From positions 62,001-126,000 of the forward strand of contig NZ_JAFJYB010000002.1 of NCBI RefSeq assembly GCF_018777385.1: a DNA stretch of 64,000 nt, written 5' to 3'. Made by a program: the position numbers and the translations under genes. The stretch comes from Candidatus Symbiopectobacterium endolongispinus (GTDB taxonomy: Bacteria > Pseudomonadota > Gammaproteobacteria > Enterobacterales > Enterobacteriaceae). Of the stretch, positions 1 to 64,000 are shown one piece after another. Below the pieces are notes generated by a model that had not been told where the DNA came from, did no database searches, and saw only the letters and a program-made list of their open reading frames with translations. Position 1 is the first letter of the stretch. Every line of letters starts with the position of its first letter.

Positions 1-321
1 GGTCAAGGCCGCCAGACCGCGCGACATCACCTCGAAATCGATGGGCTGCTGCTCAACCCGGCTCACGATATGCGGCGAGGTTGGCTCAATAAACACCAAC
101 GGATTGACCTCATCGTAAGTAAGCGACACGCTGCTGCACGCTTGCAGATGGCAAGCATCTTCATTACGAATGCCCTGTGTGGTCATCTCTGCACCGGAAG
201 CTACCGGCTTATAGCCCGCACAGCGATACCCTGCCCGTGCAGCAGTCTATAGCAATGCGCCGCTGGCGATGGTTTTGCCCACTTCTGTGTCTGTTCCGGT
301 AATAAACCAACGTTTAGTCAC
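1..321 (-). pseudogene. bioD: Dethiobiotin synthetase, nonsense-mutated, cut by window edge
   Basis: BioD carboxylates 7,8-diaminopelargonate with ATP to make dethiobiotin, the third step of biotin ring assembly. The N-terminus shows the P-loop GTDTEVGKT shortly after the start, and downstream sequence keeps the motifs AGYKPVASG and VNPLVFIEPTSPH. The GTG at 321 is preferred because it overlaps the bioC stop by 8 bp and follows a GGA. A TAG at 247-249 interrupts the frame right after ASGALL, where the family has Gln (CAG to TAG). Beyond the stop the frame reads well to the window edge, so the lesion is recent. It is the last visible gene of the leftward bioBFCD operon. Confidence 0.9.
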
Positions 322-1079
322 GATAAATAATTCCATAAACCAAATGATAACTGAGGGGAAAGCCGCCCGGTGCAGCAGGATAAACCTGCGCCAGCGCTTG
401 TAACCGCCGCCGGGTAAGCAAACCGCGCGAACGATCGCCATGTAGCCAGGTGGCGCCAATCCCTTTCAACGAGTGCATCACATCGCTTACGGTCGCAAAG
501 CAGTAGCTCATCGTGTGCTGGTAGAGCCGATGACGATAAGGGCGACAGGCATCGGCGATTTGTGCCAACGGCAAAAAATCATTGACGCGTTTTGATCCAT
601 CCAAGCTCAGCCATGCTTGCGCCAGTTCGCCGAGGGAACCTTCAACCAGCGTAGAAAACACCACCACGTGCCGGGACGCGTTGCCCGATAACAGGCCGCA
701 ATCGCACGCGGCAGATCTTCGCACCATTGCACCGCCAGATTGCTGAAGCAAAGATCGATGCTGGCATCCGCTAACGGCAAATGTTCAATATCCCCTTGTA
801 CGTAGGCATCTGCACTGTGTTCAGCCACAGCCTGTTGCAACATGCCAGCAGAAAGATCCAAGGCGATCACCTGTTTACCCAGCGCGCGCCAGCGTTGACT
901 GAAATGGCCGGTGCCGCAGCCCAGCCAGCATACAGTATCCGCTGTCCAGCAAGCGGTAGCGCCAAGGTCATCAGATGCTCACCGCTGGTGCGTTGCAGTT
1001 CGGCAAATCGGGTGTAGCGCTGTGCCGCACGACCAAAAGCCTGCGCAATGGCCCGCTTGTTATGCCATTCATTACTCAT
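314..1079 (-). pseudogene. bioC: Malonyl-ACP O-methyltransferase, two frameshifts
   Basis: BioC methylates malonyl-ACP with SAM so fatty-acid synthesis can build the pimeloyl chain for biotin. The N-terminus (KRAIAQAFGRAAQRY) and C-terminus (SLKGIGATWLHG, PLSYHLVYGI) match the family over about 255 codons. The reading frame changes near 935, just before the SAM-binding GCGTGHF motif, and again near 670 after RATRP. The start at 1079 overlaps the bioF stop by 8 bp, as expected for a coupled operon. Two independent frameshifts make a functional product very unlikely. Confidence 0.9.
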
Positions 1080-2244
1080 TGACACCCTCTCCTTGCTCAT
1101 ACGCCACCGAGTGCAAAGCGGCAAGCAGACAGGCGATGTCATAATCCGTGTGGCTGGCAGTCAGCGTAATACGCAGCCGCGCACTACAGGGCGGCACGGT
1201 GGGCGGGCGCATCGCACTGACCCAGAGTCCCTGTTCACGCAGACGCTGCGCCACACGCAACGCGGCAGCATTGTCGCCGACAATCAACGGTTGAATGGCA
1301 CTGTGGGACGGCATCAAGGTAAAAGGCAAATCACCAACTCCGGCGCGAAACTGAGCAATATGGCGGCCTAGCCTGTCACGTAGCGCGTCACCCTGCTGAA
1401 TACAGGACAACGCCGCGCGTAATGCGCAAGCCTGGGCCGGTGGCATGCTGGTGCTGTAGATCAGATGACGGGCAAACTGCAAGAAATAGTCGGCCACCGA
1501 TTCGCTGCACAACAGTGCAGCTCCGCTCACGCCAAACGCCTTGCCGAACGTCACGACCAGCAATTCGGGTTTTATCCCCTGTTGCCAGCAACTGCCACGG
1601 CCCTGCTGGCCGCACACGCCTATCCCGTGTGCATCATCCACCATCAGACAGGCGCCGTGCGCCTGCGTCAACGCATGCAGTGCCCCCAGCGATGCGCTGT
1701 CACCGTCCATACTGAAAATACCTTCCGTGACGGCAAGGGTTTCGCCCGGGCAATCCCATCCCAACAGGCGTTGCAGCGCTGCCGGCTGATTATGCGCAAA
1801 GCGCCGCAGAGTGGCCGGTGACTGGGCGGCAGCTTCCAGTAATGACGCATGGCTGAGCTTGTCCGCCAGAATGCGATCTTGTCCCTGCATCAGGGCGGCA
1901 ACCACCGCTTGATTCGCAGCATAACCGGAGACAAACAGCAGCGCACGCGGGTAACCCAGCCATTGCGCCACTTCACCCTCCAACACCGCATGCGCATCAG
2001 TATACCCTGTGACATGTCCTGAACCACCGCTGCCCACGCCATCGCGCGTTGCACCGGTTTGCCAGGCCTCAATAATGGCTGGATGCTGGCTTAAGCCCAG
2101 ATAGTCATTGCTGGAGAAATTCAGGTAGCGCTGTCCTTGCTGCGTCAACCAACGCCCACCGCCCTGATTAACAATACGTGAGCGATAAGCATCTTGCTCA
2201 CGGCGTGCGATCAGCGCCGTATCTATGCGTTTTTGCCATCCCAT
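1072..2244 (-). CDS. bioF: 8-amino-7-oxononanoate synthase (KAPA synthase)
   Basis: BioF is a PLP enzyme that condenses pimeloyl-ACP (or -CoA) with L-alanine to give 8-amino-7-oxononanoate, the first ring-forming step of biotin synthesis. The 390-residue protein is full length (E. coli 384). Visible motifs are the glycine-rich [11 protein letters not shown] near residues 71-81, VDDAHG near 202-207 and the PLP-lysine segment TFGKAFG (Lys about 235). It lies 5 bp after bioB and overlaps bioC. It is the only intact biotin gene here. Without bioA, bioB, bioC and bioD its product has no route to biotin, so it is probably simply not yet mutated. Confidence 0.95.
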
Positions 2245-2249
2245 AAGTG

Positions 2250-3287
2250 TTACACGGCAGCGTTATAGAACTGTTCAGTATCGGCTTCCAGCACCTGCTG
2301 CGCCAGCCGCATCTGCTGTTGGTTGTCACCGGCCTCCGTTTCCGTTTGCTGAGGATTGAGACTCAGTTTGCGAAACAGGATCAAATCCTTGTCTTCTTTC
2401 GGATTGGGGGTGATCAGCAGCTTGCAGCCATAAAAAATGGAGTTGGCACCAGCCATAAAACACATGGCCTGGGTCTGCTCGCTCATCTGTTCGCGACCCG
2501 CAGACAGGCGCACGTGGGAGGTGGGCATCATGATGCGAGCGACGGCGATAGTGCGGATAAAATCGAAAGGTTCAACGTCGTCGTTATTTTCCAGCGGCGT
2601 ACCTTTTACTTTCACCAGCATATTGATCGGCACGCTTTCCGGCGGCGTCGGCAGGTTTGCCAGTTGCACCAACAATCCTGCACGATCGCGCACCGTTTCG
2701 CCTAATCCGACAATGCCGCCTGAGCAGACTTTAATTCCCGCGTGGCGCACTTTGTCAAGCGTATCCAGTCGTTCCTGATAGGTACGGGTGGTGGTGATGT
2801 TGCCGTAGAACTCCGGCTAGGTGTCTAGGTTATGGTTATAGAAATCCAGCCCGGCGTCAGCCAATCGTTCCGCCTGATCGCCGTGTAAAGCGCCTAACGT
2901 CATGCAGGTTTCCATCCCCATTTCCTTGACGTCTTTCACCATCTGTTCCAGATAAGGCATATCGCGCTCATGGGGATTTTTCCAGGCGGCTCCCATACAG
3001 AAACGGGTTGAGCCTGCCGCTTTAGCCTGACGCGCGGAATCCAGCACCTGCTCGACCTGCATCAATCGCTCCGCTTCCAGCCCGGTGCGATAACGCGCAC
3101 TCTGCGGGCAATATTTGCAATCCTCCGGGCAGGCGCCAGTTTTGATGGAGAGCAGCGTGCTGACCTGCACCTGACGCGGATCGAAATGCTGACGATGCAC
3201 CTGCTGCGCCTCAAACATCAACTCTAAAAACGGTTTATCAAACAGTTGTTGCGCTTGCCCCAGCGTCCAATGAATACGTTCTGCCAT
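2250..3287 (-). pseudogene. bioB: Biotin synthase, internal TAG
   Basis: BioB is the radical-SAM enzyme that inserts sulfur into dethiobiotin. The cluster-binding motif [11 protein letters not shown], the N-H-N-L-D-T segment and the C-terminal [14 protein letters not shown] and [11 protein letters not shown] motifs are all present in one frame. A TAG at 2817-2819 replaces the Ser normally found after HNLDT, cutting the protein at about residue 156 of 345. The ATG at 3287 matches the family N-terminus ([10 protein letters not shown]). It is the first gene of the leftward operon, transcribed from the shared bioA-bioB regulatory region. A single substitution indicates recent inactivation. Confidence 0.93.
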
Positions 3288-3349
3288 ATGGTTGGCCTCT
3301 TTGTTCGACAGGGTGCCATGCCGCCAGTGCGGCATGAAAATGTGGCGTA

Positions 3350-3404
3350 AGTGTAAATGACAACGCTATACCGTCAACCATATGAGTGTTAATTTAGTTT
3401 ACAA
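3350..3404 (-). promoter_or_regulatory. bioA/bioB control region: BirA-operator-like palindrome and bioB promoter
   Basis: On the minus strand TTGTAAAC and GGTTGAC lie 17 bp apart (plus-strand 3371-3404). This matches the layout of the E. coli bio operator (TTGTAAACC, 16-bp gap, GGTTTACAA), but the second half is mutated. A promoter for bioB is visible as TTGACG (3372-3377), a 16-bp spacer and TACACT (3350-3355), overlapping the operator. BirA repression is inferred from this arrangement. Confidence 0.6.
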
Positions 3405-3419
3405 AACGGTTTATTAATA

Positions 3420-4712
3420 ATGTTGCTTTCGAACGCAGACCTGGAATTTGATCAACGCCATATCTGGCATCCTTACACCTAAATGACACCCCCCTTCCCT
3501 GTTATCCGGTGGTAGCGGCACACGGGTATCACCTGCAACTGGACGATTGGCGAGAACTTGTGGATGGCATGTCTTCCTGGTGGGCGGCGATCCACGGCTA
3601 TAACCACCAGCGTATGAACCAGGCCTTGCGGCAGCAAATAGCTCAAATGTCGCATGTGATGTTTGGCGGCATTACGCACCCTCAAGCCATCGCGCTATGC
3701 TAACGGCTGGTCACTATTACGCCTGCGCCGTTGGAGTGTGTGTTTCTGGCCGATTCCGGTTCGGTGGCCGTAGAAGTGGCGCTCAAAATGGCGCTGCAAT
3801 ATTGGCAGGCGCGCGGCGAGCGTCGGGCGCACTTTTTGACCCTGCGCCACGGCTATTATGGCGACACCTTTGGTGCGATGTCGGTGTGTGACCCGCACAA
3901 TGCCATGCACAGCCTCTATCAGGGATATCTGCCTGAACACCTGTTTGCCGATGCACCACGCAGCCGCTTTGATGGCGAGTGGTATGAATCTGATATCCAG
4001 ACGCTACGCGATATGCTGGAAACGCACCGTCATGATATCGCCGCCGTTATCCTTGAACCGGTGGTTCAGGGCGCAGGCGGAATGCGTATCTACCACCCCA
4101 CCTACCTCAAGCGCGTGCGCGAGTTGTGCGATAACCACGGTATCTTACTGATAGCAGACGAAATAGCGACCGGATTTGGCCGCACGGGGACGCTGTTTGC
4201 CTGTGAACATGCCGATATCGCCCCCGACATTCTCTGTCTGGGTAAAGCGCTGACCGGAGGATACCTGACGCGGTCAGCCACCTTGACCACGCGTAACGTC
4301 GCCGACACCATCAGCAACGGCGAAGCGGGTTGTTTTATGCATGGCCCGACTTTTATGGCTAACCCATTGGCCTGTGCCGCCGCCAATGCCAGTCTTGAAC
4401 TGCTGGCAGACGGGGAATGGCAGCCACAGGTGATGGCAATTGAGCGCCAATTGCGCGCTGAATTACTGCCATTACTGGATGCCGCGTTGGTGGAGGACGT
4501 GCGCGTTCTGGGCGCGATTGGCGTACTGGAAACCACACGACCTGTGAACGTGGCGCGAGTGCAGCGCTTTTTTTGTCGAGCGCGGTGTATGGATCCGGCC
4601 TTTTGGTAAGCTGCTGTATGTTATGCCGCCCTATATTATCTCTCAACAGGCCTTAACACGCTTGACCCGCGCACTGCGTGACGCCGTACATCGGCCTGAA
4701 TTGTTTCAATAA
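3420..4712 (+). pseudogene. bioA: DAPA aminotransferase, four lesions
   Basis: BioA transfers an amino group from SAM to 8-amino-7-oxononanoate (PLP enzyme). Homology runs from [11 protein letters not shown] at the start to MPPYIIS near the end. Four lesions are visible: TAA at 3480-3482 (after HPYT), a one-base loss in a C6 tract at 3489-3494, TAA at 3701-3703 (after IALC), and a one-base gain in the T7 tract at 4568-4574. The PLP-lysine region LCLGKALTGGY and [16 protein letters not shown] are still recognisable. It is divergent from bioB. The ATG at 3420 has only a weak Shine-Dalgarno. Confidence 0.92.
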
Positions 4713-4804
4713 CGGCGGGGAAAGTCAGCGGAAAAACCTGTGATCTGTGGCACACCAAATTGATTAGCGCTATGATAATTGCCTCAACTTATCAGGAACT
4801 TCCC

Positions 4805-5215
4805 ATGCGTAATACGACAATCCTTTGCGGGCAGTATTTACGCGCTTTCGCACTTATTTATCTGTGTCTGTTCGCAGGTAATGCGATATCCGCGTTACTC
4901 CCGCTGACTATTCCCGGCAGCATTATCGGTATGCTTATCCTCTTTGCTCTGCTGGCTTCGCAGATCCTTCCTGCGCCTTGGGTAAAGCCCGGCTGCCATT
5001 TGATGATTCGCTACATGGCGCTGCTGTTTGTGCCTATCGGCGTGGGCGTCATGAATTACTATGATCTGCTGAGCAAGCAGTTTGGCCCCATCGTGGTGTC
5101 CTGTCTTATCAGTACGCTGGTGGTAATGCTGGTCGTCGGTTTTTGCACGCAGTTGATGCAACGCGAACACATCATCACCACGCACGAAACACCCGATGAG
5201 GAAGGGAAAAAATAA
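4805..5215 (+). CDS. yohJ: CidA/LrgA-family inner-membrane protein
   Basis: A 136-residue hydrophobic protein with about four membrane segments and the family signatures [14 protein letters not shown] and [13 protein letters not shown]. It belongs to the CidA/LrgA holin-like family and matches E. coli YohJ (132 aa). With YohK it forms a CidA/CidB-type pair linked to murein hydrolase activity or small-molecule export; the exact substrate is not settled. The ATG at 4805 follows AGGAA at a normal distance and fits the family length better than an upstream ATG. The stop overlaps the yohK start (TAATG), indicating translational coupling. Confidence 0.9.
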
Positions 5216-5910
5216 TGTTGTCCAACATCTGGTGGTCATTACCCCTGACCTTGCTGACCTTCTTCGCGGCGCGCAAGTTGGCGATAAAATGCAAAATGCC
5301 ACTGCTAAACCCACTGCTGGTGTCGATGGCTATCCTGATCCCGGTATTACTGCTGCTCAATATCCCTTACGAAAACTACTTCGCAGGCAGTAAAGTGCTG
5401 AACGATCTGTTGCAGCCCGCCGTGGTGGCGTTGGCGTTTCCGCTCTATGAACAGCTTCATCAGATCCGTGCGCGTTGGAAATCCATCATCAGCGTCTGCT
5501 TTACCGGCAGTATGGCGGCCATTATTTCCGGTACGCTCATTGCGCTGTGGCTTGGTGCCACGCCCGAGATCGCCGCATCGGTGCTGCCTAAATCGGTAAC
5601 CACGCCCATCGCCATGGCAGTCGCAAGCACCATCGGCGGTATTCCCGCCATCAGCGCGGTCTGTGTGATTTTTGTCGGCATCCTTGGTGCGGTCTTCGGA
5701 CACACCCTGTTTAATCGTGTGGGTATTCGCACCAAGGCAGCGCGCGGGCTCGCAATGGGGACAGCGTCACACGCGCTGGGCACGACCCGTTGCGTCGAGA
5801 TCGATTTTCAGGAAGGGGCGTTCAGCTCATTAGCATTGGTGATTTGCGGTATCATGACCTCGCTGATTGCGCCTTTTATCTTTCCGCTGCTGGTACAACT
5901 GTTTCACTAG
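5215..5910 (+). CDS. yohK: CidB/LrgB-family inner-membrane protein
   Basis: A 231-residue polytopic membrane protein, the length of E. coli YohK and LrgB. Characteristic segments are LPKSVTTPIAMAVA (about 123-136), IGGIPAISA and GTASHALGTTR (about 181-191). It is the partner of the upstream LrgA-like protein, with which it shares a one-base overlap. It is intact in a region full of broken genes. A GC hairpin follows the stop. Confidence 0.92.
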   Translation: MLSNIWWSLPLTLLTFFAARKLAIKCKMPLLNPLLVSMAILIPVLLLLNIPYENYFAGSKVLNDLLQPAVVALAFPLYEQLHQIRARWKSIISVCFTGSMAAIISGTLIALWLGATPEIAASVLPKSVTTPIAMAVASTIGGIPAISAVCVIFVGILGAVFGHTLFNRVGIRTKAARGLAMGTASHALGTTRCVEIDFQEGAFSSLALVICGIMTSLIAPFIFPLLVQLFH

Positions 5911-5927
5911 CGACACAGATGATGCAG

Positions 5928-5951
5928 ACGGCGCGATAATCGCCGCGCCGT
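5928..5951 (+). terminator. GC-rich hairpin after yohK
   Basis: An 8-bp perfect stem (ACGGCGCG / CGCGCCGT) with an 8-nt loop, 17 bp after the yohK stop. There is no clear T tract, so it may be a weak or Rho-assisted terminator. Confidence 0.4.
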
Positions 5952-6100
5952 TGCATTCTGCTCGATAATTTGAGATATATCGCGCAGAATGCATCTTAAT
6001 TTCAATAAGTTCACGTTCGACGAGATAATGATCACGATTTATTGATAGGCTACCTTTTTACCCTGACAACAAACAATAATGGCAAAAAGAGTACATCGCT

Positions 6101-7039
6101 ATGCATACACGATATCACGCCCCTTTTGCACAACTTTCTGACACACTGCAACACGCCTTGCTACCAATACTTGAACGTCCTGACTTTGTCGGGATGTTGC
6201 TTGCTGACGACGTAACGACCCTTTGTACCCAATGCGATCTGACGCCAGAGACGTTAGCCTACGCCTTACTCCCCATTGCGGCTGCCTGCGCCATTGCCCA
6301 TATTTCTCAATTTCAGGTGGGTGCCGTTGCTCAGGGCGAAAGTGGCAACCTCTACTTTGGTGCCAACATGGAGTTCACTGCCGTGCCGTTACAACAAACG
6401 CTGCACGCGGAGCAGAGCGCCATAGCCCATGCCTGGCTGCGCCAGGAGCTAGGTTTGACCAGTATCACGGTGAACTACACGCCCTGCGGGCACTGCCGTC
6501 AGTTTATGAATGAACTGAATCGGGCGAACACGCTGCATATACACCTGCCGGGGCGCGAACCCGCGCAGTTACATCACTATTTACCCGACGCCTTTGGACC
6601 GCAGAATCTGAATATCACCACGCTGTTGATGGACCCGGTCAATCACGGACGCACCCTGCTCGATGCCGATCTGCTGGCGCAGACCGCGTTGGACGCCGCA
6701 AACCGTAGCCATGCGCCTTACAGCAATGCGCTGAGCGGCGTCGCGCTGGAAACCGATCGCGGCACAGTGTATACCGGGCGCTACGCAGAGAATGCCGCGT
6801 TCAACCCCAGCCTGCCGCCGCTTCAGGTGGCATTGAACCTGATGAATCTGGTCGGTGAAGATATTCACAGGGTGCGCCTCGCGGCACTGGTTGAGCCGCG
6901 CAATACCACCATCAGTCAGTGTGATGTTGCAAATTATTCTGGCGGAAGCCGGGTGTACCGACGTACAGCAGCACTTTATCGACTGATACAGCGCACAAAA
7001 ATGATGGATGAACCGGTGAGCATTGACAAAATGTTGTGA
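6101..7039 (+). CDS. cdd: Cytidine deaminase with frameshifted C-terminus
   Basis: Cdd hydrolyses cytidine and deoxycytidine to uridine nucleosides in pyrimidine salvage. The catalytic domain is complete: HAEQ with the zinc His and catalytic Glu near residues 102-105, and the PCGHCRQF zinc motif near 129-136. The second, non-catalytic deaminase-like domain follows. Near 6920 the frame shifts. The ancestral tail (read in the next frame as [14 protein letters not shown]) ended at 6984-6986, and the actual frame runs 18 codons further, giving 312 aa (E. coli 294). The active site is upstream of the change, so activity may persist, but the last 40 or so residues are novel. Confidence 0.8.
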
Positions 7040-7166
7040 CGCAAGTCATGTGTAACTATTTTAATTAACATTTTCTGTACATATTTTTTGGGTAATTTAA
7101 GATCCGCGCTGCCATGTCGTGTCATTACCTAAATTCGTTTCTGTTACCCGAATAGTAAGAAAAGTC

Positions 7167-8864
7167 ATGGAATTAGAATACTAAAGCAAACGCGCCCTCT
7201 ACATCCCTTATGCTGGCCCCATTCTGTTGGAATTCCCTTTGCTGAACAAAGGTAGCGCCTTCACCAATGAAGAGCGTGCCAACTTCAACCTGCATGGCCT
7301 GTTACCTGAAGCCGTGGAGACCATTGAAGAACAGGCAAAACGCGCCTGGCGTCAGTATCAGGAATTCAAAAATGATATGGGGAAGCACGTCTACCTGCGT
7401 AACATTCAGGATACTAACGAGACGCTGTTTTACCGCCTGTTGGACGCACACCTGACCGAAATGATGCCGATCATCTACACCGCAACGGTCGGTCAGGCGT
7501 GCGAACACTTCTCAGATATTTACCGTCGTGCTCGCGGCTTGTTTATCTCCTATCAGAACCGTGAAAACATCGATGACATGCTGCAAAACGCCACCAAGCA
7601 GAACGTGAAGGTGATCGTGGTCACCGACGGTGAGCGTACCCTTGGCCTGGGCGACCAGGGCATCGGTGGCATGGGGATCCCTATCGGTAAACTGTCGCCC
7701 TACACCGCCTGTGGCGGCATCAGCCCGGCTTATACCTTGCCCGTCGTGCTGGATGTGGGCACCAACAACCCGCAGCGCCTGAACGATCCACTCTATATGG
7801 GCTGGCGCCACCCACGCATTACCGGCGAAGAGTACGATGCCTTCGTGGAAGAATTTATTCAGGCAGTAAAACGCCGCTGGCCGAACGTGTTGCTGCAATT
7901 TGAAGACTTTGCGCAAAGCAATGCCACGCCGCTGTTAAACCGTTACCGCGATGAAATCTGCTGCTTTAACGACGACATTCAAGGCACCGCCGCCGTGGCG
8001 TTGGGCAGCCTGATTGCCGCCAGCCGTGCTGCTGGCACACAACTGCGCGATCAGACGGTCACCTTCCTGGGTGCCGGTTCCGCCGGTTGCGGTATCGCCG
8101 AGCAAATTATCGCGCAGATGAAATCTGAAGGTCTGAGCGAAGAAAAAGCGCGTGCCCGCGTGTTTATGGTGGATCGCTTCGGTCTGCTGACCGACAAACT
8201 GCCGAACCTGTTCGATTTCCAGAGCAAGCTGGTGCAGAAGAGTGAATTGCTGAGCGAGTGGGACGTTGCCAGTGACGCTATCTCACTGCTGGAAGTGGTG
8301 CGCAACGCCAAGCCGACTATCCTGATTGGCGTTTCTGGTCAGCCGGGTCTGTTCACGGAAGAGATCATTCGCGAAATGCACACCCACTGCGCACGTCCTA
8401 TCGTGATGCCGCTTTCCAACCCAACCTCCCGCGTGGAAGCGCGTCCGGAAGATATTATCCGCTGGACCGACGGTGCCGCACTGGTCGCAACCGGAAGTAC
8501 GTTTGCGCCGGTTAAGCACAAGGACACGCTGTTCCCGATTGCCCAATGCAACAACTCCTGTATCTTCCCCGGTATTGGCTTAGGCGTGTTGGCTTGTGGT
8601 GCCAAACGCATTACCGATGGCATGCTGATGGCCGCCAGCCGCGCATTGGCAGACTGTTCACCGCTTGCCAACAACGGTGAAGGTGCCTTGTTGCCTGACC
8701 TGAAAGACATCCAGGATGTGTCTCGCTGTATCGCGATGGACGTAGCAAAAGCCGCGCAGTTGCATGGTGTAGCAGAAGTGACCTCCAGCGATACGCTGGC
8801 GAAGGCCATTACGCACAACTTCTGGCAACCGCAATACCGCAGCTATAAGCGCACCTCATTCTAA
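7167..8864 (+). pseudogene. maeA: NAD-dependent malic enzyme with stop at codon 6
   Basis: MaeA (SfcA) decarboxylates malate to pyruvate with NAD+. From ATG 7167 the frame reads MELEY then TAA (7182-7184), then continues without interruption through [12 protein letters not shown] to the end at 8864. Everything after the stop is full length: DTNETLFYR, the IYTATVG segment (family usually IYTPTVG), [27 protein letters not shown] and [13 protein letters not shown] (NAD fold). An in-frame TTG at 7227 could allow restart of a 545-residue protein lacking only about 20 residues, so residual function is possible. A strong terminator follows. Confidence 0.8.
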
Positions 8865-8886
8865 GCGTTTCTGCCACCTGAAACAC

Positions 8887-8913
8887 AACGGCCCCGATAA
8901 TGGGGCCGTTTTT
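8887..8913 (+). terminator. Rho-independent terminator after maeA
   Basis: A 9-bp perfect stem AACGGCCCC / GGGGCCGTT with a 6-nt loop followed by a T run. It lies 22 bp after maeA and 13 bp before the end of the convergent gsiD gene, so it may serve both directions. Confidence 0.9.
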
Positions 8914-8925
8914 ATTTGTGTTGAG

Positions 8926-9831
8926 CTACGGGCGTAATTTAGGGTCGAGCGCATCGCGCAAACCATCCCCTAGCAAATTAAACGCCAGCACGGTCAGGAA
9001 AATCGCCAGACTGGGAAACAACGCCACATGCGGTGTCATTACCATATCAGCCCGCGCATCATTGAGCATCGCCCCCCACTCCGGCGTCGGCGGCTGCGCC
9101 CCGAGGCCAAGAAAAGAGAGGCTAGCCGCCGTAATGATCGACATGCCCACACGCATCGAAAAATAGACCACAATCGACGAAAAGGTGCCGGGAAGAATAT
9201 GGCGCAACAAAATGGTGCGGTCAGATGCGCCGAGGCTACGCGCCGATTCCACGTACGTTTGCTGTTTCAACACCAAGGTATTACCACGCACCAGACGCGC
9301 AAAGGCCGGAATGCTGAAAATCGCCACGGCGACAATCACATTGGCCATACCGCTGCCCATCACCGCCACCACGGCAATCGCCAGCAGAATGCCCGGAAAG
9401 GCAAACAGCACGTCACACAAGCGCATAATCAGCCGATCCCAACTCCCTTCATAGTAACCGGCCACCAGCCCCAGCAACGTACCGATGATCATACCCACCA
9501 CCACGGACAAGATGCCTGCCGCCAGCGAAATACGCGCGCCGAGCAGAATACGGCTGAAGATATCGCGACCCAGCGCATCAACGCCGAGCCAATGCAGCGA
9601 AGAGGGTCCCTCGTTCAAACGGTCATAATCGAAATAATTTTCCGCATCGAACGGAGCCAGATAAGGCGCAAGCAGCGCCACGGCAATCAGTAACAACACA
9701 AAGACGCCCGCCATCACTGCCGTGCGCTGCAACAAAAAGCGTCGCCAAAACTCACCGAACGGAGTGCGGATGGTAGTTTCCCGCAGCAGCGGCAGCGTTG
9801 CCAGCACGGCCTTGCGTCGCCAATGTTTCAT
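8926..9831 (-). CDS. gsiD: Glutathione ABC transporter permease GsiD
   Basis: Inner-membrane permease of the dipeptide/oligopeptide (DppC/OppC) type, 301 aa, matching E. coli GsiD along its length. It pairs with GsiC to form the channel for periplasmic glutathione uptake. Visible features are an N-terminal membrane segment near residues 35-57, [12 protein letters not shown], about five further membrane segments and the ABC-coupling loop ([19 protein letters not shown]). It is the last gene of the leftward gsiABCD operon, 9 bp after gsiC. Confidence 0.93.
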
Positions 9832-9840
9832 CGCGGTTCC

Positions 9841-10761
9841 TTATCGATAGCGAATTGACGGGTTGATTGCCGCATAAAGCACATCCACCAGCAGGTTAAT
9901 TACAATAAACTCCAGTGAGAATAACAGCACTAATCCTTGGATTACGGGATAATCGCGCATCTCCACCGCGTCCACTAACAACCGGCCTAACCCCGGCCAG
10001 TTGAACACTTTTTCCACTACGATAGACCCGCCCAGCAAAAAGCCAAACTGAAGCCCCATCATCGTCACCACCGGGATCAGCGCGTTGCGCAAACCATGTT
10101 TGGTGATGACCAAAAATTCACGGACACCTTTAGCGCGTGCGGTGCGCATGTAATCTTCTTGCAGCACATCGGCAAAGGATGCACGCATGAAACGCGCCAT
10201 CACAGCGGCAACGGCAGCGCCGAGGGTGATTGAGGGCAACACATAGTGACGCCAGCTCTCCGCGCCGACGGTAGGTAACCAGCCCAGTTCAACGGAAAAC
10301 ACCTGCATCAACAGCATCCCCAACGCAAACGATGGAAATGACAGGCCGGATACCGCCAGCGTCATCCCCAGACGGTCAGGCCAGCGATTGCGCCAGATAG
10401 CGGAAATCATGCCGATGCTCATGCCGAAGATCACCGCCCACACCATGCTGGTTAAGGTAAGCCAAAGAGTCGGCAGAAAGCGGATGGCAATCTCATTGGC
10501 GACCGGGCGTTTAGAGGCCATCGAGGTGCCCAGATCTCCTTGCAACACATGAGTAAAAAAGCGCCGGAATTGTTCGTAGAGCGGTCTATCCAGACCTAAA
10601 TCCTGTCGAACCATGGCAATCACGGCAGCATCAGCCTCACGCCCAGCCATCAGGCGCGCAGGATCGCCTGGCAGCAGGTGTATAAACATAAACACCACGA
10701 CCAGCACAATCAGCAAGGTAGGGATCATGCCCAGCAGCCGTTTGAGGAAGTAATTCAGCAT
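9841..10761 (-). CDS. gsiC: Glutathione ABC transporter permease GsiC
   Basis: DppB-type permease, 306 aa, collinear with E. coli GsiC. It starts [15 protein letters not shown], followed by a membrane segment, the LPGDPARL motif and the coupling loop [10 protein letters not shown], and ends at AINPSIRYR. Partner of GsiD. A 136-bp gap with a strong stem-loop separates it from gsiB, a common way to give the binding protein more mRNA than the permeases. Confidence 0.93.
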
Positions 10762-10852
10762 AACAACATGATTATCCTTCTTGTTTCATTGTCTGGCATG
10801 GCGTTCTCTGCCCCCCTGTTTTACACGCGGCGGCAACACGGAAATTACCAGG

Positions 10853-10883
10853 TTCTCAGCCGCGTCTATCACGCGGCTGAGAA
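10853..10883 (-). promoter_or_regulatory. gsiB-gsiC intergenic stem-loop
   Basis: A 12-bp perfect inverted repeat (TTCTCAGCCGCG / CGCGGCTGAGAA) with a 7-nt loop, 15 bp after the gsiB stop. In the gsi direction it is not followed by a T run, so it is more likely an mRNA 3'-end stabiliser or attenuating hairpin than a full terminator. Confidence 0.65.
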
Positions 10884-10897
10884 AAAACCTGCATCAC

Positions 10898-12457
10898 TTA
10901 TTGCGCTAAATCAGCCTCATCAAAACTGAATGCGGTATCAGGCATCACGTAGAACCCGCTCAGTTTCTTGTTGTTAGCTGAAACCAGCTGTTCCGTCAAC
11001 AAAAACGCCCAAGGAGCATCCGCCCAGATTTTGTCCTGCGCGTCTTTGTACAGTTTTTCCTTCTGCGCGCGATCGGTGGTCTTCAACGCATTCGCCAGAT
11101 CGGCATCCACTTGCTCGCTGCTGTAAAATGCCGTATTAAACAGCGCCGGCGGCCAGGACGCCGTGGCAAACAGCGGCGTCAGCGCCCAATCGGCTTCCCC
11201 AGTTGAGGCAGACCAGCCGGTGTAGAACAGGCGCACACCGGTTTCCTTCACGCCTTTGCCTTCCACTTCGGCGGCACGCTGCCCGGCATCCATCGCCGTA
11301 ACCTGCACTTTAATCCCTACCTGCTCCAGCTGCTGCTGGGTAAATTGCAGCACTTTCTGCGCCGTACTGTGGTTATGCGATGCCCACAGTGTGGTCGTAA
11401 ATCCTTCCGGGTAGCCCGCTTCTTTCAACAGTTCACGCGCTTTTGCCGGATCATAAGGCCACGGTTGATACTGCTGGGCAAAATCGATGCTCTTTGGTAA
11501 AGGTCCCTGTGACGGAACCGCGTAACCGGAGAATGCTACCTTGATCAGCGCGTCTTTGTTGATGGCGTAGTTAATCGCCTGCCGCACCTTGATATTGTCA
11601 AACGGCTTTTGTGTGACGTTAAAGCTAAGATAATGGTGCAAAATAGAGGGCGATATCACCACCGCCAATTGGTCATTTTTCTCCAGCACCTTGGCTTGCT
11701 CAAACGGCACCGGGAAAGCGAACTGCGCTTCCCCCGTCTGGAGCAGCGAGGCACGCGTGTTGTTATCCACCACCGGACGCCAGGTAATACTGTCGAGCTT
11801 GGGCAGCCCCGCACGCCAATAACCCGAGAATTTCTCCACTTTCACATAGTCCGTCTGGTTCCAGGTGACAAACTTGTAAGGGCCGGTGCCCACCGGGTGA
11901 AAACCAATCTCCTTGCCATATTGCTGCAACGCGGCAGGCGAAATAATCACCGCCGCAGGGTGTGCCAGGTTGTTAATAAAGGCCGAGAACGGCTGTTTCA
12001 GCACGATTTTCACCGTCTGCGGATCCACCACTTCCGTTTTGGCAATCACCTTGAACAGGTTATAACGTTTTAGGCGATTTTCCGGATTGCTGGCACGATC
12101 GAAGTTCACCTTCACCGCCTGTGCATTGAAATCGGTGCCGTCATGAAATTTCACACCGGTATGCAGTTTGATGGTATAGGTCAGGTTATCGTCGCTGACC
12201 TGATAGCCTTCGGCCAGCACGTTGACTAACTTCATGTCCTTATCGAAACCAAACAGCCCCTGATAGAACGATTTATCTACCGTTTGCGACAAGGTGTCGT
12301 TGGCATCATAGGGATCGAGCGTGGTGAAGTTGGATGCCACGGCAATTACAGCATCTTTCACCGCCCAGGCAGGTGCAGACGCCATCAAGGCTGCCGCCAC
12401 TGCCAGCGCCCCCGCCCGTTTGGCAGTGAGCAGATTAACGCGAGTCAAAAGTGTCAT
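10898..12457 (-). CDS. gsiB: Glutathione-binding periplasmic protein GsiB
   Basis: Periplasmic solute-binding protein (SBP family 5), 519 aa against 512 in E. coli. A Sec signal peptide is visible: basic start, hydrophobic [12 protein letters not shown], cleavage after SAPAWA near residue 32. The family signature around [15 protein letters not shown] is present near residue 115. It delivers glutathione to GsiCD. It lies 27 bp after gsiA in the same operon and appears intact. Confidence 0.92.
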
Positions 12458-12484
12458 TGTGGTCGTATCTCCCTGTATCCTCTT

Positions 12485-14395
12485 TCAATAAGCGCCCGCA
12501 ATCGCATGGTGGGCCACATAGTGCCGTTCACCCACCTCAATCAGCGGTACGATCGTTGGTTCATCGCCCAGCGCCCGAACAGGGCTGGGTATATCATCCG
12601 CCAGCAGTGCATGGCGGTGATGGCGGCGGCCCGGATCGGCGATCGGTACTGCTGCCATCAGTTTACGGGTATAAGGATGTTGAGGATTCTCAAACACCGC
12701 CTGACGCGGGCCGATTTCCACAATCTGTCCCAAATACATCACAGCAACACGGTGACTGATGCGCTCCACTACCGCCATATCGTGAGAAATAAACAGGAAA
12801 GCGATACCGTATTCCTGCTGCAATTCCATCATCAGGTTGACGATTTGTGCACGGATAGAGACATCCAGCGCTGACACCGCCTCATCGGCGATCACCACTT
12901 TGGGGTTTAGCGCCAGTGCGCGCGCAATGCATATGCGTTGCCGCTGCCCGCCAGAAAACTCATGCGGGTAGCGTCCGGCATGTTCTGGCAACAGCCCCAC
13001 CCGCTTGAGCAGTTGCGCCACCCGCACTTCAGCAGCCTGCTTATCCATCACCTTGTGGACCAACAGCGGCTCCATGATCGAGAACCCCACCGTCAGACGG
13101 GGATCCAGCGATGCATACGGGTCCTGAAAAATCAGTTGAATATTGCGGCGTATCCGGTGCAGCGCCTCGCTACCCAGACCTTCAATGCGCTCACCGGCGA
13201 AGGTGATAGTGCCGCGCTGGCCCGGCACCAGTTGCAGCAAGGCGCGTGCTGCCGTCGATTTTCCACAGCCGGACTCCCCGACCAGCGACAACGTCTCACC
13301 TGGATAAAGATCGAAACTGATGTGCTCCACCGCATGTACCTGATGGGTAACGCGATTGAGTATTCCCCGGCGCAGCGGAAATCGCGTGACCAGATCGCGC
13401 ACCTGCAACACGGGCATCGACGGTTCGGGTAGGCTCGCCGATGCCCCGCCGACTACGGCTTGCGGGGCAATCGCCTGCCCCTGGGCGTCGGTGAGATGCA
13501 GTGAAAACGGTGCCGGTTCACTACGCCCGCGCATCTCTCCTAACGTCGGTACGGCCGCCAGCAATGCACGGGTATACACATGCTGTGGCGTGGCAAATAT
13601 TTCGCTCACGCCCGCGGTTTCAACACAGTGGCCGTTATTCATCACCAGCACGCGATCGGCCACTTCCGCTAACACCCCCATATCATGGGTGATGAAAATC
13701 ACGGCCATCGCCATTTCGCGCTGCAATAGCTGAATCAGTTGTAAAATCTGTGCCTGAATAGTGACGTCCAACGCGGTGGTCGGTTCATCGGCTATCAGCA
13801 ATGTTGGTTTACAAGAGAGCGCCATGGCGATCATGATACGCTGACGCATACCGCCGGAAAGCTGGTGTGGATAACGACCCAGCACGCTTTTCGCTTCTGG
13901 AATTCTGACCAGATCGAGCATGCGCAACGTTTCTGCCTTCGCATCCCGCGCAGACATACCCTGGTGCAAACGGATGGACTCGGCAATCTGCTCTCCAACT
14001 GGAAACACCGGATTGAGCGAGGTCATTGGCTCCTGGAATACCATCGCCATGTCCGCACCGCGTAAACGACGCATCTCACGCTGGCTGGCAGTTGTGACAT
14101 CCAGAATATGGCCGTTACGGCGGCGAAACATAATCTCACCGTGATGAATATCACCCCCGGCCTGCTCGATCAAACGCATGATCGCTAACGCTGTGACCGA
14201 TTTTCCAGAGCCAGATTCACCGACAATCGCCAACGTCTCACCGCGAGCAACCGTCAACGAGAGATCGTGGATCACCGATACCGGCTCCCGCTGCGCGTGA
14301 AAACGCACGCCGAGTGACCGCACTGACAGAATCTGCTGTTCCGGCAGAATCAGTGTAGTATCAGCCGCTTCACGCACGGGCGCATGGGATATCAT
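12485..14395 (-). CDS. gsiA: Glutathione import ATP-binding protein GsiA
   Basis: Double ABC ATPase, 636 aa (E. coli 623). Each half carries a Walker A (GESGSGKS near 59-66; GESGCGKS near 370), an ABC signature ([16 protein letters not shown]) and a Walker B ([20 protein letters not shown]). It powers uptake through GsiCD. First gene of the leftward operon. In E. coli iaaA (isoaspartyl aminopeptidase) precedes it; no iaaA lies here, and the next gene upstream is divergent moeA. Confidence 0.93.
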
Positions 14396-14746
14396 GAACG
14401 GTTTCTCTCCTTGTTTAACGTGTAACGGAATCAGTTCGTTTGAAAAACGGTTTTAGTTTTATTTAGCACACTGAGGGAAATTTAGCATAAAACTGCCGTG
14501 CAATGAATAAAATATGTCTCTTATAACATTGCGTTACAGCACATAATCAATCCGTCTATACCTCATGAGACTTAAAGGGTGCTACTCCCTGATGATACGC
14601 TTTCCTGCCATAACCTTGACGTTGTCACATTCACCCGCTGGGTGTTCTCTGACATAATAGCGTTCACTTTGCTGGCGTAATCCCAGTGCACCGCATCGCG
14701 TTTTGCCCGATCTCCCGACGCAAAGACGTCGGCGAATGGAGTCATC
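14396..14746. other. gsiA-moeA divergent intergenic region
   Basis: A 351-bp AT-rich gap that should carry the promoters of both units. In E. coli iaaA would start here; no remnant is recognisable. No operator could be assigned with confidence. Confidence 0.5.
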
Positions 14747-16004
14747 ATGGAAGCATTTACCTCAGGTTTACTCGCGCTTGAGCAAGCGCTGCAACGTATG
14801 CTGGCGCTGGTTTCACCGCTGGCGCAGACCGAAATCGTCTCTCTTGAACAGGCTGCCGTCCGCATTACCGCCACCGATATTACCTCCCCTCTCGACGTGC
14901 CCGCATTTGCCAATGCCGCGATGGATGGCTATGCCGTACGCATGGCCGATCTGGCACAGGGTGATGCACTACTGCCCGTGGCTGGGAAAGCCTTTGCCGG
15001 TAACCCGTTCGTTGGTGACTGGCCCGCAGGAAGTTGTATCCGCATCATGACCGGCGCACCGGTTCCGCCGGGGACAGAGGCGGTTATCATGCAGGAATAC
15101 GCCGAAGCAGAGGCTAACGGCGTGCGTTTCACGCATCCGGTGAAGGTGGGGCAAAATATCCGTCTGGTAGGGGAAGACATTCAGCGCGGCGGGCCGCGCA
15201 TTGGGGCCAGCCCGTTTGCCGCTGCTGGCATCGCTGGGCGTGGCTGATGTCACCGTGATACGCCGTCTGCGCGTGGCCCTATTTTCTACTGGCGATGAGT
15301 TACAGCGTATCGGTCAGCCATTACAGGCAGGGCAAATTTACGACACCAACCGTTTTGCGGCACGCCTGATGCTGGAAAAACTGGGCTGCGATATTCTCGA
15401 TCTCGGCATCATCTGCGACGATCCGGTAGCCCTGCGCGACGCGTTTCAACGCGCCGACAGTGAGGCCGATTTGGTCATCAGCAGCGGCGGCGTTTCTGTG
15501 GGAGAAGCCGATTATACCAAACATATTCTGGACGATATTGGTAACATCCATTTTTGGAAGTTGGCGATCAAGCCCGGCAAGCCGTTCGCCTTCGGCAAAC
15601 TGCGTCAGGCCTGGTTCTGCGGCCTGCCCGGTAATCCGGTCTCTGCTTCCGCCACATTCTATCAATTGGTGCAACCGCTCATCGCGCAGCTTTCAGGCCA
15701 CAGCCAGTGGCACTTCCCGCCGCGCCAGCGAGTAAAAGCGGCCTCGGCGTTGAAGAAAACCCCCGGCCGCCTCGATTTTCAACGCGGTATTGTTAGCCGA
15801 AACGATCACGGTGAGTTGGAAGTCAGGGCCACGGGCCATCAGGGCTCGCACATCTTCAGCTCATTCAGCCTTGGCAACTGCTTTATCGTATTGGAAGCCG
15901 AGCGCGGTGCGGTAGCCGCCGGAGAGTGGGTTGAGATCGAACCCTTCAATGCGCTGCTGGGAGAGGATCATGTCAACAACCGCTCCCGAAGCACCAGAGA
16001 GTGA
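14747..16004 (+). pseudogene. moeA: Molybdopterin molybdenumtransferase, frameshifted
   Basis: MoeA inserts molybdate into adenylated molybdopterin to finish Moco. The N-terminal part ([30 protein letters not shown]) and the C-terminal part ([42 protein letters not shown]) are both well conserved, but in different frames. The shift is at about 15200 in a GGGG, and several codons are also missing there compared with E. coli (between GEDI and LPLLASLG). The break separates the two halves of the catalytic fold, so function is probably lost. The C-terminal frame overlaps moeB. Confidence 0.88.
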
Positions 16005-16752
16005 GGATGCGCTGAGCCACAGCGAAATGCTGCTCTACAACCGCCAGATTATGCTGAAAGGCTTCGATTTCGATGGACAGGAAGCGCTGAAAGCGGCCAG
16101 CGTACTGGTGGTGGGGTTAGGCGGCTTGGGTTGTGCCGCAGCACAGTACCTGGCAGCGGCGGGCACAGGACATTTGACGCTGCTGGATTTTGACACTGTT
16201 GCGCTTTCCAACCTGCAACGCCAGGTTTTGCACCGTGCTGCGCGTATCAACATGGCGAAGGTCACCTCTGCCGCTACGGAGCTGGCCGCGATTAATCCCC
16301 ATATTTCATTCGAGTGCATTAACGACGATCTGGCGGATGAAGCCTTGCAAGCGCTGGTAAACCGCCATCAGGTGGTACTGGATTGCACCGACAACGTAGC
16401 GATACGCGATCGTCTTAACCGCTTTTGTTTTCACAGCAAAACGCCGCTGGTTTCTGGTGCCGCCATTCGCATGGAAGGCCAGATCAGCGTGTTTACCTAC
16501 GGTGAACAAGAGCCATGCTACCGCTGCCTGAGCCGACTTTTTGGTGAAAACGTGTTAACCTGCGCCGAAGCTGGGGTGATGTCCCCGCTGGTTGGTATCA
16601 TTGGTGCCTTACAGGCGATGGGGGCGATCAAACTGCTGGCGCATTTTGGCGAACCGGCCGTCGGTCGGTTGGTATTGTATGACGCCATGACCACACAGTT
16701 TCGCACGATTACGCTACCCAAAAGTCCACACTGTGAGGTGTGCGAACACTGA
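15970..16752 (+). CDS. moeB: Molybdopterin-synthase adenylyltransferase
   Basis: MoeB adenylates the C-terminal glycine of MoaD so it can be thiocarboxylated for molybdopterin synthesis. The 260-residue protein shows the nucleotide-binding [18 protein letters not shown] and zinc-binding cysteine pairs (CYRC; CEVC at the end). ATG 15970 is chosen for the GAGAGGA just upstream; this start lies inside moeA, as in other Enterobacterales. It is intact although its partner moeA is broken. Confidence 0.93.
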
Positions 16753-16937
16753 TCTGGCTGCGGTAGCGCTAGTTCCTCCCCATAGGTTGAGCACATTTTT
16801 GCTTAGCAGCTATTCTTCTATGGTATTGAGTTATCAGACTTGAACCTGTCACCCAAGGGTGCCAGAGTATCATGGGTATTTTACGTCAAGGTTGCGAAAT
16901 AACATCCTGATGAGGAATGATTAGAGGGGAATAACGC

Positions 16938-17536
16938 ATGAGCAACGCATTTTTGCAGGCTATCAAGGTTCGCCGTTCCATCTACGCCATCGGTTCACAT
17001 CTGCCGATTTATGAAGAGAAAATCACCGAGATCGTCACTACAGCAGTCAAGCAGAGCCCGTCATCTTTCAACTCGCAAAGCTCTCGCGTCGTGATTCTGT
17101 TCGGCGCGCAGCATAAGAAACTGTGGGATATCGTCAAACATCAGCTCCAAAAAATCGTGCCTGCGGATGCTTTTGAGCCCACCGAAAAAAACTGGCCTCA
17201 TTTGCTGCGGGCGCCGGGACCGTGCTGTTATTTGAAGATACTGACGTGATCGAGACGTTGCAAAAGCAGTTCGCGCTTTATGCAGACAACTTCCCTATAT
17301 GGTCTGAACACGGCACCGGTATCGCGCAGTTCGCCGTCTGGACCGCCTTGGCACAAGAAAACGTCGGTGCATCACTACAGCACTACAACCCGCTGATTGA
17401 TGACGATGTGAAAAAAGCGTGGAATTTGCCCGCGCAGTGGAAACTGCGGGCGCAGTTACCGTTCGGCTCCATTGAGCAACCGGCCGGAGAGAAAACCTAT
17501 ATTGATGACGAAACCAGTTTTCGCGTTTTCAAATAA
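16938..17536 (+). pseudogene. Nitroreductase-family oxidoreductase, frameshifted
   Basis: FMN-dependent nitroreductase-like protein of about 200 aa, of the type resembling fungal Frm2/Hbn1. Visible family features are RRSIYAIG at the start, SPSSFNSQSSRVVI, and in the second half GTVLLFEDTDV, GIAQFAVWTALA and GASLQHYNP. A one-base loss in the A7 tract at 17185-17191 (an A8 would restore EKKLASFAAGAGTV) breaks the frame. The substrate is unknown. It stands alone downstream of moeB, with its own AGGGGAATAACGC leader. Confidence 0.85.
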
Positions 17537-17580
17537 GGAATAAACCGCACAAACGTTCAGGGGCGTATTTACGCCTCTAA

Positions 17581-18472
17581 TCAGCGCGGAGCAAACACCT
17601 CAATGGCTTTCTGTTCAATGGTAAAATGTGCCGGAGTGCGGCCAATCAGCTCACCGTCCGCGTTGATATCGTGCGGTCGCCGGGTGTTCAGTATCAACTC
17701 TGTCGTGGAAAAAGCCAGCACCTGACGCCAACGCCCTTGAGTACCACGGCGTAGAAATGGGATCAGCGCAACCATCTGCCACCAATGGGTCACTTCAAGG
17801 CTGTAGACATCAAGCAGCCCGTCATCTGGCGCGGCACGCTCTTCTACCGCCATCATAAAAACGCCCGTTACCCACTGAGATTTGTATCGTTCTGACACGT
17901 TCGGCCGTGCCTTCATGAACAATTTCCGCACGAAATGGCCGACTTTGGCGCAACAGCTTACAGGCAGCCAGCGCATAGCCGAGCGTTCCCCAGCGTTTTT
18001 TGGATTCAGCCGTCAGTTCACGCGCCAAAGCAGCAGAAAAACCGATACTGGACACGTTAAAGAACATGTGACCGTTCACCTTTCCTAAATCTACAGCTCG
18101 ACGGTGACCAGCAACGATAACAGAAATGGCACTTTTCAGATCGAAGGGGATACCCAGCGTGCGAGCAAAATCATTGGCCGCTCCCAGCGGAAGCACTCCC
18201 AGCGGCAATCCTGTAGCCACCAAGCCCGAAGCGGCCGCGTTCTGGTTGCCGTCGCCGCCCCCGACGATGACACTATCGACGCGATCGGCATAATGCTCGA
18301 TCAATTCGCTGTAGGTCATCGTTAGGTCTGCGTTGGGAACGATCACTCGCAGTCCCTGCGCCGTCAGCTGAGCCAGCGCCTCTTTGCGTGCGCAGTCGCC
18401 CTTCCTTGATTTTTCATTAATCAACAACAAGGCGGTGGCTGGTTGCTGTTGGCTTGTCAGCATCGGCGGCAT
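17581..18472 (-). pseudogene. YegS/BmrU-type lipid kinase, frameshifted
   Basis: Diacylglycerol-kinase-catalytic-domain protein of about 295 codons, in the family that phosphorylates lipids. It keeps LLLINEKSRKG and the nucleotide-binding motif as GGGDGNQN, where the family normally has GGDGT(L/I)N. A second motif reads PLGAAND instead of PLGTAND. The frame breaks near 17850 after GRFYDGG and resumes as AVEERAAPDDGLLDVYSLE. The altered glycine-rich motif suggests the active site may have drifted before or after the frameshift. The exact paralog (YegS or another) is uncertain. Confidence 0.78.
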
Positions 18473-18755
18473 GATTGTCTTTCCCGTATGGCGTGCCTAA
18501 ATAACCCTTGATTCAACCACAGGATAAATTGCTCGCTCAACCCCTCTTGCCTAAGGCGACATTAGTCTACAAAACATGACATTGAATGGCTTTCGAATTT
18601 CGCTTGAGCAACATTGGAGGACGCGCAACAGAAATGACACGCCTGTTTGCCGTTTTGTCAGGCGACTGCTTAACTTCAGTTAGCTTCATCTATCATCTTG
18701 ATGCATAATCAGCGGCGTCCTTCACTCCCGCACAGAACACTATGAGGGTACAGCT

Positions 18756-20259
18756 TTGCGTGTAGATCTAATGACAAGCGCTGTATGGTTAAATAAAACA
18801 CGAGCAGCCATGTTGTTCACTGTCATGCTACTGACCGCATTTCTGATCATCAGTTGGACCAGCTTTAAAGTGGCTCAACAATCGCTAGAGGCGGAGATCA
18901 AAGAAAATACCCTACCGCTCACCAGTGACAATGTCTATTCAGAAATTCAGCAGAACCTGCTACGCCCTATTTTTATCTCCTCGCTGATGGCGCACGATAC
19001 CTTCGTGCGCGACTGGGTGTTGGAGAATGAATCCGATCCGCAAGCCATGATCCGCTATCTGCGTGAAATAGATAATCGCTTCGATACCATTTTTTCCTTT
19101 TTATTTCTGACAAAACCAAACGTTATTACGATCCGCAGCGGGTTTTAAAAACCATGTCAGAGAGCGTTCAAGAAGATCAGTGGTATTTTCAGGCACGCGA
19201 ACTTTCGGATGAGCATCCTTATCTCATTGACGTGGGGCACGATCCGGAAAAACGCGACCGCCTCGATATCTTTATCAATCACAAGGTCAAAGACTACAAC
19301 GGTAATTTTATCGGCATTGCTGGCGTCGGTATTTCGGTTGAAAAGGTCAAACATCTGATAGAAAAATATCAGGAACGTTATCGTCGAACCATCTATTTTA
19401 CGGACAAGAGCGGTCAGGTGGTGTTACACGGTGATGATTTTCGCAATGCGCTAAATATCCGCCAGCAGCCAGAATTATCTGCCATCGCGACAGCCATTTT
19501 GACCAATCCAGGCGGCAGCTATCAATATGACGACGACGGTCCGGTATTTCTCAATACGCGCCTGATTCCCGAATTTGACTGGTATTTGATGATCGAACAA
19601 CGTAGCCATCCCAGTGAACATCGGCTGTGGATTACGTTGATGAAAAATCTGGGCGTCAGCCTGGCGGCAAGTCTGCTGTTTCTGTTTTTGTTGCGGTTAA
19701 CCATCGGCTGCTACCAACGTCGCCTCGAACGTATGGCCACCACGGATAAGCTGACCGGTGTGATGAATCGCCAGGCGTTTGATTATTTTTTCAAACGCCT
19801 ACGTGCCATGAGTTTTACTCATCGCAAACCCATGTCAATCCTGATCCTGGATATCGACCATTTTAAACGGGTTAATGACGCCTACGGCCACGGCGTGGGC
19901 GATTTGGTGCTGCAAAATATCGCACAGCTTCTGCTTCAGGCGATCCGCAGTTCCGATCAGGAGTGTCGCTGGGGGGCGAGGAGTTTGTGGTGTTACTGGA
20001 TGATTGTACGCTGGGGAATGCGCTGCAACGGGCGGATATTCTGCGCCGCGCAGTGGAAATCGCCGAAGTGTCATACCAGAAAGAAAAAATCCACATCACC
20101 ATCAGCGTGGGCGTCACCCAGTACCGCGAAAATGAGAACCTGGATACCTTTATCAATCGCGCCGACATTGCGCTATATCGTGCCAAACAGCTCGGCCGCA
20201 ACCGGGTAGAAAGTGCGGACAATAACGCAGAGCGCCATCGCCGCAACCCATCACTTTAA
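18756..20259 (+). pseudogene. Membrane sensor diguanylate cyclase, two frameshifts
   Basis: A membrane-anchored GGDEF protein of about 500 codons: N-terminal transmembrane helix, a periplasmic double-Cache-like sensor region, a second helix near LAASLLFLFLLRL, then the GGDEF domain (DKLTGVMNRQAF, DIDHFKRVNDAYGHGVGD, GGEEF, ISVGVT, ALYRAK). It would make c-di-GMP. One-base losses in a T5 tract (19098-19102) and a G6 tract (19971-19976, in the GGEEF codons) break it. The TTG at 18756 is favoured over the ATG at 18771 because GAGGGT lies at a good distance before it. Confidence 0.88.
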
Positions 20260-21168
20260 AGCTGCATACTGGTCAGCAGCACGGTCATGATAACAATGCT
20301 TATCATGATCGATGCTGAGTTGGCAAAGCTGGCGACCACGGATAAATTGCCGCTAAAGCGCGACGTAAATATCGGTGATAACGAAGAGAACGGCGCAAAC
20401 ACCACCACCGCCAACACCTGCCGGATCTCCAGCGGCAGGGGCGTGAAGAAATAGAACAAACAGGCAAACGCCGCCGCCGAACCGTAGCGCAGCAGCAGGA
20501 TGGTTAACACGTGTTTCAACTGCGAGCGTTCGATATTGATCTCCAGCAGCATGCCGATAATCAACATCGCCACAAATGGGTTGGCGTTGCCAAGCGTGGA
20601 GACCACCAGGGTTATCTGAGGCGGCAAATGCCATCCCATCAAGGCGGCAATCATCAGGAACACATAGACATCAAACGGCACGGATGAAAACAAGCGTTTG
20701 ATAATGTTAAGCCAACCGGAGCTTCTGCCGGTTGCGGCCGACGCCGCAGCAAAGTTCCCCCCAGTGCAGATGACCGAGTTACTGGCATCGAACAGGCACG
20801 TCGCCACAATACCAACTGGCCCGAGAAAACTCTACACATAGGGCAACGTAAAACAGCCAATGTTATAACCGGGCGAGTTGATCATGTAATACGCTTTCAG
20901 TCCTTCCGGGCGACGGCGGCCAATCATATAGCCAATACCCAACAGAAAGCAGATTACAGCCAAGCCCAAACGCCACCAAAATCAACAGCGAGTGATCGAC
21001 CAGAAAACTGGCAAAACCCGTGATAACGGCGGCTGGCAACGTAAAATTCATCATCAGCTTGGACAGCGCCGTTCCAGTTTCCGGCTGTAACACCCCACGC
21101 CATTTTAATTGATAGCCAATGATAATAACCAGAATAAATGAAAACGCTTTTATCAGAACATCAACCAT
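20256..21168 (-). pseudogene. Auxin-efflux-carrier (AEC) family transporter, broken
   Basis: A roughly 300-codon polytopic membrane protein with the AEC pattern of two five-helix bundles (LMMNFTLPAAVITGFA in the first; SFANSASIMISIVIMTVLL at the end). The frame shifts near 20970 and is stopped by TAG at 20832-20834 (after FTLPYV). AEC proteins export organic anions such as malate or auxin-like acids; the substrate cannot be told. Its 3' end abuts the convergent diguanylate cyclase pseudogene. Confidence 0.85.
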
Positions 21169-21417
21169 CTCTTATCCCCGAAAACAGACCGCACCGCATC
21201 AGACTTGAGCAGGGCTAAATGCAGCAGCAGTGAAGGCGTAACGATACCATTCTCCGCTATGCCAGTAATGAGGGATATCATGACAATCGCATTTGATGAG
21301 CACAAAAAGGCCAGATACATCAACGATCGGCATCACAGCTATTCTAAAAGCAGCAAATGCTCTTTAATGAAACACCACGGCACGCCGTGGTGTTGATGAA
21401 TACCGCGATGCAGGCGA

Positions 21418-21585
21418 TCAGAGCGTTTCTGGTCGGGTCTGCACCCAGAATGCGTGAATCAAACTCGGAATATAACCCAGCAATGTCAGTATGATATTAA
21501 GCAAAAACGCCAACCCTACCACTTTCCCTAGTAACACACCCAACGGCGGAAGAAGAATGGTTAACACAATACGCCAGAATCCCAT
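21418..21585 (-). CDS. yqaE: YqaE/Pmp3-family small membrane protein
   Basis: A 55-residue protein made almost wholly of two membrane helices, with the Pmp3/UPF0057 signature (ILLPPLGVLLGK, then FLLNIILTLLGYIPSLIHAFWV). Members respond to stress and membrane potential; the molecular role is unclear. A strong GGAGGTGACC lies before the ATG. The gene is monocistronic and intact. Confidence 0.9.
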   Translation of the reverse strand: MGFWRIVLTILLPPLGVLLGKVVGLAFLLNIILTLLGYIPSLIHAFWVQTRPETL

Positions 21586-21604
21586 GGTCACCTCCGCTAT
21601 AAGT

Positions 21605-21633
21605 CAAAAGGAACGAGTCACTCGTTCCTTTTG
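21605..21633. terminator. Bidirectional hairpin between yqaE and the adhesin
   Basis: A perfect 13-bp inverted repeat (CAAAAGGAACGAG / CTCGTTCCTTTTG) with a 3-nt loop, flanked by A and T runs in the stem ends. It lies just upstream of yqaE and about 100 bp past the adhesin stop, where it would terminate the leftward adhesin transcript. Confidence 0.7.
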
Positions 21634-21733
21634 AGCCTAGTACAAAGTAAATACACTGACAATAACGGTACTTTCCAGCCCCTTTTTCGCTACAAACGAA
21701 TACCACAGCGCAGGCGCCCATTGACATGGGCGA

Positions 21734-24700
21734 TCAGTTTCTATTAAAATAGAAATAGCCATGCGCATTGGAAGCGCTGTTGCCACCCAGCCACGAGCTG
21801 TTAACGATAGAAAAGCGCTTACTCACCCCTCTAAAAATAATTTCATAAGACGCCGTAAAATAAGATTCATGATTAGCCCAGCATGAGCCTCTTAGTATGG
21901 GACCTTGTATCAATCCCACTCGCGTTAGCGCCACAGAAACGGACGCATTTGATAATCTCACCGTCTCTTTTCTCTCATTAAAGCCATCAATCCCAGTGAA
22001 GACGACTATACTCATCGGCGATATTAGCGTTTTATTACCGAATTCCCCTACTTTCAGATAGATGTCTCCCGCACCGCGCCAGTCAGTATTGCTACCTAGC
22101 CAGATTGTTCTACAGTAGGACGCGTAGGTACCATCGCTATACGTGGTGCCAACCTGGGCCACTCCTGACGCAAAATCTTTAACATGCGCAATGCCAGCAG
22201 AAGAAATAGTCACATTTTGGGTTGACTCCGTCTTTAATGAACCATACCCCTGAGCCACCACAGACAGCGTCGCCGCTTTGCCCCAAAAATTAGCCGTTGG
22301 CGTAATCGTCGCGATTTGGGGGCCAGTCAACGACGCAGCGGTTTGTCGTGCCAATACCGCACCAAAGGCATCTTTGAGAGAAATTTCGACACTCCGGGTT
22401 GCACTGAACTCATTGGCGTTATCCACACTCCAGGGGACTGACATGTTGTCATCAGTAAACAGCGGGAGTCAGGCACCACTGGTATTACTGCTCCCGCGGG
22501 AGATGTAGAATACCGTGCCGACACTCAGTAAGGGGCGGGAGAATACCAACACATCGTGGTAACCAGTACTTGCATGATAAAAATCGTTTGCCAGTACGCT
22601 GAGGGTAAGACGGGTTTGGCCCTTACTCACGGCGCCCTGAACAACGCCCGCCTCAGATATATTGATTACACCACTGTTGCTGGATTGCCAGAGGATGTCT
22701 GCGTCCGAAGGCACCGATTGCTCCGGAGTCTGAAGCGTAAAGTCTTCTTCATCCGTAGTGCTCACTTCTGCTGTTGCAAAACGGATACTCAACGTTCCCT
22801 TATCTAGGATATAGACTACTGAAACTTCACTGGGTCTGAACTGTTCCGTTTCCTGCGTCCTCACCGTTATCAGGGTATTGCCAGGACGCACGGCGGTAAG
22901 GATCCCCTCGCTGTTAACGGTCACCACCCCCGTATCATTGCTGCCATACTGTGCTATCAACATGGCCTGTGCATCCGGATTACCAAATCGTGCAACAACG
23001 GAATGGGTTTTACCGTCAGACCAGGTCGCATTGATCGGATCGCCGTCGCCAGCGCTGATCAGCGGATCGGCTTTTGCCACGGTCAGCCGGTAGCTTCCCA
23101 GCGCTGGGTTGTATTGCGCATTGCCCGGCATATACACTGAAATTGTCGTTTCCCCTGATTTTAGCAGGGTAACAATCCCCGTTGTGCCATCAACGACTGC
23201 AACCCCCTCATCGGTGCTAGACCACTGTTGCGACATGCCATCTGGCAGTCCCTCAACAGGTTGAGACTCGGTGAAATCCCACGTAAAGACCACCTGCTGA
23301 TTCGCATTTGCAAAACGCAGTTCAGGCGTCACAGCGCCGACGACAATAGTGATACCGGCACCTATTGGGATACCGTCGGCCTCGGCCGTTAGCGTTACCT
23401 GTCCTTTAGCCATTGAGGTTGCTTGCGACTGGTAGCTACCATTGCCATTATCCGTTACCGCGCCGATAGTGAAGCCGCTTAACGCCTCAGCGCCACTGAT
23501 CGTCACGACCTTACCTGAAATGGGGTTACTGTATTGATCTGCAAGGATGAAGGTCAGGTTGGCAGCGTCTATACCGTTAGAGCCCAGCATGGTTCTGTCA
23601 CTACTGAACGTTGACCGAGTGTCATCTATGGCTCCAGTGATCACCGTCACCGGATCGGCTTGCAGACTGTTCTCCTCATCCAGATGCACCGTCATACGCA
23701 ATACACCTGCTGTCTGGCTCTGCACTTGCGTGGTGGCAATTCCGTCCTCATTGGTGCGAGACGTTGGCGCAAAGCTATTTGCCTGCCCGCTCAAGTGCCA
23801 TGAGACAACCACCCCCGCCAGCACATTGCCATGAGCATCCGTTACTCGCGCGCTGTAGGTCACGCCCTGCGCATCTCCGGCGGTAAAACAGGTGGTGTTC
23901 GCTGTAACCTCAGAAAGACGCCAACTGCTAGTGTCACCCGTTACGGACAACATTCTGCTTTCGCTAAATGCCGAACCGTTGACCATGACGGACAGTAAAG
24001 CGTTACCGGCGCGCTAGCCGGACACCGTGATGCGGTAATCCCCGTCAGACACTTCATGACTCGCGCCCAGGCTTACCGTATTGTTATCGCTAACTCCGCT
24101 GACTGACTGTCCCGCTAATGCATTACCGTGTTTGTCTCGCAATAACAGACGCAGCGTAGCCGTTGTCTGGCCCGCAATGATGGTCGCAGGTTCAAGCGTT
24201 AATTGAGAACCGGGTTCATCCGCTGCTGCTGCGCTAAACACCACATCCGGGGCCGCTGTTGCCCCTGACGGCAGGATGGCGCTTACCTGCGCCGCGCCAA
24301 CCAGCATGCGTGTGAGCGTTACCGAGGCACTGCCGTTATCGTCAGTGTGTATCATCGGCGCGTCCAACGCGCTACCTTCATTGGCGCTCCAGGTAACCGG
24401 TATCCCGGCGCCAAGTGCATTTCCGTGACCATCCACTAAGGTAGCCGTGTAAGTCACCCGCTCTCCCACCACTGCTGATGTCGGAGTGACGACTATTTCG
24501 CCCTGTATAGCAGCGGTGCTGTTATCCGCCTTCACTGTGAGGCTACCTTGCTGATTCAGCGTGACACCGTCAACGACCGCCGATATCGTTGTCATTCCAG
24601 CGCGATTTCCGGTGACCATAGCGATATACACACCGTTGGCGACTTCAGTAAACATCCCGGTAGACATCAACAGTTCTGGCGTGTAGGTCAACGTGCTCCG

Positions 24701-27700
24701 ATCGCTGAGATTCCCCAGCAGATTACCTTCAGTATCCCGCGCCACAACCCGCACGGTGGCCTGCTCCAGCGCGGTCACGATGGTGCCAGGGGTTACCATT
24801 AGCACCGACCTGTCTGCCGCTACCGCACCCGCACTGAAGGTCACCAGACTATCAGCCGTAACGGGCTGCGCTCCACCTAACACCGCGGAGACAGTACTCT
24901 GCCCAGCCTGGGTGCTAGTCAGTGTGATTTCCGCTATCCCCTCCTGATTAGTGTGGCTGAGCGGAGAGGCCAACGTTCCAAGCGAACTTTGCTAGCCCAC
25001 CGCAACACCTTCCAGCGCCGTATTGCCATTTTGATCTTGAACCTGCGCCCGCAACCTGATTGTCTCAATACCGTCCGCTTTAGCGGTGGTCGTGCCGATC
25101 ACTGTCACTGAGGTAAGCAGCGCTGTACTTTGGTTAGCCAATAGCCCCAACTCAGCCTGCTTGACGACATCGTTGCTGGTTGCAGTCAGCGTCCAGCTAA
25201 CTTCCTGCCTGCCAGTGACCAGCGCCTGATATACGCCGCCCCCCCAACTCCGTTGCACTAAATGTAATACTGGGTTCATCCGACGCCCAGCGCACTGTCT
25301 GACCCAGTACCGGGTTATCCAAGGTGTCTCTCAGTGTGAGTTGCACGGTGGCAGCACTTGTGCCATCAGCCGTTATCGACTGCGGATGAACATTTAACCC
25401 ACTGTGTTCAGCCACAGCGCCCCCTGATCCGAACTGCGCCTGAGCATTATCGCTGTTACCGTTAAACAGCATTGCAGTCACCTCGGTCGCGCCAGCTTGA
25501 GTGCCTGACAGCATGACCGAAGCATTTCCCAACCCATCCGTCTGTGCCACCGTTGCGTTAAGCTGATTATTGCTGCTACGCCATGCAATACTGGTCTCGG
25601 GTACCGGGTTGTTATGCCCATCGACTGCCGTTGCCGTTAGCATCACACCACTTCCTCCAGCAATGGCCGTGGGGAATGCCGCACGTAACGACACTGTTGC
25701 ATTATGCGTATCAGCCAGCGCATTAAGTGGCAACGTTTGCATCTGCCCATTATCCAACGTCGCTCGAACCTGGATCGCGCCCGCCTTCAGTGTCGTCAAG
25801 ATTGCAAAGACGCCTCCTTGCCCATCTGTTTGCCCTTGAGTTGGCGTAATAGTGGCTTGATTATCAGCGTCAAAATTGACGCTGATTCGCTCTAGTGGAT
25901 TACCCTGCGTATCTTCTACCCTGATGGTGACCGTAGCACGATCGGTCGTACCAGCAACCAACGTTGGGCGATCGCTGGACAAAAGCGCGATCGTGCCATT
26001 GTTGCGATCCCCATCGAACGTAATCGGAGACGCCGTGTGTGTCGAAGCATTGCTGGAAGCAGTTACCGCGACGGCAAACGCCTGGGTGCTGGTAATGCTG
26101 GTTTGTGCAATCCCATCCGCATTAGTGCTGCTTTGGCGCTGACTAAAACGTACCTGGTTGCTATCCCGGTATGAATGCCAATCAACCGCCACGTTGGACA
26201 ACAAGTTCCCATTACTGTCCTCAACTTTGGCACTGAATATCACCGGGGTGCGGCCATCCGCAATATAAGGACCTGATGCGGGTGTGACAGCGACGACCTG
26301 CGCTGATGCGTTGTTCCCGATAAAGACGGTCTCTTTCGTCGTCCGCTGTCGATTGACTTCCGCAGTTACCCGAGATATGCCCGCCATCGTGCTGAGAAGC
26401 GTCGTCTCGACGATACCCTGAGCATCGGTGTTCACTGATGATGCCGCCACAACCGCGCCGTTATCAGCGCTGAACCCTACGGCAATATTTGCCACTGGAT
26501 TTCCTTGTGCATCATTCACTTGAGCGCGAATGGCTTTCAGCGTTTTGCCATCAGCAATGCTGATTTCGGGGAAAACTGACAGATCGTCATCAGCGATATG
26601 AGCAGTGCTGCTACCAGACACAAAATTGATGTCAGCCCGTCGATTACTGTCGCCAACCGTTGCAGTTAGCTAACTGCTGCCAGCCCGAATACTGGTGACC
26701 AACACAGTTTCCTCTCCATTACTGTCCGTCAACACACTCTCGGCAACAATCGCTTGGTTTGTCGCTTGCAGGCTGACGCGCACGTTTTGTACGCGGTTCC
26801 CTTCCGCATCAGAAACAATCAGATGAACGCTATTCTGTGCATTTCCATCGGCAATGGCACCGTCGGCTACCACGTTCATCGCTTCGATACGTGCGGTGAG
26901 GCTATTTGCTACCACTGACACGTTGGCGGACGCAAAACTGGTGCCACGTGCTGATGGCGTGATGGTAAACGCCTCATGGTATGTCCCAGCTGTCAGGGTA
27001 GCAACGTACTCACCGACTGTTTGACGAATGAAGGGCGTTAAGGTTGTGTCGCTGCTTGCGCGATTGATCCCTACCTTCTCCACGCTGATTTTGCTGTCTG
27101 AGACATCAACCGGAGTCCCCTCGCGATCGTTGATGTTGAGTACCAACTGTTGTTGCGCGGTGCCGTCGGCGGGAAGGCTGATATTTTTGGGTGTTAATGT
27201 GCTGCTCTCTGCGTAAATAGCCGCCTGAGTGACCAAAATCTGGGTATTGGCCAGCGAGGATTGATTGCCGCGTTTGTCCACCGCTACGCCTGTAATGGTG
27301 TAGCTGTTCCCCCCCTGGGCAGATTGATAATGAGGCAGTATTACGATGTAATCATCATCACTTTCTGGCACAATGAGTCCGCCAGCAGCCATTAGCGTTG
27401 GCGCAGACCAGTCAATGCGGGCTAATCAGTATTTACTTTCCACTGTGACATACAGTAATTTTTTCTCCCTGGCAAAACCAGTAACCAAATTAGCCGTTTG
27501 CAGAGAAATAACATCGTTCTTGCGATATTCCAGGATGATATTGTTATTGCGATCGACCAGATCATAACGACTCCCAGCCAACTGACGCATCGCGCCTACT
27601 GCATCCGGATCGATTTGCTGGCGCCAAGGCACGCCTAAACCCGCATCACTTTCTCCCGCCTTGCCTTTGCGTTGTTCTGCATTGAACGTAGCGAAAGGAA

Positions 27701-28757
27701 ATGGCGTGTAGTTCACACCAGCGGTAAAGGCTTAAGGATCGCGCTGACGATTGTTCTTACCAAACAGCGCAACGTCATTGCCATAATATTGCTCAAAAGT
27801 CAGCGCACCTCCCCATTGCGGCAATCCAGGTAGCCATCCTTGTGCTCGGATATCCCAATCACTCGCAGGACGCTCCTGAAAATCAGCAAAGTCAGGGGAG
27901 TCTTTCCAGCCTGTCAGGCGATGGTAGCTGTTGGCACCCAATTTCATAAAATCACGCCAATATTCAATTCCGACGCCCATACGCGCGTGGTCACGTAACA
28001 AGTCATAATCAAGAAATGTATTGCCACCCAGCATCCAATCATCATTGAACCAGCGTAGGCCGAGACCCACGTTTGACTGGGTGCGATCGTCGGTACGGTG
28101 CAGGCTACCTTGAGTAAAAAACAATTTGTCCTGTTGATCGTATAAAGGAACTAACAAGTCAACTTGGGAATTCTTGAGATTCAGGTTTTCATCAGCATTT
28201 AATCGCACTCGCGCAGTACCAAACTGACTGAGCCACTGTTGGATGTGCACATTAGCTTCGTTAGTGACCATTCCTCGGGCCAGTGAAGAGGCCGCATCGC
28301 TGCTTTTATTGTTAGATAACTGCGAACCCGTCTGGGACGCGAGTCCAGCTATTTTCTTAGCCTGCGTATCATCTTGCTTGAGTGGGGCAGGCGTTGCCTT
28401 TTGTCCGGGCTCATCCCATTGCACTGGCGCTAATGGAACCTCTAGTTTCTCGCCAGGTTGCAACTGTTCAAAATCGCGCGCATACGTACGAAACTGGTTA
28501 AGTTTGCGTAATTCGTCCAGGCTTATATTGAATTTCTTCGCCACTGAGGCTGTCGTTTCACCAGGTGACAGCACGTAATCCTGAGTCTGCAAACCACTTT
28601 GGCCCGCAGGCCTTTGCAAAAAGCGCAACTCCTCGTTAGCCGTGACAATTGATGGTGTTAGGGTTGCCGACAAAATAAAACAGACGTGAAAAGCCATTTG
28701 TAACCAGACAAACGACTTTAAACGTAATACCTTAGACTGCGTGTTAATTGTTTCCAT
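21734..28757 (-). pseudogene. Intimin/invasin-like inverse autotransporter, seven lesions
   Basis: An adhesin of about 2340 codons. In order: signal-type N-terminus (hydrophobic near residues 17-40), a LysM-like domain (DYVLSPGETTASVAKKFN to QLQPGEKLEVP), the intimin-type outer-membrane beta-barrel (NVGLGLRWF, GGNTFLDYD, RMGVGIEYWRD), then about 15 bacterial Ig-like (Big_1/Big_2) repeats and a roughly 200-residue C-terminal domain with two cysteines. Inverse autotransporters anchor by the N-terminal barrel and display the rest. Stops are at 27732, 27426, 26670, 24992, 24014 and 22469, and a C7 tract (25239-25245) shifts the frame. The ATG at 28757 follows GGTG. The original is readable throughout, so inactivation is recent. 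Confidence 0.93.
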
Positions 28758-29361
28758 TGTCGACACCAATTTAATTATACATTATTCGGCCTGACTACAT
28801 GAATATGACACTATTACCTATCGCTTTGCTTTCACAAAAAAATAATAAACAGAGATAGTTAATTATGTTGCAGAGTTTTCTAAATCACCACTTATCGCGC
28901 AAATTTTAGGAGTAAGCGTTCAAACAATGTTCGCCGAACACGGCTTATGAAAGTCTATATGCCAGCACAATTCCCGGAGTCCTCATTCTGACTCATCTCA
29001 CCATTACCGATGATTATTGTGGTTATAACGAATATCCAATTCTTCATTTGTTCATGGTTCATGGTCCTACTAAGTTGGTTATTTTTACTTATTCCTTAGG
29101 TGCTTTATACTCGACGATATAATATGCCGATTGTTTTTTAGCAGGAAATCAATAACTAACGCCTATAAGAGAAAGACATTTGCTGAATTCTGCAATGAAG
29201 TCTTAGAAATCAAAAATAGTGGGAGCGCTATTGTTCCAAAAAAAATCACTTTGAAGTATCGTAATTAGGTTGCGTCACTCTTTTTAACACGTAATTACGC
29301 GACAGAGAGACACAACCTAAGATATCATTTATTTAACATTCTATTTAATCATTGAATCAAA
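28758..29361. other. AT-rich intergenic gap upstream of the adhesin
   Basis: No convincing gene. It must carry the leftward adhesin promoter. A short open stretch at 29155-29265 has no recognisable homology. An imperfect inverted repeat (TTAGGTTG at 29266-29273, CAACCTAA at 29312-29319) is the only structure noticed. Confidence 0.4.
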
Positions 29362-31238
29362 TCATCCACGATTAGAATATCTATTTATGTTTATTGAATG
29401 GTTAGACTGTTGATTTAGCCAATAATAAAACTCCTCATTGTATTTTTGTCCAAAATTTTTTAAAACTCTAGAATAAGAAGGTTTATCACCGCTGGATCCA
29501 ATTTCTTGTCTTAGGGGGCGAACTAATTCACCACGAATAGAACGCAGTTGTGGTGAACTATCGAGAAATTTTTGCACAAAATATGGCCAGGCGTATAATC
29601 TCTCACTATGACTATTAGCAGAAAACCCATCTATATCAATTATTTACCTTAAGCTAGATCTATTTTCTGGCGGGCAATTCATTAAAACACTTTCTGCATA
29701 TTCATTTTTTTCCATGCGATATATACTCTGCCAGACCTTCGCTCCACCATGTAATTTCCTCTGAGGGAAACATATTAGCATCACCATACTTATTATATTT
29801 ACCATCAAGATAATGAACAATTTCATGTCCAAAATTATGAATATTATTGTCTTTCATATAAACAAAAATACGTGGTTGATTATTAGGATTGTTAGAATTC
29901 CCCTCAATATAAATACCTCCATTATTTGTGTCTATACGGAAAGGATAGTTACCATATCGATGGTAGTGATCTTTATTCTTCATCACTATAATTTCCAATG
30001 GTTTTAAATAATCATCTCTTACACTTTTCCCCCGAATGATTCATGAAAATTTTTTAGAACTTTAGTTGCTATAACATTTAGTTTATTTTCCTCCTTATTA
30101 TTAAAATGATAAGAAGATTTTATTCTATATCCACTATTAAGTTTGAAATCATGGGGAATGAATTCTTTTTCTAAAATAGGTTTTAAAAAACCAGAAAATA
30201 TAGACGAGTCATTCTTTTCAAAACTTCTCCCGGTATCTTCTAAAAATTTAGTCAAAACAACATTAATTTCCTCACGCAATTTACTTTTGGCTGGTAAGGA
30301 ATTATATTTCTTTAATATATTATTTAAATTAAAATCAATATTTTTTGTGTTTCAAAGCTAATTTTAGGATTGTTTCCCTTCTCAGAATTGATGATGGATG
30401 ACAATACATCCAAGGCACAACGAATATGATAAAGAGGGAAATTGTTTTTTTGAATTGACAATATTTAAAGATTGATTGACAAGTTTCAATAAATTTCTCT
30501 CTATCGCATCCTTACTCTTAGATAATATCTGACTATCGAGTGTCTCCGGCCTTATATGATAAATTAAATTTAGTAATTTCCCTGTATTAACAGAGAATTC
30601 ATAATTGTTTAATAGTTTTTCTTGGTTTAAAACATGATACTCCAATATTGCATTGAAATTTTATAATTTATAGTGGAATTATCCTTGGCCATCTCTATCA
30701 TCGCAGCTACCCAAGAGCTTGTTAAACCTGATAATTCTTCATCCGGTTCATTTGATATACCATGAAGATTATTATATGCCTTAGCAAGATAGTCTCCTAT
30801 TTTGCTTAATGTTCTAGACACAATATTATTTTCGCTTTTCCAATATGGACTAGATGTATCAACTCTATGATAAAAACTTTCAATATATTTTGACAACAAA
30901 CCAAGATCGCGTTTGTTTATCTCCGGCTCGAGCATTAACTTATTAATAACTTTAATTGAGGCTATTAATGTTTTTTTAGAGTGTTGATAACCTGTCTTTA
31001 AGAACAACTCTTTTTCATCATGAAGATCTCCCATTAATTTTTTTCTAGTACGGTAAACCTCACTTTACTTTGAAGAGGATTTAAATATGTTGATGGAATA
31101 TTTTTTCCAGTTTCATTTTCGACATGTGAATGTTTTTTCTAAAACAGCTTCATTTTGTTTATTTTTTACATTATTCACCTCATCGAAGAAAACATTTGAA
31201 TGATGATTATAACCGACACCACTTAAATTTACTGACAT
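29362..31238 (-). pseudogene. Collagenase-like (M9) zinc metallopeptidase, at least eight lesions
   Basis: Joining frames recovers about 620 codons of a microbial-collagenase-type protein. The zinc motif HEIVHYLDGKYNKYG followed about 20 residues later by WWSEGLAEYIS matches the HExxH...E core of peptidase family M9. The long helical N-terminal part fits the M9 N-terminal domain. No Sec signal peptide is visible: the product starts MSVNLSGVGYNHHSN. Frame changes occur near 31130, 31050, 30640, 30440, 30340, 30025 and 29710, and TAA is at 29644-29646. The DNA is clearly more AT-rich than its neighbours, suggesting acquisition by transfer. The substrate and route of export are unknown. Confidence 0.75.
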
Positions 31239-32118
31239 AAATAACAATCCCCATTTAATTACAAAACACTAATAAATCATAGCGATATAGCATCTATAGC
31301 AATTATGCATACATCTATTTGCAAGTCATAAGTTAAATTTAGAACCAATATTTACTGAACACTCCTTGTTAACGTTAATTAATTTATATATAAACCAACA
31401 ATACCCACTATTTGATAGTGAGAAAACAACGCAAAACATAAGACGTATCGATGAATTTCGATATTTACCAGTAAATTCAACCAGGTCTATTTGTAATAAT
31501 CACTAAATTTAAACAGTTCCATACTCATCCCATGTTTGAAATCAATAATTCAGCTCTTTCTTTTTCACCCATTATCTAATGTAAATAACCCTCATAAAAC
31601 CAGCTAAATACCTTATTTTTGTTATTGTGGATACTTTGTTAAATAATTAAAAATCAAGTCATGATAAAAACCAAACGGTATAAAAGGGTAACAGGGGTCG
31701 AGTTACTTCCCCTAGATGGTATAAATAAGATAGTTTGTCTGAAAATTGTCATTACAATGATATAATACTTGTTATCATATGTTATCCCGCACGAAAAATT
31801 TTTTTCTTCATACCTGACCTATATTGAGAAAAAGTGGCTCACCTTTCACAGAAAAAATACTGATTAAATATCGAACTTTAAGAGATACCTCCCCAACTGG
31901 AAAGCATTGAAGACTATACTGTGCCAAATAGCATATAAATGTGGAATATCAACGTACTAAAAACATTGCCTTACAATAACCCCGATCCCAAATAGAACAT
32001 TATTTTTAAAAAAATAAACGCAATACAAACGAAAAGCATGCGAGATTAACCCCATCATAGACTATGTTGATAGTGTAGCTTAAAATGATATTAAAAATAA
32101 ATATCAGGTGATAAAACA
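31239..32118. other. 880-bp AT-rich gap without a recognisable gene
   Basis: Low-complexity AT-rich sequence between two foreign-looking genes transcribed away from each other. No ORF with recognisable homology was seen on either strand. It may hold promoters for both. Confidence 0.5.
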
Positions 32119-33494
32119 ATGAAAGATAAGCCAAAAGGTGGAAAAGTTTATACTCTCAATATGAAGAAGCAGCAGAAATGTTAATTGGTTTGGTTATGAG
32201 AATCAAACACGGGTAGATTCAAATAAAGACACGATAGAGCCTGTACAGCTAAGGTTAGTAGAAGATGTCGTTAATTTAACAGCTGCTGCCATAGCCTTTG
32301 GTGTTACATACTCTTCAACTGATGCACCACCTGATAAAGTTTGTCTAGACTTAAATATAACAAATGATGCTGATATAATACTAGTTCCTGTTTTTATAAA
32401 TATGCCTACGGGTTTTTATTATAGGCAATCATTAAGTCCACTAGTAAGAAATTCACAAGGTAATTTGATAATAGAATGCAATAGCTTTGATCAAGAGCAT
32501 GTTAATAAAGTTGATTTTGTAGCTATCACAACCGACAATGGTAGATTAGATCCAATAAAGTACGTTGATACCTCAGCACCTGATTTTTATAAAGACTTTG
32601 ACATCCCCATTATAAGTATATACATTAAAGTTAAAGATGACTTTTTAATATTTTATTATTTATGGGTTAATGAGCAAGGTGTGTTAATCAACGATAGTAA
32701 TTACATTGATACTATTGACTTAACATATGGAGCATTTCAAGGATATAAATCAAGCAAATCTCCATCGTTTGGCGTTTGTTTTAATAAAGTTAAGGTAACT
32801 GGAAAAAAGGGAGAGACTATACGTGCCGATATTGTTTTTACTCCGTTGTATTTAATTGCTGATGATGTTATTGGTACATGTATCCCACGAAAAATTATCG
32901 ACATCGGAGAAAAATCCGGAGTCGGTTTTGAATGGGCAAAACTGGCAGCGCTTGATTTTTGGCTTTCAATTAAAACCAAACAGTGAAGACGTGTCAAAAA
33001 TTAGTGGCGGCCCAGCTATTTCTACACTAATTTCAGCTGGAGCAATATCGTTAGCAGCTGGATTCGCTGCTTTTAGTTCAATTAGAATGCAGATAAATAA
33101 AATAGATCCCATAACCCTTACACTTACAATACGGAACTATTTAGATTCCTGTTTATGTATCAGTGCCATGTCCATTGTAGATGATATACACAAAACTAGA
33201 TCACCAATTTTACGATCTGGCGAAACAGCTGTTTTTCCGTACTCGAAAAGCAAAAACTTTGACAAAACACAACTCGTTGACATCATTGTTATTTATAATG
33301 TAACAGAATATAAATCAGGACAAATCATAGGGTTGTGGGATAAAAATTTCAATGAAGACTACAAAAAAAATAGTATGCAATTTGCCAGACGTATGATCCG
33401 TGATGATAATACAGGTTTAATGCGTTATTATACAATGATGTCTAATAATCAAACCTATCGTTCTGCTGGGAATATTGGCATTACTTTCTTTTAA
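32119..33494 (+). pseudogene. Unrecognised AT-rich protein with one hydrophobic segment, two frameshifts
   Basis: Family not recognised. The start MKDKPKGGKVYTLNM leads, after a frame change near 32170, into a beta-rich region of about 260 residues (IEPVQLRLVEDVVNLT, LVPVFINMPTGFYY). One extra T in the T5 at 32956-32960 then shifts the frame into a second part (FGFQLKPNSEDVSKISGG). That part has a 24-residue hydrophobic, alanine/glycine-rich stretch (AISTLISAGAISLAAGFAAF) and about 130 further residues ending GNIGITFF. There is no signal peptide. A lone amphipathic or membrane segment before a compact beta domain resembles some pore-forming toxins (for example actinoporin-like), but this is a weak guess. 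It sits next to the M9 pseudogene in the same AT-rich block. Confidence 0.5.
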
Positions 33495-34171
33495 CTTAGA
33501 AATTAAACATGTCATAAAAATCATCAAAAACCACGAAAAAAATATATTTTCATATCGAAAAAACACGTTCTACCTATTTACATGAACTACGAAAAAATAC
33601 ATTTAAAGTTTAACTGCATCAACTCATCAAAGCTTTTATATTATATAGAAAGGGTTATTAAGTCATCTACTTAACTTCATTTCAGCTTTACCAGAAAAGT
33701 AAAAAACGTAGCCTAATGAAGAGGGAAACCAATCATTTTGTAGCAAAAACTGATGCAGACGTAGTGGCAGACAAAGACGATGATTGCGAAGCGCTAAAGC
33801 TGGCAATGTTCAGCTAACTCTAATCGAGTAATCACCGCCCTCTTCAGGTCATTAACTGTTATCTCCTGTAAAACATCATAGTTACTCAGCTTAAACCACT
33901 GCTTTACTGCCTTCATGACTCCACTGACTTTCATCGACATACCTTTTTCTCTGACAAACCATCAACTTTGCTGCCCGCCTTTTAAACGCCAGCGAAGGCT
34001 AAAAATAATTTATTTCAAGAGTGTGAGCCAGGAGGGCTGCTCAGAAAATTACAACATGATAAAAATGCGAGAGTTAGGGACGGAAGATGATTTTAAAGGG
34101 ATATTTAATGCAGGGCTTTATGCAGGAAAAAATCAAAAATGCATCGTAATTAATTGATTTTACAGGTTTAT
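33495..34171. other. Gene-poor stretch before tRNA-Ser
   Basis: No firm gene. A 48-codon minus-strand frame at 33794-33940 (starting MSMKVSGVMKAVKQWF, after a GAAAAAGG) is the best candidate but has no recognisable family. Other open frames look random. It probably holds remnants of the acquired block ending at the tRNA. Confidence 0.4.
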
Positions 34172-34261
34172 TGGCGGAGAGGGGGGGGTTTGAACCCTCG
34201 GTAGAGTTGCCCCTACTCCGGTTTTCGAGACCGGTCCATTCAGCCGCTCTGGCACCTCTCC
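34172..34261 (-). tRNA. serU: tRNA-Ser(CGA)
   Basis: A 90-nt class II tRNA with acceptor GGAGAGG/CCTCTCC, long variable arm (AGTAGGGGCAACTCTACC), anticodon loop TCTCGAA with anticodon CGA, and encoded CCA. It closely matches E. coli serU, which also lies near mtfA and asnT. The T-stem reads GAGGG against CCCCC, leaving one A-C mismatch inside a C8 run. Confidence 0.93.
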
Positions 34262-34357
34262 GTTTAAGTGGTTGCTATCATGCCCTGTTTTACGGCATTT
34301 TAACAGCAGATATCCTTGCGTTTGTATTCAAGTGACGACTTAGCGAGCAACACGACG

Positions 34358-35061
34358 ATGAAATGGCCATGGAAAACACAGCACGCACCGGAAAGCATCC
34401 CCATTCAGTGGCAAGATGCTCTTGCCATTCCGCTGTTGGCACCGTTAAGCGATAGCGAGCAACAGCGACTTATCCTGCTTGCCAGTGATTTTTTACATCA
34501 AAAACGTATCATTCCTTTACAGGGACTGACGCTGACTTCCGTTATGGAGCAGCGAATCGCACTGCTGTTTTGCTTGCCCGTTCTCAAGCTCGGCATTGAA
34601 TGGCTAAACGGTTTCCATGAGGTGTTAATCTATCCCGGCCCTTTTATTGTTAATGATGAATGGCAGGATGATATCGGTCTGGTGCACGCCGGGCCAGTGG
34701 TGCAATCCGGACAAAGCTGGGATCATGGTCCCATCATATCGAACTGGCAAGAAGTACAGGACAGTTTCGATTTATCGGGGTTCAATCTGGTCATTCATGA
34801 AGTCACGCACAAGTTGGAGAGGATGCCGCCAGCATGGATCCCTATGCGGCCCAGGATCCGACCGAGTGCTTTGCGGTGCTCTCTGAATATTTTTTCAGCG
34901 CACCAGAGCTTCTTTTCGAACGTTTTCCTACGCTTTATGGCTGTTTTAGTTGCTTCTACCAGCAGGATACACTGGCGCGATTAAAATCCTGGCAGCAGGC
35001 GAATCAGCGGACCCCCCGTGCTATATTGATGAAGAATTGGTCTTGGCTGTACACAGCCTAA
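34358..35061 (+). pseudogene. mtfA: MtfA (Mlc titration factor), internal deletion
   Basis: MtfA is a cytosolic metallopeptidase that binds Mlc and so relieves repression of ptsG. The N-terminus (MKWPWK) and the segment [13 protein letters not shown] with the HExxH zinc motif are intact. After that about 40 codons present in E. coli (including the middle of the peptidase domain) are missing, and the frame changes near 34815. The C-terminal part ([29 protein letters not shown], shown in two frames) follows. The third zinc ligand region is lost, so the product would be inactive. Confidence 0.88.
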
Positions 35062-35137
35062 GCAATCAGACAATACGGGCGAATTTACCGTTGACAGCCT
35101 GCCAGCCGACCGATAATATTCGCCCCGCTTACGCAAT

Positions 35138-35213
35138 TCCTCTGTAGTTCAGTCGGTAGAACGGCGGACTGTTAATCCGTATGTCACTGGTTCGAGTCCA
35201 GTCAGAGGAGCCA
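35138..35213 (+). tRNA. asnT: tRNA-Asn(GTT)
   Basis: A 76-nt cloverleaf with acceptor TCCTCTG/CAGAGGA, anticodon loop CTGTTAA (anticodon GTT), T-loop TTCGAGT and encoded CCA. A truncated integrase begins about 120 bp downstream in the same direction, so its 3' end was probably an attachment site. tRNA-Asn genes are known island sites, for example for the Yersinia high-pathogenicity island. Confidence 0.96.
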
Positions 35214-35331
35214 AATTCAAAAAAATAATGCAAGAATCCTTTCCCGACACGCGCTAACTTTCCCTCCGCATCGGGTGAATTTGGTGGTCAGGTATGGGGT
35301 CTTTCCGGTTCGATAAAGGAGTGACCCTCAT

Positions 35332-35730
35332 ATGTCCCTTAAAGACACGAAAATCCGCAACGTAAAGCCTCCCGTTACCCCCATAAAACTGTCCGATTCT
35401 CATGGTATGTATCTTCACGTTAAACCAACAGGTTCGCGCTTCTGGTATTTCAGATATTACTTCGGCGGCAAAGAAACCCGCATCGCATTGGGCGCGTATC
35501 CGTTAATCAGTCTGTCTGAAGCGCGTCAGAAACGCGATGTACTCCGAAAACAACTGGCGAACAACATCAACCCAATGCAGCAGCGCATCGCTGAAAAAGC
35601 CGCCCACTCCCCTAAAAAATGCCTTAAAGTCGTCGCCCTAAGCTGGCATGGCAGCAACAAGGCCTGGTCAGAAAACAACGCCGCCCGGCTGCTTGCCAGC
35701 TTAGCTAAATACAGTTACCGTTTTTCGTAG
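35332..35730 (+). pseudogene. Truncated P4-type tyrosine integrase
   Basis: N-terminal 132 residues of a tyrosine-recombinase integrase: the DUF4102 arm-binding domain (MSLKDTKIRNVKPP, GGKETRIALGAYPLISLSEARQKRD) and the start of the core-binding domain (ALSWHGSNKAWSENNAARLLASL). The catalytic domain (R-H-R-Y) is absent; the frame ends at 35730 where the family would have about 270 more residues. Its position just after tRNA-Asn marks the left edge of a decayed integrative island. Confidence 0.88.
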
Positions 35731-35825
35731 CAGCATGCCGCAGGAATATCAGCGTTATAAGATCTTTTATGAAAGCTTTCATCAACAGGCCTTAGGAGTG
35801 CGGGTTAACTTTGTGGTAGAACAAC

Positions 35826-36032
35826 ATGAAGGAAAGTGAGATCTCGAGTTTCTCCCGGTATTTAGCCGCTACAGGGAAGCTTGACGAGGACACGCAAAAG
35901 CACTGTCAGCATTTACTTAATGAGCGATATTCTGCTGCGGGCATTCCGACTCATGGTTTTGATGCGATATCGGATTATATAAGACCAGTGACTCACTCTT
36001 TACTTGATGTACTCACGGGCCCCATTCAGTAA
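35826..36032 (+). CDS. Small hypothetical protein downstream of integrase stub
   Basis: A 68-residue frame starting MKESEISSFSRYLAATG; family not recognised. Its start overlaps the end of an upstream open stretch (35733-35830, ending VNFVVEQHEGK), giving the look of a two-gene island cargo remnant. Either could be the tail of a larger deleted gene. Existence as a real gene is uncertain. Confidence 0.3.
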   Translation: MKESEISSFSRYLAATGKLDEDTQKHCQHLLNERYSAAGIPTHGFDAISDYIRPVTHSLLDVLTGPIQ

Positions 36033-36090
36033 GTCTAATCAAACAACATGACACAATGTCCAGCCAGGGCGGATCCCACAGTAACAGGGA

Positions 36091-36126
36091 TACTGACTCA
36101 TCAACCCCGACGTTGATGAGTCAGTA
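36091..36126. terminator. Perfect 14-bp hairpin
   Basis: TACTGACTCATCAA and its exact complement TTGATGAGTCAGTA flank an 8-nt loop (CCCCGACG). It lies about 60 bp after the small frame ending at 36032. No long T run follows, so it may be a terminator without U-tract or the end of a lost mobile element. Confidence 0.5.
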
Positions 36127-36389
36127 TTCTGGTTACCGGATATGCTCTGTGTGACTTGCTTAACACGACGAAAATTAAGCTGTACCCCATCGATCAGGAC
36201 ATCGACCACACTGGCAAAAACGAAATCAGTATGTTGCAAGGGCTCTCACCATCAATGGCTCAGTTTGACGTGATACTTACACACCATTTTGAGCAGCATT
36301 GATAGGGTGTAAACCACGTGGACATTTGCAGGATGGCGGCAGAGCAAGTAGGTTTGTGACGTAATAGACTATCTAATAAGGAAATCAGC

Positions 36390-38024
36390 GTGAAGCAATG
36401 GTTGGCAAAACTCTTTGGCAAGAAACACATCGAAGAACAAATGGATGCTGGCACGGCATTCCCGATCCCCTGGGAAGGTAGCCGGCAGAGCATCTACCTT
36501 TTTTTATCCCCTTATGCGCAAGGCAGCGAACCGCTGCCGGAAAACGCGCAAACGCTCCCGGATGAAAATACACAAGCAGGAGAGCTACGCTGGGTAGCAG
36601 GCGGCATGGACGGCGCATTTGGTCATCATGGCGGTAGCGCAGGCTCAGAAGAGACTGCCATACAATTACTCAGCGCACTTGGCGCTGCGACTGAATCCCC
36701 CTCACTGGCAAATATACAGAAACTGTATGCCTTGCTGAGAAATGAGCCTCCGCTAGATTACATCGATATCCTGATGGAGAAACTACCGCAAGCCTCTGCG
36801 TTATCCTCGCAGAAAGTGCACGATATGATGCTGTGGCTGGCGATGGAAAGCCCCGATCGTAACCCCGTGAAATGTGCCGTTGCGCTGCTGGCATATTTCC
36901 CTTCACAGGAGAATCAGGCGCTGGTTAGCCTGCTTGGATTACACGGGGAATTTACTCTTTTCAGCGCCGTCGCATTACACAATATATTGCCTGCCGAATC
37001 TCACGAAACCGCACTGGTGGCACGGGCAAAACGAGTGGCCAGTTGGGGACGCATTCAGCTTATCGAGCGTTTGCCGGATGAGGTGTCGTCAACCACCCGT
37101 GACTGGCTACTGCGCGAAGGCTATTCAAACTCAGTGATGCCGGAATACACCGCCTGGGATTGTGCCACCAAAGGCAAACTTTTAACGGTGTTGACGAGCG
37201 GGAACGTTGACGCTGAACTACTGCTCGGTGCTGGTGAAATACTTTCTGCACTGATTTACGGTGGCCCAGCACGTGATATCCATGACTATGTTGACGGCTC
37301 ACTGGCCTGCCATCACTACCTGGTGTTAATTCGGCAGTCAACCGATGACAACGCGCGCAACTTAACTGAGAGCCGGGGTTATCAGCGACTTTATCAGCGA
37401 TAAGGATAAAAACTGGGAACACCTACTGGCTCAAGGATGGAGCGAAGAGATTAGACAGAAAATTGGCGAAGATGCGCAGGCGATACTGGCTCAACCGAAA
37501 TGGCGGACAAAGGTAGAAAGGGATTTATCTGCCAGCGACCAGTCTGACTTTTTCTTAACCGTCCACTCAGCGAAGTTATTGGGCATTGATACCTGGGATG
37601 TTATTTTTGCCAGACAGTCTGCTTCTTCACAAGAGAATAACTGGTACGAATTAATGCGCACCAGTGTTCCAAAGCGTTTGAAGCACATCCTATCCCTTGC
37701 AGAATCACAACTTGATCTGGATGCAATTGCTACTGGTCCCGATACGCAACTGGGCTTCGGCCCTCAATATCAGCAACACAGTGCGCTCGATTTTATACTT
37801 CAGGATCTCCATCGCTTTCCGGGTATGGGCTGGACACTGATAAAAACGGTTTACACAGCCCGGTTATCCGCAACCGTCATATGGCGCTCAACGCGATTGA
37901 GAGTTGGTCGCCCGCTCAGCTCCCGGTGGAACTACACGAGTTGCTTGAGGTTGCACGACAGCAGGAACCAGACGAAAAAATTCGTGAACAGTTAGACAAA
38001 GCGCTGGCGGGAAACAACGCTTGA
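36390..38024 (+). pseudogene. HEAT-like protein of unknown function near T6SS genes, two frameshifts
   Basis: A protein of about 545 codons rich in short helical repeats. It starts at GTG 36390 (MKQWLAKLFGKKHIEEQMDAG, SD AAGGAA). The frame changes near 37375 (after TESRG, resuming as VISDFISDKDKNW) and again at the A5 tract 37842-37846 (one A lost, resuming as GLHSPVIRNRHMALNAIESW). Relatives occur in Enterobacterales, sometimes under the doubtful name limonene hydroxylase; the function is unknown. It lies between the integrase stub and hcp, so it may be island cargo. Confidence 0.65.
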
Positions 38025-38767
38025 GACGTAGGAAATTTCTTTACCGTCAGCTTGATAGTCCATAGCGTGGCGGTAACTCGGCATCCTGCCGTTCACCCTG
38101 AGTGCCACTAAACCAGAAGGCATGCTGATAGCGTGCCTGAAACAACTTATGCGCCGGAAAACGGTGATATATGGGTACAGCCGGAGAGCACTTTACTGTA
38201 ATTTTCGTTGTTGCTGCCATTGAGCGATGAGAACTATTGCTGTCAGCGGGTATAGTAAATCTGATTTTGCTATGTTAACCAAGCATAGTTTACATTGAAA
38301 TAAACAATTTACATCGCTCGCATTTATGAAAAATTCTCTTTAATTTAAATAGATAAGTAAGATACTCTTAACCCCCCCCCCTTTGGCAGAGTCACGAACC
38401 TGCCGGTGCCGTTCTTTATCAAAGATACTTATGAGCTGTTCAGTATGCAGTTAACGCCGACTGAAAACATTGTAAGCACACCCGTTTTAATTCCACACAC
38501 TTTTTGAGATTTCTGTTTTCTCAGCCATCAGGCGATACCCCTCCAGTGTCATCAATCATCGCCCCTATATCTTAAGTTGCTTGTCGGCAACTCACTCAGC
38601 CGTTTTCAGCACAAACACGCATTCTGCGCAATATCTTGCGCAAATTTCATTTACAAACAGCGAACGGCTAATTTTATTCAATTAAAACAATCATATAATT
38701 AATAGCGCAAATATTGCTAATTCACCGGTGTTATTTTAAAACCCGTTTAACAACAAGGAGCAACACT
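38025..38767. other. 743-bp gap before hcp
   Basis: Mostly non-coding. On the minus strand near 38055-38160 a short open stretch (FPAHKLFQARYQHAFWFSG, ending at YGLSS) looks like a gene fragment but is not identified. A C9 run is at about 38373-38381. The last 100 bp should hold the hcp promoter. Confidence 0.4.
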
Positions 38768-39286
38768 ATGCCAACGCCATGCTATATCAGCATCGAAGGA
38801 AAAACGCAGGGCAATATCACCGCAGGTGCCTTCACCTCTGACTCCGTCGGCAACATATACGTGCAGGGCCACGAAGATGAAATGCTGGTACAGGAATTCA
38901 AACACGTTGTCACCGTACCGACTGACCCGCAATCAGGCCAGCCTTCTGGTCAACGCGTCCACAAACCGTTCAAATTCACCGTCGCGTTGAACAAAGCCGT
39001 TCCGCTGATGTACAACGCGCTGGCCTCCGGTGAAATGCTGCCGACCGTGACCCTGAAGTGGTATCGCACTTCCGTGGAAGGCAAGCAGGAGCACTTCTTC
39101 TCTACCGTGTTGACTGACGCCACCATCGTGGACATCAACTGCCAGATGCCACACAGCCAGGCCCCGTCAAAGCTGGACTATACCCAGCTTATCGAAGTCC
39201 CTCTGGCCTACCGCAAAATCGACTGGGAGCACACTGTTGCCGGAACCTCTGGTTCTGATGACTGGCGTGCGCCGGTCGAAGCGTAA
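38768..39286 (+). CDS. hcp: Type VI secretion tube protein Hcp
   Basis: Hcp forms the hexameric rings of the T6SS inner tube and is secreted. The 172-residue protein starts MPTPCYISIEGKTQGNIT and keeps VGNIYVQGHEDEM, HKPFKFTVALNKAVPL and the C-terminal KIDWEHTVAG, all typical of the Enterobacterales T6SS-1 Hcp. ATG 38768 follows AAGGAG. It is intact and followed by vgrG, the usual hcp-vgrG-adaptor order, but no T6SS baseplate or sheath gene is in the window, so this is an orphan module. Confidence 0.95.
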   Translation: MPTPCYISIEGKTQGNITAGAFTSDSVGNIYVQGHEDEMLVQEFKHVVTVPTDPQSGQPSGQRVHKPFKFTVALNKAVPLMYNALASGEMLPTVTLKWYRTSVEGKQEHFFSTVLTDATIVDINCQMPHSQAPSKLDYTQLIEVPLAYRKIDWEHTVAGTSGSDDWRAPVEA

Positions 39287-39377
39287 TGCGCCTTTGACAC
39301 GGCCATGTGCCGGGTTTTCTGCCCTGATTCATGGCCTGCGCCATGCCTGAGTGTGGATGATGGTATCAGGAGGACGT

Positions 39378-41387
39378 GTGGCAAACAGTACAGGATTACA
39401 GTTCACGGTAAAGGTTGGCGCATTGCCCGAAAGCACCTTTGCCGTGGTGGATTTTCAACTGAGCGAGGTGCTGAATCAGCCGTTCACCATGTCGCTGAAT
39501 CTGGCCAGTGCTCAGCCGGGTATCGATTTTGGCGCAGTGCTGGACCAGCCCTGCGAGCTGCTGGTGTGGTATGAGGGTGAACTGAAGCGCCAGGTGAGCG
39601 GGATTGTCAGCGCCTTTGCCCAGGGTGACACCGGCTTTCGGCGCACCCGCTATCAGGCGGAAGTGCGTCCGGCACTGTGGCGGCTGGGTCTGCGTACCAA
39701 CGCCCGCATCTTTCAAGCACAAAAACCGGAGGCAATTATCGGTACCTTGCTGGAAGAATCCGGCATTACCGATTATGCCTTTGCGCTGCGTAACGACCAT
39801 GCGGTGCGTGAATACTGCGTGCAGTACCGGGAAAGCGATTTGGCCTTTGTCACCAGGCTGGCCGCAGAGGAAGGTCTGTATTTCTTCCACGAGTTTGAAG
39901 CGGGTAAGCACCGAGTGGTGTTTGCCGATGATGCCGTGGCGCTCGGCCAAGGTCCTGAGCTGTTCTTCAATCTTGCGGCACAGGGGCTGAGCGAAGGCGA
40001 GTATGTGCGCCGTTTTCGCTATGCCGAGGCGGTCAGCACCGCCGAAGTTGCCATAAAGGATCACAGTTTCAAAACGCCAGCCTATGGCCTGCTGCACAGC
40101 AAGCTGAGCGCTGAGCTGGCGCACCAGCGTGAAAGCTACCAGCATTTCGACTACCCGGGGCGCTTCAAGTAAGACCAGAGCGGTAAGGCCTTTACGGGCT
40201 ACCGATTGGATGCACTACGCGCTGGCGCGATGACCGGCTCCGGCGAATCCAACGCCGCGATGCTGATGCCGGGCAACAGCTTTACGCTCACGGAACACCC
40301 TAATCTGGCACTCAACATCCCATGGCAACTGGTGGCGATCATCCACAGTGGTCAGCAACCGCAGGCGTTGGAAGAGGAAGGCGGCGGCGAGCCGACCACC
40401 TACAGCAACCGCTTCGAGGTCATCAAAGCCAGCGCCACCTGGCGCGCTGAGCTGCCGTACAAACCGATGGTGGATGGTCCGCAGATAGCGACTGTGGTCG
40501 GCCCTGCCGGTGAGGAAATCTACTGCGATGAACATGGCCGGGTGAAACTGCAATTCCCGTGGGACCGCTACGGCTCGAGTGACGACCAGAGTTCGTGCTG
40601 GGTGCGTGTCAGTCAGGGATGGGCAGGCGGTCAGTACGGGCTGATAGCCATCCCACGCATCGGCCATGAGGTGATTGTCAGCTTTCTGGAGGGCGATCCG
40701 GACCAGCCGATTGTCACTGGTCGCATTTTCCATGCCACCAATCCGTCGCCATATCCGCTGCCCGCCAACAAAACGCGCACCGTATTGCGCACCGCAACAC
40801 ACCAGGGCAATGGTTTCAACGAACTGCGTTTTGAAGACCTGGCCGGACAGGAAGAGGTGTTTATTCATGCCCAGAAGGACATGAACACCGTAGTGCTGAA
40901 TAATCAGTCTACCTTGGTAGAAAACGATCAGTTTTCACACATAAAAAATAACATGCACCACACCATCGATAACGAATATCGCATGCTGGTGAAAAAAGAG
41001 GCATCCCTTACAACCAATACGTCACTTCATGTAAAAGCGGATGATGGCTTATTTGTGAATGGCGCAAAGGAAATTCATCCGTCATCCGGTCAAAAAATAG
41101 TGATCGATGCAGGAAGTGAAATAACGTTACAGGCGGCAGGACATTTCATAAAAATTGACTCGTCAGGTATCAGCACCAGCAGCATCGTCAATATGGGAAG
41201 TGGCACTCCCGGAGAGGGCAGCGGTTGGAAGGGGAAACTACCTGAAATCGTTAATCAAAAATCCCCCTCATTGCTTGCCGAGATAACACCAGCGATTTCT
41301 CTGGCAGAGACAAAACCCCTGTGCCTGACCTGTTTGATGAAGGCCGCAGTCAGTGGGCAAACATTGGTTGTCAGAGGGGAGAAATAA
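39378..41387 (+). pseudogene. vgrG: VgrG spike protein, internal TAA
   Basis: VgrG is the trimeric T6SS tip that carries effectors. From GTG 39378 (after AGGAGG) the frame covers the gp27-like part ([39 protein letters not shown]), the gp5 OB-fold ([42 protein letters not shown]) and the needle region. TAA at 40170-40172 (after PGRFK) splits it at codon 265 of about 670; the rest stays in frame. The C-terminal tail has a C-x-x-C (LCLTC), perhaps an adaptor or effector contact. The stop overlaps the next gene by one base. Confidence 0.92.
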
Positions 41388-41866
41388 TGGCTGATGAACT
41401 CAACACTCACCTGAATGCCTATGGTTTGGTATGCGACCTGCAATATGAACGCTACTTTCAAAAGGAGCTGGTTTATGAAAAGGCCACAGTTTTACCGTTA
41501 TTTCGAACGTATCCTGACGCACAGATAGCCTGGAGCGGTCCCTGGATTATCCAACTGGATGCTGCACCAGGGTATCGAGATCAATTGCTCGAACTCGCTC
41601 AGAAGTGTCCATAAGTCACATGGATAAAAAGTGAAAATGATATCGACCTGTTGGCCGCCCACTTTGCACAACAGTTGAACGTCAGACTGGAAGATGGACG
41701 GATCGCACTTTTTCGATTTTATGACCCCAGGGTATTACACCGGGTCAAAGATATCTTAGCGCAGCCACAGAGGGAAGAAATGCTGCAAGGAATAACAGAA
41801 TGGCGATATTCCCTTGCAGTAAGCGATTATTCGCTACGTTTGAATGCGACAGGATTGGCGTCATGA
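41387..41866 (+). pseudogene. DUF4123 T6SS adaptor, internal TAA
   Basis: DUF4123 (Tap/TEC-type) proteins load effectors onto a cognate VgrG. The frame starts MADELNTHLNAYGLVCD, overlapping the vgrG stop by one base, and shows the family pattern WSGPWIIQL and RFYDPRVL. TAA at 41612-41614 cuts it after QKCP at residue 75, while the same frame continues to 41866 (about 160 codons in all). It is followed by an overlapping start (TCATGA) of the gene that should encode the effector. Confidence 0.85.
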
Positions 41867-41876
41867 AGTTTAGCAT
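41863..41876 (+). pseudogene. Start of the presumed T6SS effector gene, cut by ISL3 element
   Basis: An ATG overlaps the DUF4123 stop (TCATGA) and reads four codons (MKFS) before the IS begins. In hcp-vgrG-DUF4123 modules the next gene is normally the effector, so this is probably all that remains of it at this locus. The remainder is not found in the window. Confidence 0.5.
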
Positions 41877-43189
41877 GGTCTTCCCCTATCATGATGGGAG
41901 ACTCATAACCCCATGTTTAACCTGCCGTAATGGAACATCACTGCCACCTTAAAGCGTTCTTTGTTCCGGTATCCTCTGGACTTGATCCGCAGCAGCCTTA
42001 TCTTGCTGTTTAGTGACTCTGCATTACCGTTTGATACCCTGTGTTTCATGGCATTCAGGATCCCGTACAGTCGTTTACGTAACGTCCGGGCGGCGCTGCT
42101 TAGTAGCGGGACACCAACGTCTTTTGCCATCCCTATCCATTCCAGCCACAGACGCCTGCTGTGTTCGTCATACCGGCGGTTCCAGAGTTCCCGGGCCAGC
42201 GCCTTCATTGCCCAGCAACGGCTGGTATCAGGCAGAACCATCTGCGCTGCTTCCAGTCTTTCTGCTATTCGACCATGACGTTTATGGCGACCGTACAACC
42301 ACAGATAACGGGAACGATGTGCACTTTTTCGTGCCGGTAACGGGATGGTTTTCATCTCCAACTGTCGTGTTTTATCTACGACGGCACAGAGCATTTTCGC
42401 TACATGGAAGTGGTCGAACGCGATCTTCTCCACCGCGTTAGGCAGATGGAGCCGCGCTGCGCTTATATAGGATAGATTCATGTCCATCGACAGGGTTTTA
42501 ATGGATTCAATCTGGCGGTCACCCAGACTCCGGAGATAGCCAGCAAGACTTTCAACTCCGCGATCATCTTTGAGTTCCAATGCCTGTCCTTGGGTATCAG
42601 AGATAACGGTGACGTACTGATGCCCCTTTTTGAAAGCGACCTCATCAACACAGAGATGACGTGCGGCCTGAGGTGTTTTTCGACGGGCCAGTCCACGCTT
42701 AACCGCCCGTTGCATAATATTATCGACAGCATTCCAGCTCAGCCTCAGCTGTTTCCTGACGGCATCCACGGTGCTGATTTTCAGCCATGAGATAACGAAC
42801 GACTCGAACAACAGCGTATACCGGCTACCGGGGCCGGCCCATGGAACAGACAGCGTCTGGTAGCCATGCTCCGGGCACATAATACGGGGTACATCAGCTT
42901 CGACTATTGTCGCGAACTGACAGGTATCGAGATGGCGCCATTTACGATGTCGGTGATCGTGAATAGGACAAGATTTCCCGCAGGTTGGACAGGTTAACTG
43001 AGTGTTTTTCGCAATCTCAACTGTAACGGTAACAGAACCGGCATTTTCATCGAGAGAAAGAGACTTTACCTGCCACGGAATAGACAGGTTGAGGATATGA
43101 GCGTAGAGAGACTTTTCGTCCATGGTGGTGACCTCTGGCGATTTAATACGCCATTATCATGCCTTCAGCCACCACAACAAGGGAAGACC
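41877..43189 (-). mobile_element. ISL3-family insertion sequence, copy 1 (complete)
   Basis: About 1.31 kb with one transposase. The left end begins GGTCTTCCCCTATCATG; the right end, read inward on the minus strand, begins GGTCTTCCCTTGTTGTG. The two match at the first nine bases and then partly, with a shared GTGG/TGGG motif, so both inverted repeats are present. The flanking 8-mers differ (tttagcat and cattcacg), so no target duplication is seen, which points to recombination after insertion. Limits are uncertain by 1 bp. Confidence 0.85.
41903..43123 (-). CDS. ISL3-family transposase, copy 1
   Basis: A 406-residue DDE transposase. The N-terminal zinc-finger region has CPTCGKSC followed by HDHRHRKWRHLDTC; then the helix-turn-helix (VRKQLRLSWNAVDNIM) and the DDE core (LCVDEVAFKKG, LSMDMNLSYISA, AFDHFHVAKM; C-terminal RVSNGNAESLNSKIR with the Glu). 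It is nearly identical to copy 2, differing at a few positions close to the C-terminus. Confidence 0.93.
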   Translation of the reverse strand: MDEKSLYAHILNLSIPWQVKSLSLDENAGSVTVTVEIAKNTQLTCPTCGKSCPIHDHRHRKWRHLDTCQFATIVEADVPRIMCPEHGYQTLSVPWAGPGSRYTLLFESFVISWLKISTVDAVRKQLRLSWNAVDNIMQRAVKRGLARRKTPQAARHLCVDEVAFKKGHQYVTVISDTQGQALELKDDRGVESLAGYLRSLGDRQIESIKTLSMDMNLSYISAARLHLPNAVEKIAFDHFHVAKMLCAVVDKTRQLEMKTIPLPARKSAHRSRYLWLYGRHKRHGRIAERLEAAQMVLPDTSRCWAMKALARELWNRRYDEHSRRLWLEWIGMAKDVGVPLLSSAARTLRKRLYGILNAMKHRVSNGNAESLNSKIRLLRIKSRGYRNKERFKVAVMFHYGRLNMGL

Positions 43190-44546
43190 CATTCACGAAC
43201 AGCGTTAACCGATCTCCAGGCTGAATATTTGCCTTTTTATTGATGACCGAATTCCAGCGCATAACATCTGCGATATCTACCCCGTGACGTTTGGCGATAC
43301 TCGCGAGAGAGTCTCCTTTACGCACCTGATAGGTAATGGAATTACTGTTACCCTTTTTACTGCCCGCAGAGGCCTGTACAACCTGAAGCGATTGACCAAC
43401 CTTCAAAGCGTTAGCGCTGGCTAGGTTGGTCCACTTGCGCAGATCCTGCGCGCTGACCTTCAGTTTCGCCGCAATACCTGACAAGGTGTCACCTGAACGA
43501 ACCTTGTATTCCGTGTTTGCGGATAACTGCGCCAGTTTAGCGGGTTGTACAACGGCGATTCGCCATCTGCCAACGAATCCTTCAACTGCTCAACATGTGC
43601 TTTAGGCACCATAATGTAATGTGGCCCGTTCGGAGCGGTCACATCACGTTTGTAGCCTGTGTTGTAGCTCTTCAGTTTTGTTAGCGACAAGCCAGCCATT
43701 TCAGCCGCTTGCGTCAACTCCATCTGTTGACCCAGGTCTACCTGCGCCAGTGCCCGACTTTCGTTGGGCTTAGGTAACTCAATGCCGTATTTTTTGCTAT
43801 TCTCAAGAATATTGCTTAAGGCTAACATTTTCGGGATATAAAGTGATGTTTCACGTGGTAACGCCAATGCCCAGTAACTCGTTGACCTGTCTTTTGCCTT
43901 ATTTGCTTTTACTGCTTGCAAAACACGCCCTTCACCGCTGTTATAGGCGGCTATGGTAAGTAGCCAGTCACCATCAAACATTGTGTTGAGGCGCCGCATC
44001 ATGTCTAAGGCGGCCGTCGTTGATGCAACAACATCGCTACGACCATCATACCACTGGTTCTGTTTCAAACCGTAGTTACGCCCAATGCCCGGCACAATCT
44101 GCCAGAGCCATGCGGCATTGGCAGATTGTGCCGGGCATTGGGATCAAAAGCGCTCTCCACTATGGGTAGCAGTACCAGTTCCATCGGCATTTTGCGCTGC
44201 TTAATCTGCTCGACTATCCAGTACATGTACGGCTCTGCCCGTAATGTTACATCGTGGAGATAGCTCTTATTTTTTAAGTATCGTGTTTTTTTGCTCGCGG
44301 TTCCGGACGTTATCCGGAACCTCCATCTTCAGCTCGTCGCTAATGAAGTTCCACAGGCTACGCTGCGCTAGGCCATTATTATCCAACCAGCGCGCGGATA
44401 TCTCTCGACTTCCTGTGTACTTTCCTGCTTCACCTTGACCTACTGAAGACAGACTCTGCCCATGTTGTTTCGGTTGCGAGGTGTCTTGGTAGACCCCTTG
44501 GCAACGCCAACAAGACTGAGGCGATAATAATCGCGTGAGCCTTCAT
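43190..44546 (-). pseudogene. mltD: Membrane-bound lytic transglycosylase D, multiply frameshifted and IS-truncated
   Basis: MltD cleaves peptidoglycan and is anchored as a lipoprotein. The reconstruction shows the N-terminus (MKAHAIIIASVLLA), SYLHDVTLRAEPYMYW, the SLT domain (ELVLLPIVESAFDP, then GIGRNYGLKQ, AYNSGEGRV) and LysM repeats. Lesions: frame changes near 44505, 44270 and 43570, and a 5-base palindrome-forming change near 44095. The last six or so codons are replaced by IS sequence. The catalytic ESAFDP region is just before the palindrome lesion, so the enzyme is dead. Confidence 0.9.
44081..44142. repeat. 24-bp perfect inverted repeat inside mltD
   Basis: CCCAATGCCCGGCACAATCTGCCA (written here as CCCAATGCCCGGC plus ACAATCTGCCA, 44081-44104) is exactly complementary to 44119-44142, with a 14-nt loop. 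The right arm is normal mltD coding sequence (W-Q-I-V-P-G-I-G). The left arm has extra bases compared with the family and causes a frameshift, so the palindrome itself appears to be the mutation. Confidence 0.85.
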
Positions 44547-44617
44547 ATATGTGTCAATAGTTTGCTTAAAAGACGAGCAATAATACTTTGATTAGCCGAT
44601 CAGCACAACAAAAACCT

Positions 44618-45373
44618 TCAAAAGCAATCTTTCTTGCTACGTAATTGGGCGAAAACTTGCCAATCCTTTATGTTTTCAGGTTTTGTTTTTAATTTTCCTT
44701 TTAAATCATTGTCATAGCACCTAAGAAAAAGGTTGATTTTTCGTTCAAGACCAAGGGTGGTTGGCAACGTTGATTGAGATTTATCTCGTAATAGCCTGAT
44801 TTCAGAAAGATAAGCGGCAATATTGCACTCTTCAGGCCAGATAGTGTGAGCAAACTCAAGATTTGACAGGGTGTACTCGTGTGCACAGCAAATGCGTGTT
44901 TCATCAGGTAATTTTGATATTTCCTCAATTGATTCATGCATTTGCTTGGGGGTTCCTTCAAAAATTCGCCCACATCCAGCCGAAAACAACGTATCTCCGC
45001 AGAACAAATAGGGGGCAGAGTAGTACGAAATATGACCTAAAGTGTGACCCGGCACAGAAAATACGGAGAAATCCGAATTGAGTAACTGAATGTGATCGCC
45101 ATCGCGCAAAATGCGTGTTGCACCATGCTGCGCTGTCTCCTCAGGGCCATAAATCGGCAAGTCAGGGTAAGTCTTCTGGATATCAGGTACCCCCGCCACA
45201 TGGTCATTGTGATGGTGGGTGAGTAACACTGCTACCGGTGTGAGTTGGTGTTTACGTAGCGCTTGTAATACTGGTTCTGCTTCACTGGGATCAACAATGA
45301 CACAACGGTGCTGTGCGTCATGTAATAGCCAAATGTAGTTGTCCGAAAGTGCGGCAATACTGATAAGATTCAT
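44618..45373 (-). CDS. gloB: Hydroxyacylglutathione hydrolase (glyoxalase II)
   Basis: GloB hydrolyses S-D-lactoylglutathione to D-lactate and glutathione, the second step of methylglyoxal detoxification. The 251-residue protein has the metallo-beta-lactamase metal motif HHHNDH near 53-58, the second-site HTLGH and GDTLFSAGCGR, and HEYT. The start MNLISIAALSDNY matches the family. Intact, divergent from yafS. With gsiABCD it keeps the glutathione-linked functions of this window working. Confidence 0.94.
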   Translation of the reverse strand: MNLISIAALSDNYIWLLHDAQHRCVIVDPSEAEPVLQALRKHQLTPVAVLLTHHHNDHVAGVPDIQKTYPDLPIYGPEETAQHGATRILRDGDHIQLLNSDFSVFSVPGHTLGHISYYSAPYLFCGDTLFSAGCGRIFEGTPKQMHESIEEISKLPDETRICCAHEYTLSNLEFAHTIWPEECNIAAYLSEIRLLRDKSQSTLPTTLGLERKINLFLRCYDNDLKGKLKTKPENIKDWQVFAQLRSKKDCF

Positions 45374-45576
45374 GTGATACTCCATTTATACACGTGATAT
45401 TTCAAGCTGCATGTGCGTTGGCTGCGTTCACTCACACGAATCACTTACCTGAGTAAGCATATCGGTATGGATGAACCTCATTTGTCCTTCTCTTGCCGCC
45501 TTCCTGCAACTCGAATTATTTAGTGTATATTACGTGGTCTGAGATAGCTATTGGGTCTGAGGGAGAATACTAATAT

Positions 45577-46311
45577 ATGAAGCCAGCGCATACGCCTCAG
45601 GCATATTCTTCACCAATGTGTTGGGAGGATATCCCTTGGGGCGCACATTACCAGAAGGCGCTTGAACATGCATTGGCAGCATGGTGGCCGCGTGTGTTCG
45701 GCTTCCATTTACTGAAAGTCGGCGCGCTCAGCAACGCTATCGCGACGGACACGTGTGCCATTTCCCATCAGGTTAATATCAACCCGAGTGTTGCTGATGA
45801 TGTGCATGTTTTGGCCGATCCTTACCAGTTGCCCTTTTCTAAGAAATCTATCGATGCCTGCTTGCTGGCGCATACGCTCTCTTATTCATCGGATCCACAC
45901 CGTATTCTACGTGAAGTGGATAGGGTGCTGATCAATGATGGATGGTTATTGTTGAGTGGGTTTAATCCAATAAGCCTGCTCGTGGCTGGAAAGCTGACGC
46001 CCGGCCTTCGTCAATGCCAGCCCTATTGTGCGCGCATGTTCACGCAGATGCGTATGATCGATTGGCTCAGCTTGCTCAATTATGAAGTGCTGTATCAGGG
46101 AACCTTCCACGTGGTGCCGTGGAAGATACCGCAGATGATCACAACATCAGCACCTCACTCAACTCCCTTAGGTTGCCTGATGCTCCTTGTTGCACGTAAA
46201 CGTACCATCCCGCTTACCATGTCCCCTTTGCGCCAAAGGTTCAACAAGCTACCGGTGCGCAGAGCCGTTGGGGCAACCAAGAGTTACCGTAAAGGGTACC
46301 GCCCATTCTGA
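45577..46311 (+). CDS. yafS: SAM-dependent methyltransferase YafS
   Basis: A 244-residue class I methyltransferase-like protein matching E. coli YafS (ISHQVN, SVDACLLAHTL-type motif as IDACLLAHTLSYSSDPHR, VLINDGWLLLSGFNP). The substrate is not known. The C-terminus VGATKSYRKG is conserved. It is convergent with rnhA, 5 bp apart, as in E. coli. Intact. Confidence 0.92.
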   Translation: MKPAHTPQAYSSPMCWEDIPWGAHYQKALEHALAAWWPRVFGFHLLKVGALSNAIATDTCAISHQVNINPSVADDVHVLADPYQLPFSKKSIDACLLAHTLSYSSDPHRILREVDRVLINDGWLLLSGFNPISLLVAGKLTPGLRQCQPYCARMFTQMRMIDWLSLLNYEVLYQGTFHVVPWKIPQMITTSAPHSTPLGCLMLLVARKRTIPLTMSPLRQRFNKLPVRRAVGATKSYRKGYRPF

Positions 46312-46316
46312 GCGGA

Positions 46317-46781
46317 TTATTCCGGCTGATAGCCCGTATCGTCCTGCGTCGGGTGCGAGGCAGCCTGGCGTGCCAGTTCATCACATTTCTCGTTCTCGGG
46401 ATGACCCACATGGCCCTTAACCCACTCCCAACGCATCGTATGCCGCTGAATGGCGGCATCCAGCCGCTGCCAGAGATCGATATTCTTAACTGGCTTTTTG
46501 TCAGCGGTTTTCCAGCCTTTAAGTTTCCAATTGTGGATCCAGCGCGTGATACCCTGCCGCACATATTGGCTATCGGTACTCAGTACCACCGTACACGGAG
46601 TCGTCAATGTTTCCAGAGCGGCAATCGCTGCCATCAACTCCATGCGATTATTGGTTGTCAGGTGATAACCGGCACTCAAGGTTTTTTTGTGCTGCTTGTA
46701 GCGCAGTACAACGCCATAACCACCCGAGCCGGGATTTCCCAGACAAGAACCATCAGTGAAAATTTCTACCTGCTTTGTCAT
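46317..46781 (-). CDS. rnhA: Ribonuclease HI
   Basis: RNase HI removes RNA from RNA-DNA hybrids during replication and R-loop repair. The 154-residue protein (E. coli 155) keeps all catalytic residues: Asp10 (FTDGSC), Glu48 (NRMELMA), Asp70 (LSTDSQYV), His124 (VKGHVGH) and Asp134 (EKCDELA). It is divergent from dnaQ with the short shared promoter region known from E. coli. Confidence 0.97.
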
Positions 46782-46838
46782 CTCTGGTAGACTCTGCCTT
46801 AATCATAAAAACCGTAAGTCTGACATAAAACGAAAGCG

Positions 46839-47573
46839 ATGAGCATTGCAATTACACGACAGATCGTTCTGGATACCGAAACCACGGGGATGAATAGGCT
46901 CGGCGTTCATTATGAAGGCCATAAAATCATTGAGATTGGTGCGGTAGAGGTCATTAATCGCCGCCTGACGGGGCGCCATTATCATGTGTATATCAAGCCT
47001 GATAGGCTGGTTGATCCGGAAGCGTTCATGGTCCACGGCATCAGCGATGAATTTTTACAAGATAAACCTGCCTACGCTGAGATAGCCGAGGAGTTTATTG
47101 AGTTCATTAGCGGTGCGGAACTGGTTATTCATAATGCCGCGTTTGATATTGGCTTTATGGACTACGAATTTCGGATGCTGAATCGGGATATCCCGAAGAC
47201 AGAGACTTTTTGCAAGATAACTGATAGCCTCATGGTCGCGCGTAAGCTGTTTCCTGGTAAAAGAAACAGCCTGGATGCATTGTGCGACCGTTATCAGATA
47301 GATAACAGCAAACGAACGCTACACGGGGCGTTACTCGACGCCGAAATTCTGGCTGATGTCTATCTGGCCATGACGGGGGGACAAACCTCTTTGGCGTTTG
47401 CCATGGAGAGTGACACGCAGCAAGTGAGTACAGAAAGTGAGAGCGTGCAGCGAATTACGCACCAAGCGTCTGCTTTGCCCATCATTTATGCCAGTCCGGA
47501 AGAACTGGCAGCTCATGAAACGCGCCTCGATCTGATTGCCAAAAAGGGGGGCAGTTGCTTGTGGCGCCAGTAA
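46839..47573 (+). CDS. dnaQ: DNA polymerase III epsilon subunit (proofreading exonuclease)
   Basis: DnaQ is the 3'-5' exonuclease of Pol III. The 244-residue protein has Exo I (LDTETTGMN near 11-19), Exo II (VIHNAAFDIGFMD) and Exo III (LHGALLDAEILADVY), and the C-terminal alpha-subunit-binding tail ending GGSCLWRQ. Intact, so loss of proofreading does not explain the many lesions nearby. Followed by tRNA-Asp as in E. coli. Confidence 0.96.
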   Translation: MSIAITRQIVLDTETTGMNRLGVHYEGHKIIEIGAVEVINRRLTGRHYHVYIKPDRLVDPEAFMVHGISDEFLQDKPAYAEIAEEFIEFISGAELVIHNAAFDIGFMDYEFRMLNRDIPKTETFCKITDSLMVARKLFPGKRNSLDALCDRYQIDNSKRTLHGALLDAEILADVYLAMTGGQTSLAFAMESDTQQVSTESESVQRITHQASALPIIYASPEELAAHETRLDLIAKKGGSCLWRQ

Positions 47574-47673
47574 TCATCATTCCATTGATGATGATTGCAG
47601 CATGGCGCTGGAATTATAAACAAACAGTATGATCACCTTAGTATTCATCCCGCTCGTAAGGGCATGTTAATGG

Positions 47674-47752
47674 GGAGCGGTAGTTCAGTCGGTTAGAATA
47701 CCTGCCTGTCACGCAGGGGGGGGTGCGGGTTCGAGTCCCGTCCGTTCCGCCA
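47674..47752 (+). tRNA. aspV: tRNA-Asp(GTC) with enlarged variable loop
   Basis: Acceptor GGAGCGG/CCGTTCC, D-arm, anticodon loop CTGTCAC (anticodon GTC), T-loop TTCGAGT and CCA match E. coli tRNA-Asp. The total is 79 nt rather than 77: after the anticodon stem (GCAGG) there is GGGGGGT before the T-stem GCGGG, where E. coli has GGGTC. A G8 run causes this. The gene lies directly after dnaQ, at the aspV position. Confidence 0.88.
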
Positions 47753-47763
47753 ATAACTAAAGG

Positions 47764-47799
47764 ATGCTGATATAAGTTCGCTTATATCAGCATTTTTTT
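47764..47799 (+). terminator. Rho-independent terminator after tRNA-Asp
   Basis: A 13-bp perfect stem ATGCTGATATAAG / CTTATATCAGCAT with a TTCG tetraloop followed by seven T. An AT-rich but very regular terminator 11 bp after the tRNA. Confidence 0.92.
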
Positions 47800-48658
47800 G
47801 CTTTTTCGATGCGTGTTGAATTTATCACCAGTAAAGAAAACGAAATGGTGTAGCATTTCCTGCGTTGAAAATGCTAAGTATTAGCCACGATGCTGGCTTT
47901 TAGCGCTGGCTAGATGACATCTATTTATTATATCGTGTGAATGAGCGCGTTCCCCGCCGTGTTAGATATTATCGATTATAAGAGTTTTGAACAGATAATT
48001 TATGTTTTATTTTCTCAGTCTATTCCATACCTCCTTTACTGAAGATCATGTGCGTTACCCTCTGTCTGTGCTTGTTATTACGTTTGAATGCTAATAAATT
48101 CACAATAAAACAATATATTATCCATGATGGAAAGAACGGGTGCCAGATAAATAATGTGTATGTGAAGGGTTCACACTCTCATCCCTCTACTTGTCCGCTT
48201 ATTTTTACTTGTTGTTTTATTATAAAGATCGATATTTTATTCTTTTGTCTTCGAATGTTTAGTGTGAACTGCTAAATGTTGATTTCTCATTCATTTTATA
48301 ATGAGCTGATGTAAATAGGTCGTTTTTTAATGCTTTTATTAATGAATATCTGTTTGATTTGTTTTTGTTGGTTATTCTTATCGTGTGTTTGAAGAAAGGT
48401 AATATTAATTGTTGTTTGTTTTATGTGTGTACTTTTCATAAGTAAGAGAAATCTTATTATTTTTTGATTTTTGCTAGTGTTTTGTTAATTGATAGGTTTT
48501 GGCAATTGTTTTTCTTGGGTTTTCTTTGTAAATATTGCCATTGTTAATGGCGAAAAAGAGATGTTATAAAATCCCCGCAAAATAATGAGTGTTGAATATT
48601 ACCAAGTCGAAAAAAGACGTGGTGAAATAATAGCATTAATAAATGGAGAGGATTGGAT
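47800..48658. other. 859-bp AT-rich gap before the Tad locus
   Basis: No gene recognised; short frames look random. The base composition drops sharply compared with dnaQ, which fits the edge of a transferred segment beginning at tRNA-Asp. The promoter for flp should lie in the last 150 bp. Confidence 0.5.
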
Positions 48659-48898
48659 ATGTATTCTTTAGCAAGTTATGTTCAGGGAAAGTCGATCGTG
48701 AGTTATGTGTATTTTACTGAAGCAATGCACAATTTTAAAAATGATCAGTGTGGGGTAACCGCTGTTGAATATGCTATTGTGGCCGCTGGTATTGCTGCGG
48801 TGGTTACGGTTATTTTTGGTGAAAACGGACCTGTTAGAGAAATGTTGTCAGGCATCTTCACCAAGATCAAAACTACAGTGGAGAGTTCTGTAAAATAG
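48659..48898 (+). CDS. flp: Flp-type IVb pilin
   Basis: Major pilin of the Tad (tight adherence) system. The 79-residue precursor has the Flp motif GVTAVEYAIVAAGIAAVV: a prepilin-peptidase site (G before V-T-A-V-E-Y) followed by the hydrophobic assembly helix. The leader is long (about 34 residues), as is common for Flp. ATG 48659 follows GGAGAGG. Intact, but much of the machinery downstream is missing. Confidence 0.88.
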   Translation: MYSLASYVQGKSIVSYVYFTEAMHNFKNDQCGVTAVEYAIVAAGIAAVVTVIFGENGPVREMLSGIFTKIKTTVESSVK

Positions 48899-49107
48899 AG
48901 GTTATTAACTACCCTATGAAAAATTGAAGCGATACTTTAACCTGAAAACAGGTACTTTGTATCTGCATGTGTGTATAAAGTGCCTGTTTCGAACGCTTTT
49001 GTTGAGCTCATGCGGTAGCTATATGTCAAAAAAAGAGGGGGTTCTTATAATGGGTATTATACCTGATTATAATTTTATAACAACAGCGAAAGCGGATTAG
49101 CGTTGAA

Positions 49108-49947
49108 ATGAAAAAGAGCGCATTGATTATTTACATGTTAATGATTCTGACTGGTAGCATTGGTATTTTATTCTATATGAAATCCGCACGTACGCCGACA
49201 CCAGGAACGAGTGAAATGCGGGGAAATTCTTTAACAGAAACCATTGTCGTGGCCGTCGCCCAGCGAGACCTGTCTGCCAACAATGTTCTGAAGAAAGAAG
49301 ATTTTCAATTGAAAAATATATCTGTATCACCAGAAAGCACTGATATGCAGTTCAATATAAAAGAAAATGACCTTATTCATTGGGCACTTAAAAGTGCGGT
49401 AGCCAAAGGCACCTACCTTCAACCAACTGCGTTGGTTGAAGGTAGTGATGATTATATCGCTATGTTTATCATGCCAGGAAATGTGCTTTATCCCTTTGAG
49501 TTAGATGTTTCTGATAATTATCTGTTAACCAATTTAAAGCCAGGTGCCAGTGTGGATATCTATCTTTCCTATGGACTCCGTCAAGACGATAACGGAAGTG
49601 AGGACATCATCTCGCCCGCGAAGTCGATTCGCGATACACGGCTTAAACCCCTGATGATCAATAGGCGTGTATTGGCAATTCGTCGGGTAAACCAGGATGA
49701 AAAAGAGAAGTCTCAAGAAAGCAGAAGCCAACTCCTGGTTGAACTGAGAGATGCAGAAATCAAGCTGCTAAAAAGATTAGAAGGCAACGCCAGAATACTG
49801 CTATTTCCCACGGCCAGAAACCCTATTGACTTACGTTCGAGAGGTAGTGAAACGCTATCCGGCAAAGAGGCAATATGGCCCGTCAGTAGTGCCCCCCCAC
49901 TGTTTGATGAACCTCGCTCGCGGCCCACACACGAGTGGCGCGGTTAA
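49108..49947 (+). CDS. rcpC: Tad pilus assembly protein RcpC/CpaB
   Basis: A 279-residue periplasmic protein with an N-terminal membrane anchor (LIIYMLMILTGSIGILFYM) and an SAF-like domain (VVAVAQRDLSANNVLKKEDFQ, AVAKGTYLQPTALVEG), the arrangement of CpaB/RcpC. It helps secretin assembly or gating in Tad. It follows flp after a 209-bp gap where the prepilin peptidase tadV would be expected, but no tadV is seen. Intact. Confidence 0.87.
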   Translation: MKKSALIIYMLMILTGSIGILFYMKSARTPTPGTSEMRGNSLTETIVVAVAQRDLSANNVLKKEDFQLKNISVSPESTDMQFNIKENDLIHWALKSAVAKGTYLQPTALVEGSDDYIAMFIMPGNVLYPFELDVSDNYLLTNLKPGASVDIYLSYGLRQDDNGSEDIISPAKSIRDTRLKPLMINRRVLAIRRVNQDEKEKSQESRSQLLVELRDAEIKLLKRLEGNARILLFPTARNPIDLRSRGSETLSGKEAIWPVSSAPPLFDEPRSRPTHEWRG

Positions 49948-50000
49948 CAGGTCTTGCCTGTTGGGGCTGATAGGGAAATTTTAACAGAGGAAAAAGTTTG

Positions 50001-51320
50001 ATGATGAAGCGCTTCCCATTTCACGCTCGCCTGATGCTAGCACTGATTTTATTGTGTCCGTTAACCACAATGGCCGATCAACTCTTTTTAAAGCCTGGGC
50101 AGTCAAAAACATTACGAACCAAAGGGCGTGTTAATACGGTATTTATCTCAGATCCCTCAGTAGCGGACTATAAAGTATTGAATGAAAACACCATCGTATT
50201 GTATGCGAAGGTCCCCGGTATTTCAGAGGTCACTGCCTATGATGCTGACACAAAAATTTTGGCTGATTTACAAATAAATGTTGATTCATTTCTGGGGGAT
50301 ATCAATCAGCGCATTGTGGTTGAGTTTCCCGGTAGTCAGGTGGTAGTTAAGAGTTTTATCAGCAGTGAAGGTAAATCTTATATCCTGACGGGGACTATGC
50401 CCGATGAGGAAACCCGTGGGGCGGTATATCAGTTAGTGGGCAGTGTCGTAGGGAAGGAAAGCCGAGATCTGAAGGTAAAGTATAATACTGATGATCGGGA
50501 AAGCTCAGAAGTTTTCTTTATGGCAAACAAAATCTATAGCAATGTAATAAACAGATTACAATTACCCTCATCCAATCAAATTAACGTAAAGCTCAGCGTT
50601 GTTGAGGTAAGTAAAAAATTCACAGACACTTTGGGGATCGAATGGAGTAATTTAACCCTTAGTGGACTGATTAAAGTAAATGGGGTTATTAATGACCCTG
50701 GTGTTTTCAGTTTGATTGGTCTTAAATGTGGATTCGATGCAGAAAATATCAGTACCACAATCAGCGCTGTTAATAATGACAGTTTGGCTCGGGTACTCGC
50801 TCAACCTAATCTCACCGTGTTGTCCGGTGAAGTGGCCAGCTTTTTAGTCGGCGGTGAAATCCCGCTGTTAGTACAAAGTAAAGAGGGTACAACCATACAA
50901 TATAAAGAATATGGTATTCGATTAAATGTTGCTGCTAAAGTTGAAAAGAAACAGAAAATAAAATTGTTGGTTTCTAACGAAATCAGCAGTTTTTCAGGGA
51001 GTTATGCATATAATAATTACAGCATACCTCAGATAAAAACGCGGCGTTCCAGCTCTACGATAGAAGTGGCCGATGGTGATAGCTTTGTGATTGGAGGCTT
51101 ACTTAATGAAGAGGATGTGGAATCACTGACCAAGGTCCCTTTCATTAATGATATTCCTATTCTTGGGGCGCTGGCGCGTAAATCTCACACGGAAAGAAAT
51201 AAAACAGAATTGGTGGTCTTTGCGACTGTCGATCTGGTTAAACCAGTGTCTTCGGCATCACGACATAAAATTCAGTTACCTGAATATCACCGTAGCTCAT
51301 CCGTTCAATTATTTTTTTAA
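50001..51320 (+). CDS. rcpA: Tad secretin RcpA/CpaC
   Basis: Outer-membrane secretin, about 439 aa. Signal peptide to TTMA near residue 26, an N-terminal BON/pilus-like domain (LFLKPGQSKTLRTKGRV, VFISDPSVADYKV), the secretin core with VLAQPNLTVLSGEVASFLVGGEIP and the C-terminal TELVVFATVDLVKPV. ATG 50001 is preferred for its GAGGAAAAAG. The tail beyond VKPVS runs into sequence that looks like the start region of tadZ in another frame, so the normal end and rcpB may have been deleted. Confidence 0.85.
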   Translation: MMKRFPFHARLMLALILLCPLTTMADQLFLKPGQSKTLRTKGRVNTVFISDPSVADYKVLNENTIVLYAKVPGISEVTAYDADTKILADLQINVDSFLGDINQRIVVEFPGSQVVVKSFISSEGKSYILTGTMPDEETRGAVYQLVGSVVGKESRDLKVKYNTDDRESSEVFFMANKIYSNVINRLQLPSSNQINVKLSVVEVSKKFTDTLGIEWSNLTLSGLIKVNGVINDPGVFSLIGLKCGFDAENISTTISAVNNDSLARVLAQPNLTVLSGEVASFLVGGEIPLLVQSKEGTTIQYKEYGIRLNVAAKVEKKQKIKLLVSNEISSFSGSYAYNNYSIPQIKTRRSSSTIEVADGDSFVIGGLLNEEDVESLTKVPFINDIPILGALARKSHTERNKTELVVFATVDLVKPVSSASRHKIQLPEYHRSSSVQLFF

Positions 51321-52307
51321 TAGTGGTGTAGATAAAAATACCCGTGAAGGACGGCTTGCCAGTGATGCCATCGCGGTTATTGTCGATATTGGCGATGTGG
51401 ATAATGTTGAACTTATTATGCAGATGGTTGCACTACTCATCCCGGTTTCGGCAAAACCGATTCTGGTGGGCAATAATGACTCAATCCGCTTTGCACATGC
51501 GTTGATGATGGCAGGAACCAACTATCGGCATATTGGATCACAGTTAGCGCAATTGCCCGATCTGATTCGTGACCCTATTCCGGCTACGCATAACCGAGTG
51601 ACGATGAAAATCAGCGTTCTGGGATGCAAGGGTGGGGCAGGAGCATCCACTGTGGCGCATCAGCTTTTTAAGGCTGCGGGAATGCTGACCTCAATACCCA
51701 TGCTGTTGGTGCAGGGTTGCAGCGGCAGTCGGGATTTGGATTTATTGTTAGCTAAAGCGTTACCCAAAACGACGGCAGCATTGCCGATCTTACCGCTCAT
51801 CAGCCGGTAAAGATGGAAACGTGCGACGCAGCATGGCTGTATGAGGATACCGCGTTTAATCGATATAATCTGGCTTTCTTTGATCATGGAATTCATACAC
51901 ACCTCGAACAGCAACTGGAACAGGTATTTATGCAGTCCCATGTCATTGTGTTGGTAATTTCACGGGCGTTAGCCTCATTGCGTGTGGCGAAAAATATACT
52001 GGAAGAGCATAAACGTTTCTTGCTGGCAAACCCACTGAAAGAAACGCGTATTTTTCTGTGTTTAAACGAGAGTCATCCCAAAAGTACGGATGAGCTTGTT
52101 AATACTGATATTGAAGAATATCTCGGGCTCGCTATTTTTAGCGTAAATGCCTACAACGTTCATCGTAATCAACCCTCCTCAGAGAGTTCACTTTATCGAC
52201 TTGCTGCTCACCTGTTAGGCAAGTCGTTGGGCCCTAAGCCCTCTCGTAAGATTCTGTTTTCCCTGCCGACTTTTCGTCGTACTGCGCGTCAAAATACGGT
52301 CGTGTGA
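51307..52307 (+). pseudogene. tadZ: TadZ/CpaE-type ATPase, start lost and frameshifted
   Basis: TadZ localises the Tad machine to the pole. The readable part shows the receiver-like domain (AIAVIVDIGDVDNVELIMQM, PILVGNNDSIRFA) and a ParA/MinD-type ATPase with a deviant Walker A as GCKGGAGASTVAHQL. The frame shifts near 51785 (after LPKTTA, resuming SIADLTAHQPVKMET) and continues to NTVV at 52307. No start codon with an SD is visible; the N-terminal frame merges into rcpA, indicating a deletion between them. Confidence 0.8.
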
Positions 52308-52368
52308 TTTTTTGTCTTTTTGATATCTGAGCAGCGGGAAACGGAACAAGTGAAAGAGGGAAAAAGTG

Positions 52369-52530
52369 ATGAATATTGAAACTGAAATGACCAGCATACT
52401 GCTCTATTTCCGCGAGCAGGTGCTTAAAAATATCGATTTAGAGCGCATTGATGAGTTGAAAAATCAGCGCTATGCGCTGTTTCGAGAAGTTAACGACGCC
52501 ATTCAACGCGTGATGAATAACACAGGACAG
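52369..52530 (+). pseudogene. tadA: TadA/CpaF ATPase N-terminal fragment, cut by ISL3 element
   Basis: 54 N-terminal residues (MNIETEMTSILLYFREQVLKN..., continuing to NNTGQ) with a strong AGAGGGAAAAAGTG leader, located where tadA follows tadZ. The secretion ATPase itself is absent because the second ISL3 copy starts at 52531 and dinB lies on its other side. Assignment as tadA rests on position and the helical N-terminus typical of CpaF. Confidence 0.65.
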
Positions 52531-53797
52531 GGTCTTCCCCTATTATGGTGGGAGACTCATAACAACATGTTTAACCTGCCGTAATGGAACATCACTGCCA
52601 TCTTAAAGCGTTCTTTGTTCCGGTATCCTCTGGACTTGATCCGCAGCAGCCTTATCTTGCTGTTTAGTGACTCTGCATTACCGTTTGATACCCTGTGTTT
52701 CATGGCATTCAGGATCCCGTACAGTCGTTTACGTAACGTCCGGGCGGCGCTGCTTAGTAGCGGGACACCAACGTCTTTTGCCATCCCTATCCATTCCAGC
52801 CACAGACGCCTGCTGTGTTCGTCATACCGGCGGTTCCAGAGTTCCCGGGCCAGCGCCTTCATTGCCCAGCAACGGCTGGTATCAGGCAGAACCATCTGCG
52901 CTGCTTCCAGTCTTTCTGCTATTCGACCATGACGTTTATGGCGACCGTACAACCACAGATAACGGGAACGATGTGCACTTTTTCGTGCCGGTAACGGGAT
53001 GGTTTTCATCTCCAACTGTCGTGTTTTATCTACGACGGCACAGAGCATTTTCGCTACATGGAAGTGGTCGAACGCGATCTTCTCCACCGCGTTAGGCAGA
53101 TGGAGCCGCGCTGCGCTTATATAGGATAGATTCATGTCCATCGACAGGGTTTTAATGGATTCAATCTGGCGGTCACCCAGACTCCGGAGATAGCCAGCAA
53201 GACTTTCAACTCCGCGATCATCTTTGAGTTCCAATGCCTGTCCTTGGGTATCAGAGATAACGGTGACGTACTGATGCCCCTTTTTGAAAGCGACCTCATC
53301 AACACAGAGATGACGTGCGGCCTGAGGTGTTTTTCGACGGGCCAGTCCACGCTTAACCGCCCGTTGCATAATATTATCGACAGCATTCCAGCTCAGCCTC
53401 AGCTGTTTCCTGACGGCATCCACGGTGCTGATTTTCAGCCATGAGATAACGAACGACTCGAACAACAGCGTATACCGGCTACCGGGGCCGGCCCATGGAA
53501 CAGACAGCGTCTGGTAGCCATGCTCCGGGCACATAATACGGGGTACATCAGCTTCGACTATTGTCGCGAACTGACAGGTATCGAGATGGCGCCATTTACG
53601 ATGTCGGTGATCGTGAATAGGACAAGATTTCCCGCAGGTTGGACAGGTTAACTGAGTGTTTTTCGCAATCTCAACTGTAACGGTAACAGAACCGGCATTT
53701 TCATCGAGAGAAAGAGACTTTACCTGCCACGGAATAGACAGGTTGAGGATATGAGCGTAGAGAGACTTTTCGTCCATGGTGGTGACCTCTGGCGATT
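52531..53797 (-). mobile_element. ISL3-family insertion sequence, copy 2 (one end deleted)
   Basis: The left end GGTCTTCCCCTATTATGG and the whole transposase match copy 1. On the right, identity with copy 1 stops after tctggcgatt, and dinB coding sequence follows directly. The last 46 bp of copy 1, including its inverted repeat, are missing. The element can therefore not transpose by itself. Confidence 0.87.
52557..53777 (-). CDS. ISL3-family transposase, copy 2
   Basis: 406 residues, identical to copy 1 apart from the region near the C-terminus (KMAVMF and NMLL instead of KVAVMF and NMGL). The zinc-finger and DDE features are the same. The protein is complete, so it could still act in trans on copy 1 although its own element has lost one end. 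Confidence 0.92.
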   Translation of the reverse strand: MDEKSLYAHILNLSIPWQVKSLSLDENAGSVTVTVEIAKNTQLTCPTCGKSCPIHDHRHRKWRHLDTCQFATIVEADVPRIMCPEHGYQTLSVPWAGPGSRYTLLFESFVISWLKISTVDAVRKQLRLSWNAVDNIMQRAVKRGLARRKTPQAARHLCVDEVAFKKGHQYVTVISDTQGQALELKDDRGVESLAGYLRSLGDRQIESIKTLSMDMNLSYISAARLHLPNAVEKIAFDHFHVAKMLCAVVDKTRQLEMKTIPLPARKSAHRSRYLWLYGRHKRHGRIAERLEAAQMVLPDTSRCWAMKALARELWNRRYDEHSRRLWLEWIGMAKDVGVPLLSSAARTLRKRLYGILNAMKHRVSNGNAESLNSKIRLLRIKSRGYRNKERFKMAVMFHYGRLNMLL

Positions 53798-54763
53798 GGC
53801 GGCAGTGCAGATCGACGTGGCGTGATCAGCACCGCCAACTATCCCGCCCGACGCTATGGCGTACACAACGCCATGGCGACGGCGACCGCGTTGCGCTTGT
53901 GCCCCCAGCTTAAGCTTCTGCCGGGTCGTATGGAGGTGTACAAGGTCACATCGCGCCTGATTCGCTATATCTTTTCCCGCTACACTACGCTGATCGAACC
54001 ACTTTCGCTGGATGAAGCCTATCTGGATGTGACAGACAGCCCGTTGTGTAACGGTTCTGCGACGCTGATTGCTCAGGATATTCGCCAGACAATCGCCAAT
54101 GAATTACAGCTCACGGCATCTGCGGGCGTGGCTCCCATCAAGTTTCTTGCCAAGGTGGCATCGGAACAGAATAAGCCTAACGGCCAGTTTGTGATTACCC
54201 CTAACAATATGGACGCCTTTCTGCTAGCGCTGCCGCTGGGAAAAATCCCCGGCGTGGGTAAGGTGACTGCAAAACGGTTGGAAGAGAATGGTTTGCACAG
54301 TTGCGCAGATGTGAGGCAGTACGATTTGGCCGAATTGCTGCGCCAGTTTGGCAAATTTGGCCGTGTGCTATGGGAGCGCTGCCATGGCATTGATGAGCGT
54401 GCAGTGTCTCCCGATCGTTTGCGTAAATCTGTGGGCGTGGAAAAGACGCTGGCTGCCGATATCCACCATTGGCATGAGTGCGAGGGGCTGGTGGAACAAC
54501 TCTATCAGGAACTGGGATTGCGCCTGCGGCGCGTGAAACCGGACCTGCATATAGCCCGCCAGGGCGTAAAACTGAAGTTTGATGATTTTTGCCAGACCAC
54601 GCAGGAACACGTATGGCCTGAACTGAATAAGCAGGATCTGCTGCGGTTGGCACGGCAAACCTGGTAAGAGTGGCGTCAGACGCGAGGCGTCAGGCTGGTT
54701 GGATTGCACGTTACTTTGCTCGATCCGCAAATGGAACGCCAACTGCTACTGAATTTGGAGTAA
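53792..54763 (+). pseudogene. dinB: DNA polymerase IV, N-terminus deleted and stop near the end
   Basis: DinB is the SOS-induced translesion polymerase. The gene lacks its first 30 or so codons (including the catalytic DMDCFF motif); the frame starts at A-I-G-G-S where the ISL3 element ends. Palm and thumb motifs are intact ([22 protein letters not shown] with the catalytic Asp-Glu, [23 protein letters not shown]-type [12 protein letters not shown]). A TAA at 54665-54667 cuts the last 32 codons (RGVRLVGLHVTLLDPQMERQ). It is doubly inactivated. Confidence 0.93.
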
Positions 54764-54807
54764 TGGGACGACGCGCCGGTGACAGTAAATACCCCGGCGC
54801 GCCTTGA

Positions 54808-56267
54808 TTACGCTTTTTCTGGGATAGCCGCCAGTAGCGCTGTCAGTAGTTGCCAGTAGCGGCCTATGCTTGCGATGTGCACTTGTTCATCGGGTGAATG
54901 CGGTCCGGTAATGGTGGGCCCAATGGAAACCATGTCCATGTTCGGGTAGGGCTTTTTAAATAACCCACACTCAAGCCCGGCGTGAATAACCATGACGTTC
55001 GGCGTGGTGTCGAACAGTTTCTGGTACGTTTCATGCACCAGTTGCATCACCGGTGAATGGGCATCCGGTTTCCAGCCAGGGTAGCCGCCTTTCGGTGCGG
55101 TGTGAGCGCCAGCTAACTGACCCAACGCCGTTAACGTTCCTACCACGGCATCTTTACCGCTGTCGATCAGCGAACGGATCAAGCAGACGATTTCTGCCTG
55201 TTCTGCATTCATGGTGGCCACGCCCAAATTGAGCGAGGTTTCTACCACACCTTTGACTTCATCACTCATACGAATGACGCCATTCGGGGTGGAATTCAGC
55301 AAGGTCAGCAGGCGATCGCGGGATTCGGCGGTGAGTGGCAGAGCATCGCTGGAGGTTTCTTCCAGAACCAGCGTCAGGTTTTTTTCCACGGCAGCCAGTT
55401 CGTGTTGCAGCGTTGCCAGATACTGCTCTGCCAGCGTTTTCAGCGTGGCGACGTTGCCCGCCGGAACGGCCAGCGTGGCGAAGGCCTCACGCGGAATGGC
55501 GTTACGTAGGGTGCCGCCATTTAAATCCAGCACGCGAATATCCGTTTTCGCGGCGTACTGGAACAGAAAACGTGCCAGCAGCTTATTGGCGTTACCCAGA
55601 CCCAAATGAATATCGCAGCCGGAGTGGCCGCCTTTTAGCCCTTTCAACGTCAGTTTGAACGTGGAAAGATCTGTGGGCAGCGTTTCGCGCGTCAGCGGCA
55701 GACGGGTGATAAAATCGATCCCGCCGGCGCAGCCCATGTACACTTCACCTTCTTCTTCTGAATCGGTGTTGATCAGAATATCGCCCTGCAACCAGTTGGG
55801 CTGCAAGCCGAAGGCGCCATCCATACCGGATTCTTCCGTCATGGTCAGCAGCACTTCCAGCGGGCCATGTTTCACGCGATCGTCTGCCAGCACCGCCAGC
55901 GCCGAGGCCATACCAATACCGTTATCCGCACCCAGCGTAGTGCCACGTGCTTTGACCCAGTCGCCATCCACATAAGGTTGGATAGGGTCAGTGGTAAAAT
56001 CGTGTACGGTGTCATTGTTTTTCTGCGGCACCATATCCAGGTGCGCCTGCAATACCACCGCTTTGCGGTTTTCCAGCCCCGGCGTCGCAGCTTTACGCAG
56101 CAGGATATTTCCTACTGCATCGCGCTCGGCGTGAATATTACGCCCTTTGGCCCAGGCTAAATGTGATGCCCCAACGCCTCTTCATGGTAAGAAGTATGGG
56201 GAATGGAACAGATGGTGGCAAAAATATACCACAAAGGCTGGGGAGTAAGTTGAGACAGTTCAGACAC
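54808..56267 (-). pseudogene. pepD: Cytosol aminoacyl-histidine dipeptidase PepD, one frameshift
   Basis: PepD is an M20 zinc dipeptidase for X-His dipeptides. From GTG 56267 (GTG as in E. coli) the frame reads SELSQLTPQPLWYIFATICSIPH and shifts near 56157 (after ALGHHI). It then runs uninterrupted through the metal motifs VVLQAHLDMVPQ, GADNGIGMASALAVL, TEESGMDGA, NTDSEEEGEVYMGCAGG and IHAGLECG to the end. Only the first 37 codons are out of frame. Internal restart could give a shortened protein missing part of the fold. Confidence 0.9.
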
Positions 56268-56683
56268 GATTAGCGTCTCCTCGTTAGCAGACCCGTCTGC
56301 GCATCAGGTGCGTAAGGACTGCAAGTTAAACGTTTCGGGTTGTGCCGCCGCAATCGGCACTTTAGTGACAGAATATCACTTTCCTTATCTTTTGATGCAT
56401 CTTCAATTTGTATTACCGATAGTCATAGCATTTTATGCTTTATAAGATGAGAATTTCAGTATATCGAATTGATACTTTGCGCTAAGTAACTGGTATGGCC
56501 GTTATTTTCCGCTTTGTGCTAGGGTGTGTTTACCCGGCAATTCGAGGGCAAAAGCAAGAGGTACGCAGCGATTACGTGGATAAATACTGGTTTTTATGCT
56601 GGCGGCTATCTATAATCTCGCGCAATCTTTTCCCCCATCAGACTCGAATTAAGCCAATTTAACGTTGGTCAGGATAGATTTTT
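56268..56683. other. pepD-gpt divergent intergenic region
   Basis: A 416-bp gap holding the promoters of pepD (leftward) and gpt (rightward), as in E. coli. The AT-rich stretch at 56390-56480 is a likely promoter zone; no specific operator was identified. Confidence 0.5.
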
Positions 56684-57142
56684 ATGAGCGAAAAGTACGT
56701 CGTCACCTGGGATATGTTGCAAATTCATGCCCGTAAACTGGCGCAGCGTTTGCTGCCAGCCGAACAATGGAAAGGCATTATTGCCGTTAGCCGTGGCGGG
56801 TTGGTTCCCGGTGCACTGCTGGCGCGTGAATTAGGCATACGTCATGTGGATACCGTGTGTATCTCCAGCTATGACCACGACAACCAGCGTGAGCTGACTG
56901 TCCTGAAACGTGCCGAGGGAGACGGTGAAGGGTTTATCGTGATCGACGATCTGGTGGATACCGGGAGAACGGCGAAAGCGATTCGCGATATGTATCCGAA
57001 AGCGCATTTTATCACCATCTTCGCCAAGCCTGCCGGGCGCCCACTGGTTGATGACTACGTGGTTGATATCCCACAGGACACCTGGATTGAGCAACCGTGG
57101 GACATGGGCGTAGTGTTTGTTCCGTCCTTGGCCGGACGGTAA
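56684..57142 (+). CDS. gpt: Xanthine-guanine phosphoribosyltransferase
   Basis: Gpt salvages guanine and xanthine with PRPP to GMP and XMP at the inner membrane surface. 152 residues, same length as E. coli. Motifs: [18 protein letters not shown], the PRPP loop [15 protein letters not shown] near 86-100, and the C-terminal [16 protein letters not shown] base-binding region. Intact, monocistronic, with a strong terminator behind it. Confidence 0.97.
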
Positions 57143-57187
57143 TCGCCTTCTGGCATAGCGTTCAGACGCTAACTAATGTTATGTTAA

Positions 57188-57217
57188 TTGCCCGGCTTTG
57201 TGCCGGGCAATTTTTTT
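57188..57217 (+). terminator. Rho-independent terminator after gpt
   Basis: Stem TTGCCCGGC / GCCGGGCAA with a 5-nt loop followed by seven T. Confidence 0.93.
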
Positions 57218-57311
57218 AAAGGCTCAAAGAAGCCTGTGCAGTACTTTCATTCCGATGCGCATCTGCTGTGCGTTTTCGTGTTCTCAATCATGCCGTATCT
57301 AGGAGACTGCC

Positions 57312-58562
57312 GTGGTTCAAGCCAATCTCTCTGAGACACTGTTTAAACCCTCGTTCAAACATCAAGAGACATCAACGTTGGTCAGGCGCGCTCGCCACCA
57401 TGAAGACGTTGAATGCCATTCCGCGCTGGAAGGGCGGTATTCAAAACACTGGTATCGCACACTGAACCGCCTGATGTGGATCTGGCGCGGTGTCGATCCA
57501 CGTGAAATCGAAGAAGTGCTGGCACGGATTACGGTCAGCACGGCTAAACGCAGCAATGAACATTTTCTGGATACCGTGGTGGGTTACCGCAGCGGCAACT
57601 GGATTTATGAGTGGGCCAAGCAGGGGGCCGCCTGGCAAACCAAAGCGATGGAAAGCGAAGAGACCCAGCACGATGGCCACTATTGGCTGAATGCGGCCAA
57701 TCTCTACAGCATTGCGGCTTATCCCTATATCAAAGGGGATGAACTGGCGGAGCAGGCACAAACGCTGGCGAACCGCGCCTATGAAGAAGCGGCTAACTAT
57801 CTGCCGTATCAGTTAAAAGCGCTGGATTTTCCCATCGAAGGCGGCGGTAATCTGTGCGGCTTTTTGCACTTGCCTGAGCAGGGCTCAGCACCGTTCCCGA
57901 CCGTGCTGATGTGTGGCACGCTCTATATGCTGCAAAGCGACTATTATCGCCTGTTCCGCGACTACCTGGCTCCGGCTGGCATGGCTATGCTGACCATTGA
58001 TGTGCCGTCGGTAGGCTTTTCATCGCGCTGGAAGTTAAGTGAAGACAGCAGTTTCCTGCACCGACAGGTGTTGCGCGCACTGCCTGATATCCCCTGGGTC
58101 GATCACTGTCGCGTTGGTGCCTTTGGTTTTCGTTTCGGTGCCAATATCGCGGTGCGGCTGGCTTATCTGGATCCAGGCCGTTTGCGCTGTGTCGCAACGC
58201 TTGGCCCCATCGTGCACCATTTGCTGTGTGATACGCAGCGCCAACATCAGGTGCCGGATATGTATATGGACGTGCTGGCCAGTCGCCTTGGCATGGCAAA
58301 TGCCACTGACGCAGCGCTGAAAACGGAATTGGGTCGCTACTCGCTTAAAACGCAGGGGCTACTGGGCCACCGTTGCCCGACACCAATGCTGGCGGGCTAT
58401 TGGGATAATGACCTGCTGTGCCCGAAAGAAGAAGCGAGCCTGATCGTCAATTCGTCCACCAACGGTAAATTGTTGCCCATCAAGTCGGCGCCGATATACC
58501 GTAATTTTCATCAGGCATTGGGCCATATCAGCGATTGGCTAAAGGACGCGCTGAACGCCTAA
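57312..58562 (+). CDS. frsA: Fermentation-respiration switch protein / esterase FrsA
   Basis: FrsA (YafA) is an alpha/beta-hydrolase-fold protein reported to act on esters and to associate with unphosphorylated enzyme IIA(Glc). 416 residues (E. coli 414), starting [16 protein letters not shown], with the family motifs [24 protein letters not shown] and the nucleophile-elbow-like [14 protein letters not shown] (Arg/Phe in place of the usual G-x-S-x-G, as in E. coli FrsA). GTG 57312 follows AGGAGA. Intact. Confidence 0.93.
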
Positions 58563-58659
58563 GCATCGGACTCACAAAGAAAGAATAACCTGAAGCGTAG
58601 CGGTTTAATTTATTGTTGCCATCTGTTAAAAGAGAAGCTTCAACCTGAGGAGTAAACCG

Positions 58660-59034
58660 ATGACATTACCGAGTGGACACCCGAAAGCCCGGCTCATGAA
58701 AAGTTTTGCCTCATTGGGGCCCTATCTAAGAGAGAATCAGTGCGACAACGAACGTTTTTTCTTTGATTGCCTGGCGGTATGCGTTAGTGTGAAACCTGTG
58801 CCGGAAAAACGGGAATTCTGGGGATGGTGGCTCCAGTTGGAAGCCCAGGAAAAGACGCTCGTTTATTCCTACCATACCGGCTTGTACGATAAAACGAGCC
58901 GTTGGCAAGAAGAGAAAATTAAGGATACCGAAGTGCTGACGAAAGTGCAGGAGACGCAACGGCAGTTTCATACGCGTCTGGAAAAGTTATTACATTCTTT
59001 GGAACCCGCCTTGACGTTCACCGAGCGACCGTGA
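58660..59034 (+). CDS. crl: Sigma-S-RNA-polymerase assembly factor Crl
   Basis: Crl binds sigma-S and promotes formation of sigma-S holoenzyme. 124 residues (E. coli 133) starting [16 protein letters not shown], with the sigma-binding motif [14 protein letters not shown] and the conserved EFWGWW. The C-terminus is a little shorter than in E. coli. ATG 58660 follows TGAGGAG. Intact. Confidence 0.95.
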
Positions 59035-59175
59035 AGCCTTTCTTTTGAGTCTGCGCCGCGTTACCGTTTGCGGGAGCGGGGCAGATTCGCGTAATCTCTG
59101 TTGCCATTATGAACGTGCTCTGTGGCAACGTTTTCACTATTTCGTGTTTTGACCAACATTAACGGCAGATTAATC

Positions 59176-60271
59176 ATGAGTGGCAGCCAGACTTTGGTTG
59201 TGAAATTGGGTACCAGCGTGTTGACCGGCGGTTCGCGACGCTTGAACCGTGCCCATATTGTTTAATTGGTTCGCCAGTGCGCACAGCAGCACGCGGCCGG
59301 ACACCGTATTGTGATTGTGACGTCTGGGGCGATTGCCGCTGGGCGCGAGCATTTGGGCTATCCGGAATTGCCTGCCACCATCGCCACCAAACAGCTGTTG
59401 GCCGCGGTCGGGCAGAACCGTTTGATTCAGCTATGGGGACAACTATTTTCTATTTACGGTATCAATATTGGCCAAATGTTGCTGACGCGCGCGGATCTGG
59501 AAGACAGAGAACTTTTCCTCAACGCCCGCGACACGCTGCGTGCATTGCTGGATAACCGTATTGTTCCGGTAATTAATGAGAACGATGCGGTAGCCACCGC
59601 CGAAATCAAGGTTGGCGATAACGACAACCTGTCGGCACTCGCCGCGATATTGGCGGATGCGGACAAGCTGCTGTTGCTGACCGATCAGGCTGGTCTGTTT
59701 ACCGCCGATCCGCGTTCTAACCCGGAGGCCGAATTGATCCGGGAAGTGGGAGACATTACCGACGAACTGCGCCTGATTGCCGGTGGCAGCGTTTCTGGCC
59801 TTGGCACGGGCGGTATGTCGACCAAATTGCAGGCTGCTGACGTGGCCTGCCGCGCCGGGATTGATGTGATCATTGCCGCGGGCAACCGCGCCGATGTGAT
59901 TGGCAACGTGTCGGTCGGCACCCGTTTTCACGCCGTGGAAGCACCGCTGGAAAGCCGCAAACACTGGATCTTCGGTGCACCACCAGCGGGTGAAATTACC
60001 ATTGATGACGGTGCGCTTTCCGCGATCGTTGAGCGTGGTAGCTCGCTGTTGCCAAAAGGCATTCGCGAGGTGAAGGGCAACTTTTCTCGCGGTGAGGTCA
60101 TCCGCGTTTGTACGCTTTCCGGACGTGATTTGGCGCATGCGGTAACCCGTTACAACAGTGATGCGCTGCGCACGCATGATCGCCGGGCATCACTCGCAGC
60201 AGATTGCCGATATTCTGGGGTATGAATATGGCCCGGTGGCCGTTCATCGCGACGACATGATTATTAATTAA
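59176..60271 (+). pseudogene. proB: Glutamate 5-kinase, nonsense and frameshift
   Basis: ProB phosphorylates glutamate, the first and feedback-regulated step of proline synthesis. The frame starts [19 protein letters not shown] and hits TAA at 59263-59265 (codon 30, replacing Glu in H-I-V-E-L-V-R). It then reads through [14 protein letters not shown], the glutamate/ATP motifs [18 protein letters not shown] and [11 protein letters not shown], and into the PUA domain. Near 60170 one extra base shifts the last 30 codons (ancestral frame ends MIIN at 60271). proA starts 10 bp downstream. Confidence 0.92.
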
Positions 60272-60281
60272 GGAGCACGCC

Positions 60282-61535
60282 ATGCTGGAAAAAATGGGCA
60301 AAGCGGCTAAACAAGCCTCCTATCACCTGTCGGTGCTGAGTACGGTGCAGAAGAACCAGGCGCTGAACGTGATTGCTGACCTGCTGGAAGCGGAAAGCGC
60401 AGAGATTCTGGCTGCTAACGCACTGGACCTGGCGGATGCTAGGCAAAACGGCATGAGCGCCGCGTGACAAGACAGGTTGCTGCTCACGCCTCAGCGGTTG
60501 AGCGCTATTGCTGATGATGTGCGCCAGGTCTGCCGCCTGAATGACCCGGTGGGTGAGGTGATTGATGGCCGCCTGCTGGATAATGGATTGAAACTGGAAC
60601 GCTGTCGCGTGCCGCTGGGCGTGGTGGGCGTTATCTATGAAGCGCGCCCGAATGTGACGGTGGACGTCGCCAGCCTGTGCCTGAAAACCGGTAACGCGGT
60701 GATTCTGCGCGGCGGCAAAGAGACTTATAGCACCAATGCAGCCACCGTGAGCGTGATTCAACGCGCACTGGCGCAGAGTGGACTGCCCGCTGCTGCGGTT
60801 CAGGCGATTGAAAGCCCAGACAGAGATCTGGTCAATCAACTACTTAAACTGGATCGCTACGTGGATATGCTGATCCCGTGCGGTGGTGCCGGGCTGCATA
60901 AACTGTGCCGTGAGCAATCGACTATTCCGGTGATCACGGGCGGGATTGGCGTGTGCCATATTTTTGCCGATGAGAGCATTGATTTTGCCAAAGCGCTGAC
61001 CGTGATTGAAAGCGCCAAGGTACAGCGTTCGAGCGCGTGCAACAGCCTGGAAACGCTGCTGATTCACCGCGCCATTGCCGCGCAGTTCCTGCCTGCACTG
61101 AGCGAGAAAATGGCACAAGCAGGGGTGACGCTGCACGCCAGCCCGGAAGCCTTGAGCACGCTGCAAAACGGGCCTGCCAACGTGATTGCGGTGGAAGCCA
61201 AGGACTACGATGACGAATGGCTCTCTAACGACCTCAACGTGGCACTGGTGGACGATATGGATGCTGCCATCGCCCATATCCGTGAACACGGCACGCAGCA
61301 CTCCGATGCGATTTTGACGCGCTCCATCAGCAATGCGGAACGCTTTGTGCGCGAGGTGGATTCCTCGGCGGTGTACGTCAATGCCAGCACCCGCTTTACC
61401 GATGGCGGCCAGTTTGGCTTGGGTGCCGAAGTGGCGGTAAGCACGCAGAAATTGCACGCGCGCGGCCCGATGGGACTGGAAGCGTTGACCACCTACAAGT
61501 GGATTGGTTACGGCGAAGATTTAATCCGCGCATGA
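60282..61535 (+). pseudogene. proA: Gamma-glutamyl phosphate reductase, internal TGA
   Basis: ProA reduces glutamyl phosphate to glutamate semialdehyde, second step of proline synthesis. Starts [14 protein letters not shown] after AAGGAG. TGA at 60465-60467 (after GMSAA) cuts it at residue 61; the same frame continues through [24 protein letters not shown], the catalytic-Cys segment [11 protein letters not shown] and [13 protein letters not shown] to the end at 61535. With proB also broken, de novo proline synthesis is predicted lost at this locus. Confidence 0.92.
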
Positions 61536-61723
61536 TAGCTGCCTTAAGCTTGAAAGTTATAGGATTCTCCGTTATTAGCAGTGAAAATAATGAGAGAATC
61601 CTGTTATTCCTCTGGTCGTTTACAAAACCAGCAAACGGACGGCAAAGCTATTGACTTGCTACGGTGATTTCACTACTTTGTCACCCCGTAGTCCATCGTC
61701 AGTGCTCACTGACGTGTATCAGG

Positions 61724-61799
61724 GCCGATATAGCTCAGTTGGTAGAGCAGCGCATTCGTAATGCGAAGGTCGTAGGTTCGACTCCTATTATCGGCACCA
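61724..61799 (+). tRNA. thrW: tRNA-Thr(CGT)
   Basis: A 76-nt cloverleaf with acceptor GCCGATA/TATCGGC, anticodon loop ATTCGTA (anticodon CGT) and CCA, identical in pattern to E. coli thrW, which also follows proA. thrW is a well-known prophage/island site; the accessory-looking genes after it fit that. Confidence 0.97.
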
Positions 61800-62150
61800 T
61801 TTCTATATTTTATTGATTTTATTAATTTTAATCTCAACTATAATGAGATTGGTCTGTATCGCTTTAGCAGCAGAACTTATCTTGTCTGTGTTGCTATTCA
61901 CATCTGAGGCCGTCTCAACATGAGACCGCATAAGATTCACGCCTCAATAGAAACAAATCACATCAGAAAAGCGTGAGCGATTGCCGCTGGCCTATAGATT
62001 GTTTGTCCGCGATACCTGAGTGAATGTCAAAAGTGGCAAAACGTTAGATAGAACAATAAGGCTGAATGATAAAATAAAGTGCTGTATTGAATCTCCTTTT
62101 AGTAATATATTTCTTCGTATCATGTTAATCCCTCGGTCGATAGATTTTTT
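61800..62150. other. Gap downstream of tRNA-Thr
   Basis: A 351-bp AT-rich stretch; no gene, integrase or att repeat recognised. Confidence 0.45.
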
Positions 62151-62731
62151 ATGAAAAGGTCAGCCTCTCTTGAGAATAGAAACTCACCCAGCAACAAACT
62201 CTATCTTATCCCTTTCACTGAGCAACATTTTCCAATATTGATAGGGTGGTTTTTAGTGAAAAGGATATTGTTCAATGGGACGAACCGGATTTATCTTATC
62301 CTCTCGATGAAGAACAAGTTAATTCGATGTTGAGTAAAACCAAGGTCATTCCCACTAACTATTTTTGTTAGATGGTTGAAGATAATGCAGGCGAATTATG
62401 CAGTCATTGCCAACAGGTGTTTGACTGGAGAAATGGAGTGGCAAAAATTTGTAGGGTTGTCATTGCGCCTGAGCATCGAGGACGTGGTTTCGCAATGCCA
62501 ATGATTGGCATGGTTTTAGAAAAAGCATTTTCATATGCCGAAATAGAGCGCGTAGAGCTTAACGTGTACGCTTGGAATGAAATAGCCATCAAAACCTATT
62601 CCCGCATTGGATTTATTGGTGAGGGTGTTCGCCGATCCTCAGTGAAAGTGGGCGATGAACGCTGGGATACCGCCATAATGAGTATGTTACGTGATGAGTG
62701 GATAGCGCCTTCAGTTAGTGTTATTAAGTAG
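62151..62731 (+). pseudogene. GNAT N-acetyltransferase, frameshift and TAG
   Basis: RimJ/RimL-like acetyltransferase of about 190 codons. Pieces read LYLIPFTEQHFPILIGW, then in a shifted frame ENDIVQWDEPDL-type sequence to TNYFC, TAG at 62369-62371 (Trp codon lost), then VAKICRVVIAPEHRGRGFAMPM, the acetyl-CoA motif (R-G-x-G), and LNVYAWNEIAIKTYSRIGF. The substrate is unknown. Confidence 0.85.
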
Positions 62732-62814
62732 GGTTGGGTGTATTATTTTATTAAATGGTTTATGTGTGAAAGAGTGCGATAATTAATATTTAATGTTATA
62801 AGTATGGAGTATTG

Positions 62815-63269
62815 ATGCGCCAACCTAAACAAGTGTTAGTTGTTTCTTAATGCAATTTATGAGAGTGAATTGTATTTGTATCTTCTGAAAAGAAAAGATA
62901 TAGACTATTGGCAATGGGTAGCAGGAGGGGTAGAGTAAAATGAAACCATATTAAAGTGCAGCGATACGAGAATCATCTGAAGAGCTGGGGATTATGTTTA
63001 AAACATCAGATTTTGTACAGCTTGAATCGGTGTGTTCTATTCCACGGTGTCATTTCAACAGTGATAAGACATGGGGGGATGATTTCCACACTGTTACAGA
63101 ATATTCTTTTGCTGTTAGATTACCTATGAACTGCAAAATAAATTTGAGCGATGAACATAGCGAAGTAAATATAATAAAGTATTCTGATTTGAGCAAATAT
63201 CATTCATGGGATAGTAATAGAACGGCAGCGTGGGAGCTAAATGAACGGTTTTTGAAGGGCACTCTTTGA
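62815..63269 (+). pseudogene. NUDIX hydrolase, three lesions
   Basis: Resembles dihydroneopterin-triphosphate-type NUDIX proteins (start MRQPKQVLVV, WQWVAGGVE). The Nudix box is spread over two frames: GGVE, NETI, then AAIRESSEELGI. Lesions are a base loss near 62845, TAA at 62936-62938 within the box and a shift near 62959. The C-terminal half (CSIPRCHFNSDKTWGDDFHTVTEYSFAV to AAWELNERFL) is intact. The original substrate cannot be stated with certainty. Confidence 0.8.
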
Positions 63270-63399
63270 ATGATGGCGCATTTATTCGCGGTAGAAACCT
63301 CCTGATACCATGTTTTGGTTCTGAATGGCGTTGGATTTTATGATAGTTTCAACTGAGCGTAGTGCTCTTTCTATTTGACAATGATGCATGGGGTTACAC

Positions 63400-64000
63400 A
63401 TGGAAGACAAAGGAAAGATTTTCCGCAGGCTACATGAGCTTGATGATGTTTTCGTTATTCCTAACCCCTGGGATATCGGCACTGCCTGGATACTCGAAAC
63501 CATGGGGTTTAAAGCGCTTGCGACAACCAGCACGGGGCTTGCTTTTTTGCTAGGGGTTCAGGAAGGGACTGTTCCGTGGGAGCAGACTCTTTTGCATTGT
63601 CAGTCTCTCGTTAATGCCACCTCTCTGCCGGTGTCCGCCGATCTTGAAAAAGGGATGGGGGATTGCCCTGAAAGTGCCGCACAGCCTGTTGAAATTGCTG
63701 CGGGCATCGGTTTGGCGGGATGCTCTCTGGAAGATCATACCGGCATAACCAGTAAACCTATTTATGATTTTAGCCTGGCAGTGGAAAGAATTGAGGCCGC
63801 GGCTAAAGCACGAGATGCGCTGGCGACTGATTTTGTCATAACGGCCCGTGCCGAAAATTTTATGTGGGGAATCACCGATCTGGATGAAACCATCCTGAGA
63901 TTACAGGCTTTTGAAAAAGCCGGGGCGGATGTTCTTTATGCTCCTGGCCTCAGGGATATTACAATGATTAAAACGGTATGCCAAGAACTGACAAAACCAG
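63400..64000 (+). CDS. Isocitrate lyase / PEP mutase family protein (partial, runs off the window)
   Basis: About 200 residues before the window ends, with no stop. It starts MEDKGKIFRRLHELDDVFVIPNPWDIGTAWIL and has the fold's conserved LATTSTGLAF, LPVSADLEKGMG, GLAGCSLEDHTG (metal-binding E-D-H), VITARAENF and KAGADVLYAPGL. Members include PEP mutase, methylisocitrate lyase-like and oxaloacetate-decarboxylase-type enzymes that cleave or rearrange C-C or C-P bonds of 2-oxoacids; which one cannot be told. It is downstream of the GNAT and NUDIX pseudogenes, yet intact so far. Confidence 0.85.
   Translation, partial: MEDKGKIFRRLHELDDVFVIPNPWDIGTAWILETMGFKALATTSTGLAFLLGVQEGTVPWEQTLLHCQSLVNATSLPVSADLEKGMGDCPESAAQPVEIAAGIGLAGCSLEDHTGITSKPIYDFSLAVERIEAAAKARDALATDFVITARAENFMWGITDLDETILRLQAFEKAGADVLYAPGLRDITMIKTVCQELTKP

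Follow-up and report, generated by a model that had tools for sequence, protein, structure and literature searches.

The window, a stretch of 64,000 nucleotides from the genome of Candidatus Symbiopectobacterium endolongispinus (G000; 4,492,448 bases in 10 contigs), carries a degraded copy of mltD, the gene for lytic murein transglycosylase D, that runs directly into an insertion element of the ISL3 family (Table 1). Four relatives of the same genus (G001 to G004) have an intact mltD ORF of 459 amino acids at the same place. The G002 orthologue scores 814.8 bits against the murein transglycosylase D family NF008050 (cut-off 508) and comprises SLT and LysM domains. Both domains are matched by two pieces of the window's copy, which is spread over three frames and truncated, and is a pseudogene rather than a working member of the family. 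From 43192 downwards the relatives run on to the normal mltD stop; the end of the insertion element that stands there in the window (about 43192 down to 43130, the end of the query) is found at 23 further places in the same genome. Set against all four relatives, the copy has four small indels, namely a loss of two bases near the start (about 44505), a one-base gain in a run (about 44290), a loss of one base (about 43558) and a gain of two bases at a palindrome within the gene. Because the other three indels and the ISL3 element also break mltD, the palindrome need not have been the first lesion. An earlier note on this DNA had cast it as the breaker of the mltD frame; it does shift the frame, but as one lesion among several. 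Thr154 and Gly146, invariant in all 80 relatives examined, are both altered in the window's MltD, and the loss of two such residues suggests that the gene was probably free of selection already. The relatives examined here and below by name are the best 80 of 166 found and include G001, G003 and G004.

Table 1. Features of the mltD locus and of a second site in the window.
Feature	Position in window	Strand	Remarks
ISL3-family insertion element	41903..43192	-	End replaces the mltD 3' end; PF01610 DDE_Tnp_ISL3 in a 406-aa ORF, 41903-43123
mltD pseudogene (lytic murein transglycosylase D), 3' end truncated	43192..44546	-	Aligned to the intact mltD of relatives
Template arm	44081..44104	+	3' arm in gene orientation; codes W-Q-I-V-P-G-I-G
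Substitution, Thr154 to Ile in MltD	44085	+	New base pairs with the base already in the other arm
Spacer, 14 bases, not inverted	44105..44118	+	Inner 3-bp stem with 4-base loop
Rewritten arm	44119..44142	+	5' arm in gene orientation; exact complement of 44081-44104
Putative switch entry point, TGGC	44119..44122	+	As in relatives; pairs with GCCA 44101-44104; role inferred
Putative return point, TTGGG	44138..44142	+	As in relatives, at the outer arm end; role inferred
Likely second perfected palindrome	49413..49445 (C5:111413)	+	15-base arms, 3-base spacer

Computation confirmed the inverted repeat at 44081-44142 and the exact complementarity of its arms over 24 bases, both of which had been read from the sequence beforehand; the same repeat is also detected as 29-base arms that are 93% complementary. 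Its arms are the longest in the window among perfect inverted repeats with spacers of up to 20 bases (24 bases, against 16 for the next). Folded as single-stranded DNA, the hairpin reaches -35.7 kcal/mol with a z of -11.0 relative to shuffles, whereas the same segment in the four same-genus relatives reaches only -12.5 (three genomes) or -13.5 kcal/mol (one), with a z of -0.76 or -1.69. The hairpin at 44081-44142 shows no sign of a functional role.

The four same-genus relatives share one common unconverted form of the changed arm, which encodes P-K-A-T-S-S-A-N and not the N-A-x-S-A that the earlier note had taken to be normal. A shorter, imperfect match had been predicted for relatives and is what they have, the longest stems in their 60-base segment measuring 4-8 bases in all 80 (best 80 of 166). 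The same left arm beside an intact mltD, sought in relatives as a refutation, is present in none of the four same-genus genomes and none of the 80 named ones (again the best 80 of 166). Among the named genomes, the best 80 of 166, the nearest mltD genes are those of Candidatus Symbiopectobacterium NZEC151, of a record labelled Serratia marcescens and of Candidatus Symbiopectobacterium 'North America'. The local complementarity score in G002 is 6 against a shuffled mean of 4.9, a modest ancestral complementarity. All four same-genus relatives already have GCCA/TGGC beside the spacer and CCCA/TGGG at the outer ends, and the inner part of the hairpin is one that the relatives' strand can already form.

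Against this background, nearly all of the change lies in one arm. The rewritten arm differs from the relatives by five substitutions and a two-base insertion, each of which completes the complement to 44081-44104. The insertion had been put at about five bases (CGGCA); the break of frame deduced from it stands, since the two sizes are the same modulo 3, but the alignment of the five genomes gives a gain of two. The spacer has one substitution relative to all four same-genus relatives, and it is this that alters Gly146. The template arm matches G001, G002 and G003 at 22 of 24 bases. It was thus not left unchanged, as had been supposed, and carries two substitutions relative to all four same-genus relatives, at 44085 and 44090. 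The peptide W-Q-I-V-P-G-I-G is indeed coded here, but it is not the conserved form, since all 80 relatives have Thr at residue 154 where the window has Ile. The substitution at 44090 is synonymous, and its complement is present in the rewritten arm.

The rewritten arm was very probably made by a template switch (quasipalindrome correction) with the neighbouring arm as template. This correction of an imperfect palindrome, which the earlier note had advanced, is supported as the best explanation. The mechanism is established in the lacZ and thyA genes of E. coli (PMC7202029, PMC6357072; these and the papers below are cited for the portions of their text available to us). From the observed anatomy, the form of the site in relatives and the exact complement we infer a fold-back, its strand, its link to replication and its order among the lesions. 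The switch would have occurred during synthesis of the strand that reads as the window's plus strand, when the new 3' end had run through 44081-44118 and on into the second arm as far as TGGC. On folding back, TGGC would pair with GCCA at 44101-44104, perhaps helped by the small inner stem, and would be extended by copying from 44100 to about 44086 before returning to its own template at the outer bases TTGGG. A single pass of this kind would yield all five substitutions and the two-base insertion, moving the mltD frame by +2. One clean pass nevertheless leaves some bases unexplained, as two of the 24 bases of the template arm differ from all four relatives. The change at 44090 likely preceded the switch, since its complement sits in the rewritten arm. 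At 44085 the new base agrees with the one already present in the other arm, which makes either a second correction in the opposite direction or a chance, independent transition likely.

In a different origin, a hairpin in existing DNA (a cruciform or a single strand) would have had its mismatches repaired toward either arm, with no polymerase switch at the fork. The derived arms are mosaic-like in a way that fits such repair, the rewritten-arm base having won at 44085/44138 and the template-arm base at the other sites. Both arms have also changed in several other perfected palindromes of the genome (left/right 5/2, 6/2, 3/2 and 2/5), partly through ordinary divergence. Such repair does not readily account for the strong one-sidedness at mltD, where five substitutions and a two-base insertion in one arm stand against two substitutions in the other. 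Inversion of a spacer, found at C4:1134164, would not be expected from hairpin mismatch repair either, although this is a different site and proves nothing for mltD. On balance we consider repair of a standing hairpin improbable.

An assembly or sequencing artefact at the inverted repeat is less probable still. With 10 contigs and a repeated IS end at 23 further places, the genome is one in which errors might be suspected; the inverted repeat itself, however, is 62 bases long and single-copy, and ordinary reads should therefore span it. The relatives have no long repeat at the site that might mislead an assembler, and several similar events lie at separate places with matching flanks. A mobile palindromic element was considered and rejected, the palindrome being present as a single copy in the genome. 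With the mltD stretch as query (E up to 0.001), no second donor for the new bases was found in the symbiont's own genome, where the sole match besides the region itself was its own inverted arm.

A further explanation would be chance: point mutations, each independent, together with one small insertion, would have completed the palindrome in a pseudogene that evolves neutrally. That mltD is a pseudogene with other lesions suits this account. Among 20 simulations matched for the number of differences, however, none produced a perfect inverted repeat with arms of 14 bases or more and three or more arm differences, and independent mutation is in practice refuted by simulation, its probability being vanishingly small.

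Scans of G000 against G002 also speak for a template switch at mltD. A first scan covered 151 kb of G000 aligned to G002 and 1291 clusters of at least three differences. One cluster, that of the mltD palindrome, had an exact inverted template nearby in G000 but not in G002, and no cluster had one in G002 but not in G000; among the reversed, complemented and direct controls there was no hit at a length of at least 10 and one, in the reversed control, at length 8. A wider scan took in 1.6 Mb of G000 and 1.2 Mb of G002 and yielded 98 one-to-one segments with 477,752 columns (92.3% identical); because the assumed colinearity with G002 is poor, about 475-478 kb of the 1.6 Mb could be aligned. Among its 3669 clusters of at least three differences, exact templates of length at least 10 numbered 3 in G000 and 1 in G002, with none in the controls. 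At length 9 the reversed and direct controls gave one match each, and when clusters of two differences were admitted there were up to two matches in the reversed control and one in the direct control.

Palindromes were also counted directly, as perfect inverted repeats whose arms have 14 bases or more, with spacers of up to 20 and at least three arm positions unlike the other genome. G000 has 16 of these and G002 has 6, or 10 and 5 when at least five arm differences are required; the terminator-like C5:764213 is counted in both the 16 and the 6. Simulations that keep the numbers of substitutions and indels gave no such palindrome in 20 of 20 runs at either threshold. The events are nonetheless few: the alignments that hold these 16 palindromes also contain 640 indels and 33,785 substitutions. 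Half of the G000 palindromes (8 of 16) lie within ORFs of at least 250 amino acids in G002, as opposed to none of the 6 in G002 (one-sided p 0.04), a contrast tilted somewhat toward G000 because G002 ORFs are the yardstick. Outside long ORFs there is no clear excess (8 against 6). The eight affected frames are mltD, an AMP-binding enzyme that comes closest to DltA without reaching its cut-off, a glutamate-cysteine ligase, an MFS transporter, a GGDEF protein, a type I secretion ATPase, an ORF of 297 amino acids and the frame that corresponds to the 279-aa ORF of the window. An excess in long ORFs is what relaxed selection would give. Several similar hairpins suggest a recurrent route of gene decay, and the perfecting of palindromes likely recurs as this genome's genes decay.

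The direction of change was followed in 10 of the 16 G000 palindromes by searching both forms in G001, G003 and G004; C4:1098123, C4:398439, C4:860625, C5:764213, C4:1162093 and C5:498187 lie outside this comparison. Four of the ten are clearly derived in G000, three are partial and three lack clear G000-specificity or point against it. The clear cases are mltD (97-100% identity for the G002 form, 86-89% for the G000 form), C4:873247 (77-94 against 73-86), C5:131017 (90-93 against 82-85) and C4:1134164, at which the G002 form matches two genomes at 87-91 and the G000 form one at 80 over part of its length, with no match in G001. In three of these four a frame that is open in G002 has been shifted (+2, +1 and +1).

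Two of the clear cases have further features. At C4:1134164-1134206, in an MFS transporter gene that is open in G002, perfected 19-base arms flank an inverted spacer, and the spacer, closing bases included, reads as the exact reverse complement of its G002 counterpart. Spacer inversion in yeast has been ascribed to intermolecular switching (PMC8604942). C4:873247-873308 has 27-base perfect arms and an adjoining short tandem duplication that is missing from G002; 30 bases on the side of its rewritten arm exactly match the opposite strand of G001, as expected of a copied arm.

The partial cases are less uniform. For C4:1168937, G003 matches the G002 form at 89% over 62 bases, against 79% for the G000 form, and G001 at 92% over 59 bases, against 89% over the whole; G001 is two bases shorter than G000 here, and G004 has no match. 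C5:111413, the second palindrome of the window in Table 1, is nearer the G002 form in G001 (92 against 89) and tied in G003 (82) and G004 (81), and the relatives retain three extra bases. The change there removes three bases relative to G002, keeps the frame and leaves open the 279-aa ORF, for which there is no family match in Pfam or NCBIfam. At C5:527340 the G000 form is slightly ahead (96 against 94 in G001, 94 against 93 in G003) and is the only one matched in G004 (86), but the extra base is missing in all three.

Of the remaining three, C5:749143 is nearer the G000 form in G001 (95% against 89%), tied in G003 at 89% and at 85% against 87% in G004. C4:862674 slightly favours the G000 form in G001 (91% against 89%) and is nearer the G002 form in G003 (84 against 95) and G004 (81 against 88). 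At C5:707073 the G000 form is ahead in G001 (93% against 91%), with no match in G003 or G004. Of four palindromes outside this comparison that were searched in the relatives, three were already partly palindromic, because relatives also match them on the opposite strand: C4:860625 (all four relatives), C4:1098123 (G001 and G003) and C5:498187 (G001 and G002). The G002 stretch aligned at C5:498187 may be a paralogue, since another place in G002 is closer (87% against 84%). Two other perfect inverted repeats lie in the window. That at 36090-36127 has 16-base arms and, taken with its flanks, no match in G001 to G004; that at 21604-21634 has 15-base arms and is palindromic in G001 and G002 too.

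Bacterial mutations by template switching are known from reporters and hot spots (PMC7202029, PMC6357072). The mltD palindrome resembles E. coli lacZ QP5 and QP6 and the thyA hot spot in that a neighbouring arm is copied and the palindrome becomes perfect or more nearly so, and in the lacZ reporters, too, a small change of length accompanies the perfecting (PMC7202029, PMC6357072). The palindrome of the lacZ reporter measures 18 bp, compared with arms of 24 bases here (PMC6357072), and ours, unlike the reporter mutations, arose naturally and became fixed in a pseudogene of a likely symbiont. In Saccharomyces cerevisiae, too, clustered changes in coding DNA make inverted repeats perfect, and REG2 there combines arm conversion with spacer inversion as C4:1134164 does (PMC8604942). 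The yeast events are multinucleotide substitutions that replace amino acids (PMC8604942), whereas three of our clear cases change length and shift the frame. In proteobacteria, repeated template switching at non-coding inverted repeats was inferred by an earlier study reported in PMC8604942; those repeats are conserved, while ours are single derived events, 8 of 16 in long ORFs of a relative. Template switching behind microRNA and rRNA hairpins likewise makes perfect stems in one step and also produces inversions of the loop (PMC8794818). The mitochondria of Nematomorpha have many perfect inverted repeats inside protein genes, but theirs reach 284 bp (PMC6649704) and here several lie in broken genes.

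The type of mutation is thus already known, and it is its likely recurrence in a decaying symbiont that seems worth following. S. endolongispinus is an endosymbiont of mealybugs with a 4.492 Mb genome and 2,679 pseudogenes against 2,559 intact genes (PMC13345370). The main text of that 2026 paper on the symbiont's pseudogenes, searched at word starts, has no mention of palindromes, inverted repeats, template switches, mltD, recombination or exonucleases, and a search by title and the start of the abstract found no paper on template switching at inverted repeats in endosymbiont pseudogenes. On a symbiont chromosome half made up of pseudogenes, template-switch events survive in former genes and can be counted. 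The comparison of 16 with 6 overall, and of 8 with 0 in long ORFs as against 8 with 6 elsewhere, offers a simple way to part mutation from selection.

Loss of a repair function could further have raised the rate of such events in this lineage, as an extension of the template-switch reading rather than an alternative to it. Exonuclease I and exonuclease VII suppress quasipalindrome mutations in E. coli. In G000 the exonuclease I gene sbcB (L137, G000:C5:736182-737589) is split into frames of 363 and 170 amino acids by one 8-base deletion, and it is whole in G001, G002 and G003, the three relatives searched. In the papers found by searching for exonucleases and quasipalindromes, as far as their listed text goes, and in the available part of PMC6357072, the link with exonuclease I is not stated. 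PMC6357072 does report high constitutive rates of these switches in E. coli recB and lexA3 mutants; the recB, mutS and xseA frames are whole in G000, and loss of any of these genes was rejected as a cause. That xseA, recB and mutS are whole also weakens the case for a raised rate through loss of exonuclease I, and the single indel in sbcB may be a late loss. Nor is a raised rate needed to explain the counts, because their excess is limited to long ORFs (8 against 0, with 8 against 6 outside), where lost selection alone suffices. We therefore regard an effect of exonuclease I loss on the rate as doubtful. It is similarly a tentative and rather unlikely picture that the perfecting of palindromes is a standing, measurable route of gene breakage in a young symbiont genome, sped by this loss; in it, imperfect palindromes free of selection would turn into perfect hairpins across the chromosome, some with inverted spacers. 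The broken exonuclease I gene nonetheless provides a link to a repair defect that is unproven but open to test. At G000:C8:65811-67597, UvrD/Rep-type helicase frames of 338 and 373 amino acids stand in place of the single 699-aa frame of three same-genus relatives, and this split gene is possibly a broken rep.
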